DNA from: Ahniella affigens
GTDB taxonomy: Bacteria > Pseudomonadota > Gammaproteobacteria > Xanthomonadales > Ahniellaceae
DNA: 64,000 nt
Assembly (NCBI RefSeq): GCF_003015185.1
Contig: NZ_CP027860.1
Coordinates: forward strand, 3,648,501 to 3,712,500
Reading direction: 5' to 3'
Numbering within the stretch: position 1 is the first letter of the stretch; the number at the start of each line of letters is the position of its first letter. A program made the translations under genes and the position numbers. The notes beneath the pieces were generated by a model. That model saw nothing but the letters and a program-made list of their open reading frames with translations, had not been told where the DNA came from and made no database searches. This document shows positions 1 to 64,000 of the stretch, one piece after another.

Positions 1-834
1 GGGCGGCACATAGAACGCCGTATCAACGCGGAATGCATCGACACCCACTTCGCGCATCCAATAGCCATAACTATCGCGAAGCGCACGCCGCACGGTCCTG
101 TTCTCGGTGTTCAGATCATCCAGATCTGCTAGCTGCCAATCCCACTCTTGTTGTTGGTCCTGGTGCGAGCGAATCGGTGGCGTGAAATGGTAGATCGCTG
201 CTGCCCTCTGCTTCGGGTCGTTCACATCATTCTGATCAAACGGCGCCTGACTCGGTGCCGACCGCCCTTCGCCATCACGATAACGTCTGAAACCCTGCTC
301 TCTGTGCTGCGCGTCGTAGGCCATCGGGTCCGCATACCCAAAATAGTTGCCCACATGATTGACCACCACATCCTGAACCAGCTGCATGCCACGCTGATCG
401 AGCTGTTGTCCCAGTGCGCGATAGGCTTGCAGATCGCCAAAGTGCGCGTCCACGTGCTTGAAGTCCTGCGCCCAATAACCGTGGTAACCGCCGAATTGCA
501 CGTTGCTGTCCCACCATTGATTGGCAACCGGCGGCGTGATCCATAGCGCCGTCGCGCCAAGCCCCTCAATGTAGTCAAGCTGCTGCGCAATGCCTGCGAG
601 GTCGCCACCGCTGAACTTGCGCCCGTCCTTGGAATCGTATTCGCCCGTACCTTGATCGTTGTTGTCGGGATCACCATCGGCAAAGCGATCGATCATCACG
701 AAGTAGATCACTTGATCGCGCCAATCGATCCGATCTGCAGAATGCTGCTTTTGCTGCGCTGCATTAGAAGCGGGCGCGAGTGGCGTCAGCGACAATGCGG
801 CGGTCAGCAGGCCGATACGTGCATACGAATTCAT
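1..834 (-). CDS. Secreted GH13 alpha-amylase, 3' part missing
   Basis: Glycoside hydrolase family 13 enzyme, expected to cleave alpha-1,4-glucans outside the cytoplasm. The first 278 codons are present and the gene runs off the left edge. It opens with a signal peptide of about 25 residues (MNSYARIGLLTAALSL then a small-residue stretch). The usual early barrel segments follow: VIYFVMIDRFADGD, GATALWITP, GGYHGYW and the QDVVVNH strand. The nucleophile strand VDAFRVDT is the last thing visible, so the acid/base Glu and the NHD motif lie outside the window. It is transcribed away from the TonB receptor at 1060 with a shared 225-bp promoter region that holds a LacI-type operator. The ATG at 834 is chosen because it gives the signal peptide. 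Confidence 0.88.
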   Translation of the reverse strand, partial: MNSYARIGLLTAALSLTPLAPASNAAQQKQHSADRIDWRDQVIYFVMIDRFADGDPDNNDQGTGEYDSKDGRKFSGGDLAGIAQQLDYIEGLGATALWITPPVANQWWDSNVQFGGYHGYWAQDFKHVDAHFGDLQAYRALGQQLDQRGMQLVQDVVVNHVGNYFGYADPMAYDAQHREQGFRRYRDGEGRSAPSQAPFDQNDVNDPKQRAAAIYHFTPPIRSHQDQQQEWDWQLADLDDLNTENRTVRRALRDSYGYWMREVGVDAFRVDTAFYVPP

Positions 835-903
835 CAGGGCGGAACTCCTTTGTGGACCTGAAGCCTGTCGAGTTGTGGCTCCAATTTCGACGCTTGCACA
901 CCA

Positions 904-917
904 TGAATACGTTTGCA
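904..917. promoter_or_regulatory. LacI-type operator, copy 1
   Basis: The 14-mer TGAATACGTTTGCA has a central CG, and 5 of 7 positions match between half-sites. The same 14 bases recur at 9893-9906, and the identity extends to ATGAATACGTTTGCA plus AT two bases further on. Both copies sit in promoter regions between divergent starch/maltodextrin genes. LacI-family operators typically have a central CG, and a LacI-family gene lies at 4262. The assignment to that regulator is inference. Confidence 0.65.
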
Positions 918-960
918 AATCAACACCGGGAATCCAAGCGATGGCTACCATTTTTAGCGC

Positions 961-984
961 GACGGGAACGAGCCTGGTCCCGTC
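961..984 (+). other. Hairpin in the receptor leader region
   Basis: GACGGGA (961-967) and TCCCGTC (978-984) form a perfect 7-bp stem with a 10-base loop, about 75 bases ahead of the receptor start codon. There is no T run after it, so it is not an obvious terminator. It may be a leader structure or chance. Confidence 0.3.
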
Positions 985-1059
985 GATGGTTCAAGGGGAA
1001 CACGCAATCCGCTTGAGCAAGATGTCAACGACTAGGCCTGCCCCGGAGGGAATAGCACT

Positions 1060-3768
1060 GTGTTTACTGCCAAGCGCAATTTGTTGAGCGTGGCCCTGGT
1101 ATCGGCGATCGCCATGATGGCGACCGATGCCCGTGCCCAAGCCGATGATCAATCGGCCGAAAAGACTGAAGAACAAGCCAAAGCCGAGGCCGCAGCCAAA
1201 GCCAAGGCCGAGAAGGACAAAGAACTTTCCACCGTCGAAGTGGTTGGTATCCGCAGCGGTATTGAACGCGCGATCGACCTCAAATACGACGAAACCTCGA
1301 TTGTCGAAGCCGTGTCGGCCGAAGACATCGGCAAACTGCCGGATGCCAGTATTGCCGAGTCGATCGCCCGCCTGCCCGGCCTCGCCGCGCAGCGCGTGCA
1401 AGGTCGTGCGTCGACGATCGCCATTCGCGGCCTCGCCGGCGACTTCGCCACGACGCTCCTCAATGGTCGCGAGCAAGCCAGCATTGGCGACAACCGCGGC
1501 GTGGAATTCGACCAGTATCCGTCTGAGCTCCTGAGCTCCGCACTGGTCTACAAGACGCCAGATGCGGGTCTGGTAGGCCAAGGTCTGTCTGGCACGGTCG
1601 ACCTCCGCACCGTCCGCCCGCTGACCTATTCGGAGCGCACCTTCGCGGTGAACGCGCGGCTGGAAAAGAACTCGCTCGGCGAGTTGAACCCAGGTGTGGA
1701 CGACTTCGGCAATCGTTTCAGCGCGTCCTACATCGACCAGTTCGCCGACGACACAGTCGGTCTGGCGATCGGTTACGCCCGTCTCGACAACCCCGGCCAA
1801 GCTCAGCGTTGGAACGCTTGGGGCTACCCATCCGGCACCATCAATGGCCAGGCCGATGTCCGCGTGATTGGCGGCTCGGAATCTTGGTCAACGTCGACGG
1901 ACAACGTTCGCGATGGTCTGATGGCCGTGCTGGAGTACCAGCCGAACGACCTGTATTCGACCGTGCTCGATGTTTACTACTCGCAGTTCGACAAAGCCGA
2001 AACCACCCGTGCGCTGCAGGTTGGCTTGGGTTGGTCTGGCGCGACGCTGCGCCCGGGCACGGCAGTCGTGCAGGATGGCGTGTTGATTGGTGCGACGCTC
2101 GATGGCGTCCGGCCAGTCCTTCGCAACGATCTGAATGAGCGGGAAGACAGTTTGTTCGCTGTAGGCTGGAACAACAAGTTCAATTTCGCCGACAACTGGA
2201 CCGCAGAAGCCGACTTCAGCCTTTCTAGTGCCGATCGTGACGAGACGATCCTGGAAACCTACTCCGGCACAACGGGCGCGACCGATACCGTCGTCTACAC
2301 GCTGGACCCGGAGACGGGCCTGCCGACCCTGGATTTTGGCTTCGACTACACCGATCCCAACATCATCCAGCTGACCGACCCAGGTGGCTGGGGCCAGGAC
2401 GGCTATATCAAGTTCCCAGAAGTGAAGGATGACCTGAAGTCGGTGAAGCTCGCCGCAAATCGCAGCTTTGATGCTGGTTTTGTCTCGGGTCTCGAGTTCG
2501 GCGTGAACTTTGCTGACCGCGAGAAGAGCCGCAACGTGCCGGAAGCCTTCCTGGATCTGTTGTCGCGTCCAAGCAGCGCCAGCGGCGTGCTGACCTCGCC
2601 CGCCGACCTCAGCTTTACCGGGATTCCGGGCGTGATTGGCTACGATGTGCGCGATGCCTTCAACTCGCTATATCGGCTCCGTGGCAACATCAACGGCGAC
2701 ATCGCCAACAAGAACTGGACCGTCAACGAGAACGTCGACACGCTGTTCGTGCAGATGAACATGGAAACCGAAATCGGTGAGTCCGTGTTCATGAAGGGCA
2801 ACATCGGCTTCCAACACATTCGCACCGATCAAGACTCGGTTGGCTTCCAAGTCGTCAACGATGCGGCCGGCGTTGCGACCGAGATCTCTGGCGGCACCAG
2901 CTACAACGACACGCTGCCGAGCTTGAACCTGAACTTCACGTTCCCGCACGAGCAGGTTCTGCGCCTCGGCGCGGCGAAACAGATGGCGAGAGCGCGGCTT
3001 GATCAACTGCGCGCAAACAGTCGGTTTGCAGTCGATCAGACTTCGCGATTGTGGAGCGGCAGCGGCGGCAACCCCGAACTCGAACCCTGGCGTGCCACGG
3101 CACTCGATATCTCGTATGAAAAGTACTTTGGCACCAGCGGCTACGTGAGCCTCGCTGCATTCCACAAGGATTTGGAGACGTACATCTACGAGATTCCGAT
3201 CACCTACGATTTCAGCGGACTTGACGATGGTGGCCGCAATCCGATTTCCGATATCGGCCAGTTCACTCGCCCAGCCAACGGCGAAGGCGGCACGATCAAG
3301 GGCACCGAAATTGCCGTCTCGATCCCACTCGACCTGTTCACCCAGAAGCTCGAAGGCTTCGGCATTGTCGCCAACTACTCGGATACGTCGAGTTCGATCG
3401 AACCGAACGGCCCAGGCAGCACGCAGCCGCTCCCGGGTCTGTCCAAGTACGTGTCGAACCTGACTGCCTACTTCGAACGCTATGGCTTCTCGACCCGTGT
3501 CAGCCAACGCCACCGCTCGCAGTTCCTGGGTGAAATCCAGGGCTTTGGTGCCGACCGCTCGCTGGTGCTGATCCGCGGCGAAACCCTGCTCGACTTCCAG
3601 GCCGGCTACACCTTCCAGTCCGGCATGTTCAAAGACGCCTCGGTGCTGCTGCAGGTCTACAACGTGACCGACGAGCCGTACCGCGAAGTGTTCGAAGGCG
3701 CGCTGACGCCGAAGACCTACAACGAGTACGGCCGCACCTACCTGCTGGGCGTGACGTACAAGTTCTGA
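1060..3768 (+). CDS. TonB-dependent receptor for malto-oligosaccharides
   Basis: Outer-membrane active transporter of 902 residues. The start is a GTG at 1060 with GGAGG at 1045-1049, ten bases upstream, and it gives a signal peptide ending near ARAQ. A lysine/alanine-rich linker follows, then the plug domain (EDIGKLPDASIAESIARLPG) and a long beta-barrel ending in the aromatic terminus TYKF. The plug and barrel resemble the TonB-Xanth-Caul subfamily that includes Caulobacter MalA. Its setting, between an amylase, a LacI regulator and maltodextrin permeases, supports uptake of starch breakdown products. The substrate is inferred from neighbours only. A strong terminator follows at 3806. Confidence 0.88.
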   Translation: MFTAKRNLLSVALVSAIAMMATDARAQADDQSAEKTEEQAKAEAAAKAKAEKDKELSTVEVVGIRSGIERAIDLKYDETSIVEAVSAEDIGKLPDASIAESIARLPGLAAQRVQGRASTIAIRGLAGDFATTLLNGREQASIGDNRGVEFDQYPSELLSSALVYKTPDAGLVGQGLSGTVDLRTVRPLTYSERTFAVNARLEKNSLGELNPGVDDFGNRFSASYIDQFADDTVGLAIGYARLDNPGQAQRWNAWGYPSGTINGQADVRVIGGSESWSTSTDNVRDGLMAVLEYQPNDLYSTVLDVYYSQFDKAETTRALQVGLGWSGATLRPGTAVVQDGVLIGATLDGVRPVLRNDLNEREDSLFAVGWNNKFNFADNWTAEADFSLSSADRDETILETYSGTTGATDTVVYTLDPETGLPTLDFGFDYTDPNIIQLTDPGGWGQDGYIKFPEVKDDLKSVKLAANRSFDAGFVSGLEFGVNFADREKSRNVPEAFLDLLSRPSSASGVLTSPADLSFTGIPGVIGYDVRDAFNSLYRLRGNINGDIANKNWTVNENVDTLFVQMNMETEIGESVFMKGNIGFQHIRTDQDSVGFQVVNDAAGVATEISGGTSYNDTLPSLNLNFTFPHEQVLRLGAAKQMARARLDQLRANSRFAVDQTSRLWSGSGGNPELEPWRATALDISYEKYFGTSGYVSLAAFHKDLETYIYEIPITYDFSGLDDGGRNPISDIGQFTRPANGEGGTIKGTEIAVSIPLDLFTQKLEGFGIVANYSDTSSSIEPNGPGSTQPLPGLSKYVSNLTAYFERYGFSTRVSQRHRSQFLGEIQGFGADRSLVLIRGETLLDFQAGYTFQSGMFKDASVLLQVYNVTDEPYREVFEGALTPKTYNEYGRTYLLGVTYKF

Positions 3769-3805
3769 CCAGATCGATCCCCAACCACAATTGCGTGGAC
3801 TTTGA

Positions 3806-3834
3806 CCCGCTCCCAACGGAGCGGGTTTTTTTTT
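3806..3834 (+). terminator. Rho-independent terminator after the TonB receptor
   Basis: CCCGCTCC (3806-3813) pairs with GGAGCGGG (3818-3825) around the loop CAAC and is followed by nine T residues (3826-3834). It lies 38 bases after the receptor stop codon. Confidence 0.93.
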
Positions 3835-3895
3835 GGACGAACTCAGATCAGGTCGCGCACTGCGCTAGCCGCGTCGTGCACTGGCAGCCTCTATT

Positions 3896-4035
3896 GTCGT
3901 CATCCTGGCGTAGCCGGGGTCCAGGGCAATCTGGCGCCACGTCACCCAATTGGCGGTGCGTTGATGTTTGGTGCAACCACGCCGCAAGTTCGCCCTGGAT
4001 CCCGGAATCCGCTACGCGGCTTCCAGGATGACGAC
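3896..4035. repeat. Long imperfect inverted repeat, REP-like
   Basis: The left arm starts GTCGTCATCCTGG and runs to CCAGGGC at about 3927. The right arm starts GCCCTGGATCCCGG at 3992 and ends CCAGGATGACGAC at 4035. The arms can pair with mismatches around a roughly 65-base centre. This has the look of dispersed intergenic repeats of Xanthomonadales genomes. No coding capacity is evident. The rest of 3835-4261 shows nothing further that I can name. Confidence 0.7.
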
Positions 4036-4261
4036 AACTCGTGATTCGATCATTCGCGCGCTTTCGAATCGTTGGGTCTGGTAGATACGATTCACACGGC
4101 CCAGAAAGCTGGAGTCCGATTTTAGGCTAAGCCCAAGCATGAACCCCGATGAGGCTGCCAGCTTTCGCGAGCGTGACTTCAGGTGGTGGGCGGCGCGAGT
4201 GAAATCGTGGAGCCCAACGCCGCGCCTTCCCCCAAACGCCCGGGCCAGTCACAATACCGCC

Positions 4262-5326
4262 ATGAAAGGCAAACCGACCTCTTTTGACATTGCCTACAAG
4301 GCTGGCGTTTCGCAGGCCACGGTGTCGCGTGCGTTGCGGGACAGTCCGTTGGTCAGCGAGGAAACGCGGCGGAAGATCAAGGCCATTGCTAAGGAAATCA
4401 ATTACAAAGTCGACAAGCACGCCTCTAGCCTGAGGCGGCAGCAGGCACAGACGCTGGCGGTGCTGCTGTTCGAGGACCCGACGTCAGATGACTCGCTGAT
4501 CAACCCGTTCTTCATGTCGATGCTGGCCTCAATCACCCGGACGTGTGCCCGGGCGGGCTACGATCTGCTGATTTCGTTCCAGCAGCTGTCGGACGACTGG
4601 CATGCCGACTATCAGGACAGCCACAAGGCCGACGGGCTCATTCTGCTTGGCTATGGCGACTACCTCACGTCCGAGAGCAAGCTCGCCAAGCTCGCTGAAC
4701 AGGGCACGCATTTTGTGCGCTGGGGACCGAGTGTTGCGGGGCAGGCCGGTTTGACGGTGGGCTGCGACAATGCCCAGGGCGGGCGGCTGCTGACGGAGCA
4801 TTTGCTGGCGCTCGGGCGGCGGAAGATCGCGTTTATTGGCGATGCGTCGCTGCATTGCCCGGAATTTCTGGATCGGCATCGTGGCTATGAGCAGGCATTG
4901 AAGGCCGCCAAGCTGAAGCCAGGCAAGGATTTGTACGTACCCGTGGCGGATTCGACCGAGGCCGTGGGCTATGAGGCGATGAATACGCTACTGGCGCGCC
5001 GCAAGCCGTTTAATGCGGTGTTTGCGGCCAGCGATTTGATTGCGATCGGCGCGATGCGCGCGCTGGCCGAACAGGGCAAGCGCGTGCCGGAGGACATCGC
5101 CGTCGTCGGATTCGACGATATCCCGATGGCCAGCTTCGCGAATCCGGCGCTGACGACCGTATTGCAGGACACCAAGCTCGCCGGCGAGCTGCTCGTGTCC
5201 ACGTTGATCAACCAGATCGAGAAGAAGCAGCCGGCCAGCAACGCGATGTTGCCGGCCAAGCTCGTTATTCGCCGCTCTTGCGGCGCATCGCCGACCGAAG
5301 CGCCGAGCGCAAAGCGGGCAAAGTAA
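4262..5326 (+). CDS. LacI-family regulator of the maltodextrin genes
   Basis: DNA-binding transcriptional regulator of 354 residues. It has an N-terminal helix-turn-helix (FDIAYKAGVSQATVSRAL) and a hinge, then a periplasmic-binding-protein-like effector domain with the usual late motifs (AVFAASDLIAIGAMRAL, VVGFDDIPMASFANP, LTTVLQD). The frame stays open upstream, but the ATG at 4262 starts directly before the HTH and is the natural start. It sits among amylase and transporter genes and is the obvious candidate for binding the sites at 904 and 9893. Its 3' end overlaps the convergent amylase gene by 62 bases. Confidence 0.88.
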   Translation: MKGKPTSFDIAYKAGVSQATVSRALRDSPLVSEETRRKIKAIAKEINYKVDKHASSLRRQQAQTLAVLLFEDPTSDDSLINPFFMSMLASITRTCARAGYDLLISFQQLSDDWHADYQDSHKADGLILLGYGDYLTSESKLAKLAEQGTHFVRWGPSVAGQAGLTVGCDNAQGGRLLTEHLLALGRRKIAFIGDASLHCPEFLDRHRGYEQALKAAKLKPGKDLYVPVADSTEAVGYEAMNTLLARRKPFNAVFAASDLIAIGAMRALAEQGKRVPEDIAVVGFDDIPMASFANPALTTVLQDTKLAGELLVSTLINQIEKKQPASNAMLPAKLVIRRSCGASPTEAPSAKRAK

Positions 5327-6965
5327 CCGGCGCGTCGAGTACGTACACTTTCAGGTCGTGCGCGGGCACGGTGGTGTCGAGCCGACCGTCGATCTCAACC
5401 AGCGCGGGCGCCTTCAGCGCCGCAGCCGTTGTCACCTCACGCCAAGAACCGGATTGCAGCAGCCGCTTCAGCGCGAACGATGCCGCGCCGTCGCCCTTGT
5501 TCAGCAGCACCAGCACCTGCTGCGCCGTCTGGCCATGCTGGAACACGCGCAGAAACGCGGCCTGGTTGCCCTTCAGTTGCAGGTTGACCTGCAGACCACG
5601 CTGCAACGCCGGCAGCGCTCCGCGGAGCTTGGCAACCCGCGCGAGTTGCGCTCGGATTGGGTGCGCTTGGGCCCGCTGGACGTTGTCGGTGCCAAAGTAG
5701 TTGCGGTTGCCTTCATGCTCGGCCGTGCCGCGCATAAAGCCGATTTCGGAGCCGTAATAGACCACGGGAATGCCGCGCGCCGTGAACAGCCAATTGTGCG
5801 CGTCAATGAAGCCTGCATCCGTGGCATTCAGTCGGGCCATGTCGTGGTTGTCGTAGAACGTCATCAGGTCGTAGGCGTTCTGGTACGGACCGTTGCCGAG
5901 AAACAGGGGTTTGTCCAACACCTCGTAGCCTGCCTGGGTCTTGCCAAAGGCCAGATCCAAGCCCTGCTTCAGCGGAAAATCGAGCACGCTGACGGCAGCT
6001 TTGTCGGCCTGCGTGTAGGGCGCGATGTGTTTCGCCTCATAGTCGTACGCTTCGCCAAACATGAAAAAGCCTGGGTGTTGGGCGCGCACGCGACGGCTGA
6101 ACTCGGCCCAGAACGGCATCGACACATGCCGTATGGTGTCGATCCGGAATGCATCCGCGCCTTGCTCGATCCACTGCAGATACGCACCGGTCAAATACTC
6201 GCGGACCGCCGGATTGTCTTCATCCAGATCGCTCAACTGCACGAGTTCGTTCTTCGTGTGAAAGAACGCATGCAGTGGATTTGTTTTGGGCTGCAATTGC
6301 TCGGGTGTCAGGTTTTGATGATCAGCTACTAACTTGCCCTCACGATCGTAGATCTCGCCGTACTTGGGTTGATCGGTCGGCATCGTGAACGACGGCGAGC
6401 CGTGATTGGCGACGATATCGAGCACGGTCTTCAAACCCTTGCGGCGCATCTGTTTCGTAAACTCGGCAAAGCCCAAACCAGCGCTCGGTAGATGCTCATC
6501 CACCTGCCAGAAATTCACGCCCCAGTAGCCGTGGTAGCCCGTCTTGCCGCCGTCCTGCATGAAGCCCTTCCACGTCACCGGATCGCCGCCGGTAAAGGCT
6601 TCATCGGGATTATCGACGATTGGGGTGATCCAGACGGCACTGAAACCCATGTCGCGGATGTAATCGGCGTGATCCAGAATGCCGCGGAAGTCACCACCCA
6701 GATAGCCGATATTGTCGGTCTGGCCGGGCGGCGCATTCGGCGTGGGCCGATCGAACGTGCGATTTGCCCCGCCCTGCTCGCGCTGGTCGTTCGTCGGATC
6801 GCCATTGACGAACCGATCGGTCAGCACAAAATAGACCGCGTCCGATGCAAACGGCTCCAGCGTGCCGTAGAACGACTCGGCTTGAACCTGCTGGTCAGCC
6901 GCCGCCGCAATACTGAGCGCAGAGGCGAGCCAGGCCGCCAAGATGGTGCGCTTGGCGATGCTCAT
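5265..6965 (-). CDS. GH13 alpha-amylase / cyclomaltodextrinase-like, exported
   Basis: Family 13 glycoside hydrolase of 566 residues with a signal peptide (AWLASALSIAAAADQQ). All three catalytic carboxylates are visible: the nucleophile in DAFRIDTIRH, the acid/base in FMFGEAYD and the transition-state Asp in FYDNHDMARL. The early segments VYFVLTDRFVNGDP and FSAVWITPI are typical. It is the last gene of a three-gene minus-strand operon: its ATG overlaps the stop of the MFS gene by four bases (ATGA). The C-terminal segment has the antiparallel beta layout of a GH13 C domain. It probably works in the periplasm on oligosaccharides brought in by the TonB receptor. Exact specificity cannot be told from the sequence. 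Confidence 0.9.
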   Translation of the reverse strand: MSIAKRTILAAWLASALSIAAAADQQVQAESFYGTLEPFASDAVYFVLTDRFVNGDPTNDQREQGGANRTFDRPTPNAPPGQTDNIGYLGGDFRGILDHADYIRDMGFSAVWITPIVDNPDEAFTGGDPVTWKGFMQDGGKTGYHGYWGVNFWQVDEHLPSAGLGFAEFTKQMRRKGLKTVLDIVANHGSPSFTMPTDQPKYGEIYDREGKLVADHQNLTPEQLQPKTNPLHAFFHTKNELVQLSDLDEDNPAVREYLTGAYLQWIEQGADAFRIDTIRHVSMPFWAEFSRRVRAQHPGFFMFGEAYDYEAKHIAPYTQADKAAVSVLDFPLKQGLDLAFGKTQAGYEVLDKPLFLGNGPYQNAYDLMTFYDNHDMARLNATDAGFIDAHNWLFTARGIPVVYYGSEIGFMRGTAEHEGNRNYFGTDNVQRAQAHPIRAQLARVAKLRGALPALQRGLQVNLQLKGNQAAFLRVFQHGQTAQQVLVLLNKGDGAASFALKRLLQSGSWREVTTAAALKAPALVEIDGRLDTTVPAHDLKVYVLDAPVTLPALRSALRSAMRRKSGE

Positions 6966-8365
6966 GACTGCCCCTCCGTTTGGGCCTTGGCCTCGCGCAC
7001 GAAGGCCAGCAGGAGCGCGCCCACCATCAAACTGCCACCGCTGATCACCATCGCGTAGATCGACTGATTGCCGAACACGTCGCGAATCGTCGGACCCAAA
7101 GCGGTCGCAGCGACGATTTGCGGGATCACGATGAACATATTGAAGATGCCCATGTAGCCGCCCATCTTTTTCGGTTCAACTGAGCCGGCGAGCAGCGCAT
7201 ACGGCATCGACAGAATGCTCGCCCACGATACGCCAACCAAACAGAACGACACGACAAGCCACTGCGGATTACTAAAGAACGCCATGCTCAGAAAGCCAAT
7301 ACCGCCGGCTATCAACGACGCGAAGTGCACGGCTCGGCAGTTCAGTGGCCGACGTGCGGCGTAGAAGCTCAGCAATAATGCGATCACCATTGATGCCAGG
7401 CCGTAGTAGCCCATGTACACGCCAACGAGATCGGCCGCATTTTGAAACGCGCCGTTGGCGGCGTTGAACTGTGCGGCCTGCTCCGGCACGTTCATGGCGA
7501 AGTTGGCGGGATTCGGCGCTGGCGCCTTGAACACCGCTTCGGTCAGTGCCGGTGTCGCCATGCTCCACATCGAGAAGAACGCGAGCCAGCTGAAGAACTG
7601 CACCGCACCAATCCGCAACATTTGGCTTGGCATATGCAGAATGTCGTGAATGATCTCGGCGACGAAGTGCTTCTTGTCCGAAGGCACGGCCTCGCCTGCA
7701 TGTTGGCTTGGCGCATACTCCGACGTGGTCAGCACCGTCACCAAAATCGAGCCAAGGAACACGACCGCACCGATCGCAAACGCGAGTTTGACGGAGGCGG
7801 GCACCACACCAGGCGCGGCTTCGTTCGACACGCCGAATTGCGCGACCAGCCACGGCAACGTGCTTGCGACCCAAGTCCCGATGCCGATGATCAGCGTCTG
7901 CAGCACAAAGCCATACGAGCGCTGCTGCGCCGGAAGTTTGTCAGCCACCAGCGCGCGGAACGGCTCCATGCTGATATTGATCGATGCGTCGAGAATCCAC
8001 AGAAAGCCCGCCGCCATCCATAGTGCCGACGAGTACGGCATGAACAGCAAGGCGAAAGAGCTCAGAATGGCACCGATCAGAAAATACGGCCGCCGACGCC
8101 CGAACCGCGGATGCCAGGTGCGATCACTCAGGTAACCGATGATCGGCTGCACCAGGAGACCTGTCAGCGGTGCGGCAATCCATAAGAGCGGCAAGGCATC
8201 CTTCTCGGCGCCGAGCGTTTGGAAGATGCGGGACATGAAGCCGCCCTGCAGCGCAAAGCCGAACTGGATCCCCAGAAATCCAAAGGACATGTTCCAGATT
8301 TGCCAAAAGCTCAAGGTGGGACGGTGCAGGCCCGTACTTGGGGCCGTGTGACTGGCTGCGCTCAT
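6962..8365 (-). CDS. MFS sugar transporter, MalT/SLC45-like
   Basis: Inner-membrane major facilitator protein of 467 residues with about twelve hydrophobic segments. The loop GYLSDRTWHPRFGRRRPY between helices 2 and 3 is the signature of the GPH/SLC45-type sugar:cation symporters, which include bacterial maltose/maltodextrin permeases. A second conserved stretch, LAGSVEPKKMGGYMGIFNMF, lies near helix 10. It lies 12 bases after the sodium-symporter gene and overlaps the downstream amylase start by four bases, so the three are one operon. Maltose or short maltodextrins are the likely cargo, from context. Confidence 0.85.
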   Translation of the reverse strand: MSAASHTAPSTGLHRPTLSFWQIWNMSFGFLGIQFGFALQGGFMSRIFQTLGAEKDALPLLWIAAPLTGLLVQPIIGYLSDRTWHPRFGRRRPYFLIGAILSSFALLFMPYSSALWMAAGFLWILDASINISMEPFRALVADKLPAQQRSYGFVLQTLIIGIGTWVASTLPWLVAQFGVSNEAAPGVVPASVKLAFAIGAVVFLGSILVTVLTTSEYAPSQHAGEAVPSDKKHFVAEIIHDILHMPSQMLRIGAVQFFSWLAFFSMWSMATPALTEAVFKAPAPNPANFAMNVPEQAAQFNAANGAFQNAADLVGVYMGYYGLASMVIALLLSFYAARRPLNCRAVHFASLIAGGIGFLSMAFFSNPQWLVVSFCLVGVSWASILSMPYALLAGSVEPKKMGGYMGIFNMFIVIPQIVAATALGPTIRDVFGNQSIYAMVISGGSLMVGALLLAFVREAKAQTEGQS

Positions 8366-8377
8366 GCGATCTCCGGA

Positions 8378-9775
8378 TCAGGCACGCTTCAGGATCTTCG
8401 AAAGACCCAGGATAAACAAAATGGTCGCCACCAGCGTGATGAACATCAAGTGGATGTAATGGAGCGGCGACCAGACGAACGTAAACACCGCATAGAGTGC
8501 GGCGCCAAACACCAAGCCGAACCGCGCCGCCACGCCGAGCACTTTGTTGCCGAAAATCACGGCGACAAGGAAAATCGCGAGCACGGGCATCGAGTACAGT
8601 CCGTTCAGCTTCTGCAGCAGATCAATGATGCTGCGGGCATTGGCAAACAACGGCACCATCAAGACCGGCACGATTGTGTAGATCACGGCCACCCATTGGC
8701 CGATCCGCTTCATGTCGGCCTTGGGGTTCACGTACTTCACATGCAGGTCGCAGGTGTACAGGGCCGACGCGGAGTTCAGCGTGGAATTGAAGGTCGACAG
8801 CACGGCCCCGAAAATGACCGCTGCAAACGCACCCGAAAGCCACGGTGGCAGCACGGCTGCGACCAGCTTGCCATAAGCCTGGTCACCCACTGGACCAAAG
8901 AGCTTGTACGCGATCAACCCAGGCACAACGACGACAAACGGCAGCACAATCTTGAACGCCGCTGCGGCATAGATGCCCTTCTGGGCCTCGCGGACCGAGC
9001 CAGCAGCGAGCGCACGCTGCACAATCACCATGTTGGTTGCCCAGTAGAAAATGTGCACGAACACCATGCCGGTTAGCAGAGTGTGCCAGGGAATGTCCGA
9101 TTCATTGCTGCCAAACAACGCGACGCGCTCCGGCGGCAGACCACTCAGGTCGAAGCCGATGGCCTTGAATGCAAACCACGTGACGGTGAGGCCCATAATC
9201 AATAGCCCTACGCCGTTGTAGGTGTCGGAAATGGCGATCGCGCGCAAACCGCCAAACGCCGCATACAGAAAGCCTGCGACCGCAAACGCGATCGAGATCT
9301 GCACGATCGAGTACGGCAGATTGAACATCGACTTCATGAACACGGCGCCGGTGTACAACACAACCGGCAGCAGGATGAACAGATAACCAAGCAGGAACAG
9401 GACGGAGACCACGCTCCGGATACCAGCGTCCCCAAACCGACGTTCCAAGAGTTCGGTCGTGGTGGTGCACTGATAGCGGTAATAGAGCGGCACGAGGACA
9501 TGGGCGAGCGCTAAGAGTCCCGCAACGGCGCCAAACTCCCACCAAGCCACGACCAAGGCCTGCGCCCCGTTCATGCCGACAATCTGCTCTGCGCTGATGT
9601 TGGTCAGCAGCAAGGAGCCCGCCACGTAAGGCCAGGCGAGGCCGCCACCGGCCAGAAAATACTCTTTCGAGGCGTCCTTGGCATGCACGGCCTGGCGGCA
9701 TTTCCACCATGTCAGCACCGCGACGAGCGCGGTCAAACCCACAAACACGGCGGCTTGTGTTCCGAAGTCCTGCAT
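8378..9775 (-). CDS. Sodium:solute symporter, SGLT family
   Basis: Inner-membrane symporter of 465 residues with 12-14 hydrophobic segments. Near the N terminus it has the family pattern YFLAGGGLAWPYVAGSLL followed by TNISAEQIVGMNGAQA, as in vSGLT-type sugar transporters. The ATG at 9775 is preferred over the more distal open frame because GGGAGG precedes it by about seven bases. It is the first gene of the operon with the MFS and amylase genes, transcribed divergently from the alpha-glucosidase. Having two unrelated symporters side by side suggests one takes up glucose and the other maltodextrin; which is which is unknown. Confidence 0.87.
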   Translation of the reverse strand: MQDFGTQAAVFVGLTALVAVLTWWKCRQAVHAKDASKEYFLAGGGLAWPYVAGSLLLTNISAEQIVGMNGAQALVVAWWEFGAVAGLLALAHVLVPLYYRYQCTTTTELLERRFGDAGIRSVVSVLFLLGYLFILLPVVLYTGAVFMKSMFNLPYSIVQISIAFAVAGFLYAAFGGLRAIAISDTYNGVGLLIMGLTVTWFAFKAIGFDLSGLPPERVALFGSNESDIPWHTLLTGMVFVHIFYWATNMVIVQRALAAGSVREAQKGIYAAAAFKIVLPFVVVVPGLIAYKLFGPVGDQAYGKLVAAVLPPWLSGAFAAVIFGAVLSTFNSTLNSASALYTCDLHVKYVNPKADMKRIGQWVAVIYTIVPVLMVPLFANARSIIDLLQKLNGLYSMPVLAIFLVAVIFGNKVLGVAARFGLVFGAALYAVFTFVWSPLHYIHLMFITLVATILFILGLSKILKRA

Positions 9776-9892
9776 CCTGCCCTCCCGAGGCGTGTGCGTG
9801 ATAACAATTTGATTCAAGCGGGAGGCTGTTCTCTATGCAACCTTTCCCGCCCGACGGCGCTCAAACTATCGTCCCGGCGTGGTCGTTTGGCA

Positions 9893-9906
9893 TGAATACG
9901 TTTGCA
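9893..9906. promoter_or_regulatory. LacI-type operator, copy 2
   Basis: TGAATACGTTTGCA, identical to 904-917, lies 118 bases upstream of the symporter start (minus strand) and 71 bases upstream of the alpha-glucosidase start (plus strand). It could control both directions. TTTGCAGATTTGCAG just to its right repeats the half-site TTTGCA. Confidence 0.65.
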
Positions 9907-9976
9907 GATTTGCAGGCTGAAACGCGCGTTGGAATTAGGCTGTACGCAGGCTCGGAGGGACGCAAGGATTTTGCAC

Positions 9977-11650
<1,674 letters not shown>

Positions 11651-11663
11651 CCTCTTTTCAGGC

Positions 11664-11688
11664 AAAAAAAAGCCGCCCACAGGGCGGC
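11664..11688 (-). terminator. Minus-strand Rho-independent terminator
   Basis: GCCGCCC (11672-11678) pairs with GGGCGGC (11682-11688) around ACA. Eight A residues on the plus strand (11664-11671) give the T run on the minus strand. It would stop transcripts coming leftward from fghA across the repeat array. The same hairpin may also help end the glucosidase transcript. Confidence 0.8.
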
Positions 11689-11840
11689 GCAAACGCATGA
11701 AGTACCCATAGGTTAGGGCTCAACGCGCGGTGCGGCATCGGGCCAGAGGCTGAAATCGGCTGCAGAAAGTGGCCTGCGTTGCCTGCATCCCGCCGAATTC
11801 TGAAGAATCCGTGGTGCGCGGACAGTTTCGGCGCGACCCG

Positions 11841-12275
11841 TTCGCGGCTGAAGCCGCTCCCACAAAAGCCGCTCTGCGTGGGAGGGCCTTCAGGCCCGAA
11901 CCAAGCTAGCGGCAAGGCCTGTTTGCATTTTTGTAGGAGGGCCTTCAGGCCCGAACCAAGCTTGCGGCAAGGCCTGTTTGCATATTTGTAGGAGGGCCTT
12001 CAGGCCCGAACCAAGCTTGCGGCAAGGCCTGTTTGCATATTTGTAGGAGGGCCTTCAGGCCCGAACCAAGCTTGCGGCAAGGCCTGTTTGCATATTTGTA
12101 GGAGGGCCTTCAGGCCCGAACCAAGCTTGCGGCATGGCCTGTTTGCATATTTGTAGGAGGGCCTTCAGGCCCGAACCAAGCTTTCGGCAAGGCCTGTTTG
12201 CATATTTGTAGGAGGGCCTTCAGGCCCGAACCAAGCTTGCGGCGAGTTCCGTTCGCGGCTGAAGCCGCTCCTACA
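11841..12275. repeat. Seven-copy 55-bp tandem repeat flanked by REP hairpins
   Basis: The block GGGCCTTCAGGCCC recurs at 11884, 11939, 11994, 12049, 12104, 12159 and 12214, a period of exactly 55 bases. Each unit holds that hairpin plus a second one, CTTGCGGCAAG, and most end GCCTGTTTGCATATTTG. Copies differ at only a few positions. The array is bracketed by two copies of TTCGCGGCTGAAGCCGCTCC (11841 and 12252), itself a hairpin with GCGGCT/AGCCGC arms. A decayed partial unit follows to about 12325. There are no variable spacers, so this is not CRISPR, and no gene is present in 11651-12331. Confidence 0.93.
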
Positions 12276-12331
12276 AAAACCGCCTTTCGTAGTAAGGCCT
12301 TCAGCCCAAACCAAACTTACGGCAAAGCTAG

Positions 12332-13162
12332 CTACAACCGCAACGCCTCTGCATGAAACGCAATGTGCTCACCAATGAAACTCGCGATGAAGTAATAGCT
12401 ATGGTCATAGCCTTCCTGCATCCTTAGATCCAGTGGGTATCCGACTCGCTGGCAGGCTGCCTGCAACAATTCGGGCCGCAATTGCGTGTGCAGAAATTCG
12501 TCTGCGGTTCCTTGATCAATGCGCATCGGCACGTGCGCCTCGGCATTGGCCACTAACGCGCAGGCATCGTATGCCTGCCAAGTCGACTCATCAGGCCCCA
12601 GATAGGCCGCAAAGACTTTCCGCCCCCATGGCACCTGGGTTGGCGCCACGATCGGACTGAACGCCGACACACTTGCATAGGCGCGCGGATTCCGAAGTGC
12701 AATCGTCAGCGCGCCATGCCCGCCCATTGAATGCCCAAGGATGCTCTGCCGACCCGTTGTTCGAAAATTGGCGTCAATGAATGCGGGCAACTCGCGCTCG
12801 ACATACGCTGCCATCTGGTAGTGCGCAGCCCAGGGCGCCTCCGTAGCGTTGACGTAGAACCCGGCGCCGAGACCAATGTCATAGCCTTCCGCGTCCGCCA
12901 CGTCCGCCCCGCGCGGGCTCGTGTCTGGCGCAACGAGGATCACGCCATGCTCGGCCGCATAACGCTGCGCACCGGCCTTCGTGATGAAGTTCTGCTCGGT
13001 ACACGTCAAGCCACTGAGCCAGTACAGCACAGGGCAAGCGCTGGTTTCAGCCTGCGGCGGCAAAAACACCGCCACGTGCATCGTGCACCCAACACGCGCC
13101 GCCGCATGACGGATCACCAACTGCGTGCCGCGAAAACACCGGCGCCGTTCCACAATGTCCAT
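12332..13162 (-). CDS. fghA: S-formylglutathione hydrolase
   Basis: Cytoplasmic esterase-D-type hydrolase of 276 residues that releases formate and glutathione from S-formylglutathione, the second step of glutathione-dependent formaldehyde oxidation. The nucleophile elbow GHSMGGHGAL, an Asp in QGTADEF and the His in GYDHSYYF form the expected triad. The length matches the family. The ATG at 13162 lies eight bases after the frmA stop. A TTG at 13174 overlapping that stop is a weaker alternative. It forms an operon with frmA. Leftward transcripts would meet the terminator at 11664-11688. Confidence 0.94.
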   Translation of the reverse strand: MDIVERRRCFRGTQLVIRHAAARVGCTMHVAVFLPPQAETSACPVLYWLSGLTCTEQNFITKAGAQRYAAEHGVILVAPDTSPRGADVADAEGYDIGLGAGFYVNATEAPWAAHYQMAAYVERELPAFIDANFRTTGRQSILGHSMGGHGALTIALRNPRAYASVSAFSPIVAPTQVPWGRKVFAAYLGPDESTWQAYDACALVANAEAHVPMRIDQGTADEFLHTQLRPELLQAACQRVGYPLDLRMQEGYDHSYYFIASFIGEHIAFHAEALRL

Positions 13163-13170
13163 GGGCCCGC

Positions 13171-14382
<1,212 letters not shown>

Positions 14383-15405
14383 TCAACGTTTCACGTCTGC
14401 CTGCTCAGCCTGGATCCACGCCTCGATGTCACGTTCTGACGCGACCGGCATATCGCCCGGCACCGAATGCTTATGGGCACCGGCGGCCAACGCAAAATCC
14501 AGACATCGTTGCATGGGCCAGCCTTGCAACAGTCCGTGCAGAAAGCCGGAGGCAAACGCATCACCCGCGCCGATCCGATCCACAATGTCATCGAGGGTGT
14601 ACGGCGCCGATTGCAAAATCGTCCCATCGCGAAGCGCGAGCAGACCCGCCAGCTGCTGTCGGCCGGCCGACAACACGACGCGATGCGTACACGTGAACTG
14701 CTGCAGGTGCGGGAACGCCTGAAACGCGGTGACGGCGGCTTTGCGAAACTGTTGGTCGGCGCTGTCTGTGGTGTCGAATCGGGCGCCTAGCACCAGTTCG
14801 ATATCCCGTTGGCTGGCGAACAGCACATTGGCCTCTTGCATCATGGACCGCAGCAAGGCCGGTGCGTCGCCGTTCCAGACTTTCCATAAACTGCCACGAA
14901 AATTGCCGTCCATCGACAAGGAGCAACCGAGTCGTCTCGCGGCCTGTGCCGCCTCGATCGCGCATTGCGCGGCACGGGCGTTCAGCGCAGGCGTGACCCC
15001 AGACAGATGTACATGACCGACGTTGCGAAGCAGCGACGGCCAATCGAATTCGGCAGGATCGATGGCCGCGAACACACTACCCGCACGGTCGTAAAGCACC
15101 TCGCTCGCCCGGCGCATCGCGCCTTGCTCCAAAAAATAAAGACCCATCCGCCCAGGTTGCCGCCGAATCGGATCGGTATCGACCCCTTTGGCGCGCAACG
15201 CCGCCAGAACGAGATCACCCAACGCGTGATCAGGCAGCACACTGAGCATTTGCACCACATGGCCAAACTGCGCAAGCCCGGCCGCCACATTGGCTTCGGC
15301 GCCGCCCACCTGCAAGTCCAATTGGGCCGCTTGCGCCAAACGCGTGCGCGCCGGCGGCGCGAGGCGAATCAACAGTTCACCAAAACAAAGTATGGCGCGG
15401 CTCAT
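14383..15405 (-). CDS. kdgK: 2-dehydro-3-deoxygluconate kinase (PfkB family)
   Basis: Sugar kinase of 340 residues, expected to phosphorylate 2-keto-3-deoxygluconate to KDPG in uronate breakdown. The N terminus AILCFGELLIRL, the glycine-rich GGAEANVAAGLAQFG segment and the C-terminal PfkB signature DRIGAGDAFASGF with its catalytic Asp are clear. It is divergent from the pectin TonB receptor, and kduI/kduD in the same locus make its substrate. A KDPG aldolase (eda) is not in the window. It ends 96 bases before frmA on the same strand, so partial read-through into the formaldehyde genes is possible. Confidence 0.88.
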   Translation of the reverse strand: MSRAILCFGELLIRLAPPARTRLAQAAQLDLQVGGAEANVAAGLAQFGHVVQMLSVLPDHALGDLVLAALRAKGVDTDPIRRQPGRMGLYFLEQGAMRRASEVLYDRAGSVFAAIDPAEFDWPSLLRNVGHVHLSGVTPALNARAAQCAIEAAQAARRLGCSLSMDGNFRGSLWKVWNGDAPALLRSMMQEANVLFASQRDIELVLGARFDTTDSADQQFRKAAVTAFQAFPHLQQFTCTHRVVLSAGRQQLAGLLALRDGTILQSAPYTLDDIVDRIGAGDAFASGFLHGLLQGWPMQRCLDFALAAGAHKHSVPGDMPVASERDIEAWIQAEQADVKR

Positions 15406-15679
15406 GCTGCAAGCGTCCTTGAGTCGAAGTCGGTGAATGATGACGAAGCTGCGGCGTTTTGGTCAGCTCGAAACCAGCGAATGGTTCGACGGAATGCCTC
15501 GACGATCGCGAACCGACCATTCATGCTGCACTGCATCAGGCGTTTTTGTTCAGACATTCCAGACTCCTGAATTTTCACTTCTGTTAAAAATCAATTTGTT
15601 AGCACTACCAATTGGTCGACTTACGGGAAATTCACAAACCGCTTGTTGCTGCGCTGCGCTGTTTGATAGCCTTTTGTCC

Positions 15680-15689
15680 ACCGGTGTCA
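15680..15689. promoter_or_regulatory. Pectin-regulon operator candidate, copy 1
   Basis: ACCGGTGTCA, 97 bases upstream of the receptor start. It shares the core with three other sites in this locus (15715, 21441, 26614 on either strand). Central CCGG or CGG-type palindromes are typical of LacI-family operators. The right half GGTGTCA is well kept and the left half is weaker. A perfect palindrome ACCAATTGGT also lies nearby at about 15606-15615, of unknown role. Confidence 0.5.
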
Positions 15690-15714
15690 GGGCGAAAGTC
15701 GAGCATTCAATGCT

Positions 15715-15724
15715 ACCGGTGTCA
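15715..15724. promoter_or_regulatory. Pectin-regulon operator candidate, copy 2
   Basis: ACCGGTGTCA again, 35 bases after copy 1 and 62 bases upstream of the receptor start. Extended, CAATGCTACC / GGTGTCAATG matches at 7 of 10 positions as an inverted repeat. The divergent region 15406-15785 otherwise holds only the kdgK and receptor promoters. Confidence 0.55.
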
Positions 15725-15785
15725 ATGCGATCATACCTGCCAGCCGGATCGGGCTGGCTTGCTTCGGAGGGAGGACGTTGTCGTG

Positions 15786-18593
15786 ATGAACCAGAAAGAA
15801 CAAAAGGGTGGCTTGCAAATGCGCAGACTGTCGGTCGCGATTCTGCTGTGTCTGCCCTGGCTGGCAGCCGCACAGGATGCCGCAAAGGCTGACCCGGCAA
15901 GCGAAGCGTCCAAAGCCGAAGCGGCCAAGAAGGAAGATGCCCGCGAGCTTGAAGAGATCGTGGTGACCTACCGCGAAAGTCTGAATCAGGCGCTCGATGA
16001 AAAGCGTGAGCAGGTCGGTCAGGTCGATATCATCAAAGCCGAAGACATTGGCAAATTCCCGGACCTGAATCTGGCTGAGTCGTTGCAGCGCATTCCCGGC
16101 GTGGCGATTACCCGCGATGCCGGCGAGGGTCGCAACATCTCGGTGCGCGGCCTGGGCCCACAGTTCACGCGGATTCGCATCAATGGCATGGAAGCGCTCG
16201 CAACCGGTGGCGGCACGGACGCGTCTGGCGGCGTGAATCGTGGGCGCGGCTTTGATTTCAATGTGTTTGCCTCTGAATTGTTCAACAGCATTGCCGTGAA
16301 CAAGACCTCCAGCGCTGAAGTCGATGAAGGCTCGCTGGGCGCCACGGTCGATCTGCAGACGGCGCGTCCGTTCGACTATCCCGGCTTCACGGCCGTGGCG
16401 TCGGCCCAGGCGAGCTACGGCGATCTGTCTGGCGATGTTGACCCCCGTACGGCGGCACTGATCAGCAATACCTGGGCCGATGGCCAGTTCGGCGCGCTGC
16501 TCTCCATCGCGCAGAGTCAGCGTCATCTCGTGGAAGAAGGTCACAGCACCGTTCGCTGGAGCAGTTCGACTGCGAATGGCAACTTTGCGGCATCCTCACC
16601 TTTTGCCGCAGCGCGTGGCGCCGATGTGTTCCATCCGCGCCTGCCGCGTTATGGCGTGATCGAACATGACCAGGATCGCTTAGGTGCGACGCTTGCATTG
16701 CAATGGCAAGTCAGCGATGCCACGTTGCTGAACTTTGACGTGCTGCACGCCAAGTTTGATGCCACGCGCGGCGAAAACTTCCTGCAGGCTCAGAGCTTTT
16801 CGCGAGCCGGCAATGGTAAGCCACAAACCATCGTTCGCGATGGCGAGATCGATGAGCATGGCAATCTGGTTTACGGTGTGTTCGATAACGTCGATCTGCG
16901 TGCCGAGTCGCGTTACGACGAACTGACCACCCGATTTACGCAATACAACCTGGAGCTCGGACATCAGTTCAACGAGTCCTGGCGCCTTGATGCGATGGTC
17001 GGTGCGTCCGGCTCGAAGTTCCGGAATCCGATTCAGACTACCATCACGCTCGACCGTGCGAACGTCAACGGCTACAGCTACGACTATCGCAATGATGATC
17101 GCATGCCGATCTTCAACTACGGCTTCGATGTCACCGATCCGGCCAACTGGGGCTGGCTCAACACCGCGCCGAACAGCCAAGGTTCTGAGGTCCGTCTGCG
17201 CCCGCAAACGGCCGACAACGACTTCCACACGGCCCGTTTCGATCTGACGTTCGAACCGAATTACACCTGGAACTTCAAGGGCGGTCTGAGCTGGAAGGAC
17301 TACACGTTCGATACCACCGAGCTCCGCCGGACCTCGGAAACGTCGGTTCCCGGACTACCGGCCGGCAGTTCGTTGACCAACCTCACCCGTTTGATCGGCT
17401 TCAGCGATCTGAACGTTTCGGGCGGCACGCCGACGTCCTGGCTGATTCCGGATCTGGACGCGTTCGCAGACCTGCTCGACATCTATTGCAACTGTGGCAC
17501 GTTCCGCTTGTCGACAGACGCGGCACGAGGCAACAACAACAGCGTTGGCGAAGAATCGTTGTCGGGCTATCTGCAAGCGAACTTCCAAACCGAGCTGATG
17601 GGTCGCCCGTTCTCCGGCAGCTTTGGCGTGCGGCAAGTGGAGACCGATCAAAGTTCAACGGGCATTGGCGTGATCGCTGGAGCGGCGACGCTGATCACCG
17701 TGGATCGCAGCTACAGCGACACGCTGCCCTCGCTGAACTTGAAGTGGGACTTGAACGACGAGCTCGTGCTCCGGTTTGGCGCTGCGAAAGTCATGGCGCG
17801 TCCGGGTCTTGGCAATCTCGCACCGGGCGTGAATATCTCGGTGTCAGGTTCGTCACGCACGATCTCCGGCCAGAATCCGCTGTTGGAACCGTTCCGTGCC
17901 AAGACGTACGATCTGGGACTGGAGTGGTACTTTGCCGAAGAGTCGCTGTTGTCGGTTGCCTACTTCTACAAGGACATCGATAGTTTCGTGCAGACGACGC
18001 GTGCTACGGGTACGTTCGACCAGAATCCATTCGGTCTCCCCGACAGCCTGCGTCCGACCAACACCAATGCGACCGATTCGTGGGAATTCACGTTCCCAGT
18101 CAACACCCCTGGCGGCCCGCTGCGCGGCTACGAAATCTCGTATCAGCAGCCGCTCAGCTTCCTGCCTGGATTCCTCGCGAACACGGGTGTGCAGCTGAAC
18201 CACACCCATGTGTCGTCGAAGATCGACTACTTGACCGCGACGGGTGCACTCGCGGCGCGGGAGAACCTGACGGGCCTGTCGGAAGATGCATTCAACGCCA
18301 CGTTGTACTGGGAAGGCGAGCGCTTCGGCGCCCGAGTCTCGGCAGCGTATCGCAGCGACTATCTGACGACGGTCCCCGGCCGCGATGGCAACGACGTCGA
18401 AGGCACCAAGGGCACGACCACGTTCGATGCTTCGGCATCATACAAGTTGAACGACAAGGTTGAGTTCACGTTTGAAGGCCTGAATCTCAGCAACGAGTTC
18501 AATGACCAGTGGGTCGATTCGGAAGGTGATCGCGTCGTCGTGTATCACCAGACCGGTCGCGTCTACATTGTTGGTGTGCGTGTGAAGTTCTGA
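15786..18593 (+). CDS. TonB-dependent receptor for pectin oligosaccharides
   Basis: Outer-membrane receptor of 935 residues. The ATG at 15786 follows a GGAGGGAGGA stretch; a GTG one codon upstream is also possible. A signal peptide (RRLSVAILLCLPWLAAAQ), a short charged linker and the plug (EDIGKFPDLNLAESLQRIPG) follow. The barrel includes GAAKVMARPGLGNLAPG and the terminal aromatic GVRVKF. It belongs to the same TonB-Xanth-Caul subfamily as the receptor at 1060. It lies 12 bases ahead of the pectinesterase gene and beside kdgK, so oligogalacturonides are the likely cargo. Substrate is inferred from context. Confidence 0.88.
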   Translation: MNQKEQKGGLQMRRLSVAILLCLPWLAAAQDAAKADPASEASKAEAAKKEDARELEEIVVTYRESLNQALDEKREQVGQVDIIKAEDIGKFPDLNLAESLQRIPGVAITRDAGEGRNISVRGLGPQFTRIRINGMEALATGGGTDASGGVNRGRGFDFNVFASELFNSIAVNKTSSAEVDEGSLGATVDLQTARPFDYPGFTAVASAQASYGDLSGDVDPRTAALISNTWADGQFGALLSIAQSQRHLVEEGHSTVRWSSSTANGNFAASSPFAAARGADVFHPRLPRYGVIEHDQDRLGATLALQWQVSDATLLNFDVLHAKFDATRGENFLQAQSFSRAGNGKPQTIVRDGEIDEHGNLVYGVFDNVDLRAESRYDELTTRFTQYNLELGHQFNESWRLDAMVGASGSKFRNPIQTTITLDRANVNGYSYDYRNDDRMPIFNYGFDVTDPANWGWLNTAPNSQGSEVRLRPQTADNDFHTARFDLTFEPNYTWNFKGGLSWKDYTFDTTELRRTSETSVPGLPAGSSLTNLTRLIGFSDLNVSGGTPTSWLIPDLDAFADLLDIYCNCGTFRLSTDAARGNNNSVGEESLSGYLQANFQTELMGRPFSGSFGVRQVETDQSSTGIGVIAGAATLITVDRSYSDTLPSLNLKWDLNDELVLRFGAAKVMARPGLGNLAPGVNISVSGSSRTISGQNPLLEPFRAKTYDLGLEWYFAEESLLSVAYFYKDIDSFVQTTRATGTFDQNPFGLPDSLRPTNTNATDSWEFTFPVNTPGGPLRGYEISYQQPLSFLPGFLANTGVQLNHTHVSSKIDYLTATGALAARENLTGLSEDAFNATLYWEGERFGARVSAAYRSDYLTTVPGRDGNDVEGTKGTTTFDASASYKLNDKVEFTFEGLNLSNEFNDQWVDSEGDRVVVYHQTGRVYIVGVRVKF

Positions 18594-18605
18594 GTGACGT
18601 AGCCA

Positions 18606-19739
18606 ATGCGCCAGCACGCTGATCTCATCACTGCTGGCGCGTTGTCCCGCCGCTCCTTTATTGCTCTGCTCGGTCTAGCCATTGCCTGCAGACAATCCGC
18701 AGCATCCGTCCCTCCACTGGCGCGGGCGCCACGTTATGGTGCCGTGGTCTCGCGTAAACCGGATGATGCGGCTTTTGGGCCTTTGTTCGTTGACCTGGCC
18801 TCTGCGCTGGCCGCTGCTCCCCGCGGCGGCCAGCGCTATTTCATTTACCTCGCGCCTGGAATCTGGCGGGAAAAGATCCTAATCGAGCGACCGAACGTGA
18901 CGTTGGTCGGCGCAGGTCAGGATCAAACTTCGGTCGTAGTTGGCGACTCGGCTGGCTCGTTGGATGCGAATGGACAAGCGCTTGGCACGGCGGCCTCTGC
19001 CAGTGTCACCATCGCCGCGCCAGGCTTTGCCGCGCAGCATTTGACGATCGCAAACGACTTCGACTACGTGGGCGCCCGCAGACAGCTCGCTGCCGATCCA
19101 CGCGGTCCAAATGGTCTCCAGGCCGTCGCGCTGCGCCTGACCGATGCGGCTGCCAATGCGCGCTTGCAAGCGGTCACGCTCTGCGGTCACCAGGACACGC
19201 TGTGGGTCGAAGGCGGCGGTCATCGCTTCGATAGTTGCCGAATCGAAGGCAGTGTGGATTTCGTCTTTGGCGGCGGCACCGCGCTACTCAACGGCTGCCA
19301 GATTCATTCGCGATACCGCCCGGATGCTGGTGCCGCACAAGGTTGTGTGACCGCACCAAGCACCCCACGATCTGCGCCGCTTGGGCTGGTGTTTCGGAAT
19401 TGTCGGCTGACTGCTGATCGCAAGATTCAAGATGGCTCAGTGCATCTCGCGCGGGCTTGGCGTCCGACTCGGGACTTTACCGATGGTCGCTATGGTGATC
19501 CGGAGGCAGTCGGCATGGCAGCGTTCTTGAATTGTTGGATGGGCCGACACGTTCATCCCGATGCGTTTACGGAGATGAGCTACCAGGCAATCGATGGATC
19601 GCGGGCGTGGTTGACGCCGAATGAAGCGCGTTTCGTGCTGGACGGTGTTCGTGGGCCGGCGCGGTTTTCGGCGTTGGCTCAGCGCCCGTTGCAGGCCGAG
19701 TTGCGTTCGCACATCGATTTGCTTTGGCCTGATACTTAG
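18606..19739 (+). CDS. Pectinesterase (CE8), Tat-exported, possibly a lipoprotein
   Basis: Pectin methylesterase of 377 residues that removes methyl esters from homogalacturonan, opening it to pectate lyase. Family landmarks in order are the GHQDTLWVEGG strand, SVDFVFGGGTALL with the catalytic Asp, and the LARAWRP segment with the conserved Arg. The N terminus SRRSFIALLGLAIAC has the twin-arginine pair at residues 15-16 and a Cys at 28 after a hydrophobic stretch, so a Tat-dependent lipoprotein is possible, though the lipobox is imperfect (Ala at -3). It lies 12 bases after the TonB receptor and is probably co-transcribed with it. Confidence 0.9.
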   Translation: MRQHADLITAGALSRRSFIALLGLAIACRQSAASVPPLARAPRYGAVVSRKPDDAAFGPLFVDLASALAAAPRGGQRYFIYLAPGIWREKILIERPNVTLVGAGQDQTSVVVGDSAGSLDANGQALGTAASASVTIAAPGFAAQHLTIANDFDYVGARRQLAADPRGPNGLQAVALRLTDAAANARLQAVTLCGHQDTLWVEGGGHRFDSCRIEGSVDFVFGGGTALLNGCQIHSRYRPDAGAAQGCVTAPSTPRSAPLGLVFRNCRLTADRKIQDGSVHLARAWRPTRDFTDGRYGDPEAVGMAAFLNCWMGRHVHPDAFTEMSYQAIDGSRAWLTPNEARFVLDGVRGPARFSALAQRPLQAELRSHIDLLWPDT

Positions 19740-19830
19740 CGCTCAGCTAGTGTCCTGTCCCGCAAATAGCTTGTCGATTTGTAGCCTGTCGTTTTGCCTG
19801 GTCGCCTGCATAGACGCGTCGCAAGATTGG

Positions 19831-19970
19831 TTCGCGGCTGAAGCCGCTCCCACAAAAACCCTCGTTCCTACGCTTGCTGGCGGCAAGACTCGTTACCCTC
19901 TGTAGGCCTTTCGGTCATTGCGTGTTTGATGAGAGGGCCTGCAGGCCCGAATCAAGCTTGCGGCGAGCGA
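19831..19970. repeat. REP-like hairpin elements between convergent pectin genes
   Basis: A third copy of TTCGCGGCTGAAGCCGCTCC starts at 19831. At about 19933-19970 there is a diverged single unit of the 55-bp repeat (AGGGCCTGCAGGCCCGA then TCAAGCTTGCGGC). The elements lie in the 245-bp gap between the 3' ends of the pectinesterase and pectate lyase genes. They may act as transcription or mRNA-end barriers. Confidence 0.75.
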
Positions 19971-19984
19971 TCTCCGAGCGCGAC

Positions 19985-21382
19985 TCACTTCGGCGGCGGT
20001 CGACGCGGCAGCGGTTTCTTCGGCTCCATGGTGCCGAGATCCCAGTCCTCTGGCACGAACGGTGCGCGGACTTCGGCAATGACGGGATAGCCGCCCACAG
20101 CAGCCTCATCATCGATAATGTGACCACGACCTTCCATCACGTTGGCCACAATTCGGCGGTCAATGTCATCGCGATCCCAAGGCCTCGCACCGGCTTCGGC
20201 GACCACCCAATCCTCGACCTCACGCGCCGACATCACGCGAACACCAGGCGGCAACTTCGGCGCGACCTTCAGATCGATCAACTTGGCGCGACCGGCGTTA
20301 TAGCGCCCCAGCTGGGGCAGGTCGCGACCAATGCGATCAAACGCCAGATTGTCGTCCAGAAATAGTTCGAGATCCCCAGAGCCCCCAAACATGAACAGGG
20401 CGAGCGGCTCAGTAGACGGGCCGGCGCGCAGCACATTGCCGCGGACACTGATCTGCCCCGTCAAGTATTCATGCCCATACCATTCTTCCGCGATCAGGTT
20501 GTAGTGAATCGCGCGCTGTCCGGGGTCATAGATCAAGTTGTTGATGACCTGCCCACGAGTACCGCCCTTGAACAGCGGGCTCCGCTCATAGTTGTGCGCG
20601 TACAGATTGCCGATGATCACAATGTCGGTGACGTTGTCATGAATCAGGCTGCCCTTGCTGTGCTCGCCTTTTGCATGAATCGAATGCGCCAGTCCCTCTG
20701 CAAGCAGGTTGTGCGAGAACGTGATGCGATGACTGACAAATTCCCGCCATGCGTCTGGCCCGTCACCAATGAAGCGGGCACCGGACGCGGAAAGGTTTTC
20801 GTCGCTCGCCCAGGTCAGTGAGTTGTGATCAATGATCACATCTTTCGCACCGGCGACCGTGGTGATCGCATCAAAGTCGACGCCCGCGTGCTTCTTCAGA
20901 CCGCCCTCGCCCGGCCGGATATGGAGATGCCGGATCACCACGTCATGCGTGGCAATGGTCAGCCCGCCTTTGATCAAGGTAATTCCTGGGGGCGGCGCTG
21001 TTTGTCCAGCGATGGTCAAGAATGGCTCAGTAATGGCCCACTCAGCAAGGCGCAGGTCAATGACACCAGCGACTTCGAACACGATGATTCTGGGGCCTTT
21101 GGTGTTCAGCGCTTCCTTGAAACTGCCAGGCCCATCGGTCGCGAGCGTGGTCACTCGCAGTACCTGCCCGCCGCGCCCGCCTGGTGTCTCGGCTGCCCAA
21201 CCAACAGCGCCAGGAAACGCCCGTTCTGCGGCTTCCACGCGGGGCATCAGCCCCCAAATCGCGAGCGCGGCAGCAATCAGAACGAGCCAGCGCTCCAGTC
21301 GGCGGACGGGATCAGCAGCAGGCGTCGACACATGCTGGTGGGAACGGCGTTGGGAGATCGGGTTCAAGGGCATCTCGGACAT
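19985..21382 (-). CDS. Pectate lyase, family PL1-like
   Basis: Secreted lyase of about 465 residues that cleaves de-esterified pectin by beta-elimination, giving 4,5-unsaturated products. After an N-terminal polar stretch comes a hydrophobic signal (WLVLIAAALAIWGL) and the mature start ERAFPGAVGWAAETPGGRGG. Parallel beta-helix features include GSFKEAL, VAGVIDL and the vWIDH-like motif VIIDHNSLTWASDENL. The ATG at 21382 is chosen; 21373 would also work and a TTG lies at 21409. It is divergent from the hydratase/TRAP genes with a shared operator candidate, and convergent with the pectinesterase gene. Confidence 0.87.
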   Translation of the reverse strand: MSEMPLNPISQRRSHQHVSTPAADPVRRLERWLVLIAAALAIWGLMPRVEAAERAFPGAVGWAAETPGGRGGQVLRVTTLATDGPGSFKEALNTKGPRIIVFEVAGVIDLRLAEWAITEPFLTIAGQTAPPPGITLIKGGLTIATHDVVIRHLHIRPGEGGLKKHAGVDFDAITTVAGAKDVIIDHNSLTWASDENLSASGARFIGDGPDAWREFVSHRITFSHNLLAEGLAHSIHAKGEHSKGSLIHDNVTDIVIIGNLYAHNYERSPLFKGGTRGQVINNLIYDPGQRAIHYNLIAEEWYGHEYLTGQISVRGNVLRAGPSTEPLALFMFGGSGDLELFLDDNLAFDRIGRDLPQLGRYNAGRAKLIDLKVAPKLPPGVRVMSAREVEDWVVAEAGARPWDRDDIDRRIVANVMEGRGHIIDDEAAVGGYPVIAEVRAPFVPEDWDLGTMEPKKPLPRRPPPK

Positions 21383-21436
21383 GTTCAGCGGCCTTTGGTT
21401 CTGTGGCAAAGCATGGCAGTGGTGCAGTGCGCGTTG

Positions 21437-21458
21437 TAAATGACACCGGTTTCCTTTA
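21437..21458. promoter_or_regulatory. Pectin-regulon operator candidate, copy 3
   Basis: An inverted repeat with half-sites TAAATGACACC and GGTTTCCTTTA, 9 of 11 positions matching, centred between 21447 and 21448. It sits in the divergent region between the pectate lyase start (21382) and the hydratase start (21500) and could serve both genes. Confidence 0.62.
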
Positions 21459-21499
21459 TACAGGAAACCAGCTTCCAGGTCTGCGCCCGGCCGTCCTGG

Positions 21500-22366
21500 A
21501 TGCCTGACTGGAGCTTAGACGTGACCGAGTCGTATCGCGTAACTGAAACCGTGTCCGAGAGCCTTGGCGTAGCGAGTCGGTTTGTTGCCGCCCGCCGGGG
21601 TGCTTTGGCATTGACCCACTATCCCGGGCCGCTGCCGGAGAATCTGGAAACGGCCTACCAGCGCCAAGATCAGGCGATTGGCTTATGGCCAGACCAGCTC
21701 TGTGGTTGGAAGGTCGGGCGCATTCCCGATCTCTGGCTTGCGCGCATGGGCGAGGATCGCTTGATGGGCCCGGTGTTCCAGCGCCAATGTCTGTGGCTGC
21801 AGCCCGGGCAAACAGCCGAGCTCCCGGTGATCCAAGATGGCTTTGCCGCGGTCGAGGCCGAATACATTTTCGTGCTGGGCACCGACGCCGACCCCCAACG
21901 CTCCGACTACACCCCCGAGGAAGCGCTGCAATTGGCGGGCAGCTTTCATATCGGGATCGAACTGGCGGGTAGTCCCTTGGCGACCATCAATGCCCTGGGC
22001 CCGGCCATCGTAGTGTCTGACTTCGGTAACAATGCCGGGGTGTTTGTCGGCCCTGACATCCCATCGTGGCATAGCCTTGATCTCCTCCGGCTGAACTGTT
22101 CGACCTATGTCGACGGCGCGTTGGTGGGGCAAGGCGGCGGCTGGTTTCTGCCCGGCGGTCCAGCGGCGGCACTGGCATTTGCTCTCAATCGGGGCGCGAA
22201 GCGACACCGCCCCCTGAAGGCGGGCATGCTGGTGTCAACGGGCGCTGCCACCGGAATCCATGACATTCTCCCGAATCAGCAGGCGCGCCTGGTATTTGAC
22301 GGGATCGGCGAACTGACAGCGCGCGGCATTCCGGCAACACCGATGCCCGAGGCGGAGGCATCATGA
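21500..22366 (+). CDS. MhpD/FAH-fold hydratase-like protein in the pectin operon
   Basis: Member of the 2-keto-4-pentenoate hydratase / fumarylacetoacetate hydrolase superfamily, about 288 residues from the ATG at 21500; a GTG at 21530 is an alternative. Landmarks are CGWKVGR near the N-terminal third, the metal-site motif AAVEAEYIFVLG, and IGIELAGSPLATI. It heads an overlapping gene run with the TRAP transporter (its stop overlaps dctP by four bases). The standard Kdu/Kdg pathway has no step for such an enzyme. It may hydrate or tautomerise an unsaturated uronate product, or act on another pectin-derived 2-keto acid. The substrate is unknown. Confidence 0.75.
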   Translation: MPDWSLDVTESYRVTETVSESLGVASRFVAARRGALALTHYPGPLPENLETAYQRQDQAIGLWPDQLCGWKVGRIPDLWLARMGEDRLMGPVFQRQCLWLQPGQTAELPVIQDGFAAVEAEYIFVLGTDADPQRSDYTPEEALQLAGSFHIGIELAGSPLATINALGPAIVVSDFGNNAGVFVGPDIPSWHSLDLLRLNCSTYVDGALVGQGGGWFLPGGPAAALAFALNRGAKRHRPLKAGMLVSTGAATGIHDILPNQQARLVFDGIGELTARGIPATPMPEAEAS

Positions 22367-23358
22367 CGCCTTCCCGACGCACGTTTCTGCTCGGGCTTGC
22401 GGGTGCGGCGTGCCTCACCGCACGACCTGGCGCGCAGGCGTCTCAGACGGGCAAGCGGCTCGTCGCCAGCGATGTTCACGTGTCCGACTATCCGAGCGTT
22501 GAAGCGGTGCGCTGGATTGGTCAAGAGCTCGCGCGCGCAACCGATGGTCGCCTCAGCATCGAGGCCTATCACTCCGGACAGCTGGGTCGTGAGCTCGATC
22601 AGATCGATATGGCACGCCACGGTGCAATCGATATCACCCGCGTCTATACCGGCGCACTCAACAACGCGTTTCCGCTGACGATTCCGCTCGGCCTGCCGTA
22701 TCTGTTTCAGTCCAAGGCGCATTTGCGTCGGATCATCGATGGCCCGATTGGCAAGCAAGTGCTGGACGGATTCAACGCCCGCGGCCTGGTCGGCCTGGCG
22801 ATCTTCGACTGCGGTGCGCGCTCGGTGTACAGCACCAAGGGCCCCATTGTGCGGCCTGCCGATATGGCTGGCCTGAAGCTCCGAATTCCGCCCTCCGACA
22901 TCTTCTTGAAACTGATGAGCGCGCTCGGCGCCAATCCGACGCCCTTGCCTTACGGCGATGTGTTTTCAGCGCTGGAGACACGCCTGATCGATGGTGCCGA
23001 GAACAACGTGCGCAGCTTCCAGAGCAGCCGCCAATTCGAAATCGCGCGCTATTGGTCGGAGACTGAGCACTCGTTCGCGCCCGACGTGCTCTTGATGTCA
23101 GGTCGCAACTTTCTCGCCCTGTCGCCTGATGACCAGGCCCTGATTCGCGAACTTGCAGCGCGCTCTGTGCAAGTGTTTCGCGACCGCTGGGACGCTGGCG
23201 AAGCCGAGTCGCGTCGGACGATCGAATCGGCCGGGGTCCAGATTCAGGCGGTTGACCGCGAGGCCTTTGTGGCGGCTTCGGCACCGGTACTGGCTGAGTA
23301 TCGGCAACACCCGGATTTGGCAGACATGATTGCAACGATCGGCTCCGAGGCAGACTGA
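22363..23358 (+). CDS. TRAP transporter substrate-binding protein (DctP family)
   Basis: Periplasmic solute-binding protein of 331 residues. The twin-arginine signal SRRTFLLGLAGAACLTA suggests Tat export. Family features include the early VHVSDYPSVEAV strand, HSGQLGRELDQIDMARHGAIDI, and the conserved Arg segment near GLKLRIPPSD that binds the substrate carboxylate. It overlaps the hydratase stop by ATGA and the dctQ start by one base. In a pectin locus the likely ligand is a galacturonate-type or unsaturated uronate monomer or dimer; this is inference. Confidence 0.9.
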   Translation: MTPSRRTFLLGLAGAACLTARPGAQASQTGKRLVASDVHVSDYPSVEAVRWIGQELARATDGRLSIEAYHSGQLGRELDQIDMARHGAIDITRVYTGALNNAFPLTIPLGLPYLFQSKAHLRRIIDGPIGKQVLDGFNARGLVGLAIFDCGARSVYSTKGPIVRPADMAGLKLRIPPSDIFLKLMSALGANPTPLPYGDVFSALETRLIDGAENNVRSFQSSRQFEIARYWSETEHSFAPDVLLMSGRNFLALSPDDQALIRELAARSVQVFRDRWDAGEAESRRTIESAGVQIQAVDREAFVAASAPVLAEYRQHPDLADMIATIGSEAD

Positions 23359-23846
23359 TGAACACCGACGCGAACCGAGGCCTGCAGAAGCTCGATCAAC
23401 TCGCAAGACTATCCAATGGCGCAGCCGCGCTGGCGCTCGCTGGCATGGCCATCACCCAAACCTGGCAAGTGTTCGCGCGCTATGTACTGCACCATGCCCC
23501 GCCGTGGACCGAGCCACTTACCCTCATTCTATTGGCCACAACGCTGGCGTTCGGTGCAGCCGCTTCAGTCCATCAGCATGGGCACTTTCGGTTCCCGCTG
23601 TTGGTCGCACTGCTGCCGATGTTCTGGCAGCGCGCATGCCATCGGCTGAGCGCCGCCTGCGTGCTTGTGATTGGGGTTGCCATGACCATCGGCGCCGGCA
23701 CCCTTGCCGTTGAAGGTTTCGATATTCGAATGGCCGGCACCATGCTGCCCCAGAGCGCCGCGTTCGTGCCCTTGGCATTGGGCGGCGCACTGATGGCGTT
23801 GTTTGCGCTGCCGCAGATTTGGTCCGGGCAAGGTGCCGCGTCATGA
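23358..23846 (+). CDS. TRAP transporter small permease (DctQ family)
   Basis: Inner-membrane protein of 162 residues with four hydrophobic helices and the family features TWQVFARYVLHHAPPWTEPL in the first third. It pairs with the large permease in sodium-driven uptake. It overlaps its neighbours on both sides (TGATG at the start, ATGA at the end), so it is translationally coupled to the binding protein and the large subunit. Confidence 0.9.
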   Translation: MNTDANRGLQKLDQLARLSNGAAALALAGMAITQTWQVFARYVLHHAPPWTEPLTLILLATTLAFGAAASVHQHGHFRFPLLVALLPMFWQRACHRLSAACVLVIGVAMTIGAGTLAVEGFDIRMAGTMLPQSAAFVPLALGGALMALFALPQIWSGQGAAS

Positions 23847-25129
23847 GTGATGTGCTGATTCTGTTTGGCAGTTTTGCGCTGCTCCTGATGCTGGGCGTGC
23901 CCGTTGCCTATGCATTGGCGGTTGCGTCGGCATTGACGATCTGGCATCTCGATCTGCCGTTGATCCTGGTCAGTCAGCAGTTGGGGGCCGGTGCGGGCAG
24001 CATCACGTTGATTGCGATTCCGCTGTTTATCTTTACCGGTGAGCTGATGCTGCGCGGTGGCATCTCGGAGCGGCTGATTGGTCTGGCGGGCAGTCTGGTC
24101 GGCCATCTGCGTGGCGGGCTCGGACAAGTCAATGTGCTCTCGAATCTGTTCTTTGGCGGCGTGTCGGGATCGGCCATTGCCGACGTGTCGGCGGTCGGTG
24201 GCGCGATGATTCCGCAAATGGTCAAACGCGGATTCGATCGCGATTTCGCCGTCAACGTCAGCGTCAGCGCTGCGCTGGTGGCCCTGTTGGTGCCCCCTTC
24301 GCACAATCTGATTCTGTATTCGGCGGCAGCCGGAGGCGGGTTGTCGATCGCTGATCTGTTTGCCGCAGGCATCGTGCCGGCGCTGATGATGACGGCCGCG
24401 ATGATGCTGACCGGCTGGTGGCTCGCGCGCCGCCGCGGCTATGCCGTGGAAGCCTTTCCGGGTTTTGCGGTGGTGTTTACCCGGTTGGTCGCGGCGCTGC
24501 CCGGCTTGTTGCTGGTGATCTTGATTTTTGTCGGCATTCGGGCCGGCATTTTCACGGCGGTTGAAAGCGCTGCGGTGGCGGTCTGCTATGCCTTGATTGT
24601 CACCGTGCTCGTCTACCGGAGCCTGCGCGGCCCGGCACTGATCGATGCGTGTTTGCATGCCGCAAAGACGACGGGCAATATCCTGTTTGTCATCGCCGCG
24701 GCCGGGCTGTTTGGCTGGCTGCTCGCTTACCTGCAGGTTCCGGCGCTCGCAGTGTCTGCCTTACAGGCGATTGCCGATACACCGATCACCGTGCTGCTCA
24801 CCATCATCGTGACCTTGCTGGTGCTTGGGACGTTCATGGATCTCGCACCGTTGATCCTGATCTGCACGCCCATTTTTCTGCCGGTTGCCAAGGCATTTGG
24901 GATCAGCCCGGTCCACTTTGGCGTGGTCTTGATTCTCGCTGGCGGCATCGGCTTGATCACGCCGCCGGTGGGCTCCGTGCTGTTCGTGGGCGCTGCCATT
25001 GGCCGGATCGAGATCAGCCAGGCGCTGCGCAGTATCTGGCCGTTCTATCTCGCTGCGGGCGCGGTGCTGCTGTTGGTGACGCTGTTTCCAGCGTTGTCGC
25101 TGTGGTTACCGGCCGCGTTGCGGTCCTGA
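23843..25129 (+). CDS. TRAP transporter large permease (DctM family)
   Basis: Inner-membrane transport subunit of 428 residues with about twelve hydrophobic segments. Characteristic stretches are LLLMLGVPVAYALAVAS, FGGVSGSAIADVSAVGG, VLGTFMDLAPLILICTP and GLITPPVGSVLFVG. The ATG at 23843 overlaps the dctQ stop; the frame is open further up but lies inside dctQ. The gene closes the hydratase-TRAP run, and the LacI regulator gene starts 32 bases later. Confidence 0.93.
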   Translation: MSDVLILFGSFALLLMLGVPVAYALAVASALTIWHLDLPLILVSQQLGAGAGSITLIAIPLFIFTGELMLRGGISERLIGLAGSLVGHLRGGLGQVNVLSNLFFGGVSGSAIADVSAVGGAMIPQMVKRGFDRDFAVNVSVSAALVALLVPPSHNLILYSAAAGGGLSIADLFAAGIVPALMMTAAMMLTGWWLARRRGYAVEAFPGFAVVFTRLVAALPGLLLVILIFVGIRAGIFTAVESAAVAVCYALIVTVLVYRSLRGPALIDACLHAAKTTGNILFVIAAAGLFGWLLAYLQVPALAVSALQAIADTPITVLLTIIVTLLVLGTFMDLAPLILICTPIFLPVAKAFGISPVHFGVVLILAGGIGLITPPVGSVLFVGAAIGRIEISQALRSIWPFYLAAGAVLLLVTLFPALSLWLPAALRS

Positions 25130-25161
25130 TGCATCAGTCCAACTGGCCCGACTGCTAGACT

Positions 25162-26292
25162 ATGCCGATCCCGCCCAGACGCCCGCGCATGAGTCGACGA
25201 ACTCGAATGGCCACAATCGACCCGACGCCACCCGACGCGCGCGCGGAGCCTATCGCAGCCAGGTCCTTCGGTAGCGGCGCGACCACAATCAGCGATATTG
25301 CGCGGTTGACCGGCGTTTCGAAAAAGACGGTGTCGCGTGTTATCAACGGCTCGGAACTGGTGCATCCCGAGACTCGGGACAAGATCAAAGCGCTGATGAC
25401 GGAACTCAACTACACGCCCGATCCCCAGGCGCGTGGGCTGGCGTTCCGGCACTCGTTTCTGATTGGTCTGGTGTTTGACAATCCGACCGCGCAGTACATC
25501 GTCAACATGCAATACGGCGTGCTCGATGCACTCCGCGATTCGGGCTTTGAACTGGTCGTGCATCCTTGTGACAGCAAGCGTGCCGACTACATCGATGGGA
25601 TCCGCCATTTTGTGCAACGTCAGAAGCTCTATGCGGTCATCTTGATCCCGCGTGTCTCTGAAGACCAGGCGCTTGCCGAAATGCTGCAGGACCTGGGCGT
25701 GCGCTATGTGCGTATTGCATCGGTGGCCCTGGACGATGCGAGCCGTATGGTCATGACCCATGATCGGCGTGCCGGCAGCGAAGTGGCTGAATATCTGGAA
25801 TCACTCGGGCATCGGTACGTGGGTTTGATCACGGGCCCGAAGCGATATCGCTCGTCTATCGAGCGCGGCGGCGGCTTCCGCGACGGTCTGGCCCGGCGCG
25901 GCATCGCACTGACCGACGAAGCAGTTTACGAAGGCGGCTATACCTTCGAGTCTGGCGTCGCGGGCGCCGAAGCGCTGCTGCGCCGGGAGCCCCGCCCGAC
26001 CGCCATCTTTGCGTGTAACGACGAGATGGCGGCCGGCGTCTACAAGGCGGCGCAACGGATGGGTCTGTCGATCCCTGGCGATCTGACGGTGATCGGCTAC
26101 GACGACAGTCCGTTGGCGAGCCAACTCTGGCCGCCCTTGACGACCATTCACCTCCCCGTTCGCGAAATTGGCCGGCAAGCGGCGAGCTTGGTGTTAACCA
26201 AGGATCGCCAGTCGAATCCGGAAGGCAACGCGGCCATCACGGTCAGTCCCCATCTCGTAATCCGCGACTCAAGCCAGCCCCCAAGGGAATGA
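25162..26292 (+). CDS. LacI-family regulator of pectin use (KdgR-like role)
   Basis: Transcriptional regulator of up to 376 residues. The helix-turn-helix ISDIARLTGVSKKTVSRVI begins near residue 43, after a polar, arginine-rich N-terminal tail that is longer than usual, so starts at 25189 or 25207 are possible. The effector domain shows the late motifs IFACNDEMAAGVYKAA and VIGYDDSPLASQLWPP. Its place between the TRAP genes and kduI, together with four similar operator candidates in the locus, makes it the likely regulator of pectin catabolism. The inducer is probably a 2-keto-3-deoxy acid, by analogy. Confidence 0.86.
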   Translation: MPIPPRRPRMSRRTRMATIDPTPPDARAEPIAARSFGSGATTISDIARLTGVSKKTVSRVINGSELVHPETRDKIKALMTELNYTPDPQARGLAFRHSFLIGLVFDNPTAQYIVNMQYGVLDALRDSGFELVVHPCDSKRADYIDGIRHFVQRQKLYAVILIPRVSEDQALAEMLQDLGVRYVRIASVALDDASRMVMTHDRRAGSEVAEYLESLGHRYVGLITGPKRYRSSIERGGGFRDGLARRGIALTDEAVYEGGYTFESGVAGAEALLRREPRPTAIFACNDEMAAGVYKAAQRMGLSIPGDLTVIGYDDSPLASQLWPPLTTIHLPVREIGRQAASLVLTKDRQSNPEGNAAITVSPHLVIRDSSQPPRE

Positions 26293-26300
26293 CTGGTTAG

Positions 26301-26452
26301 GGAGCCTCTGAACAAGTTCAGAGGCGATGCGGGCCGTGGATGGCCCGCCCAGAATCAAGCACGCAAGTGCTTGATTCTGGAGCACTGAGTCCGGACATGT
26401 GCCGGACTCAGTGCGGGTCTGAAAGTCCAGGATGGACTTATTCAGACCCTCC
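26301..26452. repeat. Dispersed 152-bp hairpin element (full form)
   Basis: Begins GGAGCCTCTGAACAAGTTCAGAGG and ends GGATGGACTTATTCAGACCCTCC. It holds several stem-loops: CCTCTGAAC/GTTCAGAGG, CAAGCAC/GTGCTTG and ACTGAGTCCGG/CCGGACTCAGT. A shorter inverted copy lies at 48422-48489. It sits directly after the LacI gene and ahead of kduI. No coding capacity was seen; it resembles a MITE or other non-autonomous element. Confidence 0.8.
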
Positions 26453-26608
26453 TTAGAGCGATTGATCGTGGCTGTGCAGAAACGCGGGGCGCCTCCTCGA
26501 GTTCTTGGGCTTGGCAGACACAGAGGTCTGCCCCTACGGGATTGGGGGCTGGGCTGCCATTGCGGCGGGACCAACCGTCTTTGCTTGCTCAAACGCTGCG
26601 ATCCGGGC

Positions 26609-26631
26609 AAAATGACACCGGTAGTCATTTT
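26609..26631. promoter_or_regulatory. Pectin-regulon operator candidate, copy 4
   Basis: AAAATGACACCGGTAGTCATTT, with perfect outer arms AAAATGAC and GTCATTTT around ACCGGTA. It lies 10 bases upstream of the kduI start, where a bound repressor would block transcription or initiation. It shares ATGACACCGGT with copy 3. Confidence 0.65.
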
Positions 26632-26641
26632 GGAGTCAATC

Positions 26642-27487
26642 ATGTTTCAGCGCGTTGTGCATGCCACCCACCCGGACATGATGGCCGGAGCCAGTAACGA
26701 TCAATTGCGGGACCGATATTTGTTGCCGGACTTGTTTGCGCCGGGCGAGGTTCGCCTCGACTATCTGCATTACGAGCGCTTCGTGGTCGGTGGCGCTGCC
26801 CCAACCACTGCTGCGGTCGCGTTGCCCGTGCAAACCGAGCCCAATTCCGCCAAGGGCAAGGCGTTTCTCGAGCGTCGGGAACTCGGCATCGTCAACATTA
26901 GCCAGGGCGTTGGCTTTGTGACCGTGGATGGCGAGCGCGTTCGTCTGGCACCCAAAGATGGGCTTTATGTGCCCATGGGCAGCCAGGAGGTGCAATTTGA
27001 GTCGGAAAGCGCGGACAATCCGGCGCGCTTCTATCTCGTCTCGACACCAGCCCATGCCCGTTATGCGCTGAAACACATTTCGATTGAACAAGCAGTGCCG
27101 TTACAGCGCGGTGGCTTGCAAACGTCCAACGAACGCACCATTTACCAGTACATCGTGCCCGCAACGTGCCAGTCCTGCCAATTGCTGTTGGGACTGACCA
27201 TCCTAAATACCGGCAGCGTCTGGAACACCATGCCGCCGCATCTGCATGACCGACGTTCCGAGGTGTATTTCTATTTCGACCTAGCCGATCAGCGCGTCAT
27301 GCATTTCATGGGCGACCCGGCTGACATGCGCCATATCGTGGTCGCAAACGAGCAAGCGGTGGTGTCACCGCCGTGGTCGATCCATATGGGCTCCGGCACG
27401 CAGAACTACAGTTTCATCTGGGCGATGGGTGGCGAGAATCTCGACTACACCGACATGTGCCAACTCGATCTCTGCCAGCTGAAGTGA
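26642..27487 (+). CDS. kduI: 5-dehydro-4-deoxy-D-glucuronate isomerase
   Basis: Cupin-fold zinc isomerase of 281 residues that converts 5-keto-4-deoxyuronate to 2,5-diketo-3-deoxygluconate. The metal-binding HLH appears in [17 protein letters not shown], with further ligands in the C-terminal cupin strand WSIHMGSG. Typical segments are [11 protein letters not shown] and DGLYVPMGS. The ATG at 26642 is the conserved start; the upstream open frame runs through the dispersed repeat. It precedes kduD by seven bases and they form an operon. Confidence 0.95.
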
Positions 27488-27494
27488 CCGTCTC

Positions 27495-28250
27495 ATGACG
27501 ATTTCCTTTGCTCTGACCGGACAGGTCGCTCTGGTGACTGGCGCCAACAAAGGCCTGGGCCAGGGCATTGCGCTAGCGCTCGCTGAAGCGGGTGCCGATA
27601 TTGTGGCAACCTGCAGCACCGATGCGAGCGACACCGTCGCCAAAGTCGAAGCCCTCGGCCGCCGTTGCCTGGCGCTGAAGGCGAATCTTACGAGCACCAA
27701 GCCGATCCCCGGCTTGATTGCCGATACGTTGAATCAGTATGGCCGACTCGACATTCTGGTCAATAACGCCGGCACCATCCGACGCGCCGATGCATTGGAG
27801 TTCACCGAAGACGATTGGGATGCGGTGATCGACCTAAACCTGAAATCGGCGTTCTTTCTGGCTCAGGCGGCTGGTCGTCATTTTGTCCAGGTTGGTCGCG
27901 GCAAGATCATCAATGTGGCATCCATGCTGAGCTTTCAGGGCGGCATTCGCGTGCCGTCGTACACGGCGAGCAAATCGGGATTGGCCGGCATCACGCGCCT
28001 GCTGGCGAACGAATGGGCCAGCAAAGGCATCAACGTGAACGCGATTGCCCCCGGCTACATGGCGACCGACAACACCGAAGCATTGCGCAACGATGCGCAG
28101 CGCAACCGCGATATCCTGGCGCGAATTCCTGCGGGGCGGTGGGGCATTCCTGCTGACTTGGCGGGCGCGGCGGTGTTCTTGGCATCGCCTGCATCCGATT
28201 ATGTGCATGGCGTGGTGCTGCCCGTGGACGGCGGGTGGTTGGCGCGCTAA
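27495..28250 (+). CDS. kduD: 2-dehydro-3-deoxy-D-gluconate 5-dehydrogenase
   Basis: Short-chain dehydrogenase of 251 residues, reducing 2,5-diketo-3-deoxygluconate to KDG, the substrate of kdgK. Visible are the cofactor motif TGANKGLGQGIA, the NNAGTI strand, and the catalytic Ser then YTASKSG with Tyr and Lys. The proline-glycine APGYMATDNTEAL stretch is typical of KduD. It directly follows kduI. Confidence 0.92.
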   Translation: MTISFALTGQVALVTGANKGLGQGIALALAEAGADIVATCSTDASDTVAKVEALGRRCLALKANLTSTKPIPGLIADTLNQYGRLDILVNNAGTIRRADALEFTEDDWDAVIDLNLKSAFFLAQAAGRHFVQVGRGKIINVASMLSFQGGIRVPSYTASKSGLAGITRLLANEWASKGINVNAIAPGYMATDNTEALRNDAQRNRDILARIPAGRWGIPADLAGAAVFLASPASDYVHGVVLPVDGGWLAR

Positions 28251-28306
28251 CGCAAGCCTGAACCGACTTTGGGCCTTACGGACCCGGTTGCGCGGTGATC
28301 CCCCTG

Positions 28307-28711
28307 TCAACACACGCCCTTCGCACGCAGGTCAATGCCGTAGCGTTTGTCCTCAACCATGATGTGATCACGCAGCCACGCTTTGAGGAACGCGGCGAGT
28401 TCGTTGACCACGCTGCTATCACCGCCTTCGTAGCGGCGTTGAAAGCCAGCGATCTGATTGCGGAAGTGGCCGTGATCATGACGATGCTCAGACAGACCAT
28501 CGTAGCTGTGGCACTGCATCAAGGCCTCTTCAAACGTGAAGTGCAGCGTGACATAGGCGACGAGCTTCTTCAGAACCGTGCTCGTCAGGAGCCGATTGGT
28601 GCCACCGGCGGATGCCTGCAAATCGTTGATGGCATCAATCAACATGCGATGCTGACGATCGATGGCTTCAATCCCGACAGACAAATCCTGAGTCCAAACC
28701 AAGTCACTCAT
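28307..28711 (-). CDS. Bacteriohemerythrin
   Basis: Small di-iron oxygen-binding protein of 134 residues. The ligand pattern is intact: DRQHRML (His), HFTFEEALM (His and Glu), HRHDHGHF (His) and HIMVEDKRY (His and Asp). The ATG at 28711 starts the conserved MSDLVWTQDLSVGI. Such proteins store, sense or deliver oxygen. It stands alone, convergent with kduD and separated from the large secreted protein upstream by a terminator at 28844-28867. Confidence 0.93.
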   Translation of the reverse strand: MSDLVWTQDLSVGIEAIDRQHRMLIDAINDLQASAGGTNRLLTSTVLKKLVAYVTLHFTFEEALMQCHSYDGLSEHRHDHGHFRNQIAGFQRRYEGGDSSVVNELAAFLKAWLRDHIMVEDKRYGIDLRAKGVC

Positions 28712-28843
28712 AGCATCGACCTCGCACGCTGATCTCAGCATTCTCGGGCAACGCCGCCGTGTCAGAGTTGATCGTAGTCAAGCGTTGCGCACCCCAACCG
28801 TCTCGGCATCGGGCCGCCCGTCCGCCGCGAGCGATGCCACCAA

Positions 28844-28867
28844 AGAAAACGCCCGCAACAGGCGGGC
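28844..28867 (-). terminator. Minus-strand terminator after the DUF11 protein gene
   Basis: GCCCGC (28851-28856) and GCGGGC (28862-28867) pair around AACAG. On the minus strand the stem is followed by GTTTTCTTT. It lies 65 bases after the stop of the large gene at 28932. Confidence 0.8.
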
Positions 28868-28931
28868 ATTTTCCTTGCTGCGCTATCCCGAACGCGCCTG
28901 GCGGAATCGCCAGACGCGCGGGTTCAGTGGC

Positions 28932-31900
28932 TTACGAGAGATTCCGACCACGCTGCCAGGCAAAGCCCAGCAGCGTCAGCACCAGCAGGATGAGGCCAAC
29001 TCGGTCCAGCGCCGGGACGGTGGCTGCGATGTTGATTCCCGTAGCCTGATTCGGTCCAACCAGATTCGGGTCATCGGTGACACGCACCGTTTCGTTGCTG
29101 CCGTTGCCATCCAGATCGGTATTGATCGTGCCTTGATTCAGGATGGTGCCGCTCGCATTGCTGTTGATCGTCGCCGGAATGGTGATGGTCACCGAAGCGC
29201 CACCCGCCAGCGTGCCGTCCCAATTGATCGTGTTCGCGACATTGGTGACGGTGCCGAGGCTGGCAGTGGGCGTGCCGCCGGTGATGCCAGCAGGCAACAC
29301 ATCCACGAACTCGAACCCAGCATTGTTCGCTTGCGCGCCATTGCCAGCGTTGGTCAACACGATCGTGTACGTAATCGCGCCACCCGGGACAAACGTGCCG
29401 GTCACCGACTTCGTGCCCGTCACATCCGGCGTACCGCTGACCTGAGTCTGATCGGTTGCCGAGTTGTTGGCCGGATTCGGATCACTGCCACCACCCGTGA
29501 CGCTGATCGTGGCCGTGTTGGACACTGTCGCGTTGACCACGGCACCACTCAACACGCAGGTCGCCGTGTAGGTCACGGTATCGCCGACTGGCAACGACAC
29601 CGTGTCACCAATGGTGCCACTGCCGCTCGCCGTGCAGGTCGCACTGCCGGTTGCCGCACAGGTCCAGTTGAAGCTCGCGCACTCGGCTGGAGCAGCATCG
29701 GCGACGGTCGCGCCGGCTGCACTCGGGCCACTGTTGGTGCCGACGATGGTGTAGGTCAGGGTCGCGCCAGGGGCCACGGTGGTCTGGCCATCGGTCTTCG
29801 TGATCGCCAGATCGGCGCTAACCGCGAGGGTGTCGGTATCCGTGGCGGAATTGTTCGCCGGCGTTGGATCTGAGACCCCCGCTGGCGCAGTCACCGTCGC
29901 AGTGTTGACCAGCGAACCAGTCGCCGCTGCACTGATCGTGCAACTGGCGGTGTACGTCACGCTGCCGGCAATGGGCAGATTCACCGTATCGTTGATGTTG
30001 CCAGAGCCTGAAGCCGTACAGGTGCCGCCACCTGCACCAACGCAGGTCCAGGTGCAGGTCAGCGCCGCCGGGAACGTGTCGGCAACCGTGCTCCCTGACG
30101 CAGCGCTCGGACCGGCATTGCTGGCCGTGATCGTATAGGTCACCGAGCCGCCCGGTGTTGCAGTCGTCACGCCGTCGGTCTTGGTGATCGCCAAATCGGC
30201 GTTCAATGCAATCGTGTCGGTATCCGTCGCACTGTTGTTGCCGGGCGTCGGGTCGGTCACACCGCCCGCAGCGGCAACGGTTGCCGTGTTGGTCAGTGAC
30301 CCTGAGGCCAAGGCGCTGACCGTGCACGATGCGGTATACGTGACACTGCCGCCAGCAGGCAAATTCACCAAGTCGTTGATGTTCCCGGAGCTCGCGGCGG
30401 TACACGTGCCACCGCCCGCGCCAACGCACGTCCATGAACACGTCAGCGATGCCGGGAACGTATCCGCGACCGTGCTGCCCAGCGCATTGCTTGGGCCGGC
30501 GTTGCTGGCCGTGATGGTGTAAGTCGTCGAACCGCCAGGCGTCACGGATGTCACGCCATCGGTTTTCGTGATCGACAGGTCCGCCTCGACCGCAATCGTG
30601 TCGCTGTCAGTCGCCGAGTTATTGCCCGCGTTCGGATCCGTGACACCTGCCGGCGCCGCCACCGTCGCCGTATTGCTCAACGTTCCAGTCGCCGCCGCAC
30701 TGATCGCGCATGAGGCCGTATACGTCACGCTGCCGCCCGCCGGCAGATTGGCCGAATCGTTGAGATTGCCACTGCCGGACGCCGTGCAGGTGCCGCCACC
30801 GGCGCCAACGCAGGTCCAGGTGCAGGTCAACGAGGCCGGGAAGGTATCAGCGACCGTCGCGCCCGGCGCATTGCTCGGGCCCGGATTGCTGGCCGTGATC
30901 GTGTAGGTCGCCGAGCCCCCTGCCACGACGCTGGTCACACCATCGGTCTTGGTGATTGACAGATCGGCTTGCGGGGTCAGGGTGTCGGTATCCGTTGCGC
31001 TGTTGTTGGGTGGATTCGGGTCTGTAATCCCGCTGCTCACCGTCGCCGTATTGCTGAGCGTACCCGTCGCGCTGGCGCTGATTGCACAGCTCGCGGTGTA
31101 AGTCACGCTGCCGCCAGCCGGCAGATTCACCGCCGTGTCGTTGATATTGCCGGAGCCAGACGCTGTGCAGGTGCCACCACCGGCACCCACGCAGGTCCAG
31201 TTGCAGGTAAGGATGGCTGGGAACGTGTCCGCCACGGTCGCCCCAGTGACGGGGTCGGGCCCCGCATTCGAAGCCGTGATCGTATAGGTGACCGACCCTC
31301 CAGGAACCGCACTGGCAACGCCGTCAGTCTTCGTGATCGACAGATCCGCCGACAACGCTCGGCAGGCGGTGATGGTCACATCGTCAACCGCCAAGCCAGC
31401 GAATTGCACCGAGGTATCGCTGTCCACATGAAACCGCAATTCTGTATTCAGACCCGCAAGACTGTCGGCCCGCCGCGAGAACACGCCCCAGCCCGCCGCG
31501 CTGCCAATGTTGACCTGTGGGTTGCCGGTTCCGGATGACGCACTGATATAGGTCGGGTCCTTCCAATCGAAGAGGCGCACCGGCGTGGCGCCACCAACTT
31601 GCTGGAAGTCGACAAAGAAGTGATCGAAGTTCGCCGTCTCGACCTGATGACTTTGCGCCCACGTCACGACCACGGGCGGGCTCAAGCCAGCCAAATTGAC
31701 ATTCGGCGAGAGCAAGTCCTGATTGCTGCTGGCGTTGTACGTGTTATCGAGATCGGTTTTCCAGCAGTTCACGCCGCTATTGCACGTTGAGAACGGCGCG
31801 ATCGGATTCGCCGTGGTCGTTGCCACGGTTGCGGGCAGACCGAGCTCCCATTCGTCCTGCGCGCCTGAATGCGTGAAGCCGGCGGATCCCGACTCAAAAT

Positions 31901-33488
31901 CGGTGGTGTAAACCGTCTGGGTCGTGAAGCCAGGCGCGCACGTTGGTGCGGGGACCGGCTCGCACACACGCAAGCCCCACGATGTGAGCGTGCCGCCGTT
32001 GGCGCCAGCGGTGTCGTCGCGCAGGTCCAGAGTCCACGTGCCACCGGCATTCTGGCCATCGAAATGCGACAACCGATACGCACCCGAGGTGCTGGCCGTG
32101 CCGGCCGTTGAATTGTTCTCCGGCTTCAATTGCGTACCGCGAAATGAGGTGAACGCCGGTGGAATTCCGGCCTCATCATCGAACACCACATCCATCTGGG
32201 TCTGGCCACCGGTCGCGGCGGCGCCAATGTCGGTAAACAGGCCGTTGTCGCTGCCTGCAGGCGAGCGCAAGTGCGCGTCGATGTCTTGCATCAGCGCATG
32301 ATTCAGCACCAGATCGACGTCCAGATCGGCAATCCGCGGGTTGCCCGGGATCGTCAGCGTAGACGACACGAGTCCCGTACCCGGGCCAATCGTCTTCGGC
32401 ACATCCGTCGACATGTAGGTGGTGCAGTTGACGCCTTCCTGGGTCGCCGGGCGCACACTGACGCTCAAATGGTAGGTCGAGGTGGCGCCACCAACGGCGG
32501 CCGACGCGGAATCCACAAATGCGAAGTAAGTACCGGCCGTCTTGACTGTCATGAAGAAGGCTTCCGACGGCAGATTCGGAACGGGCGAAACATCGCCCGT
32601 TCCCGCGTCGTCGACCACGAGAATCTGGTTGCCGGCATCGCCGAAGAGCGCAAAGCCCAGGCGGCCGTTCCAGCTCACGCCATCGCGTTCTGGATCCACA
32701 TCCAGACTCAGAAAGACCGTATCACCGGCGTTTAGGGGAAAACTGAACCAGTCTTGCTCGGTCGCGGCTGCCGGGTTGCGGGTACCACTAACCCAGCCAT
32801 TGGCGGGCAGGACATTGGCCGTAGCCGGCGTGTCATTCGCCTCGACTTCCGGCGTCGGCGCACCGGATTGCACGCGGAGGTGCAACTCGTACGGGCGCTC
32901 GGACGTGGTGCCAGCGGTAAAATCGTTGACCCGCAAGAAATAAGTGCCCGTGGTCGGAATGGTCGCACCGGCAATGGATGACGAGAGGCCCGCAAACGAG
33001 CCGTTGTCATCGTCGAATTCAATGAGTGTGGTGCCGTCCGACGCGAACAATCTGAGCTGGCTGTCGGTACTGCTTCCGGCTGACGCCGACGTCATCGTTG
33101 CCGCGTAGACGCGGTCACCCGCATTGGCGGTGAAGCTGTAGAAGTCAATATCGCCGTTCGGATACAGATCGCCCTTGACGACCAGATCTGTGCTGGCGAG
33201 CGGGCTCGCCGTGGCCGAAGTGCCATTCGGCTCCACTTCGCTGGCATAGCCTTGTCCAGCGGGGAAGATCGGCTGCGCGTACTTGAGGCCGGCGGGTAGC
33301 GTGAAAGGCGCCGCAGCGCGTTCAGGCACCTGACCCTTCTGTGCGCCATCGTCCAGAACCTGATTGATCTCGACCGCGGCCGAAACCGTGCCGCAGCACA
33401 GCACGCCCGCCCAGATCACTACCCGGCGCATCCATGCACGACCGTTCTCCAGGCTGCGCTGCGGCAGCCCGCCTGTTCCACTCGTCAT
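28932..33488 (-). CDS. Giant secreted DUF11-repeat protein with P-domain and anchor-like C terminus
   Basis: Predicted surface or secreted protein of about 1,518 residues from the ATG at 33488 (GGGAAGG just upstream); a later Met at 33431 gives a tighter signal peptide (RRVVIWAGVLCCGTVSA). In order, with rough positions: two bacterial pre-peptidase-C-like domains (EVEPNGTSATA at 84 and PEVEANDTPATAN near 215), a proprotein-convertase P-like beta domain (about 350-500), a jelly-roll-like region, then five DUF11 repeats each opening with ADLSITKTDG or a close variant, plus a divergent sixth (PDVTGTKSVTG). The C terminus VPALDRVGLILLVLTLLGFA then WQRGRNLS resembles an IPTL-CTERM sorting signal. 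No catalytic domain was seen, so adhesion or surface structure is likely. Confidence 0.85.
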   Translation of the reverse strand: MTSGTGGLPQRSLENGRAWMRRVVIWAGVLCCGTVSAAVEINQVLDDGAQKGQVPERAAAPFTLPAGLKYAQPIFPAGQGYASEVEPNGTSATASPLASTDLVVKGDLYPNGDIDFYSFTANAGDRVYAATMTSASAGSSTDSQLRLFASDGTTLIEFDDDNGSFAGLSSSIAGATIPTTGTYFLRVNDFTAGTTSERPYELHLRVQSGAPTPEVEANDTPATANVLPANGWVSGTRNPAAATEQDWFSFPLNAGDTVFLSLDVDPERDGVSWNGRLGFALFGDAGNQILVVDDAGTGDVSPVPNLPSEAFFMTVKTAGTYFAFVDSASAAVGGATSTYHLSVSVRPATQEGVNCTTYMSTDVPKTIGPGTGLVSSTLTIPGNPRIADLDVDLVLNHALMQDIDAHLRSPAGSDNGLFTDIGAAATGGQTQMDVVFDDEAGIPPAFTSFRGTQLKPENNSTAGTASTSGAYRLSHFDGQNAGGTWTLDLRDDTAGANGGTLTSWGLRVCEPVPAPTCAPGFTTQTVYTTDFESGSAGFTHSGAQDEWELGLPATVATTTANPIAPFSTCNSGVNCWKTDLDNTYNASSNQDLLSPNVNLAGLSPPVVVTWAQSHQVETANFDHFFVDFQQVGGATPVRLFDWKDPTYISASSGTGNPQVNIGSAAGWGVFSRRADSLAGLNTELRFHVDSDTSVQFAGLAVDDVTITACRALSADLSITKTDGVASAVPGGSVTYTITASNAGPDPVTGATVADTFPAILTCNWTCVGAGGGTCTASGSGNINDTAVNLPAGGSVTYTASCAISASATGTLSNTATVSSGITDPNPPNNSATDTDTLTPQADLSITKTDGVTSVVAGGSATYTITASNPGPSNAPGATVADTFPASLTCTWTCVGAGGGTCTASGSGNLNDSANLPAGGSVTYTASCAISAAATGTLSNTATVAAPAGVTDPNAGNNSATDSDTIAVEADLSITKTDGVTSVTPGGSTTYTITASNAGPSNALGSTVADTFPASLTCSWTCVGAGGGTCTAASSGNINDLVNLPAGGSVTYTASCTVSALASGSLTNTATVAAAGGVTDPTPGNNSATDTDTIALNADLAITKTDGVTTATPGGSVTYTITASNAGPSAASGSTVADTFPAALTCTWTCVGAGGGTCTASGSGNINDTVNLPIAGSVTYTASCTISAAATGSLVNTATVTAPAGVSDPTPANNSATDTDTLAVSADLAITKTDGQTTVAPGATLTYTIVGTNSGPSAAGATVADAAPAECASFNWTCAATGSATCTASGSGTIGDTVSLPVGDTVTYTATCVLSGAVVNATVSNTATISVTGGGSDPNPANNSATDQTQVSGTPDVTGTKSVTGTFVPGGAITYTIVLTNAGNGAQANNAGFEFVDVLPAGITGGTPTASLGTVTNVANTINWDGTLAGGASVTITIPATINSNASGTILNQGTINTDLDGNGSNETVRVTDDPNLVGPNQATGINIAATVPALDRVGLILLVLTLLGFAWQRGRNLS
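29796..31340. repeat. Four ~384-bp in-frame repeats inside the DUF11 gene
   Basis: The anchor TTCGTGATCG or TTGGTGATCG recurs at 29796, 30181, 30565, 30949 and 31330, giving intervals of 385, 384, 384 and 381 bases. The units are highly alike in DNA, not only in protein, which points to recent duplication or gene conversion and makes copy-number change likely. Confidence 0.85.
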
Positions 33489-33868
33489 AACCTTCCCCGC
33501 GTCAACTTGCCACAATGGCAATTCCCGATTCGCATCGTATCGTTGTGAAATCCCCTTGTTCAAGCACATTGTGAAGGATTTCGCATTGAGTCCCGGCCGC
33601 CGCGAACCAACCTCGACCACACGCCCCGTGCTGTTGTCAGAACCCAACTGCCAAAGGCTCCAACCGGGGGTGGATGCGCGGAAAATGCAGTCGCTCGGTT
33701 AACTGGTTGCTGCGGTCACATTCCAACTCGTCAGGTCGATAACATGGAGGTTTGAACGCGCTTTCATCGCCCGGATCGGTCCGGCAGTGACTGACTTCGG
33801 TACGGCCAGGCATATCAACCAAACCAATCTGCCGGGAGCAGGCGGGCCGAGATCGGTAGAATGCCGTC
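33489..33868. other. Divergent intergenic region, nothing named
   Basis: This 380-bp gap separates the divergent DUF11 protein and TauE/SafE genes and must hold both promoters. I see no clear operator, RNA gene or conserved reading frame in it. Confidence 0.5.
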
Positions 33869-34624
33869 ATGGATTCGGAATTTCTGCTCTGGCTGGGTAT
33901 TGGTGCCCTGGGCCAACTCATTGATGGCGCTATCGGTATGGGCTTTGGCCCGATCGTCAGTGCCGTGCTGCTGTCGCTCGGCGTCCCGCCGATCGCCTCA
34001 AGCACAGCCGTGAACGCGGCCAAGATTGCTACCGGCGCGGCGTCAGCAGCCAGTCACGCCTGGTTCGAGAATGTCGATCGGCGGACGTTCCGGCACTTGG
34101 TGATCGCCGGGATGCTCGGTGGCTTGGTCGGCGCGCTGATTCTGAGCCAGATCGACGGCAAAGCCGTGCTCCCTTTTGTCAATGCCTATCTGGTTCTGCT
34201 CGGTTTTCTGATTCTCTATCGGGCGTTTCGACCGGTCGTTCCCAAACTCCCCCATGCCCTGGGCATTGCTGGCACAGGTCTCGCTGCCGGCACGCTGAAC
34301 GCGATTGGCGGCGGCGGCTGGGGATCCATCACGACCGCCGGCTTGATGGGCCAGGGCCAGTCGCCACGGTTTGCGATCGGCACGGCCAACGCGGCCGAGT
34401 TCTTGGTCGCGCTGGTGACCACGCTTGCGTTCTCGGCAAACTTTGGCTCGGTCCCGTGGCTCAACGTGCTGGCCATTGTTGCGGGCGGCTTCCTGACCGC
34501 GCCGTTCGCAGCCTGGCTGGCAAAACACTTGCCAATCAAATTGATGACCGTCCTGGTCGCCGTGCTCGTGATCGGCTTGAGCGGCTATGGCCTTTGGCAG
34601 CACCTGACCAAGCTCGCAAGTTGA
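33869..34624 (+). CDS. TauE/SafE-family membrane exporter
   Basis: Inner-membrane protein of 251 residues with about eight hydrophobic segments arranged as two similar halves. Each half starts with the family motif: GALGQLIDGAIGMGFGP in the first and GIAGTGLAAGTLNAIGGGGWG in the second. Related proteins export sulfite, sulfoacetate or other small anions. It starts 104 bases ahead of the flavin/Fe-S fusion gene on the same strand and may share its operon. A second family member lies at 53984. Confidence 0.87.
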   Translation: MDSEFLLWLGIGALGQLIDGAIGMGFGPIVSAVLLSLGVPPIASSTAVNAAKIATGAASAASHAWFENVDRRTFRHLVIAGMLGGLVGALILSQIDGKAVLPFVNAYLVLLGFLILYRAFRPVVPKLPHALGIAGTGLAAGTLNAIGGGGWGSITTAGLMGQGQSPRFAIGTANAAEFLVALVTTLAFSANFGSVPWLNVLAIVAGGFLTAPFAAWLAKHLPIKLMTVLVAVLVIGLSGYGLWQHLTKLAS

Positions 34625-34727
34625 GTCGATCCGACCAAGCCGACATCCAGCCGCTGCGAATCGCGCTTGCAGCCCACGAAATGTTCGGGCTAGCCTAGCG
34701 ACCTACCGCAACCTGTCGGAGTGGACC

Positions 34728-37136
34728 TTGGCCGAGCGATTCCAAATTGCCATTGTCGGATCTGGCCCGGGTGGGCTGAGTGCGGCGTCCAGGGCTGCCG
34801 AGATCGGCGTCTCGCATGTGCTGCTCGAAGCCGAGCCGCATCTGTCGAACACCATCTACCGCTACCAGAAGGGCAAGCACGTCATGGACGAGCCCGGCAT
34901 TCTGCCGCTTCGTTCGCCGCTGGAGTTCAAGGCCGGTAGTCGCGAGACGATCCTTTCGGCCTGGAATGACGGCGTCGCCCGGCTGAATGTCAATGTCCGT
35001 CACGGTCATGAGGTGACCAAAGTCCAAGCGCAACCTGGCGGCGGATTCCTGCTTGAGTGTGGCAATGGCGCCCAGTTCCTGGCTGACCGGGTGGTGCTCG
35101 GCATTGGCTTGCAGGGCAACATCCGAAAACTCGGTGTGCCGGGCGAGGACCTGCCCTTCGTCCAGTATCAACTCGATGATCCGGGCGCCTATTCAGGCGA
35201 GACTATTGTGGTCATTGGTGCCGGCGACGCGGCCATCGAGAATGCGATCGCGCTCGCGAAGCAAAACACGGTCATCGTGATCAACCGTCGTGACGAATTC
35301 GCCCGCGCCAAGGAGGGCAACCTGCGCGGCATTCTGAAGGCGATCGAGGACGGCACCATTCAGTGCTACTACAACACAGCACCGGAGAAAGTGGAGGCGC
35401 TGACCGTTGGCCGCAAGAAAGGCCGCATGATGCTGCAGACCCCACAAGGTCGCGCGCAGATTTTGATCGACCGGGTCATTGCCCGCCTCGGCGCGTCGGC
35501 ACCGCGCGGGTTTGTCGAAGGCTGCGGCGTCAAGTTTCCGAACAAAGACCCAGCTGCTGTGCCGGCGATCTCGCCGCAATACGAATCGAATGTCCCGGGT
35601 CTCTATATCGTCGGCGCGCTGGCCGGGTATCCGCTGATCAAGCAGGCCATGAACCAGGGCTATGAAGTGGTCGAGTACATTCTCGGCCGCACAGTCGAGC
35701 CCGCCGATGAGCCCTTGCTGCGCGACAAGCTCAAGAACGTGCCGAACTTCCGCAGCGTCGACGCATTCATTGCCGATATCCAGCGCAATGTGCCTCTGCT
35801 GGCGCAAATCACGCCGCTGCAGTTGCGCGAATTTCTGCTCGACTCCGACATCCATGCGCCCCGCCCCGGCACCCCCGTGTTCGAGAAGAACGACTACACG
35901 AACACGTTCTATTCGATCGTCGAAGGTGAGGTCGAGGTGATTGTCGATGCGGCGCAGAACAAACGCATCAAACTCCGCCGTGGCGAATTTTTTGGCGAAA
36001 TGGGTCTGATCTCGGGGCGTCGCCGCGCGGCAACGGTGGTGGCCGGGCCAGGCGCTGTACTGATTGAAACACCGCGGCGCTCGATGAACCGATTGATTCA
36101 GTCGGTCGAGGCCGTCAAGCGCGAAATCGACAAGGTGTTCATTGCCCGTGCGCTGCAATCCCGATTTACGCCCGAGTCGCCGATCGAACGGCTCAACGAG
36201 GTCGTCGAGAGCGCGCGCATCGTGCAGTTCAAGGCCGGCGATGTGGTGTTCAATGAGGGCGACGTGGGCGACTGCGTGCATCTGATCCGGCGTGGCTCGC
36301 TGACGATCTCGCGGCAAATCGGCGGCAAGGAAGTGGTGTTGTCCTACGTTGCCGCTGGCAACTACGTTGGCGAGATGGCGCTGCTGGGCGACAATCGTCG
36401 TTCGGCCACGGCCAAGGCTGCCATTGCCACCGAGACCATTCGTTTGGACGGCGACGCGTTCAAGCGCCTGTTCCAGCGCGACCCGCTGCTCCGAGCACGT
36501 CTGCAGTCGGAATACTCCAATCGCACGGCGTCCAATCTAGCCATGCAGCAGATGCCGGCAGGTGGCGACATCATCTCGTTCCTGATTGCCCAGGGTGCTG
36601 GTGAGGCCACCGACATCCTGCTGATCGACGAGGCGTTGTGCGTCCGCTGCGACAACTGCGAGAAAGCCTGTGCCGAAACCCACGGCGGCACGTCGCGCCT
36701 TGACCGGGAGGCAGGACCCACGTTTGCCAACGTCCATGTCCCGACCTCGTGCCGACACTGCGAACATCCGCACTGCATGAAGGATTGCCCGCCGGACGCG
36801 ATTCACCGTGCCCCGAATGGCGAAGTATTCATCGCCGACAACTGCATTGGTTGCGGGAACTGCGAGCGGAATTGCCCCTATGGCGTGATTCATCTGGCCG
36901 CAAAGCCCCCCAATAAACCGGGGTTGCTGTCCTGGCTGTTGCTTGGCAACGGCCCCGGCCCGGGCGAAGCGCCGTATGATCCGAAAGCTGCAAAAGGCAG
37001 CGAGAAAAAGGCGGTCAAGTGCGACATGTGCAAAGACCTCAAAGGCGGGCCCGCCTGTGTGCGTGCTTGTCCGACCGGCGCCGCCATCCGTATTGGGCCG
37101 GAGAAGTTTCCGTCCTACGCACGCGACCGGAGCTGA
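34728..37136 (+). CDS. Flavin oxidoreductase / tandem cNMP-binding / four-[4Fe-4S] fusion
   Basis: Predicted cytoplasmic electron-transfer protein of 802 residues. Residues 1-320 form a thioredoxin-reductase-like fold with FAD motif GSGPGG (11-16) and NAD(P) motif GAGDAA (164-169), but without the redox CXXC. Two cyclic-nucleotide-binding domains follow (about 375-460 and 490-585). The second has the phosphate-binding cassette GEMALLGDNRRSATA, while the first has GEMGLISGRRRAAT. The C terminus (638-785) carries 16 cysteines in four groups like DmsB/NrfC subunits: CVRCDNCEKAC, CRHCEHPHCMKDC, CIGCGNCERNC, and CDMC with CVRAC. The start is TTG at 34728 with GGAG six bases upstream. It would pass electrons from NAD(P)H to the membrane protein encoded six bases downstream. 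Confidence 0.85.
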   Translation: MAERFQIAIVGSGPGGLSAASRAAEIGVSHVLLEAEPHLSNTIYRYQKGKHVMDEPGILPLRSPLEFKAGSRETILSAWNDGVARLNVNVRHGHEVTKVQAQPGGGFLLECGNGAQFLADRVVLGIGLQGNIRKLGVPGEDLPFVQYQLDDPGAYSGETIVVIGAGDAAIENAIALAKQNTVIVINRRDEFARAKEGNLRGILKAIEDGTIQCYYNTAPEKVEALTVGRKKGRMMLQTPQGRAQILIDRVIARLGASAPRGFVEGCGVKFPNKDPAAVPAISPQYESNVPGLYIVGALAGYPLIKQAMNQGYEVVEYILGRTVEPADEPLLRDKLKNVPNFRSVDAFIADIQRNVPLLAQITPLQLREFLLDSDIHAPRPGTPVFEKNDYTNTFYSIVEGEVEVIVDAAQNKRIKLRRGEFFGEMGLISGRRRAATVVAGPGAVLIETPRRSMNRLIQSVEAVKREIDKVFIARALQSRFTPESPIERLNEVVESARIVQFKAGDVVFNEGDVGDCVHLIRRGSLTISRQIGGKEVVLSYVAAGNYVGEMALLGDNRRSATAKAAIATETIRLDGDAFKRLFQRDPLLRARLQSEYSNRTASNLAMQQMPAGGDIISFLIAQGAGEATDILLIDEALCVRCDNCEKACAETHGGTSRLDREAGPTFANVHVPTSCRHCEHPHCMKDCPPDAIHRAPNGEVFIADNCIGCGNCERNCPYGVIHLAAKPPNKPGLLSWLLLGNGPGPGEAPYDPKAAKGSEKKAVKCDMCKDLKGGPACVRACPTGAAIRIGPEKFPSYARDRS

Positions 37137-37142
37137 GCTGCC

Positions 37143-38048
37143 ATGCCCATGCATGAATCGATTTTCGATGCGTCGCGCTATCGCTATCTCTGGGTCTCCC
37201 TGACGCTGTCACTCCTGGCCATCGTGTTGTATGTCTGGCATGACCCCATCGGCGTACCCAACGGCGGCAGCTGGCTTGGCTACACGCTGGGCACGATTGG
37301 TGCGCTGCTCATTCTGTGGCTGATGTGGTTTGGCATCCGAAAGCGCAGCTACAGCAGCCGGATGGGCACGCTGCGCGGCTGGTTGTCGGCGCATGTGTAC
37401 CTCGGCACGACGTTGATCCTGATCGCGTTTCTGCATAGTGGCTTTCAACTTGGCTGGAACATCCACACGCTGGCACTGATATTGATGCTGTGCGTGATCT
37501 TCAGCGGCTTTTTTGGCGTCTATGCCTACGTGCGGTATCCGGCAATGATGACCCGGAATCGCGACAGTGCAACGCGGCAATCGCTGCTCGATGAAATTGT
37601 CGACCTGGACGCCCAGGCACTGGGGTTGGCCGACGCGGTCGATCCGAAAGTGCACGCCGTGGTTCTGCGGTCGATTGAACGCACCCAGATTGGCGGCGGT
37701 TTCCAGAAGCTGATGCGCCCGGACACCGAAACCGACAACGCGCTCGATCAGGTCAAACTGTTCATGGAGCAGCGCGAGAAGGGGGCCCAGCCTGGACCGA
37801 AAAAAGAGATGTCGACGATGTTTGCGATGGTCGATTTTCTTTCTGCCGGGAGTGCCGACAACAAAGCCGACGCGCTCCGGAAGTTGCTCGATGTGCTGGC
37901 GCGAAAGCGCTCGCTGACAGGTCGCATTACCCGCGACTTGCAACTGCAGGCGCTGATGGAGGCCTGGCTCTATGTGCACATACCGTTGTCGTTTGGGTTG
38001 CTGGCCGCATTGAGCGCGCACGTGATCTCTGTCTTCTTTTATTGGTGA
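37143..38048 (+). CDS. Membrane protein with di-haem cytochrome b histidine pattern
   Basis: Inner-membrane protein of 301 residues with about five hydrophobic helices (roughly 15-32, 45-66, 82-101, 108-130, 276-300) and a long charged loop at 135-270. Two helices each carry a pair of histidines 14 residues apart: H84/H98 (in SAHVYLGTTLILIAFLHSGF) and H279/H293 (in VHIPLSFGLLAALSAH). This is the spacing used to stack two haems b across a membrane. It lies between the Fe-S fusion gene and the cytochrome c gene with gaps of 6 and 8 bases, so it probably links cytoplasmic and periplasmic electron carriers. Haem binding is inferred. Confidence 0.72.
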   Translation: MPMHESIFDASRYRYLWVSLTLSLLAIVLYVWHDPIGVPNGGSWLGYTLGTIGALLILWLMWFGIRKRSYSSRMGTLRGWLSAHVYLGTTLILIAFLHSGFQLGWNIHTLALILMLCVIFSGFFGVYAYVRYPAMMTRNRDSATRQSLLDEIVDLDAQALGLADAVDPKVHAVVLRSIERTQIGGGFQKLMRPDTETDNALDQVKLFMEQREKGAQPGPKKEMSTMFAMVDFLSAGSADNKADALRKLLDVLARKRSLTGRITRDLQLQALMEAWLYVHIPLSFGLLAALSAHVISVFFYW

Positions 38049-38056
38049 GGTGAGCG

Positions 38057-39739
38057 ATGCGTTGGCAGATCCTGCGTGTCACCCAGCAAGCCAAAGCCGG
38101 CAGCAGCGTTGAAGAGGACATCCACTTTGGCGACACGCTGACGATTGGTCGCGGCGCCGATCAAGCGATCTACCTCCCCGACTTGCGAGCGGCACTGTCG
38201 CACTGTGCGGTAACCGTCACGGGTAAGGGCCGCTATCACGTCAAATCACTGATTGTTGCGGGCGTGCGCGTCAACGGGCAGATCGTCCAGGACGCTGATG
38301 TCGGCGCGGGTGCGGTGATCGAACTCGGTGGTACGCGACTGACACTCATTGCACCACCGCGTGACTACGATGGCGCCGTCGAAATCACCCCGATGGCGGC
38401 CAGTGAAGTCGAAGACAACGCGCAACGTTTCATCGGCAAGCTGACTTTGTCAGAAACACGCCTCAGCAAGCGCTGGCCATCGTGGATTCTGTTCCTGGGC
38501 GTCGGCTTCTTCGCGCTGCTGCTGCCCTTGCTTGCTCACTATGTACCGGCCGGGCGCCCGGTGCTGGATAAATTGCCAATTGGTTCGCGCGACACATGGC
38601 AGGCCGGTTCGCTTGCGTCTGCACACCATTTCTTCGGCGAGAACTGCACCATGTGTCACGACGGCGGTTTCGCCACCGTCAAAGACTCGGCGTGCAAGAC
38701 CTGTCACGCCAACGTCGGCGCGCATGCCGATGAGAAGCGGTTTGCGTTAGGCACCCTGGGTGATGCCGACTGCGCCCACTGCCATCGCGATCACAATGGT
38801 CTGGAGGCGTTGGTGCGCGCGGATCAGGAGTTGTGCGCAGATTGTCACCGGGACCTGCCCGCGCGCGAGAAAAACGCGAACAAACAGCTGGACGCAGCCG
38901 ATTTCGGCACGCACCATCCCGGATTCATGGTCAATCTGCCGGCCTGGAATGTGGATGGCCAGTTCACCCCCATCCGCACCGCGTTGGCCAGCAGCGATCT
39001 GACTGAAAACTCCGGCTTGAATTTCCCGCATGACTTGCATCTCGCCGCCGAGGGGATTCGAGGCCCGGATGGTGACGAGGTTCTGAAGTGTGAGACGTGC
39101 CATCAACCGGAGCCGGGCGGCGCGCGGTTGCGCCCGATCGATTTTGAAGCGAACTGCCAACGCTGCCACCGGTTGACGTACTCGATTCGCGAAGCAGATC
39201 GCCAGGTCACGCATGGCAAACCCGCCCTGATGAAAGCCGAGATCGAAGAGTTCTTTGCGCGCGAGGCGTTGGAGGGCGGCTTCAATGATGTGAATGCGCC
39301 AACCGTGGTGCGGATACGCCGCCGCCCGGGTCAGCCCATCACCCCGCAGGAGCGTGCCGAGGCGTTGTCTTGGTCGCGGCAACAAGCCGGCCAGGCGATC
39401 GACAACTTGTTCAACAGCAATGCGTGCACCTATTGCCACACCGTCAAGACCGATCAACTCGGCAATTTGGACGTGGCACCGGTGCGCGTGTCCGGATTAT
39501 GGTTTCCCAAAGCGCGCTTCTCGCATCGTATGCACGACAGCATGAAATGCGAGGATTGCCACAAAGCCCGTGAGTCGGATCGCAGCACGCAGGTGTTGAT
39601 GCCTGATATCGACAACTGCCGGCAATGTCACGCTGGCGAACACGCGGACGACAAAGTGCCGAGCACCTGCATCACCTGCCACGGCTATCACGAACCCCGT
39701 CTTGATCTGAACGCCCAAGGACTTCCCGAACTACGATGA
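38057..39739 (+). CDS. FHA-domain / decahaem cytochrome c fusion
   Basis: Protein of 560 residues. An FHA domain spans about 25-100, with LTIGRGADQAIYLPD and the Ser-His pair in AALSHCAV. A single membrane helix (about 142-162, WILFLGVGFFALLLPLLA) follows. The rest, expected in the periplasm, holds ten CXXCH haem-attachment motifs: CTMCH, CKTCH, CAHCH, CADCH, CETCH, CQRCH, CTYCH, CEDCH, CRQCH and CITCH. FHA domains read phosphothreonine, so this could tie electron transfer to kinase signalling; two Ser/Thr kinase genes lie in the window (44714, 62413). Topology with the FHA inside and haems outside fits the helix. I do not recall this fusion as a described protein. Confidence 0.83.
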   Translation: MRWQILRVTQQAKAGSSVEEDIHFGDTLTIGRGADQAIYLPDLRAALSHCAVTVTGKGRYHVKSLIVAGVRVNGQIVQDADVGAGAVIELGGTRLTLIAPPRDYDGAVEITPMAASEVEDNAQRFIGKLTLSETRLSKRWPSWILFLGVGFFALLLPLLAHYVPAGRPVLDKLPIGSRDTWQAGSLASAHHFFGENCTMCHDGGFATVKDSACKTCHANVGAHADEKRFALGTLGDADCAHCHRDHNGLEALVRADQELCADCHRDLPAREKNANKQLDAADFGTHHPGFMVNLPAWNVDGQFTPIRTALASSDLTENSGLNFPHDLHLAAEGIRGPDGDEVLKCETCHQPEPGGARLRPIDFEANCQRCHRLTYSIREADRQVTHGKPALMKAEIEEFFAREALEGGFNDVNAPTVVRIRRRPGQPITPQERAEALSWSRQQAGQAIDNLFNSNACTYCHTVKTDQLGNLDVAPVRVSGLWFPKARFSHRMHDSMKCEDCHKARESDRSTQVLMPDIDNCRQCHAGEHADDKVPSTCITCHGYHEPRLDLNAQGLPELR

Positions 39740-40149
39740 GCCCCAACGCCCTGAATACGATCGAACGCTACTACGCCTGCTTTAACGCCAATGATCACGA
39801 AGGCATGCTGGCCCTGCTGCATGATGAGGTCAGCCATGACATCAACCAAGGCAATACCGAGCGCGGCAAGGCAGCGTTCGGGCGATTCCTGAAGCGCATG
39901 GACCATCATTATCAAGAGCGCGTCGTCGAGTTGGTGATCATGCAGAGCGGAAATGGCCAACGGGCTGCGGCGGAGTTTCGTATTCTTGGCCAGTATCTGC
40001 GAACCGACGATGGTTTGCCCGAGGCGAACGGCCAGACTTATGACTTGCCGGTCGGCGCGTTCTTCGCGCTTGAACAGGGCCTGATCACCCGCGTCACCAA
40101 CTACTACAACCTGAAAGACTGGATCGCGCAAGTTGGTGGCGTGGCGTGA
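39736..40149 (+). CDS. NTF2-like (SnoaL/ketosteroid isomerase-fold) protein
   Basis: Small protein of 137 residues with the NTF2-like pattern: an N-terminal helix (TIERYYACFNANDHEGMLAL), then a His-Asp pair in EVSHDINQG and a cone-shaped beta sheet ending ITRVTNYYNLKDW. Members are often uncharacterised enzymes or small-ligand binders. Its ATG overlaps the stop of the cytochrome gene and its stop overlaps the acetyltransferase GTG start, so it is translationally coupled to both. Confidence 0.8.
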   Translation: MSPNALNTIERYYACFNANDHEGMLALLHDEVSHDINQGNTERGKAAFGRFLKRMDHHYQERVVELVIMQSGNGQRAAAEFRILGQYLRTDDGLPEANGQTYDLPVGAFFALEQGLITRVTNYYNLKDWIAQVGGVA

Positions 40150-40742
40150 GTCTTGGCCTCAAATCGCTGACCGGTGTCGAAGCCGCGGCGTTTCTCGACG
40201 ACCTTGCCCGGCTTCGAATCCAAGTGTTCCGGGACTGGCCGTATCGGTACGAAGGCACCCTAGCCTATGAGCACCAGTACCTGACTGCGTATACGCGCGC
40301 ACCCAGCGTGCTCCTGGTGCTGGCGCTCGATGGCGATCGCGTGGTCGGCGCGTCGAGCGCGATGCGGATGAGCGATGAGGATGCATCAATTCGCGCCCCG
40401 ATCGAAGCCGCCGGACTGGACCCGGCATCGATCTGCTACTTCGGCGAATCGGTACTCGATCCGGCGTATCGGGGCCGCGGTTTGGGCAAGGCGTTCTTTG
40501 CCGCCAGATTGGCGCATGCCGAATCGCTCGGCGCCGCCGACGCATGCTTTGCGGCGGTCATTCGAGATCAGCATGATCCGCGGCGCCCGGAAAACGCCGC
40601 AAACCTCGAACCACTGTGGCGGCGCTTCGGGTTTGCGCCCAGACCGGGCCTGATCCTGAGAATGAACTGGCCCGAGATTGACGGCGTCGGCGATGTCGGT
40701 CACGACCTGCAGTTCTGGTTTCGCGATCACCACGCATCTTGA
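40146..40742 (+). CDS. GNAT-family N-acetyltransferase
   Basis: Protein of 198 residues with a GNAT core: the acceptor-side strand CYFGESVLDPAYRGRGLGKAFF contains the acetyl-CoA pyrophosphate motif R-G-x-G-L-G. Substrate unknown. The start is GTG at 40146, overlapping the preceding stop (GTGA). It ends 8 bases before the preferred tilS ATG, and a TTG for tilS overlaps its stop. Confidence 0.82.
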   Translation: MSLGLKSLTGVEAAAFLDDLARLRIQVFRDWPYRYEGTLAYEHQYLTAYTRAPSVLLVLALDGDRVVGASSAMRMSDEDASIRAPIEAAGLDPASICYFGESVLDPAYRGRGLGKAFFAARLAHAESLGAADACFAAVIRDQHDPRRPENAANLEPLWRRFGFAPRPGLILRMNWPEIDGVGDVGHDLQFWFRDHHAS

Positions 40743-40750
40743 GCACCGAT

Positions 40751-42085
40751 ATGTCTGCTGACCGCCCGACGGTCGATCCGAATCGCGTGGTGCAGCACGT
40801 GCAGGCCCATGTGGCCTCCCGTCTTGCCATGATGGGCGCGGCGACGTCTTGCGTCGTGGCGCTCTCGGGCGGTCTGGATTCGTCGGTATTGCTGCACGCA
40901 CTCGCTCGGGGTCCGCGCCGGGGCGAACTTGGGATTCGGGCCATTCACGTCAACCACGGCCTGCAGGCCGCTGCGAGCGAATTTGCCGCGCGCGCCGAGG
41001 CGCTCGCCAGCAGTTTGTGCGTGCCATGTGTCGTCATTCAGGTCAACATTCCACCGAGCGATCAGGGCGTCGAGGGCGAAGCCCGGATTCAGCGGTACCG
41101 GGCGCTGGCGGCGGCGCTGCAGCCGGGCGAATGGTTGCTGACCGCCCATCACGACGATGATCAGGCCGAAACGATTCTCGCGCGGCTAGCCCGGGCGGCG
41201 GGCGGTTCGGCGTTGCGTGGCATCGCGCCAGTACGGTCGTTTGGTGCGGGCCACCTCGCGCGCCCGTTGCTTGGCCTTGGTCGCGCGGAACTACTTGCGT
41301 ATGCCGAAACATGCGGGCTGCAATGGTGCGAGGACCCGATGAATCGTGCGCTAGATCTGGAGCGGAGTTTTCTGCGCCACCAGGTGCTGCCCTTGCTGCA
41401 AACGCGCTGGCCCGACTACGCTGCACAGGCAGCACGAAGTGTGGCGCTGCTGCAGCCAAGCCTCGCGCTGGCGGAGCAGGCGACCTTGCGGCAGTTGGCC
41501 TCGGTGCAGGATGCCGACCCAAGCGTGCTCAATCTGGACGCCTTATTGCAGCATGGCGACGCCGATGTTCTGGCAATGGTGCGGATGTGGCTTGCGCAAC
41601 TCGGACTCGAGCGTCCGGGCGCGCGCTGGCTGGCAGAACTGTTGCGGCAATTGCGGGAGGGTGCCGAGGCGTTGCATCTGGTCACGCAACAGGTGCAGGT
41701 CCGCCAGTATCGGCGTCGACTGTTTGCCAGCCGTACAGGGCCTGCCGAACCCCGCACGCTGTCAGATGATCAGGAATGGGACGGGCGCGAGCCGTTGCCG
41801 TGGTCCGATGGGCGCGAATATGTCCTGAGCGCCCCGCTGCGTGAGCCGCTCCAGGTGCGATTTCGTCGCGGCGGCGAGCGCATCCGTCTGAGCGATCAGG
41901 GGCGCTCGCAGGAAGTTCGGGACCTGTTTCAGCGCCATGGCCTGCCGCCCTGGAACCGCGATCTGCCGTTTCTGTTCGTTGCCGGCAACTTGCTGGCCGT
42001 CGGCGACCTTTGGCAAAGCGAGGCGTTCCGCCGGCATCTCGGGACGGTTCGGCTCCGCAGTCATCCGCTGGAATCGATGGACTAA
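40751..42085 (+). CDS. tilS: tRNA(Ile)-lysidine synthase
   Basis: N-type ATP pyrophosphatase of 444 residues that modifies the wobble cytidine of tRNA-Ile(CAU) to lysidine, an essential step for reading AUA. The PP-loop SGGLDSS is at residues 39-45. Other signatures are HVNHGLQ, LTAHHDDDQAETIL and RSFLRHQVLPLL, and a C-terminal domain ends with RRGGERIRLSDQGRSQEV. The usual Xanthomonadales neighbours are partly kept (xseB and ispA follow), but here it comes at the end of a coupled run with the redox genes. Confidence 0.93.
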   Translation: MSADRPTVDPNRVVQHVQAHVASRLAMMGAATSCVVALSGGLDSSVLLHALARGPRRGELGIRAIHVNHGLQAAASEFAARAEALASSLCVPCVVIQVNIPPSDQGVEGEARIQRYRALAAALQPGEWLLTAHHDDDQAETILARLARAAGGSALRGIAPVRSFGAGHLARPLLGLGRAELLAYAETCGLQWCEDPMNRALDLERSFLRHQVLPLLQTRWPDYAAQAARSVALLQPSLALAEQATLRQLASVQDADPSVLNLDALLQHGDADVLAMVRMWLAQLGLERPGARWLAELLRQLREGAEALHLVTQQVQVRQYRRRLFASRTGPAEPRTLSDDQEWDGREPLPWSDGREYVLSAPLREPLQVRFRRGGERIRLSDQGRSQEVRDLFQRHGLPPWNRDLPFLFVAGNLLAVGDLWQSEAFRRHLGTVRLRSHPLESMD

Positions 42086-42278
42086 TGCGTTACCACTGAA
42101 ACGCCATCAACCCGACGATGTTCCGATAGCGTCCCATCGGCCGCGTCGCCCTGCCTTGCTTCAAGTGCCCGCGAGCGCCATCATTCCACCCTGAATCACG
42201 ATAGCGTTGTACGTATGCAACGCGCTCCTGCCGCAATCTTGGCGTCTGCCATCACCATCGAGCTGCCAGCCTGTTTCC

Positions 42279-42521
42279 ATGAGTCACACCGAACCACTCG
42301 CCCCGCAAGCCTTTGAGTCCGCTTTGCGCGAACTCGAACAACTAGTGCAGCAATTGCAGGCTGGGCAAATGCCGCTGCAGGAAAGCCTGCAGGCCTTTGA
42401 ACGCGGCATTGGTCTGTATCGCCAGTGCCAGGGCCTGCTCGAACAAGCCGAATTGAAAATTCGCCAGATTCAGGAGCACGACCTGAACGCCGGACCGACT
42501 GCGAGTCCCGATGCGTCCTGA
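42279..42521 (+). CDS. xseB: Exodeoxyribonuclease VII small subunit
   Basis: Small subunit of 80 residues. The core is AFESALRELEQLVQQLQAG then PLQESLQAFERGIGLYRQCQ and LEQAELKIRQI, a helical hairpin typical of XseB. The ATG at 42279 is the conserved start, and the frame stays open further upstream. It overlaps the ispA start by 11 bases, the classic xseB-ispA coupling. Confidence 0.94.
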   Translation: MSHTEPLAPQAFESALRELEQLVQQLQAGQMPLQESLQAFERGIGLYRQCQGLLEQAELKIRQIQEHDLNAGPTASPDAS

Positions 42522-43404
42522 TCTGACCGAACCGTTGAAATTGCTCGCGGTCCGGGTCGAGCGCGTGTTGGAACAGGTACTGCCGACGCCGGAACTCGAG
42601 CCCAGCCGCCTGCATGCGGCCATGCGCTATAGCGTGCTGGGCGGCGGTAAGCGTTTGCGGCCGCTGCTGTGCTACGCCGGTGCGGCGGCGGTGGGCGGGC
42701 GTACCGAACAGGCTGATCGCGCGGCCGCTGCGCTGGAAGTCATTCATGCGTATTCGCTGATTCATGATGACTTGCCCGCGATGGACGACGACGATCTCCG
42801 TCGCGGCAAACCGACGTGCCACATCGCGTTCGACGAGGCGACAGCCATTCTGGCCGGCGACGCACTGCAAGCTTTGGCGTTTGAACTCATTGCGAACGAC
42901 CCTGGACATAGCACCGAACGCTCGCGTCTCGCTGCCATTCGCACGCTTGCGTTGGCCTGTGGCTCGCAAGGCATGGCCGGCGGCCAGGCATTCGATCTCG
43001 GCGCGGTGGGTCGCCAGCTCACTGAGTTTGAACTGAAGCGCATGCACGCGCACAAAACAGGTGCTTTGATCCGCGCGGCCGTTCTGATGGGCGCCGAATT
43101 GACCGGTCAGGCAGACAGCCATCAGCTGGCGCAATTGGCCCGCTTCGGCAGCTTGGTCGGGCTCGCGTTTCAGATCCGCGACGACATCCTGGATATCGAG
43201 GGCGACACCGAAATCATCGGCAAGCGCCAAGGCGCCGATATCGCCCGGAACAAACCGACGTTTCCGTCCATCATGGGCCTCGATGCTGCGAAAGCTGCGG
43301 CAGAGGACACACGCCAGCAAGCGTTGAGTGCGCTGAGCTCGTTCGGACCCGAGGCAGAACTGCTTCGTGATTTGGCGCACTACGCAGTGGATCGACCGAG
43401 CTGA
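42511..43404 (+). CDS. ispA: Farnesyl diphosphate synthase
   Basis: Prenyltransferase of 297 residues that condenses IPP with DMAPP and GPP to farnesyl diphosphate. The first Asp-rich motif DDLPAMDDDDLRRGKPT and the second DDILDIEGDTEIIGK are intact, as are GGGKRLRPLL and the GGQAFDL segment. It overlaps xseB. The dxs gene often found next is absent here; a phosphatase gene follows instead. Confidence 0.95.
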   Translation: MRPDLTEPLKLLAVRVERVLEQVLPTPELEPSRLHAAMRYSVLGGGKRLRPLLCYAGAAAVGGRTEQADRAAAALEVIHAYSLIHDDLPAMDDDDLRRGKPTCHIAFDEATAILAGDALQALAFELIANDPGHSTERSRLAAIRTLALACGSQGMAGGQAFDLGAVGRQLTEFELKRMHAHKTGALIRAAVLMGAELTGQADSHQLAQLARFGSLVGLAFQIRDDILDIEGDTEIIGKRQGADIARNKPTFPSIMGLDAAKAAAEDTRQQALSALSSFGPEAELLRDLAHYAVDRPS

Positions 43405-43550
43405 GCGCTGGTGCCGGCGCATTCGATCGCCGCACGGACCAAGATGCGCGGGCTTGCGTTCAATGCCGTTGCGTCCGAACGTTCAACGACGTGTTTTTGT
43501 ATCGTGTTCCGCAAATCACTCGAATCAATTTCTCGCTTTGGGAGCCCACG

Positions 43551-44645
43551 ATGCAACGCACTCAATTCTGGTTTGGCGGCCTCTTGCTATGGTTTGTCAG
43601 CGCAATGGCCCCGAGCGCAGCCGCGGAACCGAGAGGCTTGCCCGCGGCCGATGCAGTCTTGACGCGAATCGGTTTTGGCTCCTGTGCGTACGAAGGCACG
43701 TCGCAACCGATCTGGAAAGCCGTCAACAAGAGTGCCCCCGAGTTGTTTGTGTTTCTCGGCGACAACGTTTACCTGGACACGCGCGACCCGGCCATCATGG
43801 CGCGCAAGTATCGGCAGCTGGCCGATCAACGCGGGTTCCGGCGCTTGCGCGCCAATACCGCGCTCGTCGCCATCTGGGACGATCATGACTTCGGTGAGAA
43901 TGACGCGGGCGCGGAATTTCCGGCGAAGTCAGCCGCGCGCGATGCCTTTCTGAAATTCTGGAATGAGCCCAAGAGCTCGGCGCGCTGGACACGGGCGGGT
44001 ATCTACACGTCCTATGTGTTTGGTCCGGCTGGCCAGCGAGTGCAGATTATTCTGCCTGATTTGCGCTGGAACCGGACGCCGCTCACGGTGAACCCGCGCT
44101 TTGGCGATTTGCAGGGCTATGGGAACTGGACAGATCAACAGGAAGGTTCGACCGCGCCGATTCCTGGCCCGTACGCCAGAAACCCCGATCGCCAGGCATC
44201 TCAATTGGGCGAGGCACAATGGGCTTGGTTGGAAGCGCAGCTCCGCGAGCCCGCCGATGTGCGAATCATCGGCTCCAGCCTGCAAGTGCTGGCGGACTTC
44301 ACGGGCTGGGAAGCCTGGTCCAACTTCCCGCGCGATCAGCAGCGCCTGATCGGGTTGATCCGGGATACGGGCGCGCGGAACGTCGTATTCATTTCCGGCG
44401 ATACCCACTACGGCGAGCTGACTAAGCTCGACGTCAATGTGCCCTACCCGTTGTTTGACCTGACCAGCAGCGGCCTGACCGAAGTCTGGAAGGTGCCGGT
44501 GCCGAATGCGCTCCGCGAAGGCGAGAGCTTTCATCAAGCAAACTTCGGGCGCATTGATATTGACTGGCCAGGGCAAACCATGACGCTGTCACTGCGCGAC
44601 GAATCCGGAGGCGTGCTGCTGGCGAAGCAATTGCCGATTCGCTGA
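43551..44645 (+). CDS. PhoD-like metallophosphatase, exported
   Basis: Alkaline phosphatase D-family protein of 364 residues with a signal peptide (FGGLLLWFVSAMAPSAAA). Metal-site motifs are GSCAYE, FLGDNVYLDTRD, ALVAIWDDHDFGENDAG and FISGDTHYGEL. Members hydrolyse phosphodiesters or phosphomonoesters in the periplasm, often under phosphate limitation. The ATG at 43551 follows GGAG at 43541. It is convergent with the kinase gene at 44714. Confidence 0.9.
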   Translation: MQRTQFWFGGLLLWFVSAMAPSAAAEPRGLPAADAVLTRIGFGSCAYEGTSQPIWKAVNKSAPELFVFLGDNVYLDTRDPAIMARKYRQLADQRGFRRLRANTALVAIWDDHDFGENDAGAEFPAKSAARDAFLKFWNEPKSSARWTRAGIYTSYVFGPAGQRVQIILPDLRWNRTPLTVNPRFGDLQGYGNWTDQQEGSTAPIPGPYARNPDRQASQLGEAQWAWLEAQLREPADVRIIGSSLQVLADFTGWEAWSNFPRDQQRLIGLIRDTGARNVVFISGDTHYGELTKLDVNVPYPLFDLTSSGLTEVWKVPVPNALREGESFHQANFGRIDIDWPGQTMTLSLRDESGGVLLAKQLPIR

Positions 44646-44713
44646 CCTCACCGCGACCCGTCGAGACGGATCGGGCCATCGGACGCATCAGCGGGAATTG
44701 CCACCATCAGCGA

Positions 44714-46240
44714 TCAGCGCGTCACGCAGGTTTCCTGCGCGAGTTTCTTGAGGCTTTCCCGATTCGGGTCGGCCATCAGGCCATTTTCGGCAAGTGTGCG
44801 GCAGCCTTCGAGACTACCGATCTTGAGGACGCGCTGCGCGCGGGCCTCCCAGAAGTCAGCAATTCGATCAAGCCCGGCGAGGGCCTCGGCATTGTCTGGG
44901 TCTTGGCTCAGCACATACTGGTAAATCTCGGTGGCGTTATCGCCAGCCGGATAGCTCAGATTCATACCGAACTGCGGGCTGTCAGCCAGAATTCCATCGC
45001 GCACGTACTGGTTCGCGCGCGTGATCAAGGTCTGCACGTCGCCATCATAAACCTGGACCTGGGTTTGCGGGTCGGTCTCTGGCGTCACCGGTGGATTGGT
45101 CGTCGGCGGATTCGTCGCGGGCGGGATCAGCACCGGCGGGTTCTGCCCGGTCACCGGCACTTCTGGGCCGGGCTTCGGCTTCAGCATGCCGTAGCCAACA
45201 CCCATCAGCACGATCAACAGACCGACACCGGCGGCGATCCAGATTCCCTTGTTGCCGCCGCTCGTCGACTGCGCGCGGGCGGCCCGCATCGATTCCGTGT
45301 TGGCCGTGCCATCCGCCATTGCTGCCTGGGCGAGCGTCATCGGGTCGAGCTGCACCATCGGCTGCGGGCGTGGCACGCTGCGCTTGCGAGTTTGCTGCGC
45401 GTCGCGGATAGCCTGCGCCTCGGGGGCGATTGCCATCAGCTTGTCCAGGCCGACCACGAACTCGTCGCCGGTTGCAAAGCGGTCGGCCGGCAGCTTGGCC
45501 ATCAACCGATTTAGGATCGGCTGCAGCCAGGTGAACTGCTGCGGCAAGATTGGCAGCGGGTGCGTGACATGCATCAGAGCGATCGTGAACGGATCGCTGG
45601 ACTCATAAGGCGGCGCGCCCACGAGCATCTCGTACATCATTGCGCCCAGACTGTAGAGGTCAGAGCGGCCATCGACCTTGTCGGCGCGCGCTTGCTCCGG
45701 GCTCATATAGTGCGGGGTCCCGATGGAGTTGCCCGCCTGGGTCGACATCGTGTTCGAATTCATCGCCTTGGCGATGCCGAAATCGGCCAACACGGCGGTG
45801 CCATTGGCACGGAACAACACGTTGCCGGGCTTGACGTCGCGATGGACAACGCCCTTTTCGTGGGCGTAGGTAAGCCCCATGGCGACATCGCGCATCACAT
45901 CGATGATCTCGGACAAGGTCATGCCACGATTCATGCGATCGCGCAGCGTGCCGCCCGGAATGTACTCGGCTGCCAGGTAGTACAAGCTGTTGTGCTGACC
46001 AATGTCGTACACCGTCACCAGATTCGGGTGGGCCAGCTTGGCAGTCAGGCGACCTTCTTTCAGAAAGCGTTCGGTGAACTCCTGGTTGGTCGACAAGGAC
46101 GGCGCCATGACCTTCAGGGCGACTTCCCGGTCCAATGACTCCTGTACCGCCAGATAAACAGACGCCATGCCTCCGACGCCGAGCGGCCTCTCGATGCGGT
46201 ATCCCGGAATTTGCACGGCTTCAGTGACGAGGGTTTCCAT
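44714..46240 (-). CDS. Receptor-type Ser/Thr protein kinase (Hanks type)
   Basis: Membrane kinase of 508 residues. The kinase domain (about 14-270) has the glycine loop GVGGMASVYL, the lysine in VALKVM, the catalytic loop HRDVKPGN (Asp135) and DFG (153-155). An activation segment contains GTPHYMSPEQ. After a linker there is one membrane helix (333-351), then a proline/threonine-rich stretch and an external domain of about 130 residues, which looks helical and has no PASTA repeat. It is an RD kinase and should be active. It could supply the phosphothreonine read by the FHA domain at 38057; that is inference only. Confidence 0.92.
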   Translation of the reverse strand: METLVTEAVQIPGYRIERPLGVGGMASVYLAVQESLDREVALKVMAPSLSTNQEFTERFLKEGRLTAKLAHPNLVTVYDIGQHNSLYYLAAEYIPGGTLRDRMNRGMTLSEIIDVMRDVAMGLTYAHEKGVVHRDVKPGNVLFRANGTAVLADFGIAKAMNSNTMSTQAGNSIGTPHYMSPEQARADKVDGRSDLYSLGAMMYEMLVGAPPYESSDPFTIALMHVTHPLPILPQQFTWLQPILNRLMAKLPADRFATGDEFVVGLDKLMAIAPEAQAIRDAQQTRKRSVPRPQPMVQLDPMTLAQAAMADGTANTESMRAARAQSTSGGNKGIWIAAGVGLLIVLMGVGYGMLKPKPGPEVPVTGQNPPVLIPPATNPPTTNPPVTPETDPQTQVQVYDGDVQTLITRANQYVRDGILADSPQFGMNLSYPAGDNATEIYQYVLSQDPDNAEALAGLDRIADFWEARAQRVLKIGSLEGCRTLAENGLMADPNRESLKKLAQETCVTR

Positions 46241-46451
46241 GGCTTTTGCTCAATCAGCTTGTCTTTGGCACAGCAATCGGCAGGCAGCACCGGGTCCGAC
46301 GAACCAGTCCGCCGCACCCAGGACGATAGCAAGCGCCAACGAATCGGCCAAGGCGACGAGGCAGATTTGGCCGAACGGCGCCTGCGGGGCCGTCCCGGAC
46401 AGGGTTCGCAGACGCTGCTGGCGCGAGTCAAACCGCCGACCTCATCGTGAA

Positions 46452-46512
46452 CTCAGCATTTCACTGAGCCAGATTCAGAAATTTCTGAGGCCAAATTCGG
46501 CATTCGACTGAG
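46452..46512 (+). promoter_or_regulatory. Triple TCAG-N6/7-CTGAG inverted-repeat array, copy A
   Basis: Three inverted repeats in a row: CTCAGCATTTCACTGAG (46452-46468), TTCAGAAATTTCTGAG (46474-46489) and TTCGGCATTCGACTGAG (46496-46512). CTGAG starts are spaced 21 and 23 bases apart, so the sites face the same side of the helix. The array ends 33 bases before the secreted-protein gene at 46546. A second array with the same spacing is at 57417-57476. It is a likely activator or repressor array of unknown owner. The rest of 46241-46451 shows nothing I can name. Confidence 0.7.
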
Positions 46513-46545
46513 GACGGACCGGCCCACGCCGGGCACACTGGCGCC

Positions 46546-47049
46546 ATGAAACGGACTTCATTACTACTCTGCTTGTGCACCCTGCTCGTGGCAACTGCTG
46601 CGAAGGCCGATGTCTATCGCTGTACCGTTGGCCAGAAAGTTCCGGTCTACGCCAACATTGCGTGCGGGCCGGACGCCGTGCGACTGGACCTTCCCGGCAT
46701 CCCGATCATGGTTCGGGATGCCGGAGCTGGGCCCCTGCCCCGACGCGGCAAGACGCGCATCGAATCGCCGCGGAACCTCACATCAGCCAGCGGCAATGAT
46801 GCCGCTCAGATTCAAGCGTGGGCTAAAGCCTCGCGCGACCGTTTGCCCCCGAGTCTTGGCGGTAAACCGTCGAAGACAGCGCCGGCCACCCGCCCGAGCG
46901 TGGCTCAAGCCAGTCCGACTGAGGACGCCTGCAATGACGCACGGGCAACACTGAGCAAAGCGGAACAACGCGCCTGGGAATCTGGCAAGCGCCTGAGTTT
47001 TGCCGAGTCCCGGCGCCTGAACGACGTGATCTTCGACGTTTGCAACTGA
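46546..47049 (+). CDS. Small secreted protein, DUF4124-like N terminus
   Basis: Predicted periplasmic or secreted protein of 167 residues with a signal peptide (LLLCLCTLLVATAAKA). The mature start DVYRCTVGQKVPVYANIACG resembles DUF4124 domains (a small beta unit with paired cysteines), and a helical, lysine/arginine-rich C-terminal part has two more cysteines (EDACNDARA, VIFDVCN). Function unknown. It is preceded by the triple inverted-repeat array, which it shares with the helix-hairpin-helix gene at 57562. Confidence 0.75.
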   Translation: MKRTSLLLCLCTLLVATAAKADVYRCTVGQKVPVYANIACGPDAVRLDLPGIPIMVRDAGAGPLPRRGKTRIESPRNLTSASGNDAAQIQAWAKASRDRLPPSLGGKPSKTAPATRPSVAQASPTEDACNDARATLSKAEQRAWESGKRLSFAESRRLNDVIFDVCN

Positions 47050-47119
47050 GCTTGCCGCAAGCGCTTGCGGGGCCGCCCGTTTCCCGCGAGCATGTCGGCT
47101 TGACCGCCGGGAATAGTCC

Positions 47120-48412
47120 ATGCTGCGAACGCTCGAATCTGCTCTGGCCGATGGCGTGAAAAAGCGCGAGCTCTGGGCTTGGGCGATGTACGACTTCGCG
47201 AATTCGGCCTACACCACGGTCGTGATCACGGCCATCTACAACGCTTACTTCGTCGCCGAGATCGCCGGTCGCGCCAGTTACGCCACATTGGCCTGGACGC
47301 TCGCGTTGTCGTGCTCGTATGCCCTGATCATGCTCAGTGCGCCAGCGCTCGGCCGCTACGCTGATCGAGCGCGCGCCAAAAAGCGGCTGCTCGCCATCAT
47401 GACGGTCGCTTGTCTGCTGGGCACGATTGGCTTGACGCTGGCCGCTCCTGGGCAAGTCGTGCTGGCCCTCGTGCTGATCGTGATTTCGAACTATGCATTT
47501 GGTAGCGGCGAGAACCTATGCGCGGCCTTTCTGCCGGAACTGGCCAAGCCTGAGGCGATCGGCCGCGTATCGGGTTTTGGCTGGAGCCTCGGCTATCTGG
47601 GCGGACTGTTCTCGCTGGGCCTGTGTCTGGTGTTTGTGGGCTGGGCGCAGTCGGCCGGGTGGGCAGCCTCGGCATTCGTCCCCGTCTGTCTTTTGATCAC
47701 TGCAGCGTGTTTTGGTTTTGGCGCGTTGCCGACCTTTTTGCTGCTCAAAGAGCGTGGCCTGCGTGCAGAGGCGCGCGCCAACAACGAATCATCCTGGCAG
47801 TCGCTACAGCGCTCACTGGCGAAGCTCAAGCAATTGCCCGAGCTCCGTGCGCTGCTGATATCGATTGTCGCATCGCAAGCCGGCATCCAGACTGTGATCG
47901 CGCTGGCGGCGGTGTTCGCGCAGGAAGCCCTGGGTTTCAAAGCCCAACAAACCATCATGATGTTGTTCGTCGTCAACATTACGGCCGCGATCGGTGCTTT
48001 TGCGTTCGGGATGCTGCAAGACCGGGTTGGGCATCGGCGCATGCTGAGCGTGGCTTTGATGTTGTGGATCGTGGCGATCGGGGTCTTGGCGCAATCCACG
48101 TCGCAAACGGGATTCTGGATTGCCGCCAATCTGGCCGGACTCGCGCTCGGCGCGGCGCAATCAGCCGGACGGGCACTAGTGGGCGTACTGAGTCCCTATG
48201 CGGCCCGCGCCGAGTTCTATGCACTATGGGGCCTCGCGGTAAAGCTTGGGTCGATCATCGGGCCCGTCTGCTATGGCCTGACCGAGTTCCTCAGCGGCAA
48301 CAACCACCGCTTGGCGATGTGGGTCACGGCGCTGTTCTTTGTGGCCGGTTTGCTGTTGCTTATCCCCGTACGGGTGGCAGCAGGTCGTGAACGGGTCGCG
48401 GCCGTTGGTTGA
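47120..48412 (+). CDS. UMF1-type MFS transporter
   Basis: Inner-membrane protein of 430 residues with about twelve helices. The N terminus ELWAWAMYDFANSAYTTVV is the hallmark of the UMF1/Atg22-like major facilitator branch, and GRYADRARAKKRLL is the loop between helices 2 and 3. Substrates of bacterial members are mostly unknown; amino acids are proposed from the yeast relative. No operon partner is evident. Nine bases after its stop begins the short hairpin element at 48422. Confidence 0.85.
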   Translation: MLRTLESALADGVKKRELWAWAMYDFANSAYTTVVITAIYNAYFVAEIAGRASYATLAWTLALSCSYALIMLSAPALGRYADRARAKKRLLAIMTVACLLGTIGLTLAAPGQVVLALVLIVISNYAFGSGENLCAAFLPELAKPEAIGRVSGFGWSLGYLGGLFSLGLCLVFVGWAQSAGWAASAFVPVCLLITAACFGFGALPTFLLLKERGLRAEARANNESSWQSLQRSLAKLKQLPELRALLISIVASQAGIQTVIALAAVFAQEALGFKAQQTIMMLFVVNITAAIGAFAFGMLQDRVGHRRMLSVALMLWIVAIGVLAQSTSQTGFWIAANLAGLALGAAQSAGRALVGVLSPYAARAEFYALWGLAVKLGSIIGPVCYGLTEFLSGNNHRLAMWVTALFFVAGLLLLIPVRVAAGRERVAAVG

Positions 48413-48421
48413 ATCGCTTCG

Positions 48422-48489
48422 GGAGGGTCTGAATAAGTCCATCCTGGACGTTCAGACCCGCATCGCCTCTGAACATGTTCAGAGGCTCC
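48422..48489. repeat. Dispersed hairpin element (68-bp internally deleted copy)
   Basis: This is the reverse complement of the two ends of the 152-bp element at 26301-26452. It reads GGAGGGTCTGAATAAGTCC inward to CCTCTGAACATGTTCAGAGG and then CTCC. The 84-bp centre of the full form is missing, and the join falls at GCGGG, which is directly repeated on either side of that centre. This fits recombination or slippage between short repeats. Confidence 0.8.
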
Positions 48490-48544
48490 TTAGTGGTCGC
48501 AAATCTCGTGGCGTGCCCCGAAATGGTCCAACGCGGCAACACGC

Positions 48545-49078
48545 TCAATTCTGACCGAGCGCGCGCTCCGACGCGCTGATGCGCTCCAACAAGCCCATCA
48601 GCTGCTGCTGCTCCGCATTGGTCAGATCGGCCAGCAAATCACGTTCGTACGCGAGCGCGAGCGGCACGATCTCATCAAAAATCCGAAATCCTTTCTTCGA
48701 CAAACCAAGCTCAGAGCGGCGCCGATCTTGATCGTTGAACGCTTGGTGCAGCAGCGCCTTGTCGACCAGCGTGCGCACAGCCCGACTCACGGCCACTTTG
48801 TCCATCGCCGTGCGCTCGGCCACTTCGTTGGCGCTGAGTCCCGGGAATCGCCCCAGCACTGCAATGATCCGCCATTCGGTAATGCCAATCCCAAAGCGCT
48901 GTTCATAAAGCGCGGCGATGTCCTGACTGATCCGGTTGGAGAGCACTGACAACCGATAGGGCAGAAAGTGCTCCAGATCAAGCACGGCGTGCTTGTCATG
49001 GTCTTCACGCGCCTCAGAGGCGACTCGAACAATCGTTTGCTTACGGGGATTCTGCACGGGCATTGCCAATAGTTTCAT
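48545..49078 (-). CDS. MarR-family regulator of tyrosine catabolism
   Basis: Winged-helix regulator of 177 residues. The core ITEWRIIAVLGRFPGLSANEVAERTAMDK then VSRAVRTLVDKALL and the wing DQDRRRSELGLSKKG are typical MarR. It is divergent from hppD, and the 49-bp gap plus its own first codons contain a MarR-type palindrome (49078-49099). The ATG at 49078 touches the palindrome; the next Met at 49063 would leave it free. It probably represses the homogentisate genes with a pathway intermediate as ligand, as in HmgR/HpaR relatives. Confidence 0.87.
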   Translation of the reverse strand: MKLLAMPVQNPRKQTIVRVASEAREDHDKHAVLDLEHFLPYRLSVLSNRISQDIAALYEQRFGIGITEWRIIAVLGRFPGLSANEVAERTAMDKVAVSRAVRTLVDKALLHQAFNDQDRRRSELGLSKKGFRIFDEIVPLALAYERDLLADLTNAEQQQLMGLLERISASERALGQN

Positions 49079-49099
49079 TTGCAACTATATAATTGCGAA
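49078..49099. promoter_or_regulatory. MarR-type operator before hppD
   Basis: Half-sites TTTGCAACTAT and ATAATTGCGAA match at 9 of 11 positions as an inverted repeat. The AT-rich centre includes TATAAT at 49087-49092, a good -10 box reading toward hppD, so binding would block the hppD promoter. It lies 29 bases before the hppD ATG. Confidence 0.68.
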
Positions 49100-49127
49100 C
49101 CTCACAAATGGCAAGCGGAGCCCATTC

Positions 49128-50207
49128 ATGAACGCAGCAACCAATCTCGGTATGCAGGTCACCACGTTTGAAAACCCGATGGGCATCGACGGCTTCGAAT
49201 TCGTCGAATACGCCGCGCCGGATGGCCAATTGCTGCATGACTTCTTCAAGCGCATGGGCTTTACCGCCGTCATGAAGCACAAGACCCGTGCGATCACCGT
49301 GTATCGCCAGGGTGGCGTCAATTTCCTGGTCAACGAAGACCCGGACTCCTTTGCCGCCGACTTCGCGCGCCAACACGGCCCTTGCGCCGCCGGGTTTGCG
49401 ATCCGCTTCGCCAAGCCGGTGGACGACGTGTTCAGTAAGGTCGTGAGCAACGGTGGCGAAGCCATCAGCAACAAGCCAGCGTCCCGCGTGATCGACGTGC
49501 CCGTGGTCAAAGGCATCGGCGACTGCATGCTGTATCTCGTGCCGAACCAGGGCGACGTCTACGCTGAGGCATTCGAACCGATTCCGGGCGTCGATCAGCA
49601 TCCAAAAGGCTTCGGTCTGACCTTTATCGACCATCTGACGCACAACCTGTACTTCGGCAATATGCAGAAGTGGTCGGACTACTACGAAAAGCTGTTCAAC
49701 TTCCGCGAGATTCGATACTTCGACATCAAGGGCGCCAAGACCGGCCTGAAGTCCAAAGCCATGACCGCGCCGGACGGCATCGTCCGCATTCCGCTGAACG
49801 AATCGTCCGATCCAAAATCGCAGATCAACGAGTATCTCGATCAATACAAGGGCGAAGGCATTCAGCACATTGCCTGCTTCACCGACAACATCTACGACAC
49901 GGTCGAGGCGATGCGTACCCAGAACGTAGAGTTCTTGAACACGCCAGACACCTATTTCGAAGTGGTGGATGAGCGCATTCCGAACCATGGTGAAGATGTG
50001 GCGCGCCTCGCCAAGAACAAGATCCTGATCGATGCCGACATGGAAACCAAGAAGCGCCTCCTGCTGCAGATCTTCACGCAGAATGCGATTGGCCCGATCT
50101 TCTTCGAGATCATTCAGCGCAAAGGCAACGAAGGCTTCGGCGAAGGCAACTTCCAGGCCCTGTTCGAGTCGATCGAGCGTGATCAGATGCGACGCGGCGT
50201 GCTCTGA
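49128..50207 (+). CDS. hppD: 4-hydroxyphenylpyruvate dioxygenase
   Basis: Non-haem iron dioxygenase of 359 residues converting 4-hydroxyphenylpyruvate to homogentisate. The iron ligands are in TFIDHLTHNL (His), GIQHIACF (His) and PIFFEIIQRKG (Glu), with the conserved C-terminal GFGEGNFQALFESIE. The ATG at 49128 is the conserved start. It is the first gene of the tyrosine-degradation run hppD-hmgA-fahA-NTF2-maiA. Confidence 0.96.
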   Translation: MNAATNLGMQVTTFENPMGIDGFEFVEYAAPDGQLLHDFFKRMGFTAVMKHKTRAITVYRQGGVNFLVNEDPDSFAADFARQHGPCAAGFAIRFAKPVDDVFSKVVSNGGEAISNKPASRVIDVPVVKGIGDCMLYLVPNQGDVYAEAFEPIPGVDQHPKGFGLTFIDHLTHNLYFGNMQKWSDYYEKLFNFREIRYFDIKGAKTGLKSKAMTAPDGIVRIPLNESSDPKSQINEYLDQYKGEGIQHIACFTDNIYDTVEAMRTQNVEFLNTPDTYFEVVDERIPNHGEDVARLAKNKILIDADMETKKRLLLQIFTQNAIGPIFFEIIQRKGNEGFGEGNFQALFESIERDQMRRGVL

Positions 50208-50240
50208 GTCCCTGACCATCATTGACCCTCAGGACCTCGC

Positions 50241-51530
50241 ATGAGCAATATTGCCTACCAAACCGGATTCGCGAACGAGTTCGCGACCGAAGCCCTGCCG
50301 GGCACCCTGCCGGTTGGCCGAAACTCGCCGCAGAAAGTCGCACACGGCCTATACGCAGAGCAGATCTCCGGCACCGCGTTCACGGCGCCTCGGCACGCCA
50401 ATCGCCGCACCTGGTTCTACCGCATCCGCCCGGCCGTGTTGCACACGCCGTTCCAGCATGTCAGCAGCGGAAGTTTCCACAATCGCTTCGACGAACAACC
50501 CGCGACGCCGAATCAACTGCGTTGGGGTGCACGACCGATTCCTGAAGCGCCGACTGACTTTGTCGCCGGACTGTTTACGATGGCCGGCAACGGCCATCCG
50601 TCGGCTGGCACGGGCATTGGCATTCATCGCTACGCGGCGAATCAGTCGATGCAGCGCTTCTTCTACAACTCCGATGCCGAAATGCTGATCGTGCCGGAGT
50701 CCGGTCGACTGCGTCTCGCCACCGAATGCGGTCTGTTGGAAATCGAACCGCAAGAAATCGCCGTGATCCCTCGCGGCATCCGCTTCCGGGTCGAATTGCT
50801 GGATGGCCAAGCTCGTGGCTACGTCTGCGAGAACTTCGGTGCGATGCTGCGGCTGCCCGATCTGGGCCCAATTGGCTCGAATGGCCTCGCGAACCCACGC
50901 GATTTCAAGGCGCCGGTTGCTTGGTATGAGGACGTCGAAGGCGACTTCGAGCTGCTGAACAAGTTCAACGGTGAACTGTGGTCCGGCCGGATCAAGCACT
51001 CGCCGCTCGATGTGGTCGGTTGGCACGGTAACTTTGCGCCCTACAAGTACGATCTCCGCCACTTCAATACCATCGGCTCGATCAGCTTTGATCATCCAGA
51101 CCCAAGCATCTTCCTGGTCCTGAGTTCGCCGAGCGACACGCCGGGCGTCGGCAATATGGATTTCGTGATCTTCCCGCCGCGCTGGCTGGTGCAGCAGGAT
51201 ACGTTCCGGCCACCTTGGTTTCATCGCAATATCGCCAGCGAGTTCATGGGGCTGATCACCGGCGTCTATGATGCCAAGGCCGACGGATTCGTCCCTGGCG
51301 GCGCCAGCCTGCACAATTGCATGAGTGGTCACGGCCCGGATCACGCAACGTTCGAGAAGGCGTCGAATGCCGACCTGAGCAAGCCGGATGTGATTGAGAA
51401 CACCATGGCCTTCATGTTCGAGTCGCGTGCGCTGCTCCGCCCCACTGCGCAGGCGTTAGGCGCCCCCGACCTGCAGCCGGATTATTGGCAATGTTGGCAG
51501 GGCTTGCAAAAGCATTTCCGCCATCCGTGA
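50241..51530 (+). CDS. hmgA: Homogentisate 1,2-dioxygenase
   Basis: Ring-cleaving iron dioxygenase of 429 residues forming maleylacetoacetate. The N terminus [19 protein letters not shown] and the iron-site regions [19 protein letters not shown] and [14 protein letters not shown] with conserved His and Glu are clear. It starts 33 bases after hppD on the same strand. Confidence 0.96.
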
Positions 51531-51615
51531 TGCCATTCTGCGATCTGGCCGACTGAAACGAACGCACTACAATGCCGGGTGCTCACACCCGGCGCGCCAT
51601 TGACGAGAACTCAGC

Positions 51616-52617
51616 ATGAAACTTGCCTCACTGAAAGCCGGTGGCCGCGATGGCACCTTGATTGTCGTTAGTCGCGACCTGACCCGCGCCGTCCGCGCGA
51701 CCGGCATTGCGCGCACTCTGCAAGCTGCGCTGGAAGACTGGTCCAATTTGGCGCCGCGCCTCAACGCGCTTTCCGAAGACTTGAACGCCGGGGCCAAAGC
51801 ATTCAGCAATGGCGAGAGCGTATTCGATCTCGACGCGCATGCCCTCGCCGCTCCCCTGCCGCGCGCCTACGAGTTTGTCGATGGCAGCGCGTACCTGCCG
51901 CACGTGGAGCGCGTTCGCAAAGCGCGCGGTGCCGACGTGCCAGCGAGCTTCTATGTCGACCCGCTGATGTATCAGGCGGTCAGTGCTGGCTTCTATGGCC
52001 CGCGCGACCCGGTGCTCGTGCCGAGTGAGACCTATGGCATCGATCTGGAAGCCGAGGTCATCGTCGTGACCGACGACGTGCCGATGAGTGTGAGCGCCGA
52101 GAACGCGGCGCACCACATCCAACTGATCGGCCTCGTCAACGACGTGTCGCTCAGAAATTTGATCCCGGACGAACTCGCCAAGGGGTTTGGCTTTCTGCAA
52201 TCCAAACCGCGCTCATGTCTGAGCCCGGTGCTTGTGACGCCCGACGAACTCGGCGATTGCTGGCAAGATTGCAAGGTCCATCTGCCGCTGCTCACCCACA
52301 TCAATGATGCTTGGTTCGGTGCACCGGAGGCGGGCGTCGACATGCAGTTCAACTTCGCGCAGCTAATCGCGCACGCGGCCAAGACGCGCCCGTTGAGCGC
52401 CGGCACGATCGTCGGCTCAGGTACGGTCGCCAATCAGGACACGTCGCTTGGCGCATCCTGCTTTGCCGAAATCCGTACCATCGAAACGCTTCGCGATGGC
52501 AAGCCGAGCACACCCTTCATGAAATACGGCGACAAAGTCCGGATCGAAATGACGTTCCGTGATGGTACGGACATCTTCGGTGCGATCGAACAGATGATCA
52601 CCGCCCCGCCAACATGA
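51616..52617 (+). CDS. fahA: Fumarylacetoacetase family protein
   Basis: Enzyme of 333 residues in the FAH family, expected to hydrolyse fumarylacetoacetate to fumarate and acetoacetate, the last step of tyrosine degradation. Metal-site carboxylates are in the GIDLEAEVIVVTDD strand, and LIGLVNDVSLRNL and GSGTVANQD are typical. It is of the shorter bacterial type. It follows hmgA by 85 bases and overlaps the next gene by four bases. Confidence 0.9.
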   Translation: MKLASLKAGGRDGTLIVVSRDLTRAVRATGIARTLQAALEDWSNLAPRLNALSEDLNAGAKAFSNGESVFDLDAHALAAPLPRAYEFVDGSAYLPHVERVRKARGADVPASFYVDPLMYQAVSAGFYGPRDPVLVPSETYGIDLEAEVIVVTDDVPMSVSAENAAHHIQLIGLVNDVSLRNLIPDELAKGFGFLQSKPRSCLSPVLVTPDELGDCWQDCKVHLPLLTHINDAWFGAPEAGVDMQFNFAQLIAHAAKTRPLSAGTIVGSGTVANQDTSLGASCFAEIRTIETLRDGKPSTPFMKYGDKVRIEMTFRDGTDIFGAIEQMITAPPT

Positions 52618-53027
52618 CCGACGCGACGCGCGCATCGCAATCCGAGATCGATGCGCTGATTGCGGCCTTCTATCAGCTCTTCGATAACCGACATGGCGTT
52701 GCCAGAGGACTCCTGAGCGCGACCGACTTGATGACCGCAGACGTCAGCATTCGCCGGCGTCTGGCAGGCGGCTGGGAGCTGATGGATCTACCGCAGTTCC
52801 TAACGCCGCGCATCGAATTGCTGCGCACCCGGCTAAACGATTTCCACGAGTGGGAAACAAGCGCTGAGACGCTCATCCTGGGTGATCAGGCCGTTCGAAC
52901 GAGCCGCTACGCGAAGACAGGTCTGCTCGATGGGGCGCCTTACGGCGGTTCGGGCAGCAAGTGCTTCATGCTGATTCGGCTGGCCGCCGGCTGGCGGATT
53001 GCCGGCGTGACTTGGATCGACGACTGA
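52614..53027 (+). CDS. NTF2-like protein in the tyrosine operon
   Basis: Protein of 137 residues with an NTF2/DUF4440-like layout: an N-terminal helix (IDALIAAFYQLFDNRHG) and a C-terminal sheet (CFMLIRLAAGWRIAGVTWIDD). No catalytic residues can be assigned. The ATG overlaps the fahA stop (ATGA), so it is made together with the hydrolase. It could be an accessory or detoxifying enzyme; function unknown. Confidence 0.75.
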   Translation: MTDATRASQSEIDALIAAFYQLFDNRHGVARGLLSATDLMTADVSIRRRLAGGWELMDLPQFLTPRIELLRTRLNDFHEWETSAETLILGDQAVRTSRYAKTGLLDGAPYGGSGSKCFMLIRLAAGWRIAGVTWIDD

Positions 53028-53204
53028 GGCAGCCGTTGCCCACTGCCTGTCGGCAGCCCCCAAATCGCAAGAATCCGGGCTGAATCAGGCGGGCCAAGAT
53101 GCTAGGCTTGCGCGAGTTGACGGGCTGCCTGCAGCGCTTGGCCGTGACCACACGGAGCGCTCTGGACGAGCCGTCAGGCCCACACAAGGGATTCCGGAGG
53201 TCGC

Positions 53205-53867
53205 ATGAGTGACATCAAGCTCTACAGTTATTGGCGCTCAAGCGCTGCGTTTCGCGTACGCATCGCACTGCACCTGAAGCATCTTCGCTTTGAGACCATT
53301 CCGGTCAATCTGATCAGCCAGGACGGCGGCCAGCAACACAGCGCCGACTATCAGCACGTCAATCCCCAGGAACTGGTGCCTACCTTGATTGATGGCGGGC
53401 GCGTGATCCGGCAGTCGCTTGCAATCATCGAATACCTTGACGAGAGTTATGACGGCGCGCGTTTGCTGCCTTCTACCGCGCGCGAACGTGCCCGTGCCCG
53501 AGGCCTTGCGCAACTGATCGCATGTGATATTCATCCGCTAAACAATCTGCGCGTGTTGCAGTATCTGGAGCACGAGGACAACATGCCGCAGATCGAACGC
53601 GAGCGCTGGGTGCAGCACTGGATCAAGCTGGGCTTCAAGGCCTATGAAGACATGCTGGTCAGCAATCCGTCCACAGGCGACTATAGCGAAGGCGACATTC
53701 CGTCGATCGCCGATTGTTGTCTGGTGCCGCAAGTGTTCAATGCCCAGCGCTTTGGGGTCGACATGAAAGCCTATCCCGAGATCATGCGCGTTACGGCGAA
53801 TTGCCTGAAGTTGCCGGAGTTCGACGCGGCGCGGCCCGAACGCCAGCCGGATGCTCCCAAGACCTGA
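53205..53867 (+). CDS. maiA: Maleylacetoacetate isomerase (zeta-class GST)
   Basis: Glutathione-dependent isomerase of 220 residues converting maleylacetoacetate to fumarylacetoacetate. The active-site motif YSYWRSSAAFRVRIAL with the conserved SSxxxR, the cis-Pro region NPQELVPTL, and QSLAIIEYLDE are diagnostic. A GGAG lies about 10 bases before the ATG at 53205. The gene lies 177 bases after the NTF2-like gene and may have its own promoter. Confidence 0.95.
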   Translation: MSDIKLYSYWRSSAAFRVRIALHLKHLRFETIPVNLISQDGGQQHSADYQHVNPQELVPTLIDGGRVIRQSLAIIEYLDESYDGARLLPSTARERARARGLAQLIACDIHPLNNLRVLQYLEHEDNMPQIERERWVQHWIKLGFKAYEDMLVSNPSTGDYSEGDIPSIADCCLVPQVFNAQRFGVDMKAYPEIMRVTANCLKLPEFDAARPERQPDAPKT

Positions 53868-53983
53868 GCCGGCGGCGCGCGCACCTCGATCAATCAACTG
53901 CAACGGGCGCGCGTCAGGCGCGGCCGATGTGACCCCAAGGCGGTCGCAGCGGGTCAGGATTTCGTTCAACCACAGGGACGTGC

Positions 53984-54751
53984 ATGTCGGAAACAGTTTT
54001 GTTGCTTGCCGGATTGGCCGGAATGGCCGCGGGATTTCTGGACAGTATCGTCGGTGGTGGTGGTCTGATCATGACGCCCGCGATGCTGAATTTGTTTCCA
54101 GAACTCAGCATTCTGCAGATCATCGCAACCCAGCGCACAAGTTCCATCTTCGGCACCAGTGTCGCCGCGTGGAATTACCTGAAGCATGTCTCGGTGCCCA
54201 AATCGGCCTTGATCGGCGCATCGGTTGCAGCGCTATTACTGTCGATCGGCGGCGTCCTACTGGCCAAACGCGTAGACGCCGAAGCCCTGAAGTGGCTCGT
54301 GCTGGCGATGTGTGTGGCACTCGGCATCTACACCGCGTTCAAGAAGAGTCTCGGGGAAACTGACACCAGCGGCACCGATACACGCCGGATCACCGATCGC
54401 GCGATTTTGATCGGCGGCGTCTGTGGCTTCTACAACGGGCTGATTGGCCCCGGCACCGGCACGTTGTTGGTGTTCGGCTTTGTCGCGCTGGTTGGCTTCA
54501 ATTTTCTGCGCGCGTCGGCGCTGGCCAAGGTCAGCAATGTGGCGGCCGATATCGCGAGTTGGACCGTGCTCGCCCTTTCTGGCTTCGTGCTCTGGAAGAT
54601 TGCTGCCGTCCTGATTGTCGGCAATGTGATCGGCAGCTATCTCGGTAGCCGCCTCGCCATTCTCAAGGGCAGCCACTTTATTCGCCTGATGTTTCTCGGC
54701 ATCGTCGTGTTGCTAGTGGGCAAATTGCTCTGGGATCTCAGCCAGCAGTAA
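53984..54751 (+). CDS. TauE/SafE-family membrane exporter
   Basis: Inner-membrane protein of 255 residues with about eight helices. The halves begin AGLAGMAAGFLDSIVGGGGL and GGVCGFYNGLIGPGTG. It is of a different branch from the paralogue at 33869. It lies 116 bases after maiA and has no evident link to tyrosine use. A likely role is export of small anions such as sulfite or a sulfonate product. Confidence 0.87.
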   Translation: MSETVLLLAGLAGMAAGFLDSIVGGGGLIMTPAMLNLFPELSILQIIATQRTSSIFGTSVAAWNYLKHVSVPKSALIGASVAALLLSIGGVLLAKRVDAEALKWLVLAMCVALGIYTAFKKSLGETDTSGTDTRRITDRAILIGGVCGFYNGLIGPGTGTLLVFGFVALVGFNFLRASALAKVSNVAADIASWTVLALSGFVLWKIAAVLIVGNVIGSYLGSRLAILKGSHFIRLMFLGIVVLLVGKLLWDLSQQ

Positions 54752-54846
54752 GAGCAAGTAGGGCGGCTATTGCGAGACTTGCCATGCCACGTACCGCGTC
54801 GACATCGGCCAGGGCCGGTATCCTCATATGCCGCCGGCGGTGCCCG

Positions 54847-55449
54847 CTAGCTGTCTGAACGGAGCCGTGCAGCGATCTCACAAATGTTCTTTCGGGCGCG
54901 CGCCAGACTCGGGGAGTTCACGCAAGCTCGCTCAGGACTCCAAACATTTCGTACGAACTGCACAAGCCGCGCATTGTAGTTGACCCCCACCCTAGCGCTG
55001 GCCGACCTAGCGGGAAGCAAATCAGCCTTCATCTCGCGAGTCGACTTTGAAACAAGCTTGAGCAACTCGGCCTTTGGATCTCGGATTTCATCCGGGCGAA
55101 CAGTGATGCGTGCAGCCGATACACCGAGGAAATTCGAAATTCCGACTTGGTCTGCAAGAAGCCACGATTCGATCTCTCTCACTACTACCCGAAAAGATAG
55201 CCTTTCAGGTAATTCCGGGCCCAATTGCCACTTTGCCCTCAGCTCTGGAGCGCAGGGAGTCTGATCGAGGTCAGGCAGAATGAGCGTTGGGTGGCGCACA
55301 GCAAGTTGCCGAAACTTACCCATATTCGCTCTGAGATAACCATTGCCCTTCTCGCCAAACCGCAAATCAATTGTACCGCCAGTCTGCTCGACCAATCGCT
55401 CTGCTACGGCTTCAGAAGGAAGGTCCTCGGTAGCGATGACCCACTTCAT
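54847..55449 (-). CDS. DUF4276-like (TOPRIM-type) protein of an ATPase pair
   Basis: Protein of 200 residues. It shows the acidic pattern expected of DUF4276/TOPRIM-like folds: Glu in VIATEDLPSE, an Asp pair in LILPDLDQT and Glu in REIESWLLAD. Its ATG overlaps the stop of the ATPase gene (ATGA), so the two are made together. ATPase plus TOPRIM-like partner is the arrangement of several phage-defence modules, such as PARIS (with a different partner family) and OLD-type systems. The GC content is visibly lower than in neighbouring genes, suggesting acquisition by transfer. The partner's enzymatic activity is not proven. Confidence 0.72.
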   Translation of the reverse strand: MKWVIATEDLPSEAVAERLVEQTGGTIDLRFGEKGNGYLRANMGKFRQLAVRHPTLILPDLDQTPCAPELRAKWQLGPELPERLSFRVVVREIESWLLADQVGISNFLGVSAARITVRPDEIRDPKAELLKLVSKSTREMKADLLPARSASARVGVNYNARLVQFVRNVWSPERACVNSPSLARARKNICEIAARLRSDS

Positions 55450-56603
55450 TGAAGGGTGCCCAACTCGGTCACACTCACAGGATTCGTCTTAGGGAGCATA
55501 ATCTCTGAGACTGAAAATCCACTAGTGTAAGCGTCCCGCTCACTATCGCTCATTTCGCGGATTTTCGTGCCTTCAGAGCTTGGCTCCAGCAGGAGCACAC
55601 CATTGCTGTCTATTCCCGGATTCGACAATAGCGGTTCACTATGAGTGCTAATCAGGATTTGCGACTTTCTTCGCTTCATCTTCTCCAGTGCACTCAGCAG
55701 CCCGGGAACTTCCTTCACAATCGAGTTGTTTAGCGACAATTCGGGTTCCTCAAGCAGGATCATGGAGTCACCGTCCAAAATGATCCACGTTAGTGCCAAT
55801 AGCCTAAGTGTACCGTCCGAGAAATGGTCTTCCCTTTGCCACCCGGCGTTTGGACGATGATGGGAATATTGGGCCTCGAGGTGCGGCCGACCTGTCGCCT
55901 CATCTTTCGCGAACCGAAGCGCCTTGAATTGAGGAACTGCAAGCCTTAGCGCGGTTTCGATCTTCTTTAACCTGGATTCTCTGACTCGCGACGCTGTCCG
56001 CGCTACTCTCTCAAGGAATCCCTGTCCGAAGGGATCGTCTTCGAGCCGTTGACCACCTATTTTGTCACCATACTTGAGCAATTGCGGGACAAGATGGAGG
56101 TATGTGACGCCCGCGAAAAACTCGACCAGAGGGCGAAATTGCTCATTCGACTGAATCTGCTCCAGTGCCGTCTGAGTGAGCCTCAATGCATCCGAATGGT
56201 CCTCAGGACTGGGGCGATCTAACAAGACTTCGCCGTTGCGCGTGACCATCTCGGTCGAAATCAATGTGCGTTGCGCACCCTTGCCTTCTGGCTTAAACCC
56301 GAGTTTGTAGTTCCATTTGACTTCTTCTAACTCGCCGGGTTCGAGCGCATCCACCTCGACCAGAACTTCAGGATCTCTTCTTGCATGAAGGCATCTAAGC
56401 TTGGGAATTCCGCCCCGATCGGCGATAGCCTTCTGCAGTCCGCCACCTTGAGGCTTACATATATCGCGCAAGAATCGAAATACATCCAAGAAGTTGGATT
56501 TCCCTGATGCATTGGCGCCCAGCAAGTAGGTTCGCTCGCGCAATGAAACATCCGCATCACGAAAGTTCCGCCAGTTCTTAATGTGAACACGGGTCACGTA
56601 CAT
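55446..56603 (-). CDS. AAA/ABC-type ATPase of a candidate defence pair
   Basis: ATPase of 385 residues resembling the AAA_15/AAA_21 group. It opens MYVTRVHIKNWRNFRD and has Walker A GANASGKSN (29-37), an ABC-like signature FSDGTLRLLAL (261-271), Walker B MILLEEPE (281-288) and the switch His in STHSEP (321). The ATG at 56603 starts the conserved N terminus; the frame is open upstream but that part has no family character. Paired with the DUF4276-like gene downstream. The ATPase probably senses infection and controls its partner, by analogy. The region's lower GC suggests horizontal origin. Confidence 0.82.
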   Translation of the reverse strand: MYVTRVHIKNWRNFRDADVSLRERTYLLGANASGKSNFLDVFRFLRDICKPQGGGLQKAIADRGGIPKLRCLHARRDPEVLVEVDALEPGELEEVKWNYKLGFKPEGKGAQRTLISTEMVTRNGEVLLDRPSPEDHSDALRLTQTALEQIQSNEQFRPLVEFFAGVTYLHLVPQLLKYGDKIGGQRLEDDPFGQGFLERVARTASRVRESRLKKIETALRLAVPQFKALRFAKDEATGRPHLEAQYSHHRPNAGWQREDHFSDGTLRLLALTWIILDGDSMILLEEPELSLNNSIVKEVPGLLSALEKMKRRKSQILISTHSEPLLSNPGIDSNGVLLLEPSSEGTKIREMSDSERDAYTSGFSVSEIMLPKTNPVSVTELGTLQ

Positions 56604-56772
56604 GACACTCACCTGAGTATTTTGGCCATAGCATAGCCGACAATTGGAACGCCGAAATGCGGTTCGAACTCCAGAACCTGACTGGCGAGTCCCAAATGCC
56701 TTCAGCGAAATTGCTGCCGTTGGTCGAATCTCATTGACGTCATACCCGCCGAACTCAGACGAGTTGACGATC

Positions 56773-57400
56773 ATGCTCACTGGCACTAATTCGACCCTGC
56801 CCGATGTCGCACTCCTTGATGCGCGGTTGGAAGCCCTGCTCGAACCTGAGCCCGAGGCACTCGCGACAGAGCTGTTGCGCCTGCGTAGCATTGATGCGCC
56901 GTTGGCCGAGTTGCTTGAGCGCCTGCTGGCGCCGACTGTGGACGAATTCAACGAGCAATCGTGGCGGGGCTGCCGGGCTATCGGATCATGGCAAGATTGG
57001 CCGTGGCGGCTCCAGCAGCACTTACGAGGCCGAGCGCAACATCCAAGGCGCCGCAGGCAGTCGCGATCAAGCTGCTTGGCGCAAGCACGGTCAGTCGCGA
57101 GGAACACCGAAGCTTTCTGAACGAGCACCTGGTGCTATCGCACTTGCCGCATCCGAATATCTCGACCTTGCTCAATGGCAGTATCGCCGCCGGTCGACCG
57201 TATCTGGTGATGGACTTGATTCGCGGACAACCCATTGACTAGGTCTTGCTGCCACCAGCGCCGATCGAGGCCGTGCTCGAAGCCATTCTCATCATTCTCG
57301 ATGCATTGCAGCTGGCGCAGCCGCACTTGATCGTGCGTCGAGATATCAATCCGGAAAACATCGGGATGGATGTCGAACTGCGAAATCGCTGGCACCCAAC
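56773..57400 (+). pseudogene. Decayed Ser/Thr protein kinase gene
   Basis: Kinase pieces appear in order but in shifting frames. A regulatory N terminus (LPDVALLDARLEALLEPEPE) is followed by GLPGYRIMARLA, then GRGGSSSTYEAER (glycine loop) in another frame, then AVAIKLLGAS (lysine motif) through PYLVMDLIRGQPID. An in-frame TAG follows at 57240, and finally HLIVRRDINPENI (catalytic loop). That is at least three frameshifts and one stop, and nothing matching DFG or the C lobe remains. The N-terminal layout is like the intact kinase at 62413. It lies between the ATPase island and the triple-motif array. Confidence 0.8.
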
Positions 57401-57416
57401 ATCCGCGCGCTCAGCC

Positions 57417-57476
57417 CTCAGAAATTTCTGAGTTGAAAACAGAATTCCCTGAGCCAAAGTTCAGAAAATCACTGAG
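57417..57476 (+). promoter_or_regulatory. Triple TCAG-N6/7-CTGAG inverted-repeat array, copy B
   Basis: The first unit CTCAGAAATTTCTGAG (57417-57432) is a perfect 16-bp palindrome. The second is ACAGAATTCCCTGAG (57439-57453) and the third TTCAGAAAATCACTGAG (57460-57476). CTGAG starts are 21 and 23 bases apart, exactly as in copy A at 46452, and both arrays end CTGAGGACGGA. It lies 85 bases before the helix-hairpin-helix gene start. Confidence 0.7.
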
Positions 57477-57561
57477 GACGGAGCCATCTTGGGTCCGTAA
57501 AGTGGCGTCCATGCAGCAAGGCTGCTGCATATCAACACCACTCAACTCAAGGATGATATTC

Positions 57562-57825
57562 ATGAATCTGCTCAAGACCGCTCTGTTCGCCGCCCTCATT
57601 GGCCTGTCCAACCTGGCGCTGGCGGCGATCAACATCAATACTGCCAGCACCACCGAATTGGAGACGCTGAATGGCGTCGGTGCCGCCAAGGCCAAGGCCA
57701 TTGTCGAATACCGCGAGAAGCACGGTCCGTTCAAGTCGGTGGATCAGCTCGCCGAAGTCAAAGGCATCGGCGAGAAACTCGTCGAGAAGAACCGCGCGAA
57801 TCTGACGACCGCGGCTGGCAAGTAA
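57562..57825 (+). CDS. ComEA-like helix-hairpin-helix protein
   Basis: Secreted protein of 87 residues. A signal peptide (LLKTALFAALIGLSNLALA) is followed by a ComEA-type DNA-binding unit: ININTASTTELETLNGVG, AKAIVEYREKHGPFKSVDQL and VKGIGEKLVEKNRANL. Such proteins bind incoming DNA in the periplasm during natural transformation, though short stand-alone forms are often of unknown role. AAGGA lies eight bases before the ATG at 57562; an ATG at 57553 is an alternative. The triple array upstream is the likely control region. Confidence 0.88.
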   Translation: MNLLKTALFAALIGLSNLALAAININTASTTELETLNGVGAAKAKAIVEYREKHGPFKSVDQLAEVKGIGEKLVEKNRANLTTAAGK

Positions 57826-58338
57826 GGCCCCGGGCGCTGATACTGCAACGGCGGGCGCATCACGGATGATGCACCCAACTCAAGAACCGCTCAGCCTGAT
57901 TTGTCGCGGTGTTCAAGGAAGAACCGCCACGACGAATCACTGAGACCACAAACGAAACCACACGGGCCCCACCCGCGATTAGCCGCGCAGGCAGTGCGTC
58001 GCGACACCGATCCTCGGCAGAGATCTGTGATCGCAGCGCGCGTGCCCAGACAGGGCCGATCAGAACAATCACCGAGCACGAGGCCGGCGGTTGTTTGCGA
58101 TCGACACCCTGAGCGCGCGTCAGGTGCAGGTGACGTGCCAGCCACCGCAGCGTCCACCTGGTGCTTCCTGGACGTTTTCGCTGACTGACCTCCGACACGC
58201 TCTGCCAGATGCGCGCCGCGCAATATGCCGGCAACGGGGCTCGTGTGGGTTCGCCAAGACCGGGCACTTGTACCCGACGCGTTCGCCCGGAAGATCATTG
58301 ACCGACCGGACAACCGCGTTGGCGCAGGAGCGGGCGTG
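57826..58338. other. 513-bp stretch without a convincing gene
   Basis: The gap between the helix-hairpin-helix gene and the end of lpdA has open frames on both strands, but none with recognisable motifs, a good ribosome site or a signal peptide. I see no clear terminator or RNA. It may be decayed sequence. Confidence 0.5.
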
Positions 58339-60141
58339 CTACTGCTTCTTTTTCTTTGGCACGTAGAGATCGGTCACCGTGCCTTCGCAGACTTCGGCAG
58401 CCATGCCGACGGTTTCGCCCAGTGTCGGATGCGGATGGATCGTCAATCCGATATCGCCGATTTCGGTCTGCATCTCAATGGCCAACGCCGCTTCACTGAT
58501 CAGATCACCTGCATGCGGCCCGACAATGCCAACGCCGAGTACGCGGTGAGTTGCCGGGTCGTAGAGCATTTTGGTGAAGCCTTCGGTGCGGCCGATGCCA
58601 ATCGCGCGACCTGAGGCGGCCCACGGAAACTTGCCGACGTCGTAGGCGATCCCTTTCTGCTTGGCTTCGTTCTCGGTGAGCCCCACCCACGCTACTTCCG
58701 GATCGGTGTACGCCACACTCGGAATGACGCGCGCGACGAATTCATGCGCCAATCCTGCCGCCACTTCGGCGGCGACCTTCGCCTCGTGTGTCGCCTTGTG
58801 CGCGAGCATCGGATTCCCGACCACATCGCCAATCGCAAAGATGTGCGGCACATTCGTACGCATTTGCTTGTCGACGGCAATGAAACCACGATCGCTGACT
58901 TGCACACCAGCGGCTTCGGCGTTGATCTTCTTGCCATTCGGGCTGCGGCCAATCGACACCAGCACGCGGTCAAACACGGCTGGCGCGGGCGCTTTATCGC
59001 CCTCGAACGTCGCACGCAGACCTTCCGGCAGCGCTTCAATGCCCGTGACTTTGGTCTTCAAATGAATACCGGCATAGCGCTTGTTAATGCGCGCCTGCAG
59101 GGGCTTGACCAGATCGAGATCGGTACCTGGCATCAGCTGATCCATCAATTCGACCACGGTAACGTCGGTGCCGAGTGCCTGATACACACAGGCCATTTCC
59201 AGGCCAATGATGCCACCGCCGACGACGAGCAACTTTTTCGGAATGTCCTTCAGCATGAGCGCGTCGGTTGAATCCATCAGACGCGGATCGCCCCAGGGCA
59301 GGCCCGGTAGCTTCACCGGCTGCGAGCCGACCGCGATGATCGCTTTCTCGAAGCGCACGAGTTTGGTGCTGTCGGCCGTGGTGACTTCGACTTCGTTCGG
59401 CGACACAAACTTGCCCACACCGGTGACGCGTGTGACCTTACGCTGCTTGGCCATGCCCGCGAGACCATTGCTGAGGCCGCCGACCACTTTCTCTTTGTAC
59501 GCACGCAGTTTGTCGAGATCGATACTGGGAGCGCCAAAGCTGACGCCGAAATCGCTCGCGTGACTCGCCTCGTCGATAACCTTCGCTGCATGCAGCAGCG
59601 CCTTCGACGGAATACAGCCGACATTGAGGCACACGCCGCCGAGCTGCTCGTAGCGCTCGACGAGCACGACCTGCTGATCGAGGTCAGCCGCACGAAACGC
59701 CGCCGTGTAGCCGCCGGGTCCCGCGCCCAGCACGAGCACCTGGCACGTCAGATCAGGCTGCCGACCTGTTGCCGCTGCCGCTTGCGGCGCCGGGGCCGCA
59801 TTCGAGGTTGGCGTGGAAGTGGTTGCGGGTGTCGGTGCCGGAACGTTGGCAGGCGCCGCTGCCGCAACGGGCTTGGCGGGTGCCGGTGCCGCTGCAGCGC
59901 TGGCGATTTCAATCTCACCCACCACATTGCCTTCCGACAATTTGTCGCCGATCTTGACGTTCAACGCGACAATGGTGCCGGCCATCGGCGCGGGCACTTC
60001 CATCGTCGCCTTGTCCGATTCGAGCGTGAACAGACCCTGGTCTTTCTTGACCGAGTCGCCCACCTGGACCAACAGTTCGATCACCGGAATGTCCTGGTTG
60101 CCACCGAGATCCGGAACTTTGATTGCAACGCGATTCGACAT
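58339..60141 (-). CDS. lpdA: Dihydrolipoyl dehydrogenase with N-terminal lipoyl domain (E3)
   Basis: Pyruvate dehydrogenase complex E3 of 600 residues. Residues 1-75 are a lipoyl domain with the attachment lysine in ESDKATMEVP. An Ala/Pro-rich linker (75-125) leads to the flavoprotein: FAD motif GAGPGGYTAAFRAA, the redox disulfide GGVCLNVGCIPSKALLH, the NAD motif GGGIIGLEMA and the C-terminal active-site His in TIHPHPTLGE. E3 carrying its own lipoyl domain occurs in several proteobacteria. It lies 12 bases after aceF in one operon. Confidence 0.96.
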   Translation of the reverse strand: MSNRVAIKVPDLGGNQDIPVIELLVQVGDSVKKDQGLFTLESDKATMEVPAPMAGTIVALNVKIGDKLSEGNVVGEIEIASAAAAPAPAKPVAAAAPANVPAPTPATTSTPTSNAAPAPQAAAATGRQPDLTCQVLVLGAGPGGYTAAFRAADLDQQVVLVERYEQLGGVCLNVGCIPSKALLHAAKVIDEASHASDFGVSFGAPSIDLDKLRAYKEKVVGGLSNGLAGMAKQRKVTRVTGVGKFVSPNEVEVTTADSTKLVRFEKAIIAVGSQPVKLPGLPWGDPRLMDSTDALMLKDIPKKLLVVGGGIIGLEMACVYQALGTDVTVVELMDQLMPGTDLDLVKPLQARINKRYAGIHLKTKVTGIEALPEGLRATFEGDKAPAPAVFDRVLVSIGRSPNGKKINAEAAGVQVSDRGFIAVDKQMRTNVPHIFAIGDVVGNPMLAHKATHEAKVAAEVAAGLAHEFVARVIPSVAYTDPEVAWVGLTENEAKQKGIAYDVGKFPWAASGRAIGIGRTEGFTKMLYDPATHRVLGVGIVGPHAGDLISEAALAIEMQTEIGDIGLTIHPHPTLGETVGMAAEVCEGTVTDLYVPKKKKQ

Positions 60142-60153
60142 GCTCGGTGCTCC

Positions 60154-61482
60154 TTACAGCATCACGCGACGGAAATCGGCCAGCACCTGTGCCAGATACG
60201 CGGTGAAGCGCGCGGCAGCGGCACCGTCGATGACACGATGGTCGTAGCTCAGCGACAACGGCAGCATCAGTTTCGGTTCAAAAGCCGAACCATTCCAATG
60301 CGGCTTGTGGCTCGACTTCGACACCCCGAGAATCGCGACTTCCGGTGCATTGATGATCGGCGTGAATGCCGTGCCGCCAATGCCACCGAGCGACGAGATC
60401 GAGAAGCAACCGCCTTGCATGTCGGCAGGGCCGAGTTTGCCATCACGTGCCTTGGCGGCGAGTTCGGACGTTTCCTTAGCGATCTGCAGCACGCCCTTCT
60501 GATCGACATCACGAATCACCGGCACGACCAAGCCGTTCGGTGTATCGGCCGCGAAACCCAGGTGGAAATACTGTTTCAAGATCAGGTTCTCACCCGAGGC
60601 ATCGAGCGACGCGTTGAAGTCTGGGAACTTCTTCAGTGCGGCGACGCTGGCTTTGAGCAGAAACGCGAGCATGGTGAGCTTGAGCCCGGACTTCTCGTTC
60701 TCTTTGTTCAACTGCACACGAAACGCTTCGAGGTCCGTAATGTCGGCCTCATCGAACTGCGTCACGTGCGGAATCATCACCCAGTTGCGCGCCAGATTCG
60801 CACCCGAAATCTTCTTGATGCGTGACAGCGATTTGCTCTCGGTGGGACCAAACTTGTTGAAATCGACGTTCGGCCAAGGCAGCAAGTTGAGTCCCGCGCC
60901 GCCGCCGCCAGCAGGCGCCGATGCGGCCGCGCGCGGCGCTGAGAGCGCCTGCTTGACGAAATTCTGGACGTCCTCGCGCGTAATGCGACTCTTGCGTCCC
61001 GAGCCACCCACCTGCGCCAAGTCCACGCCGAGTTCGCGCGCGAACTGACGTACTGCAGGGCTGGCATAGGGGAGCCCGGCAGCGAGTGCCGCCTCGTTCG
61101 CGACCGCCGGCGCCGGTTTCGGCGCGGTAACCGCTGGCGCCGGCAGAGCAGCAGGCATCTCCACGGGCGCAGGTGCGGCGACAGCGGGGGGCGCAGCGGG
61201 CGTCGCCGCTGGCGCGGCCACCGGTTTTTGCGCGGCCGCATCGGCCGCTTCAATGATCGCGACCAGACTGCCCTCAGAAACCTTGTCGCCAAGCTGCACG
61301 CTCAGCGCTTTGACGACACCGGCGGCCGGAGCCGGCACTTCCATCGTCGCCTTGTCCGATTCCAGCGTCACCAGGCCCTGGTCTTTGCTCACCGTATCGC
61401 CAACCTTGACCAGCAATTCGATGATGGGAATGTCCTTGTTGGCACCAATATCGGGCACCTTCGCTTCAATCGTTTGCGCCAT
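60154..61482 (-). CDS. aceF: Dihydrolipoamide acetyltransferase (PDH E2)
   Basis: E2 core of 442 residues, transferring acetyl groups to CoA. It has one lipoyl domain (1-75, lysine in ESDKATMEVP), an Ala/Pro linker, a subunit-binding domain (LPYASPAVRQFARELGVDL then SRITREDV) and the catalytic domain with SLSYDHRVIDGAAAARF. The ATG at 61482 is the conserved start MAQTIEAKVPDIG. The aceE (E1) gene is not adjacent; upstream lie 334 bases and then a divergent sigma-factor gene. The two lipoyl domains here and in lpdA are very alike. Confidence 0.95.
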   Translation of the reverse strand: MAQTIEAKVPDIGANKDIPIIELLVKVGDTVSKDQGLVTLESDKATMEVPAPAAGVVKALSVQLGDKVSEGSLVAIIEAADAAAQKPVAAPAATPAAPPAVAAPAPVEMPAALPAPAVTAPKPAPAVANEAALAAGLPYASPAVRQFARELGVDLAQVGGSGRKSRITREDVQNFVKQALSAPRAAASAPAGGGGAGLNLLPWPNVDFNKFGPTESKSLSRIKKISGANLARNWVMIPHVTQFDEADITDLEAFRVQLNKENEKSGLKLTMLAFLLKASVAALKKFPDFNASLDASGENLILKQYFHLGFAADTPNGLVVPVIRDVDQKGVLQIAKETSELAAKARDGKLGPADMQGGCFSISSLGGIGGTAFTPIINAPEVAILGVSKSSHKPHWNGSAFEPKLMLPLSLSYDHRVIDGAAAARFTAYLAQVLADFRRVML

Positions 61483-61816
61483 AAGCCCTCCGGCAGTCGA
61501 ACTCCTATTGTGAAGCTTCCGATGCCGCCTGAACACCCGACAAGCGTTTGAAATATCGCCATTTTGGCCATGAATTCGTTTGATAACCGAACCGTTTGCA
61601 CCGATTCCGTGCAATTCGCCGCTTTTGCGGGCAAACGCAATGCACGGCATCGAGTCGGCACCGCGTGGCGGTGGCGCGCGAACGAACCGGCGAGTGGATG
61701 TTCTGGTTGCGTCGCGCATTCCGAGATCGAGGTCCGAACGCGCTCGGTCCGGCCTGTTAAAATCGAGAATGCCAAGTGGGCATCACACAGACCCGCGGCC
61801 GTCGGGAGTCAAGTAA
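61483..61816. other. Divergent region between aceF and the ECF sigma gene
   Basis: 334 bases that must hold the aceF-lpdA promoter and the sigma-factor promoter. A TTAAAAT stretch at about 61758 is a possible -10 box toward the sigma gene. I see no hairpin, operator or gene that I can support. Confidence 0.4.
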
Positions 61817-62413
61817 GTGGTCAATGAGTCGTTGTTGGAACCGGACGAGATTTCGGTGCAGAAAGTGGTCGAGGCGCTGGCCTCGACGCGTGATTTGCGG
61901 CCGGATCGATTGTCCGAGTGGATTCGCGAGGCACAGGCCGATCTGCGGCGCATTGCCCATTCCGAACGCGTTTCGGTCAATGCCTCACCGACGCTGTCGA
62001 CCACCGCTTTGATCAGCGAAGCCTATCTCCGCTTCGTCCACTCCGATTCGCAGTTCAACGATCGCAAGCACTTCTTTGCGACCGCGACCAAAGCGATGCG
62101 GCAAATCCTGCTTGACTATGCGCGTATGCAAGTGGCACAGAAGCGCGGCGCGGGGGTCGAGCATGAATCACTGGACGCCGCGCTCGACACACCGAGCGCG
62201 CAGCTGAAGATCGACGAGATTCTCGCGGTCGACAAAGCGTTGGAACAGCTCCGACTGATCATGCCGCGCGCCGCAAAAGTCGTGGAGTTGCGGTACTTCG
62301 GCGGTCTCGATGATCAGGAAGCCGGCGAGGCACTCGGCGTTGAGGAAAGCACGGTGCGCCGCGACTGGCTCAAGGCGCGCGCGTGGCTACTCATGCATCT
62401 GGGCGGTGCCTGA
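61817..62413 (+). CDS. ECF sigma factor of the kinase-linked type
   Basis: Sigma-70-family protein of 198 residues. Region 2 is the TALISEAYLRFVHSDSQFND to MRQILLDYAR stretch, and region 4 is MPRAAKVVELRYFGGLDDQE then EESTVRRDWLKARAWL. The sequence fits the ECF group (TIGR02999 / ECF43 type) whose members pair with Ser/Thr kinases instead of anti-sigma factors. Known examples are EcfK-PknS in Xanthomonas citri and EcfP-PknT in Vibrio. The start is GTG at 61817. Its stop overlaps the kinase start (TGATG), so the two are coupled. Confidence 0.88.
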   Translation: MVNESLLEPDEISVQKVVEALASTRDLRPDRLSEWIREAQADLRRIAHSERVSVNASPTLSTTALISEAYLRFVHSDSQFNDRKHFFATATKAMRQILLDYARMQVAQKRGAGVEHESLDAALDTPSAQLKIDEILAVDKALEQLRLIMPRAAKVVELRYFGGLDDQEAGEALGVEESTVRRDWLKARAWLLMHLGGA

Positions 62414-63660
62414 TGGCCGGTGACGATCGCGCCCTGCCCTCCGGCATCTCCGAAGACGAGTTGGATCGTCTGTTGGACTTGCCGGCCGGCATGCGGCCCG
62501 CAGCGATCGAAACCCTGGCACGCGGCAATTCTGGCAAGGCCGCCACACTGAAGCGCTGGTTGCGCGCGATTGATGCCTCCGAAGGATTCCTCGACAACAG
62601 TGGTCGTCACCGCTTGCCACTGGCGCCTGGTCGCGCGGTAGCGCGCTGGCGCATTCTCGACAATTTGGGCGAGGGCGGCTTCAGTTCGGTCTATCGCGTC
62701 GAACGCAATGATGGCGCGTACGAACAACTGGGCGCATTGAAAGTCCTCCGCTCGGGTCAGGAGTCCGAGCATTGGCAGATTGCGCATGAGCGCCGGCTGC
62801 TGTCCCGGCTCAACCACCCGAACATTGCACGACTGCTGGACGGCGGCGTGTCCAAGGAAGGCGTGTCGTTTCTCGTCACCGAATTGATTCAAGGCCAGTC
62901 GTTGCAGCACTGGCGCACCGCGCAGCAGCCAGACTTGAAGCGCCGCATGCGCATCATGGTGCAACTCTGCGAAGCAGTCGCGGCGGCACATGCCCAGTTG
63001 ATTGTGCATGGCGATCTGAAACCCGCCAACGTGTTGATCGATGCAAAGGATCAAGTCCATCTCATCGACTTCGGCGTCTCTCGCCTGATCGCCGCCTGGG
63101 GCAATCAGGACGCCAAGCAGCGTGCGTTCACGCCCGCCTTTGCGGCGCCAGAGCTACTGAAAGGCGGCAGCGCTGGCACGTCGACCGATGTGTTTGCGCT
63201 CGGCCTGCTGCTCTATTGGCTGTTGCTCGGCCACCTGCCGCCATCGAGGCGAACGGACAACACGCATGACCTGCTTGAACAACCGGATTCAGAGCAGATT
63301 CGGGCGCCGAGCCTTGATCCCGACGTCGGCACGATACGGCCGGCGCTGAAGGGCGAGTTGGACGCCATCGTACTGGCTTGTCTGCATCCGAATCCGACCC
63401 GCCGCTACGCCGACGTCCAGTCGTTGCTCTTTGACCTGCGCGCGTGGCAACACGGCATGCCCGTCAGTGCCCTGCCCTGGACGCGAACATACCTGCTACG
63501 TCGATTCGTTGGGCGGCATCCTTGGGCAGTGCTCGGCGCGAGCCTGATTCTGCTATTGATCGTGGCGCTGTTGCTCGACAATTTGGCGTTGCGCCGCGCC
63601 TTGCAGGCAAAGACGCCACCAGCGCCAGCACCAACCCTCAAGATGATTGTTCCGAAGTGA
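62413..63660 (+). CDS. Membrane Ser/Thr kinase coupled to the ECF sigma factor
   Basis: Kinase of 415 residues. An N-terminal helical region (1-70) precedes the kinase domain: GEGGFSSVYRV, Lys110 in GALKVL, the catalytic loop HGDLKPANV (199-207, Gly in place of the usual Arg, so a non-RD kinase) and DFG (219-221). One membrane helix (371-389) sits near the C terminus with only about 25 residues outside, so there is no external sensor domain. It probably phosphorylates the sigma factor encoded just upstream. The non-RD loop means activation-loop phosphorylation may not control it. Confidence 0.9.
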   Translation: MAGDDRALPSGISEDELDRLLDLPAGMRPAAIETLARGNSGKAATLKRWLRAIDASEGFLDNSGRHRLPLAPGRAVARWRILDNLGEGGFSSVYRVERNDGAYEQLGALKVLRSGQESEHWQIAHERRLLSRLNHPNIARLLDGGVSKEGVSFLVTELIQGQSLQHWRTAQQPDLKRRMRIMVQLCEAVAAAHAQLIVHGDLKPANVLIDAKDQVHLIDFGVSRLIAAWGNQDAKQRAFTPAFAAPELLKGGSAGTSTDVFALGLLLYWLLLGHLPPSRRTDNTHDLLEQPDSEQIRAPSLDPDVGTIRPALKGELDAIVLACLHPNPTRRYADVQSLLFDLRAWQHGMPVSALPWTRTYLLRRFVGRHPWAVLGASLILLLIVALLLDNLALRRALQAKTPPAPAPTLKMIVPK

Positions 63661-63681
63661 TGCGACGGGCAGCGCGCACGC

Positions 63682-64000
63682 TCACAACTCGCAGCGTCTT
63701 GCCAGTTCCACGAAGCACTGCACCTGTGGGTCTTGCAGCCAGATCGTCGGAATGAAAATACCCGACTGGATCGCCTGAATGGGCTCGCTGATGGGAATGA
63801 CCTTGAGCGCCTTGCCCGCCGTGGCCCGACCGCAGGGCAACAACGGCAGAACAGACACTCCGAGACCGGCCTCGATCATTTGCAAAATGATCGCCGTCGT
63901 CGTTGCCTGCATGCCAATCCTGGGTTGCACTTCGGCCGCGTGAAATGCTTCTAGGACATGTTGTCGGCCGGTTGAGCCCGGCTCGAACAGAATCAGGCTT
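63682..64000 (-). CDS. LysR-family regulator, C-terminal part only
   Basis: The last 105 codons of a gene that enters from the right edge. The visible part is the second half of a LysR effector-binding domain: LILFEPGSTGRQHVLEAF, RIGMQATTTAIILQMIEAGL and GVSVLPLLP, with the typical AGLGVSVLP motif. The DNA-binding domain lies outside the window. It is convergent with the kinase gene. Confidence 0.85.
   Translation of the reverse strand, partial: SLILFEPGSTGRQHVLEAFHAAEVQPRIGMQATTTAIILQMIEAGLGVSVLPLLPCGRATAGKALKVIPISEPIQAIQSGIFIPTIWLQDPQVQCFVELARRCEL

Follow-up and report, generated by a model that had tools for sequence, protein, structure and literature searches.

We describe a three-gene locus (genes A, B and C) in the Ahniella affigens window, i.e., the whole 64,000-nucleotide stretch of DNA that was analysed, and a larger gene set to which it belongs. 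The three genes are consecutive on the + strand, with gaps of 6 bases between A and B and 8 bases between B and C. In Pseudomonadota they form part of a seven-gene set that also includes D (HbpS-like domains), E (modelled as an AlgE-like outer-membrane barrel), F (a decahaem protein with 10 CXXCH and LVIVD repeats) and G (a tetrahaem protein with 4 CXXCH and the cytochrome c554-like domain PF13435). The probable role of this gene set is to move electrons outward, from inside the cell toward its surface. We give an even chance to the more specific proposal that A-B-C makes up the inner-membrane half of a trans-envelope electron-transfer system of seven proteins, with A switched by cyclic nucleotide.

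Domain composition of the three genes

Pfam matches, motifs and hydropathy agree with the domain composition given for the three proteins in a preliminary description of this DNA. The features are listed below.

34728..37136, + strand: gene A, 802 aa, TTG start; fusion of an FAD/NAD(P) oxidoreductase with two cNMP-binding domains and four [4Fe-4S] motifs
34740..35660, + strand: FAD/NAD(P)-binding part of A, residues 5-311; Pyr_redox_2, TrxR/YpdA/FNR-like, without CXXC
35871..36137, + strand: first cNMP-binding domain of A, about residues 382-470, boundaries approximate; Gly423, Glu424 and Arg433 invariant
36222..36482, + strand: second cNMP-binding domain of A, residues 499-585; Gly548, Glu549 and Arg558 invariant
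36639..37070, + strand: sixteen Cys of A in four [4Fe-4S]-type groups, residues 638-781; motif count and alignment
37143..38048, + strand: gene B, 301 aa; membrane protein with five helices, predicted di-haem b cytochrome
38057..39739, + strand: gene C, 560 aa; decahaem cytochrome c joined through one helix to an FHA domain
38141..38329, + strand: FHA domain of C, residues 29-91; PF00498, 26.9 bits (cut-off 20.7)
38480..38536, + strand: membrane helix of C, residues 142-160; hydropathy
38645..39682, + strand: ten CXXCH of C, residues 197-542; motif count, invariant in 35 aligned proteins

A matches Pyr_redox_2/3 (Pfam) and also PF13247 (44.2 bits, cut-off 26.2), here fused to FAD and cNMP domains. 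The curated whole-protein model for YpdA scores 110.7 bits against A, below its cut-off of 339.9. The four Cys groups lie at residues 638-648, 675-687, 706-716 and 765-781. All 16 Cys are invariant in an alignment of 32 hand-chosen A proteins (the window's A and others 54-76% identical to it), and CXXC was found in the first 330 residues of none of the 32. Because the flavin domain is TrxR/FNR-like and has no CXXC, a role in electron transfer fits better than one in disulphide chemistry.

B has five hydrophobic helices and two HX13H pairs, H84/H98 and H279/H293. Its AlphaFold2 model is confident (pLDDT 87.1), with helices at residues 7-32, 44-66, 77-99, 107-140 and 239-300, and W80, H84, H98, S121, G122, G125, W275, H279 and H293 are invariant among 54 hand-chosen B proteins. 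The protein has the pattern of PCC3/PCC4 inner-membrane proteins: five TM helices, two WX3HX13H (TM3 and TM5) and SGXXG (TM4). Neither Pfam (E-value 0.01), including the NOX/ferric reductase domain PF01794, nor NCBIfam assigned B to a family; PDB sequences gave nothing better than an E-value of 0.43, and Foldseek with the B model returned zero matches at an E-value of 0.001. A structural match to cytochrome b561 (4o6y; Z 7.7, 135 residues aligned, rmsd 3.0) ranked below unrelated helical bundles.

For C, 2000 shuffled versions of the sequence had a mean of 0.043 CXXCH and a maximum of 2, compared with the ten observed. Ten CXXCH are also present in 42 of the 45 C ORFs called across loci (best 80 of 563 relatives). 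The others are those of L031 (7), whose C match contains a stop codon and which was excluded from the hand-picked alignment of 35 C sequences, and of L073 (7) and L079 (3), which run off the contig end. C scores 20.4 bits against TIGR03508 (DmsE-family decahaem), below the cut-off of 192.2. PF14522 scores 48.5 bits when C is scanned as a protein; the sole return from a search of the window's genome with PF14522 was a place inside G, not C. Since the 16 Cys of A, the four His of B and the ten CXXCH of C are invariant in hand-chosen alignments, these features are not due to chance.

Co-occurrence across loci and genomes

We compared 80 loci, the best 80 of 563 relatives, a sample that leans to close relatives. 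A, B and C occur in order in 60 of these, and 5 more end within B at a contig end. B is not beside A in the other 15; 14 of these (all but L069) were searched as whole records, yielding B in 14/14 and C in 13/14, with C not found in the genome of L039. We therefore reject true absence for the 14 of 15 loci searched, L069 being left out. Such recurrent co-occurrence across loci and genomes also rejects the idea that A, B and C are chance neighbours. The 6-8 base spacing noted in the preliminary description is not a fixed trait: match-to-match distances in the 60 loci (from the best 80 of 563 relatives) range from 3 to 999 for A-B and from 5 to 581 for B-C. Cluster counts are lower bounds, because ORF calling masked some members by longer ORFs, and A itself was called in 68 of the 80 loci. 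B and C of L097 and L099 were masked in the ORF listing by longer opposite-strand ORFs, and both were present by separate search.

A phylogenetic profile was made for 303 genomes of the window organism's class, with thresholds that differ by query (1e-100 for A, 1e-30 for C, 1e-60 for F and 1e-40 for G). A and G occur in the same 14 genomes (Fisher p 2e-24); 13 genomes have both A and C (p 9e-21), and F is present in 12 of A's 14 (p 9e-20), all p values being uncorrected for kinship. The exceptions are C without A in G228, A without C in G243 (88% complete), and G042 and G105, where F was not found alongside A, C and G.

Four further genes

Because D-G co-occur with A-B-C, we reject A-B-C as the whole system. 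All seven genes form a single run in L101. B-C-D-E-F-G form one run in L098, with A following G on the same contig (L054), and in the window's genome D-E-F and G are located away from A-B-C. The E model has 18 strands (pLDDT 69.7) and is AlgE/OprD-like, matching AlgE with Z 29.8 over 364 aligned residues (rmsd 3.0); the E alignment comprises 29 sequences picked by hand. PDB sequence searches with B and E profiles and with F gave no match better than an E-value of 0.07. A lipobox-like motif is present in 26 of 42 D proteins and is missing from the D of L101.

F and G share only short BLAST matches, the best of them at haem motifs. F scores 57.6 bits against NF040943 (ExtM), below the cut-off of 800 (80.7 bits for the F of L044). 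TIGR03508 did not match the window genome's F at an E-value of 0.001, and gave 18.6 bits with part of the F of L013. Cytochrome c maturation genes adjoin the cluster in L097 (Pfam) and L102 (by eye). Within the stretches examined of L095, a second multihaem locus in the window's genome, neither a decahaem nor an inner-membrane partner was found.

Cyclic-nucleotide and FHA domains

PF00027 (cNMP_binding) matches two stretches of A, with 122.5 bits. The Gly, Glu and Arg of both cassettes are kept in 32/32 aligned A proteins, and we take the Glu and Arg positions (E424/R433 and E549/R558) to be the phosphate-binding cassette residues. In 10 of the 80 loci (best 80 of 563 relatives), several of which share one arrangement, cyclase genes are found close to A; in L066 and L072 the gene order is cyclase, TPR, FecR, A. 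The window's genome has a single PF00211 match, distant from A-C. The invariant cassettes and nearby cyclase genes support, at the level of sequence, a predicted cyclic-nucleotide input to A, as the preliminary description had suggested.

The companion suggestion of phosphothreonine gating through the FHA domain of C is unsupported. C has Ala46 and Ala68 where aligned FHA domains have the Ser of SxxH and the Asn of STNG, the PDB matches that guided this comparison being weak (E-values 0.014-0.04). Among the 35 aligned C proteins, position 46 is not Ser in at least 32 and position 68 is Asn in 3; G31-R32 is kept in all 35. In addition, one complete locus has no FHA domain, and only one Ser/Thr-kinase motif occurs in 80 loci (best 80 of 563 relatives).

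Possible mechanisms

The domains, the conserved ligands, the modelled folds of B and E, the gene clusters and the phylogenetic profile are what the analysis shows. We propose an outward route in which haem occupancy, topology, carrier order, direction and acceptor, as well as the effect of cyclic nucleotide, are what we infer. A would oxidise cytoplasmic NAD(P)H, with electrons moving through FAD to the four Fe-S clusters, and would be switched by cyclic nucleotide bound at its two cNMP domains. B would pass electrons over the inner membrane via two b haems, and C, anchored by one helix, would accept them in the periplasm on its ten c haems. The FHA domain of C would serve for docking on the cytoplasmic side, not as a phosphothreonine switch. 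From C, electrons would move on to G (tetrahaem) and F (decahaem, LVIVD), which, together with barrel E and protein D, would serve a terminal acceptor located at the outer membrane or close to it. The path from cytoplasmic NAD(P)H to the periplasm put forward in the preliminary description is plausible, but it is incomplete with A-B-C alone: with D-G included, the set reaches as far as the outer membrane. E has a solute-channel fold that looks narrow for a decahaem sheath, so the outer-membrane passage of electrons is likewise something we infer; MtrB has 26 strands. A broader proposal, which we hold tentatively and with more doubt than belief, is that the set is a quinone-independent NAD(P)H conduit, throttled by a second messenger (the cyclase being co-encoded in some lineages), that links cytoplasmic redox state to an acceptor at the surface or in the periplasm. 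Such a conduit would be present in many Pseudomonadota, among them genera in which extracellular electron transfer is not known.

The same genes could instead make up a periplasmic redox enzyme system, in which a small solute enters through E and is converted in the periplasm by F and/or G, and A-B-C supply or withdraw the electrons, none of which leave the cell. This would suit the resemblance of E to AlgE/OprD solute channels, the cytochrome c554 domain of G, and the distant relationship of F to ExtM of the selenite/tellurite operon, which has a porin-like ExtI (PMC5877670). However, haem domains and LVIVD repeats aside, no catalytic domain was recognised in either F or G, and there is no obvious need for an HbpS-like D, making this system somewhat unlikely. 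Electron uptake, the role put forward for PCC3/PCC4 of Fe(II)-oxidising bacteria, would reverse the flow, from an external donor through F/G/C to B and then to quinone or, via A, to NAD(P)+. With Fe(II) or Mn(II) as the donor, NAD(P)+ reduction is strongly uphill, an energy-coupling subunit was not recognised in the cluster, and several A-bearing records carry the names of genera known as aerobic heterotrophs. Moreover, PCC3 of Sideroxydans ES-1 was down-regulated on Fe(II) (PMC8788666). Uptake therefore seems improbable to us, even though B is homologous to the inner-membrane protein of PCC3-like loci and bears the WX3HX13H/SGXXG signature of PCC3/PCC4 inner-membrane proteins (PMC5566968), and 27 of 87 iron-oxidising Gallionellaceae have a cluster annotated as a decahaem "Forkhead-associated protein" (PMC10734462).

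A different doubt concerns gating: the cNMP and FHA domains may be inherited scaffolding on a constitutive, ungated conduit. cNMP folds can lose ligand binding, and the FHA domain, without the Ser and Asn of its aligned relatives and missing from one complete locus, is in keeping with scaffolding. Against this stand the two cassettes intact in every aligned A protein and the cyclases near A, and we consider an ungated conduit possible but doubtful. Most descriptions of Gram-negative conduits have them fed by the quinol pool and controlled transcriptionally. If the outward, cyclic-nucleotide-switched route is correct, two intact cyclic-nucleotide sites on an NAD(P)H entry flavoprotein would place second-messenger control directly on electron export, and conduit chemistry would extend to bacteria in which it is not known. 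With its tight phylogenetic profile, the seven-gene signature opens the question to direct test in cultured isolates and provides a searchable metagenome marker.

Comparison with known systems

The preliminary description knew of no described system with this composition. That statement needs a caveat, since systems of this kind have been predicted before as PCC3 and PCC4 (PMC5566968), and PMC10734462 lists a decahaem "Forkhead-associated protein" cluster. Among the published papers listed in a non-exhaustive literature search, none describes the set, judged by title and the start of the abstract. We view the set as a variant akin to the predicted porin-cytochrome conduits, with a presumed direction, acceptor and gating.

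PCC3, as described in the available text of PMC5566968, has a ~300-aa inner-membrane protein with five helices, WX3HX13H in TM3 and TM5 and SGXXG in TM4, and its cluster also encodes multihaem cytochromes together with an outer-membrane barrel. B aligns with the inner-membrane proteins of two PCC3-like loci, L103 (31% over 164 aa, E-value 8e-9) and L104 (33% over 131 aa), which also hold a divergent Fer4-FAD protein related to A (L104: 31% over 275 aa). By contrast, periplasmic multihaem cytochromes of PCC3 have ~21-27 haems, whereas C and F have 10 and G has 4. Median haem numbers for PCC3 are 21 for the periplasmic and 34 for the extracellular cytochrome (PMC5566968), the latter having 10-35 in Gallionellaceae (PMC10734462). 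The available text of PMC5566968 does not mention cNMP, FHA, HbpS-like or LVIVD parts for PCC3, and "Cyclic", "FHA" and "forkhead" were not found in its main text.

PCC4 subgroup II (PMC5566968) is similar in having a porin, several multihaem cytochromes, the B-type inner-membrane-protein signature and other redox-active genes. Its inner-membrane-protein gene has an Fe-S gene with PF13247 upstream of it, just as A precedes B here. Its cytochromes have 4, 5 and 10 haems (PMC5566968), whereas the seven-gene run of L101 has 4, 10 and 10 haem motifs, and a pentahaem ORF was not found in the 20-kb stretch around it. Gallionellaceae cluster 403 (PMC10734462, Table 1) resembles C, by annotation alone, in its ten haem motifs and FHA label; it is a table row that does not give partners, topology or function.

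MtrCAB/CymA and MtoAB likewise combine a trans-envelope multihaem relay with an outer-membrane barrel, but have a DmsE-family decahaem. Their inner-membrane cytochrome is fed by quinol and their barrel is larger, in contrast to the predicted NAD(P)H-flavin/Fe-S entry and the modelled AlgE-like barrel here. The Geobacter Ext selenite/tellurite operon has a distant relative of F in ExtM, with ExtI as a porin-like partner, although F falls far below the ExtM family cut-off. Finally, NADPH oxidases and ferric reductases (PF01794) resemble the route proposed for A and B, which would also run from NAD(P)H through flavin to two b haems across the membrane; here, however, B has no Pfam match, a separate protein of TrxR/FNR-like type carries the flavin/Fe-S part, and the acceptor would be a decahaem protein.

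A conserved three-gene core

In the window, three adjacent genes encode proteins A, B, and C:

34728–37136, + strand: A, cNMP/FAD/Fe-S protein, 802 aa
37143–38048, + strand: B, di-haem-type membrane protein, 301 aa
38057–39739, + strand: C, FHA-helix-decahaem cytochrome, 560 aa

The intergenic gaps are 6 bases (A-B) and 8 bases (B-C). In A, an FAD-NAD(P) part resembling TrxR, YpdA, and FNR is accompanied by two cNMP-binding stretches (PF00027, 122.5 bits) and four [4Fe-4S]-type groups with 16 cysteines altogether. B matched no family in Pfam or NCBIfam; it has five predicted membrane helices bearing two HX13H pairs, H84/H98 and H279/H293. C combines an FHA domain and a single helix with ten CXXCH motifs, versus at most two such motifs in any of 2,000 shuffled versions. 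The preliminary description, which read A-B-C as a possible signal-gated conduit from NAD(P)H to the periplasm, was correct about the genes and their domains. Elsewhere in the window (28932–33647, − strand), upstream of a TauE-family gene, is a gene for a surface-type protein of 1571 aa that carries six DUF11 stretches plus one P-domain and one PPC domain.

A contig scan with A yielded at least 563 relatives, from which the best 80 loci were retained; carriers include cultured isolates of Tahibacter, Dokdonella, Solimonas, and Alcanivorax. The A-B-C order is kept in 60 of these 80; in five others, a contig end falls within B, and in the remaining 15, B does not adjoin A. Whole-record searches for B and C, covering 14 of those 15 loci, found B in all 14 and C in 13. 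C adjoins B in 12 of the 13 and lies on a separate contig in one (G012); it was not found by this search in the genome of L039. The three genes do co-occur, but the exact gap lengths vary among loci. In alignments of sequences picked by hand, the putative ligands are invariant: the 16 cysteines of A (32/32 proteins), the four histidines of B, together with W80, W275, and S121-G122-G125 (54/54), and the ten CXXCH motifs of C (35/35). Ten CXXCH motifs are also present in 42 of the 45 C ORFs called in the best 80 of at least 563 loci, with fewer in L031, L073, and L079.

A larger set of genes

Clustering of flanking ORFs, with Pfam searches on cluster members, identified four additional recurrent families around A. 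D proteins (~680 aa) have HbpS-like domains; a lipobox-like motif is present in the D of Ahniella affigens and in 26 of 42 D members, and is absent from that of L101. E proteins (~600 aa) matched no Pfam family. F proteins (~1250 aa) have ten CXXCH motifs in 10 of 11 ORFs longer than 1000 aa, with LVIVD repeats in the F proteins of L044 and A. affigens. G proteins (~440 aa) have four CXXCH motifs and a cytochrome c554 domain. Among the best 80 of at least 563 loci, D is found in at least 46, E in at least 47, F in at least 33, and G in at least 21; these are lower bounds because the flanks spanned only 8 kb and ORF calling was greedy.

In L101, whose genome belongs to the same class, A-B-C-D-E-F-G form a single unbroken run on one strand. 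Several contigs (betaproteobacterial where stated) have D-E-F-G-A or E-F-G-A groups, and B and C precede D in both such contigs whose surroundings were read: L098 has the order B-C-D-E-F-G, and the contig of L097 has B and C at C15:44997–47465, just ahead of D. Beside the L097 cluster, Pfam identifies genes for cytochrome c maturation (CcmE, CcmF, CcmH/CycH-like, and Cytochrom_C_asm), and ORFs beside the L102 cluster resemble such genes, judged by appearance.

We searched 303 genomes of the class with A, C, F, and G (E-value thresholds of 1e-100, 1e-30, 1e-60, and 1e-40, respectively), matching 14, 14, 12, and 14 genomes. Without correction for kinship among genomes, A and G match the identical 14 genomes (Fisher p = 2e-24), A and C share 13 (p = 9e-21; A occurs without C in G243, and C without A in G228), and the 12 genomes with F all fall within the 14 with A (p = 9e-20). 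F was not found at 1e-60 in G042 or G105, both carriers of A. The set is real, with more members and a wider distribution than the preliminary description could see. In G105, two tandem tetrahaem G-like genes lie directly ahead of A-B-C (L096:12089–19899).

The A. affigens genome holds the complete set, in separate places. Full-length A is present in a single copy, and the remaining genes are located as follows:

C1:2452331–2460522: D-E-F (F with ten CXXCH motifs)
C1:965673–966977: G (four CXXCH motifs)

The IspG (GcpE) gene lies ~7 kb before D, and an IspG homologue (73–78% identical) is found upstream of A in nine of the best 80 of at least 563 loci, all with Lysobacterales-type titles. Together, these positions suggest that A-B-C ancestrally stood close to IspG and D-E-F and later moved away. 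Directly 3′ of F (L085:16520–18126) are genes with overlapping ends for GmrSD_N-domain and HEPN-domain proteins, possibly a defence or toxin-antitoxin pair.

Regulatory inputs

Of the two inputs proposed in the preliminary description, the sequences favour cyclic nucleotide as likely and phosphothreonine as unlikely. The Gly, Glu, and Arg of both cNMP cassettes are kept in 32/32 A proteins, and 10 of the best 80 of at least 563 loci have a cyclase-like gene in the vicinity of A (10/64 counting loci with at least 3 kb upstream). Six of these genes were tested against Pfam; three encode CHASE2-cyclases and three a cyclase domain alone. The A. affigens genome has one PF00211 match, distant from A-C. 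The FHA domain retains its Gly-Arg in 35/35 C proteins, but C in the window has Ala46 and Ala68 where aligned FHA domains (TB39.8 and GarA; weak matches, E 0.014–0.04) have Ser and Asn, residues that contact phosphothreonine. With these weak matches as guides, Ser is absent in at least 32 of 35 C proteins and Asn in 32. The C of L101, which starts 19 bases past B, lacks the FHA domain altogether, and there is one Ser/Thr-kinase motif in the best 80 of at least 563 loci.

In L066 and L072, cluster membership and Pfam searches on members give the order cyclase, TPR protein, FecR protein, A. The L072 TPR protein (L072:5024–6373) weakly resembles a Slam-like domain (SlipAM; 21.9 bits, cut-off 22) and could help place D on the surface.

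Predicted structures and probable electron path

The AlphaFold2 model of B (pLDDT 87.1, pTM 0.80) has helices at 7–32, 44–66, 77–99, 107–140, and a long one at 239–300, which puts one histidine pair on the third membrane helix and the other on the long final one. Foldseek returned no match for the model at 0.001; VIA aligned it with cytochrome b561 at Z 7.7 (135 aligned, rmsd 3.0), with unrelated bundles scoring as high or higher. E is modelled as an 18-stranded barrel (pLDDT 69.7), with AlgE as its nearest structural match (Z 29.8, 364 aligned, rmsd 3.0, 17% identity) and OprD-type channels next.

Most likely, A would take electrons from NAD(P)H (through FAD and Fe-S) and hand them to B, with its two b haems, and then to C, with its ten c haems; G/F would relay them to an acceptor at the outer membrane or close to it, and cyclic nucleotide would set the activity of A. 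The outward direction is suggested by typical potentials and the flavoprotein type of A. Extracellular transfer is put forward as no more than a possibility, mainly because an E-type barrel is usually a solute channel.

Comparison with known systems

In function, A and B together would be similar to NADPH oxidases or ferric reductases in which a cytochrome takes the place of oxygen or iron; PF01794, however, does not match B. In their passages on the predicted porin-cytochrome complexes PCC3 and PCC4, He et al. (2017, PMC5566968) describe five-helix inner-membrane proteins that bear WX3HX13H on both TM3 and TM5 and SGXXG on TM4, a signature that B carries. Two loci in genomes with the present set (L103 and L104) are PCC3-like, encoding a 297-aa protein with two HX13H pairs, a 24-haem multihaem cytochrome, and a second many-haem cytochrome; L104 also encodes a protein whose barrel match falls below threshold. 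The PCC3-like membrane protein is a homologue of B (in L103, 31% over 164 aa, E 8e-9), and a Fer4-FAD protein encoded nearby is a homologue of the flavin part of A (in L104, 31% over 275 aa). This A-related protein suggests that PCC3 may be NAD(P)H-fed too, an idea absent from the PCC3 passages of He et al.; its gene is transcribed divergently at both loci (L103:1–6222 and L104:3139–10596).

The A-G set is of the porin-cytochrome kind, not a separate category. It departs from PCC3 and PCC4, as given in the same passages, in how many haems it has and in its accessory domains, and we therefore assign it to neither. Hoover et al. (2023, PMC10734462) list a decahaem "Forkhead-associated protein" cluster, present in 27 of 87 iron-oxidising Gallionellaceae, and describe no system around it in the relevant sections. 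Among the papers listed by literature text searches, none describes the A-G set, judged by title and opening of the abstract.

A. affigens has a second multihaem cluster (L095:14165–18946; C1:756164–760945), with genes for a pentahaem cytochrome, a 570-aa protein with the look of an outer-membrane barrel, and a tetrahaem G paralogue, recalling the PCC4 core of "4 and 5 haem plus porin". A cNMP-rhodanese protein is encoded ~4.5 kb from this cluster.
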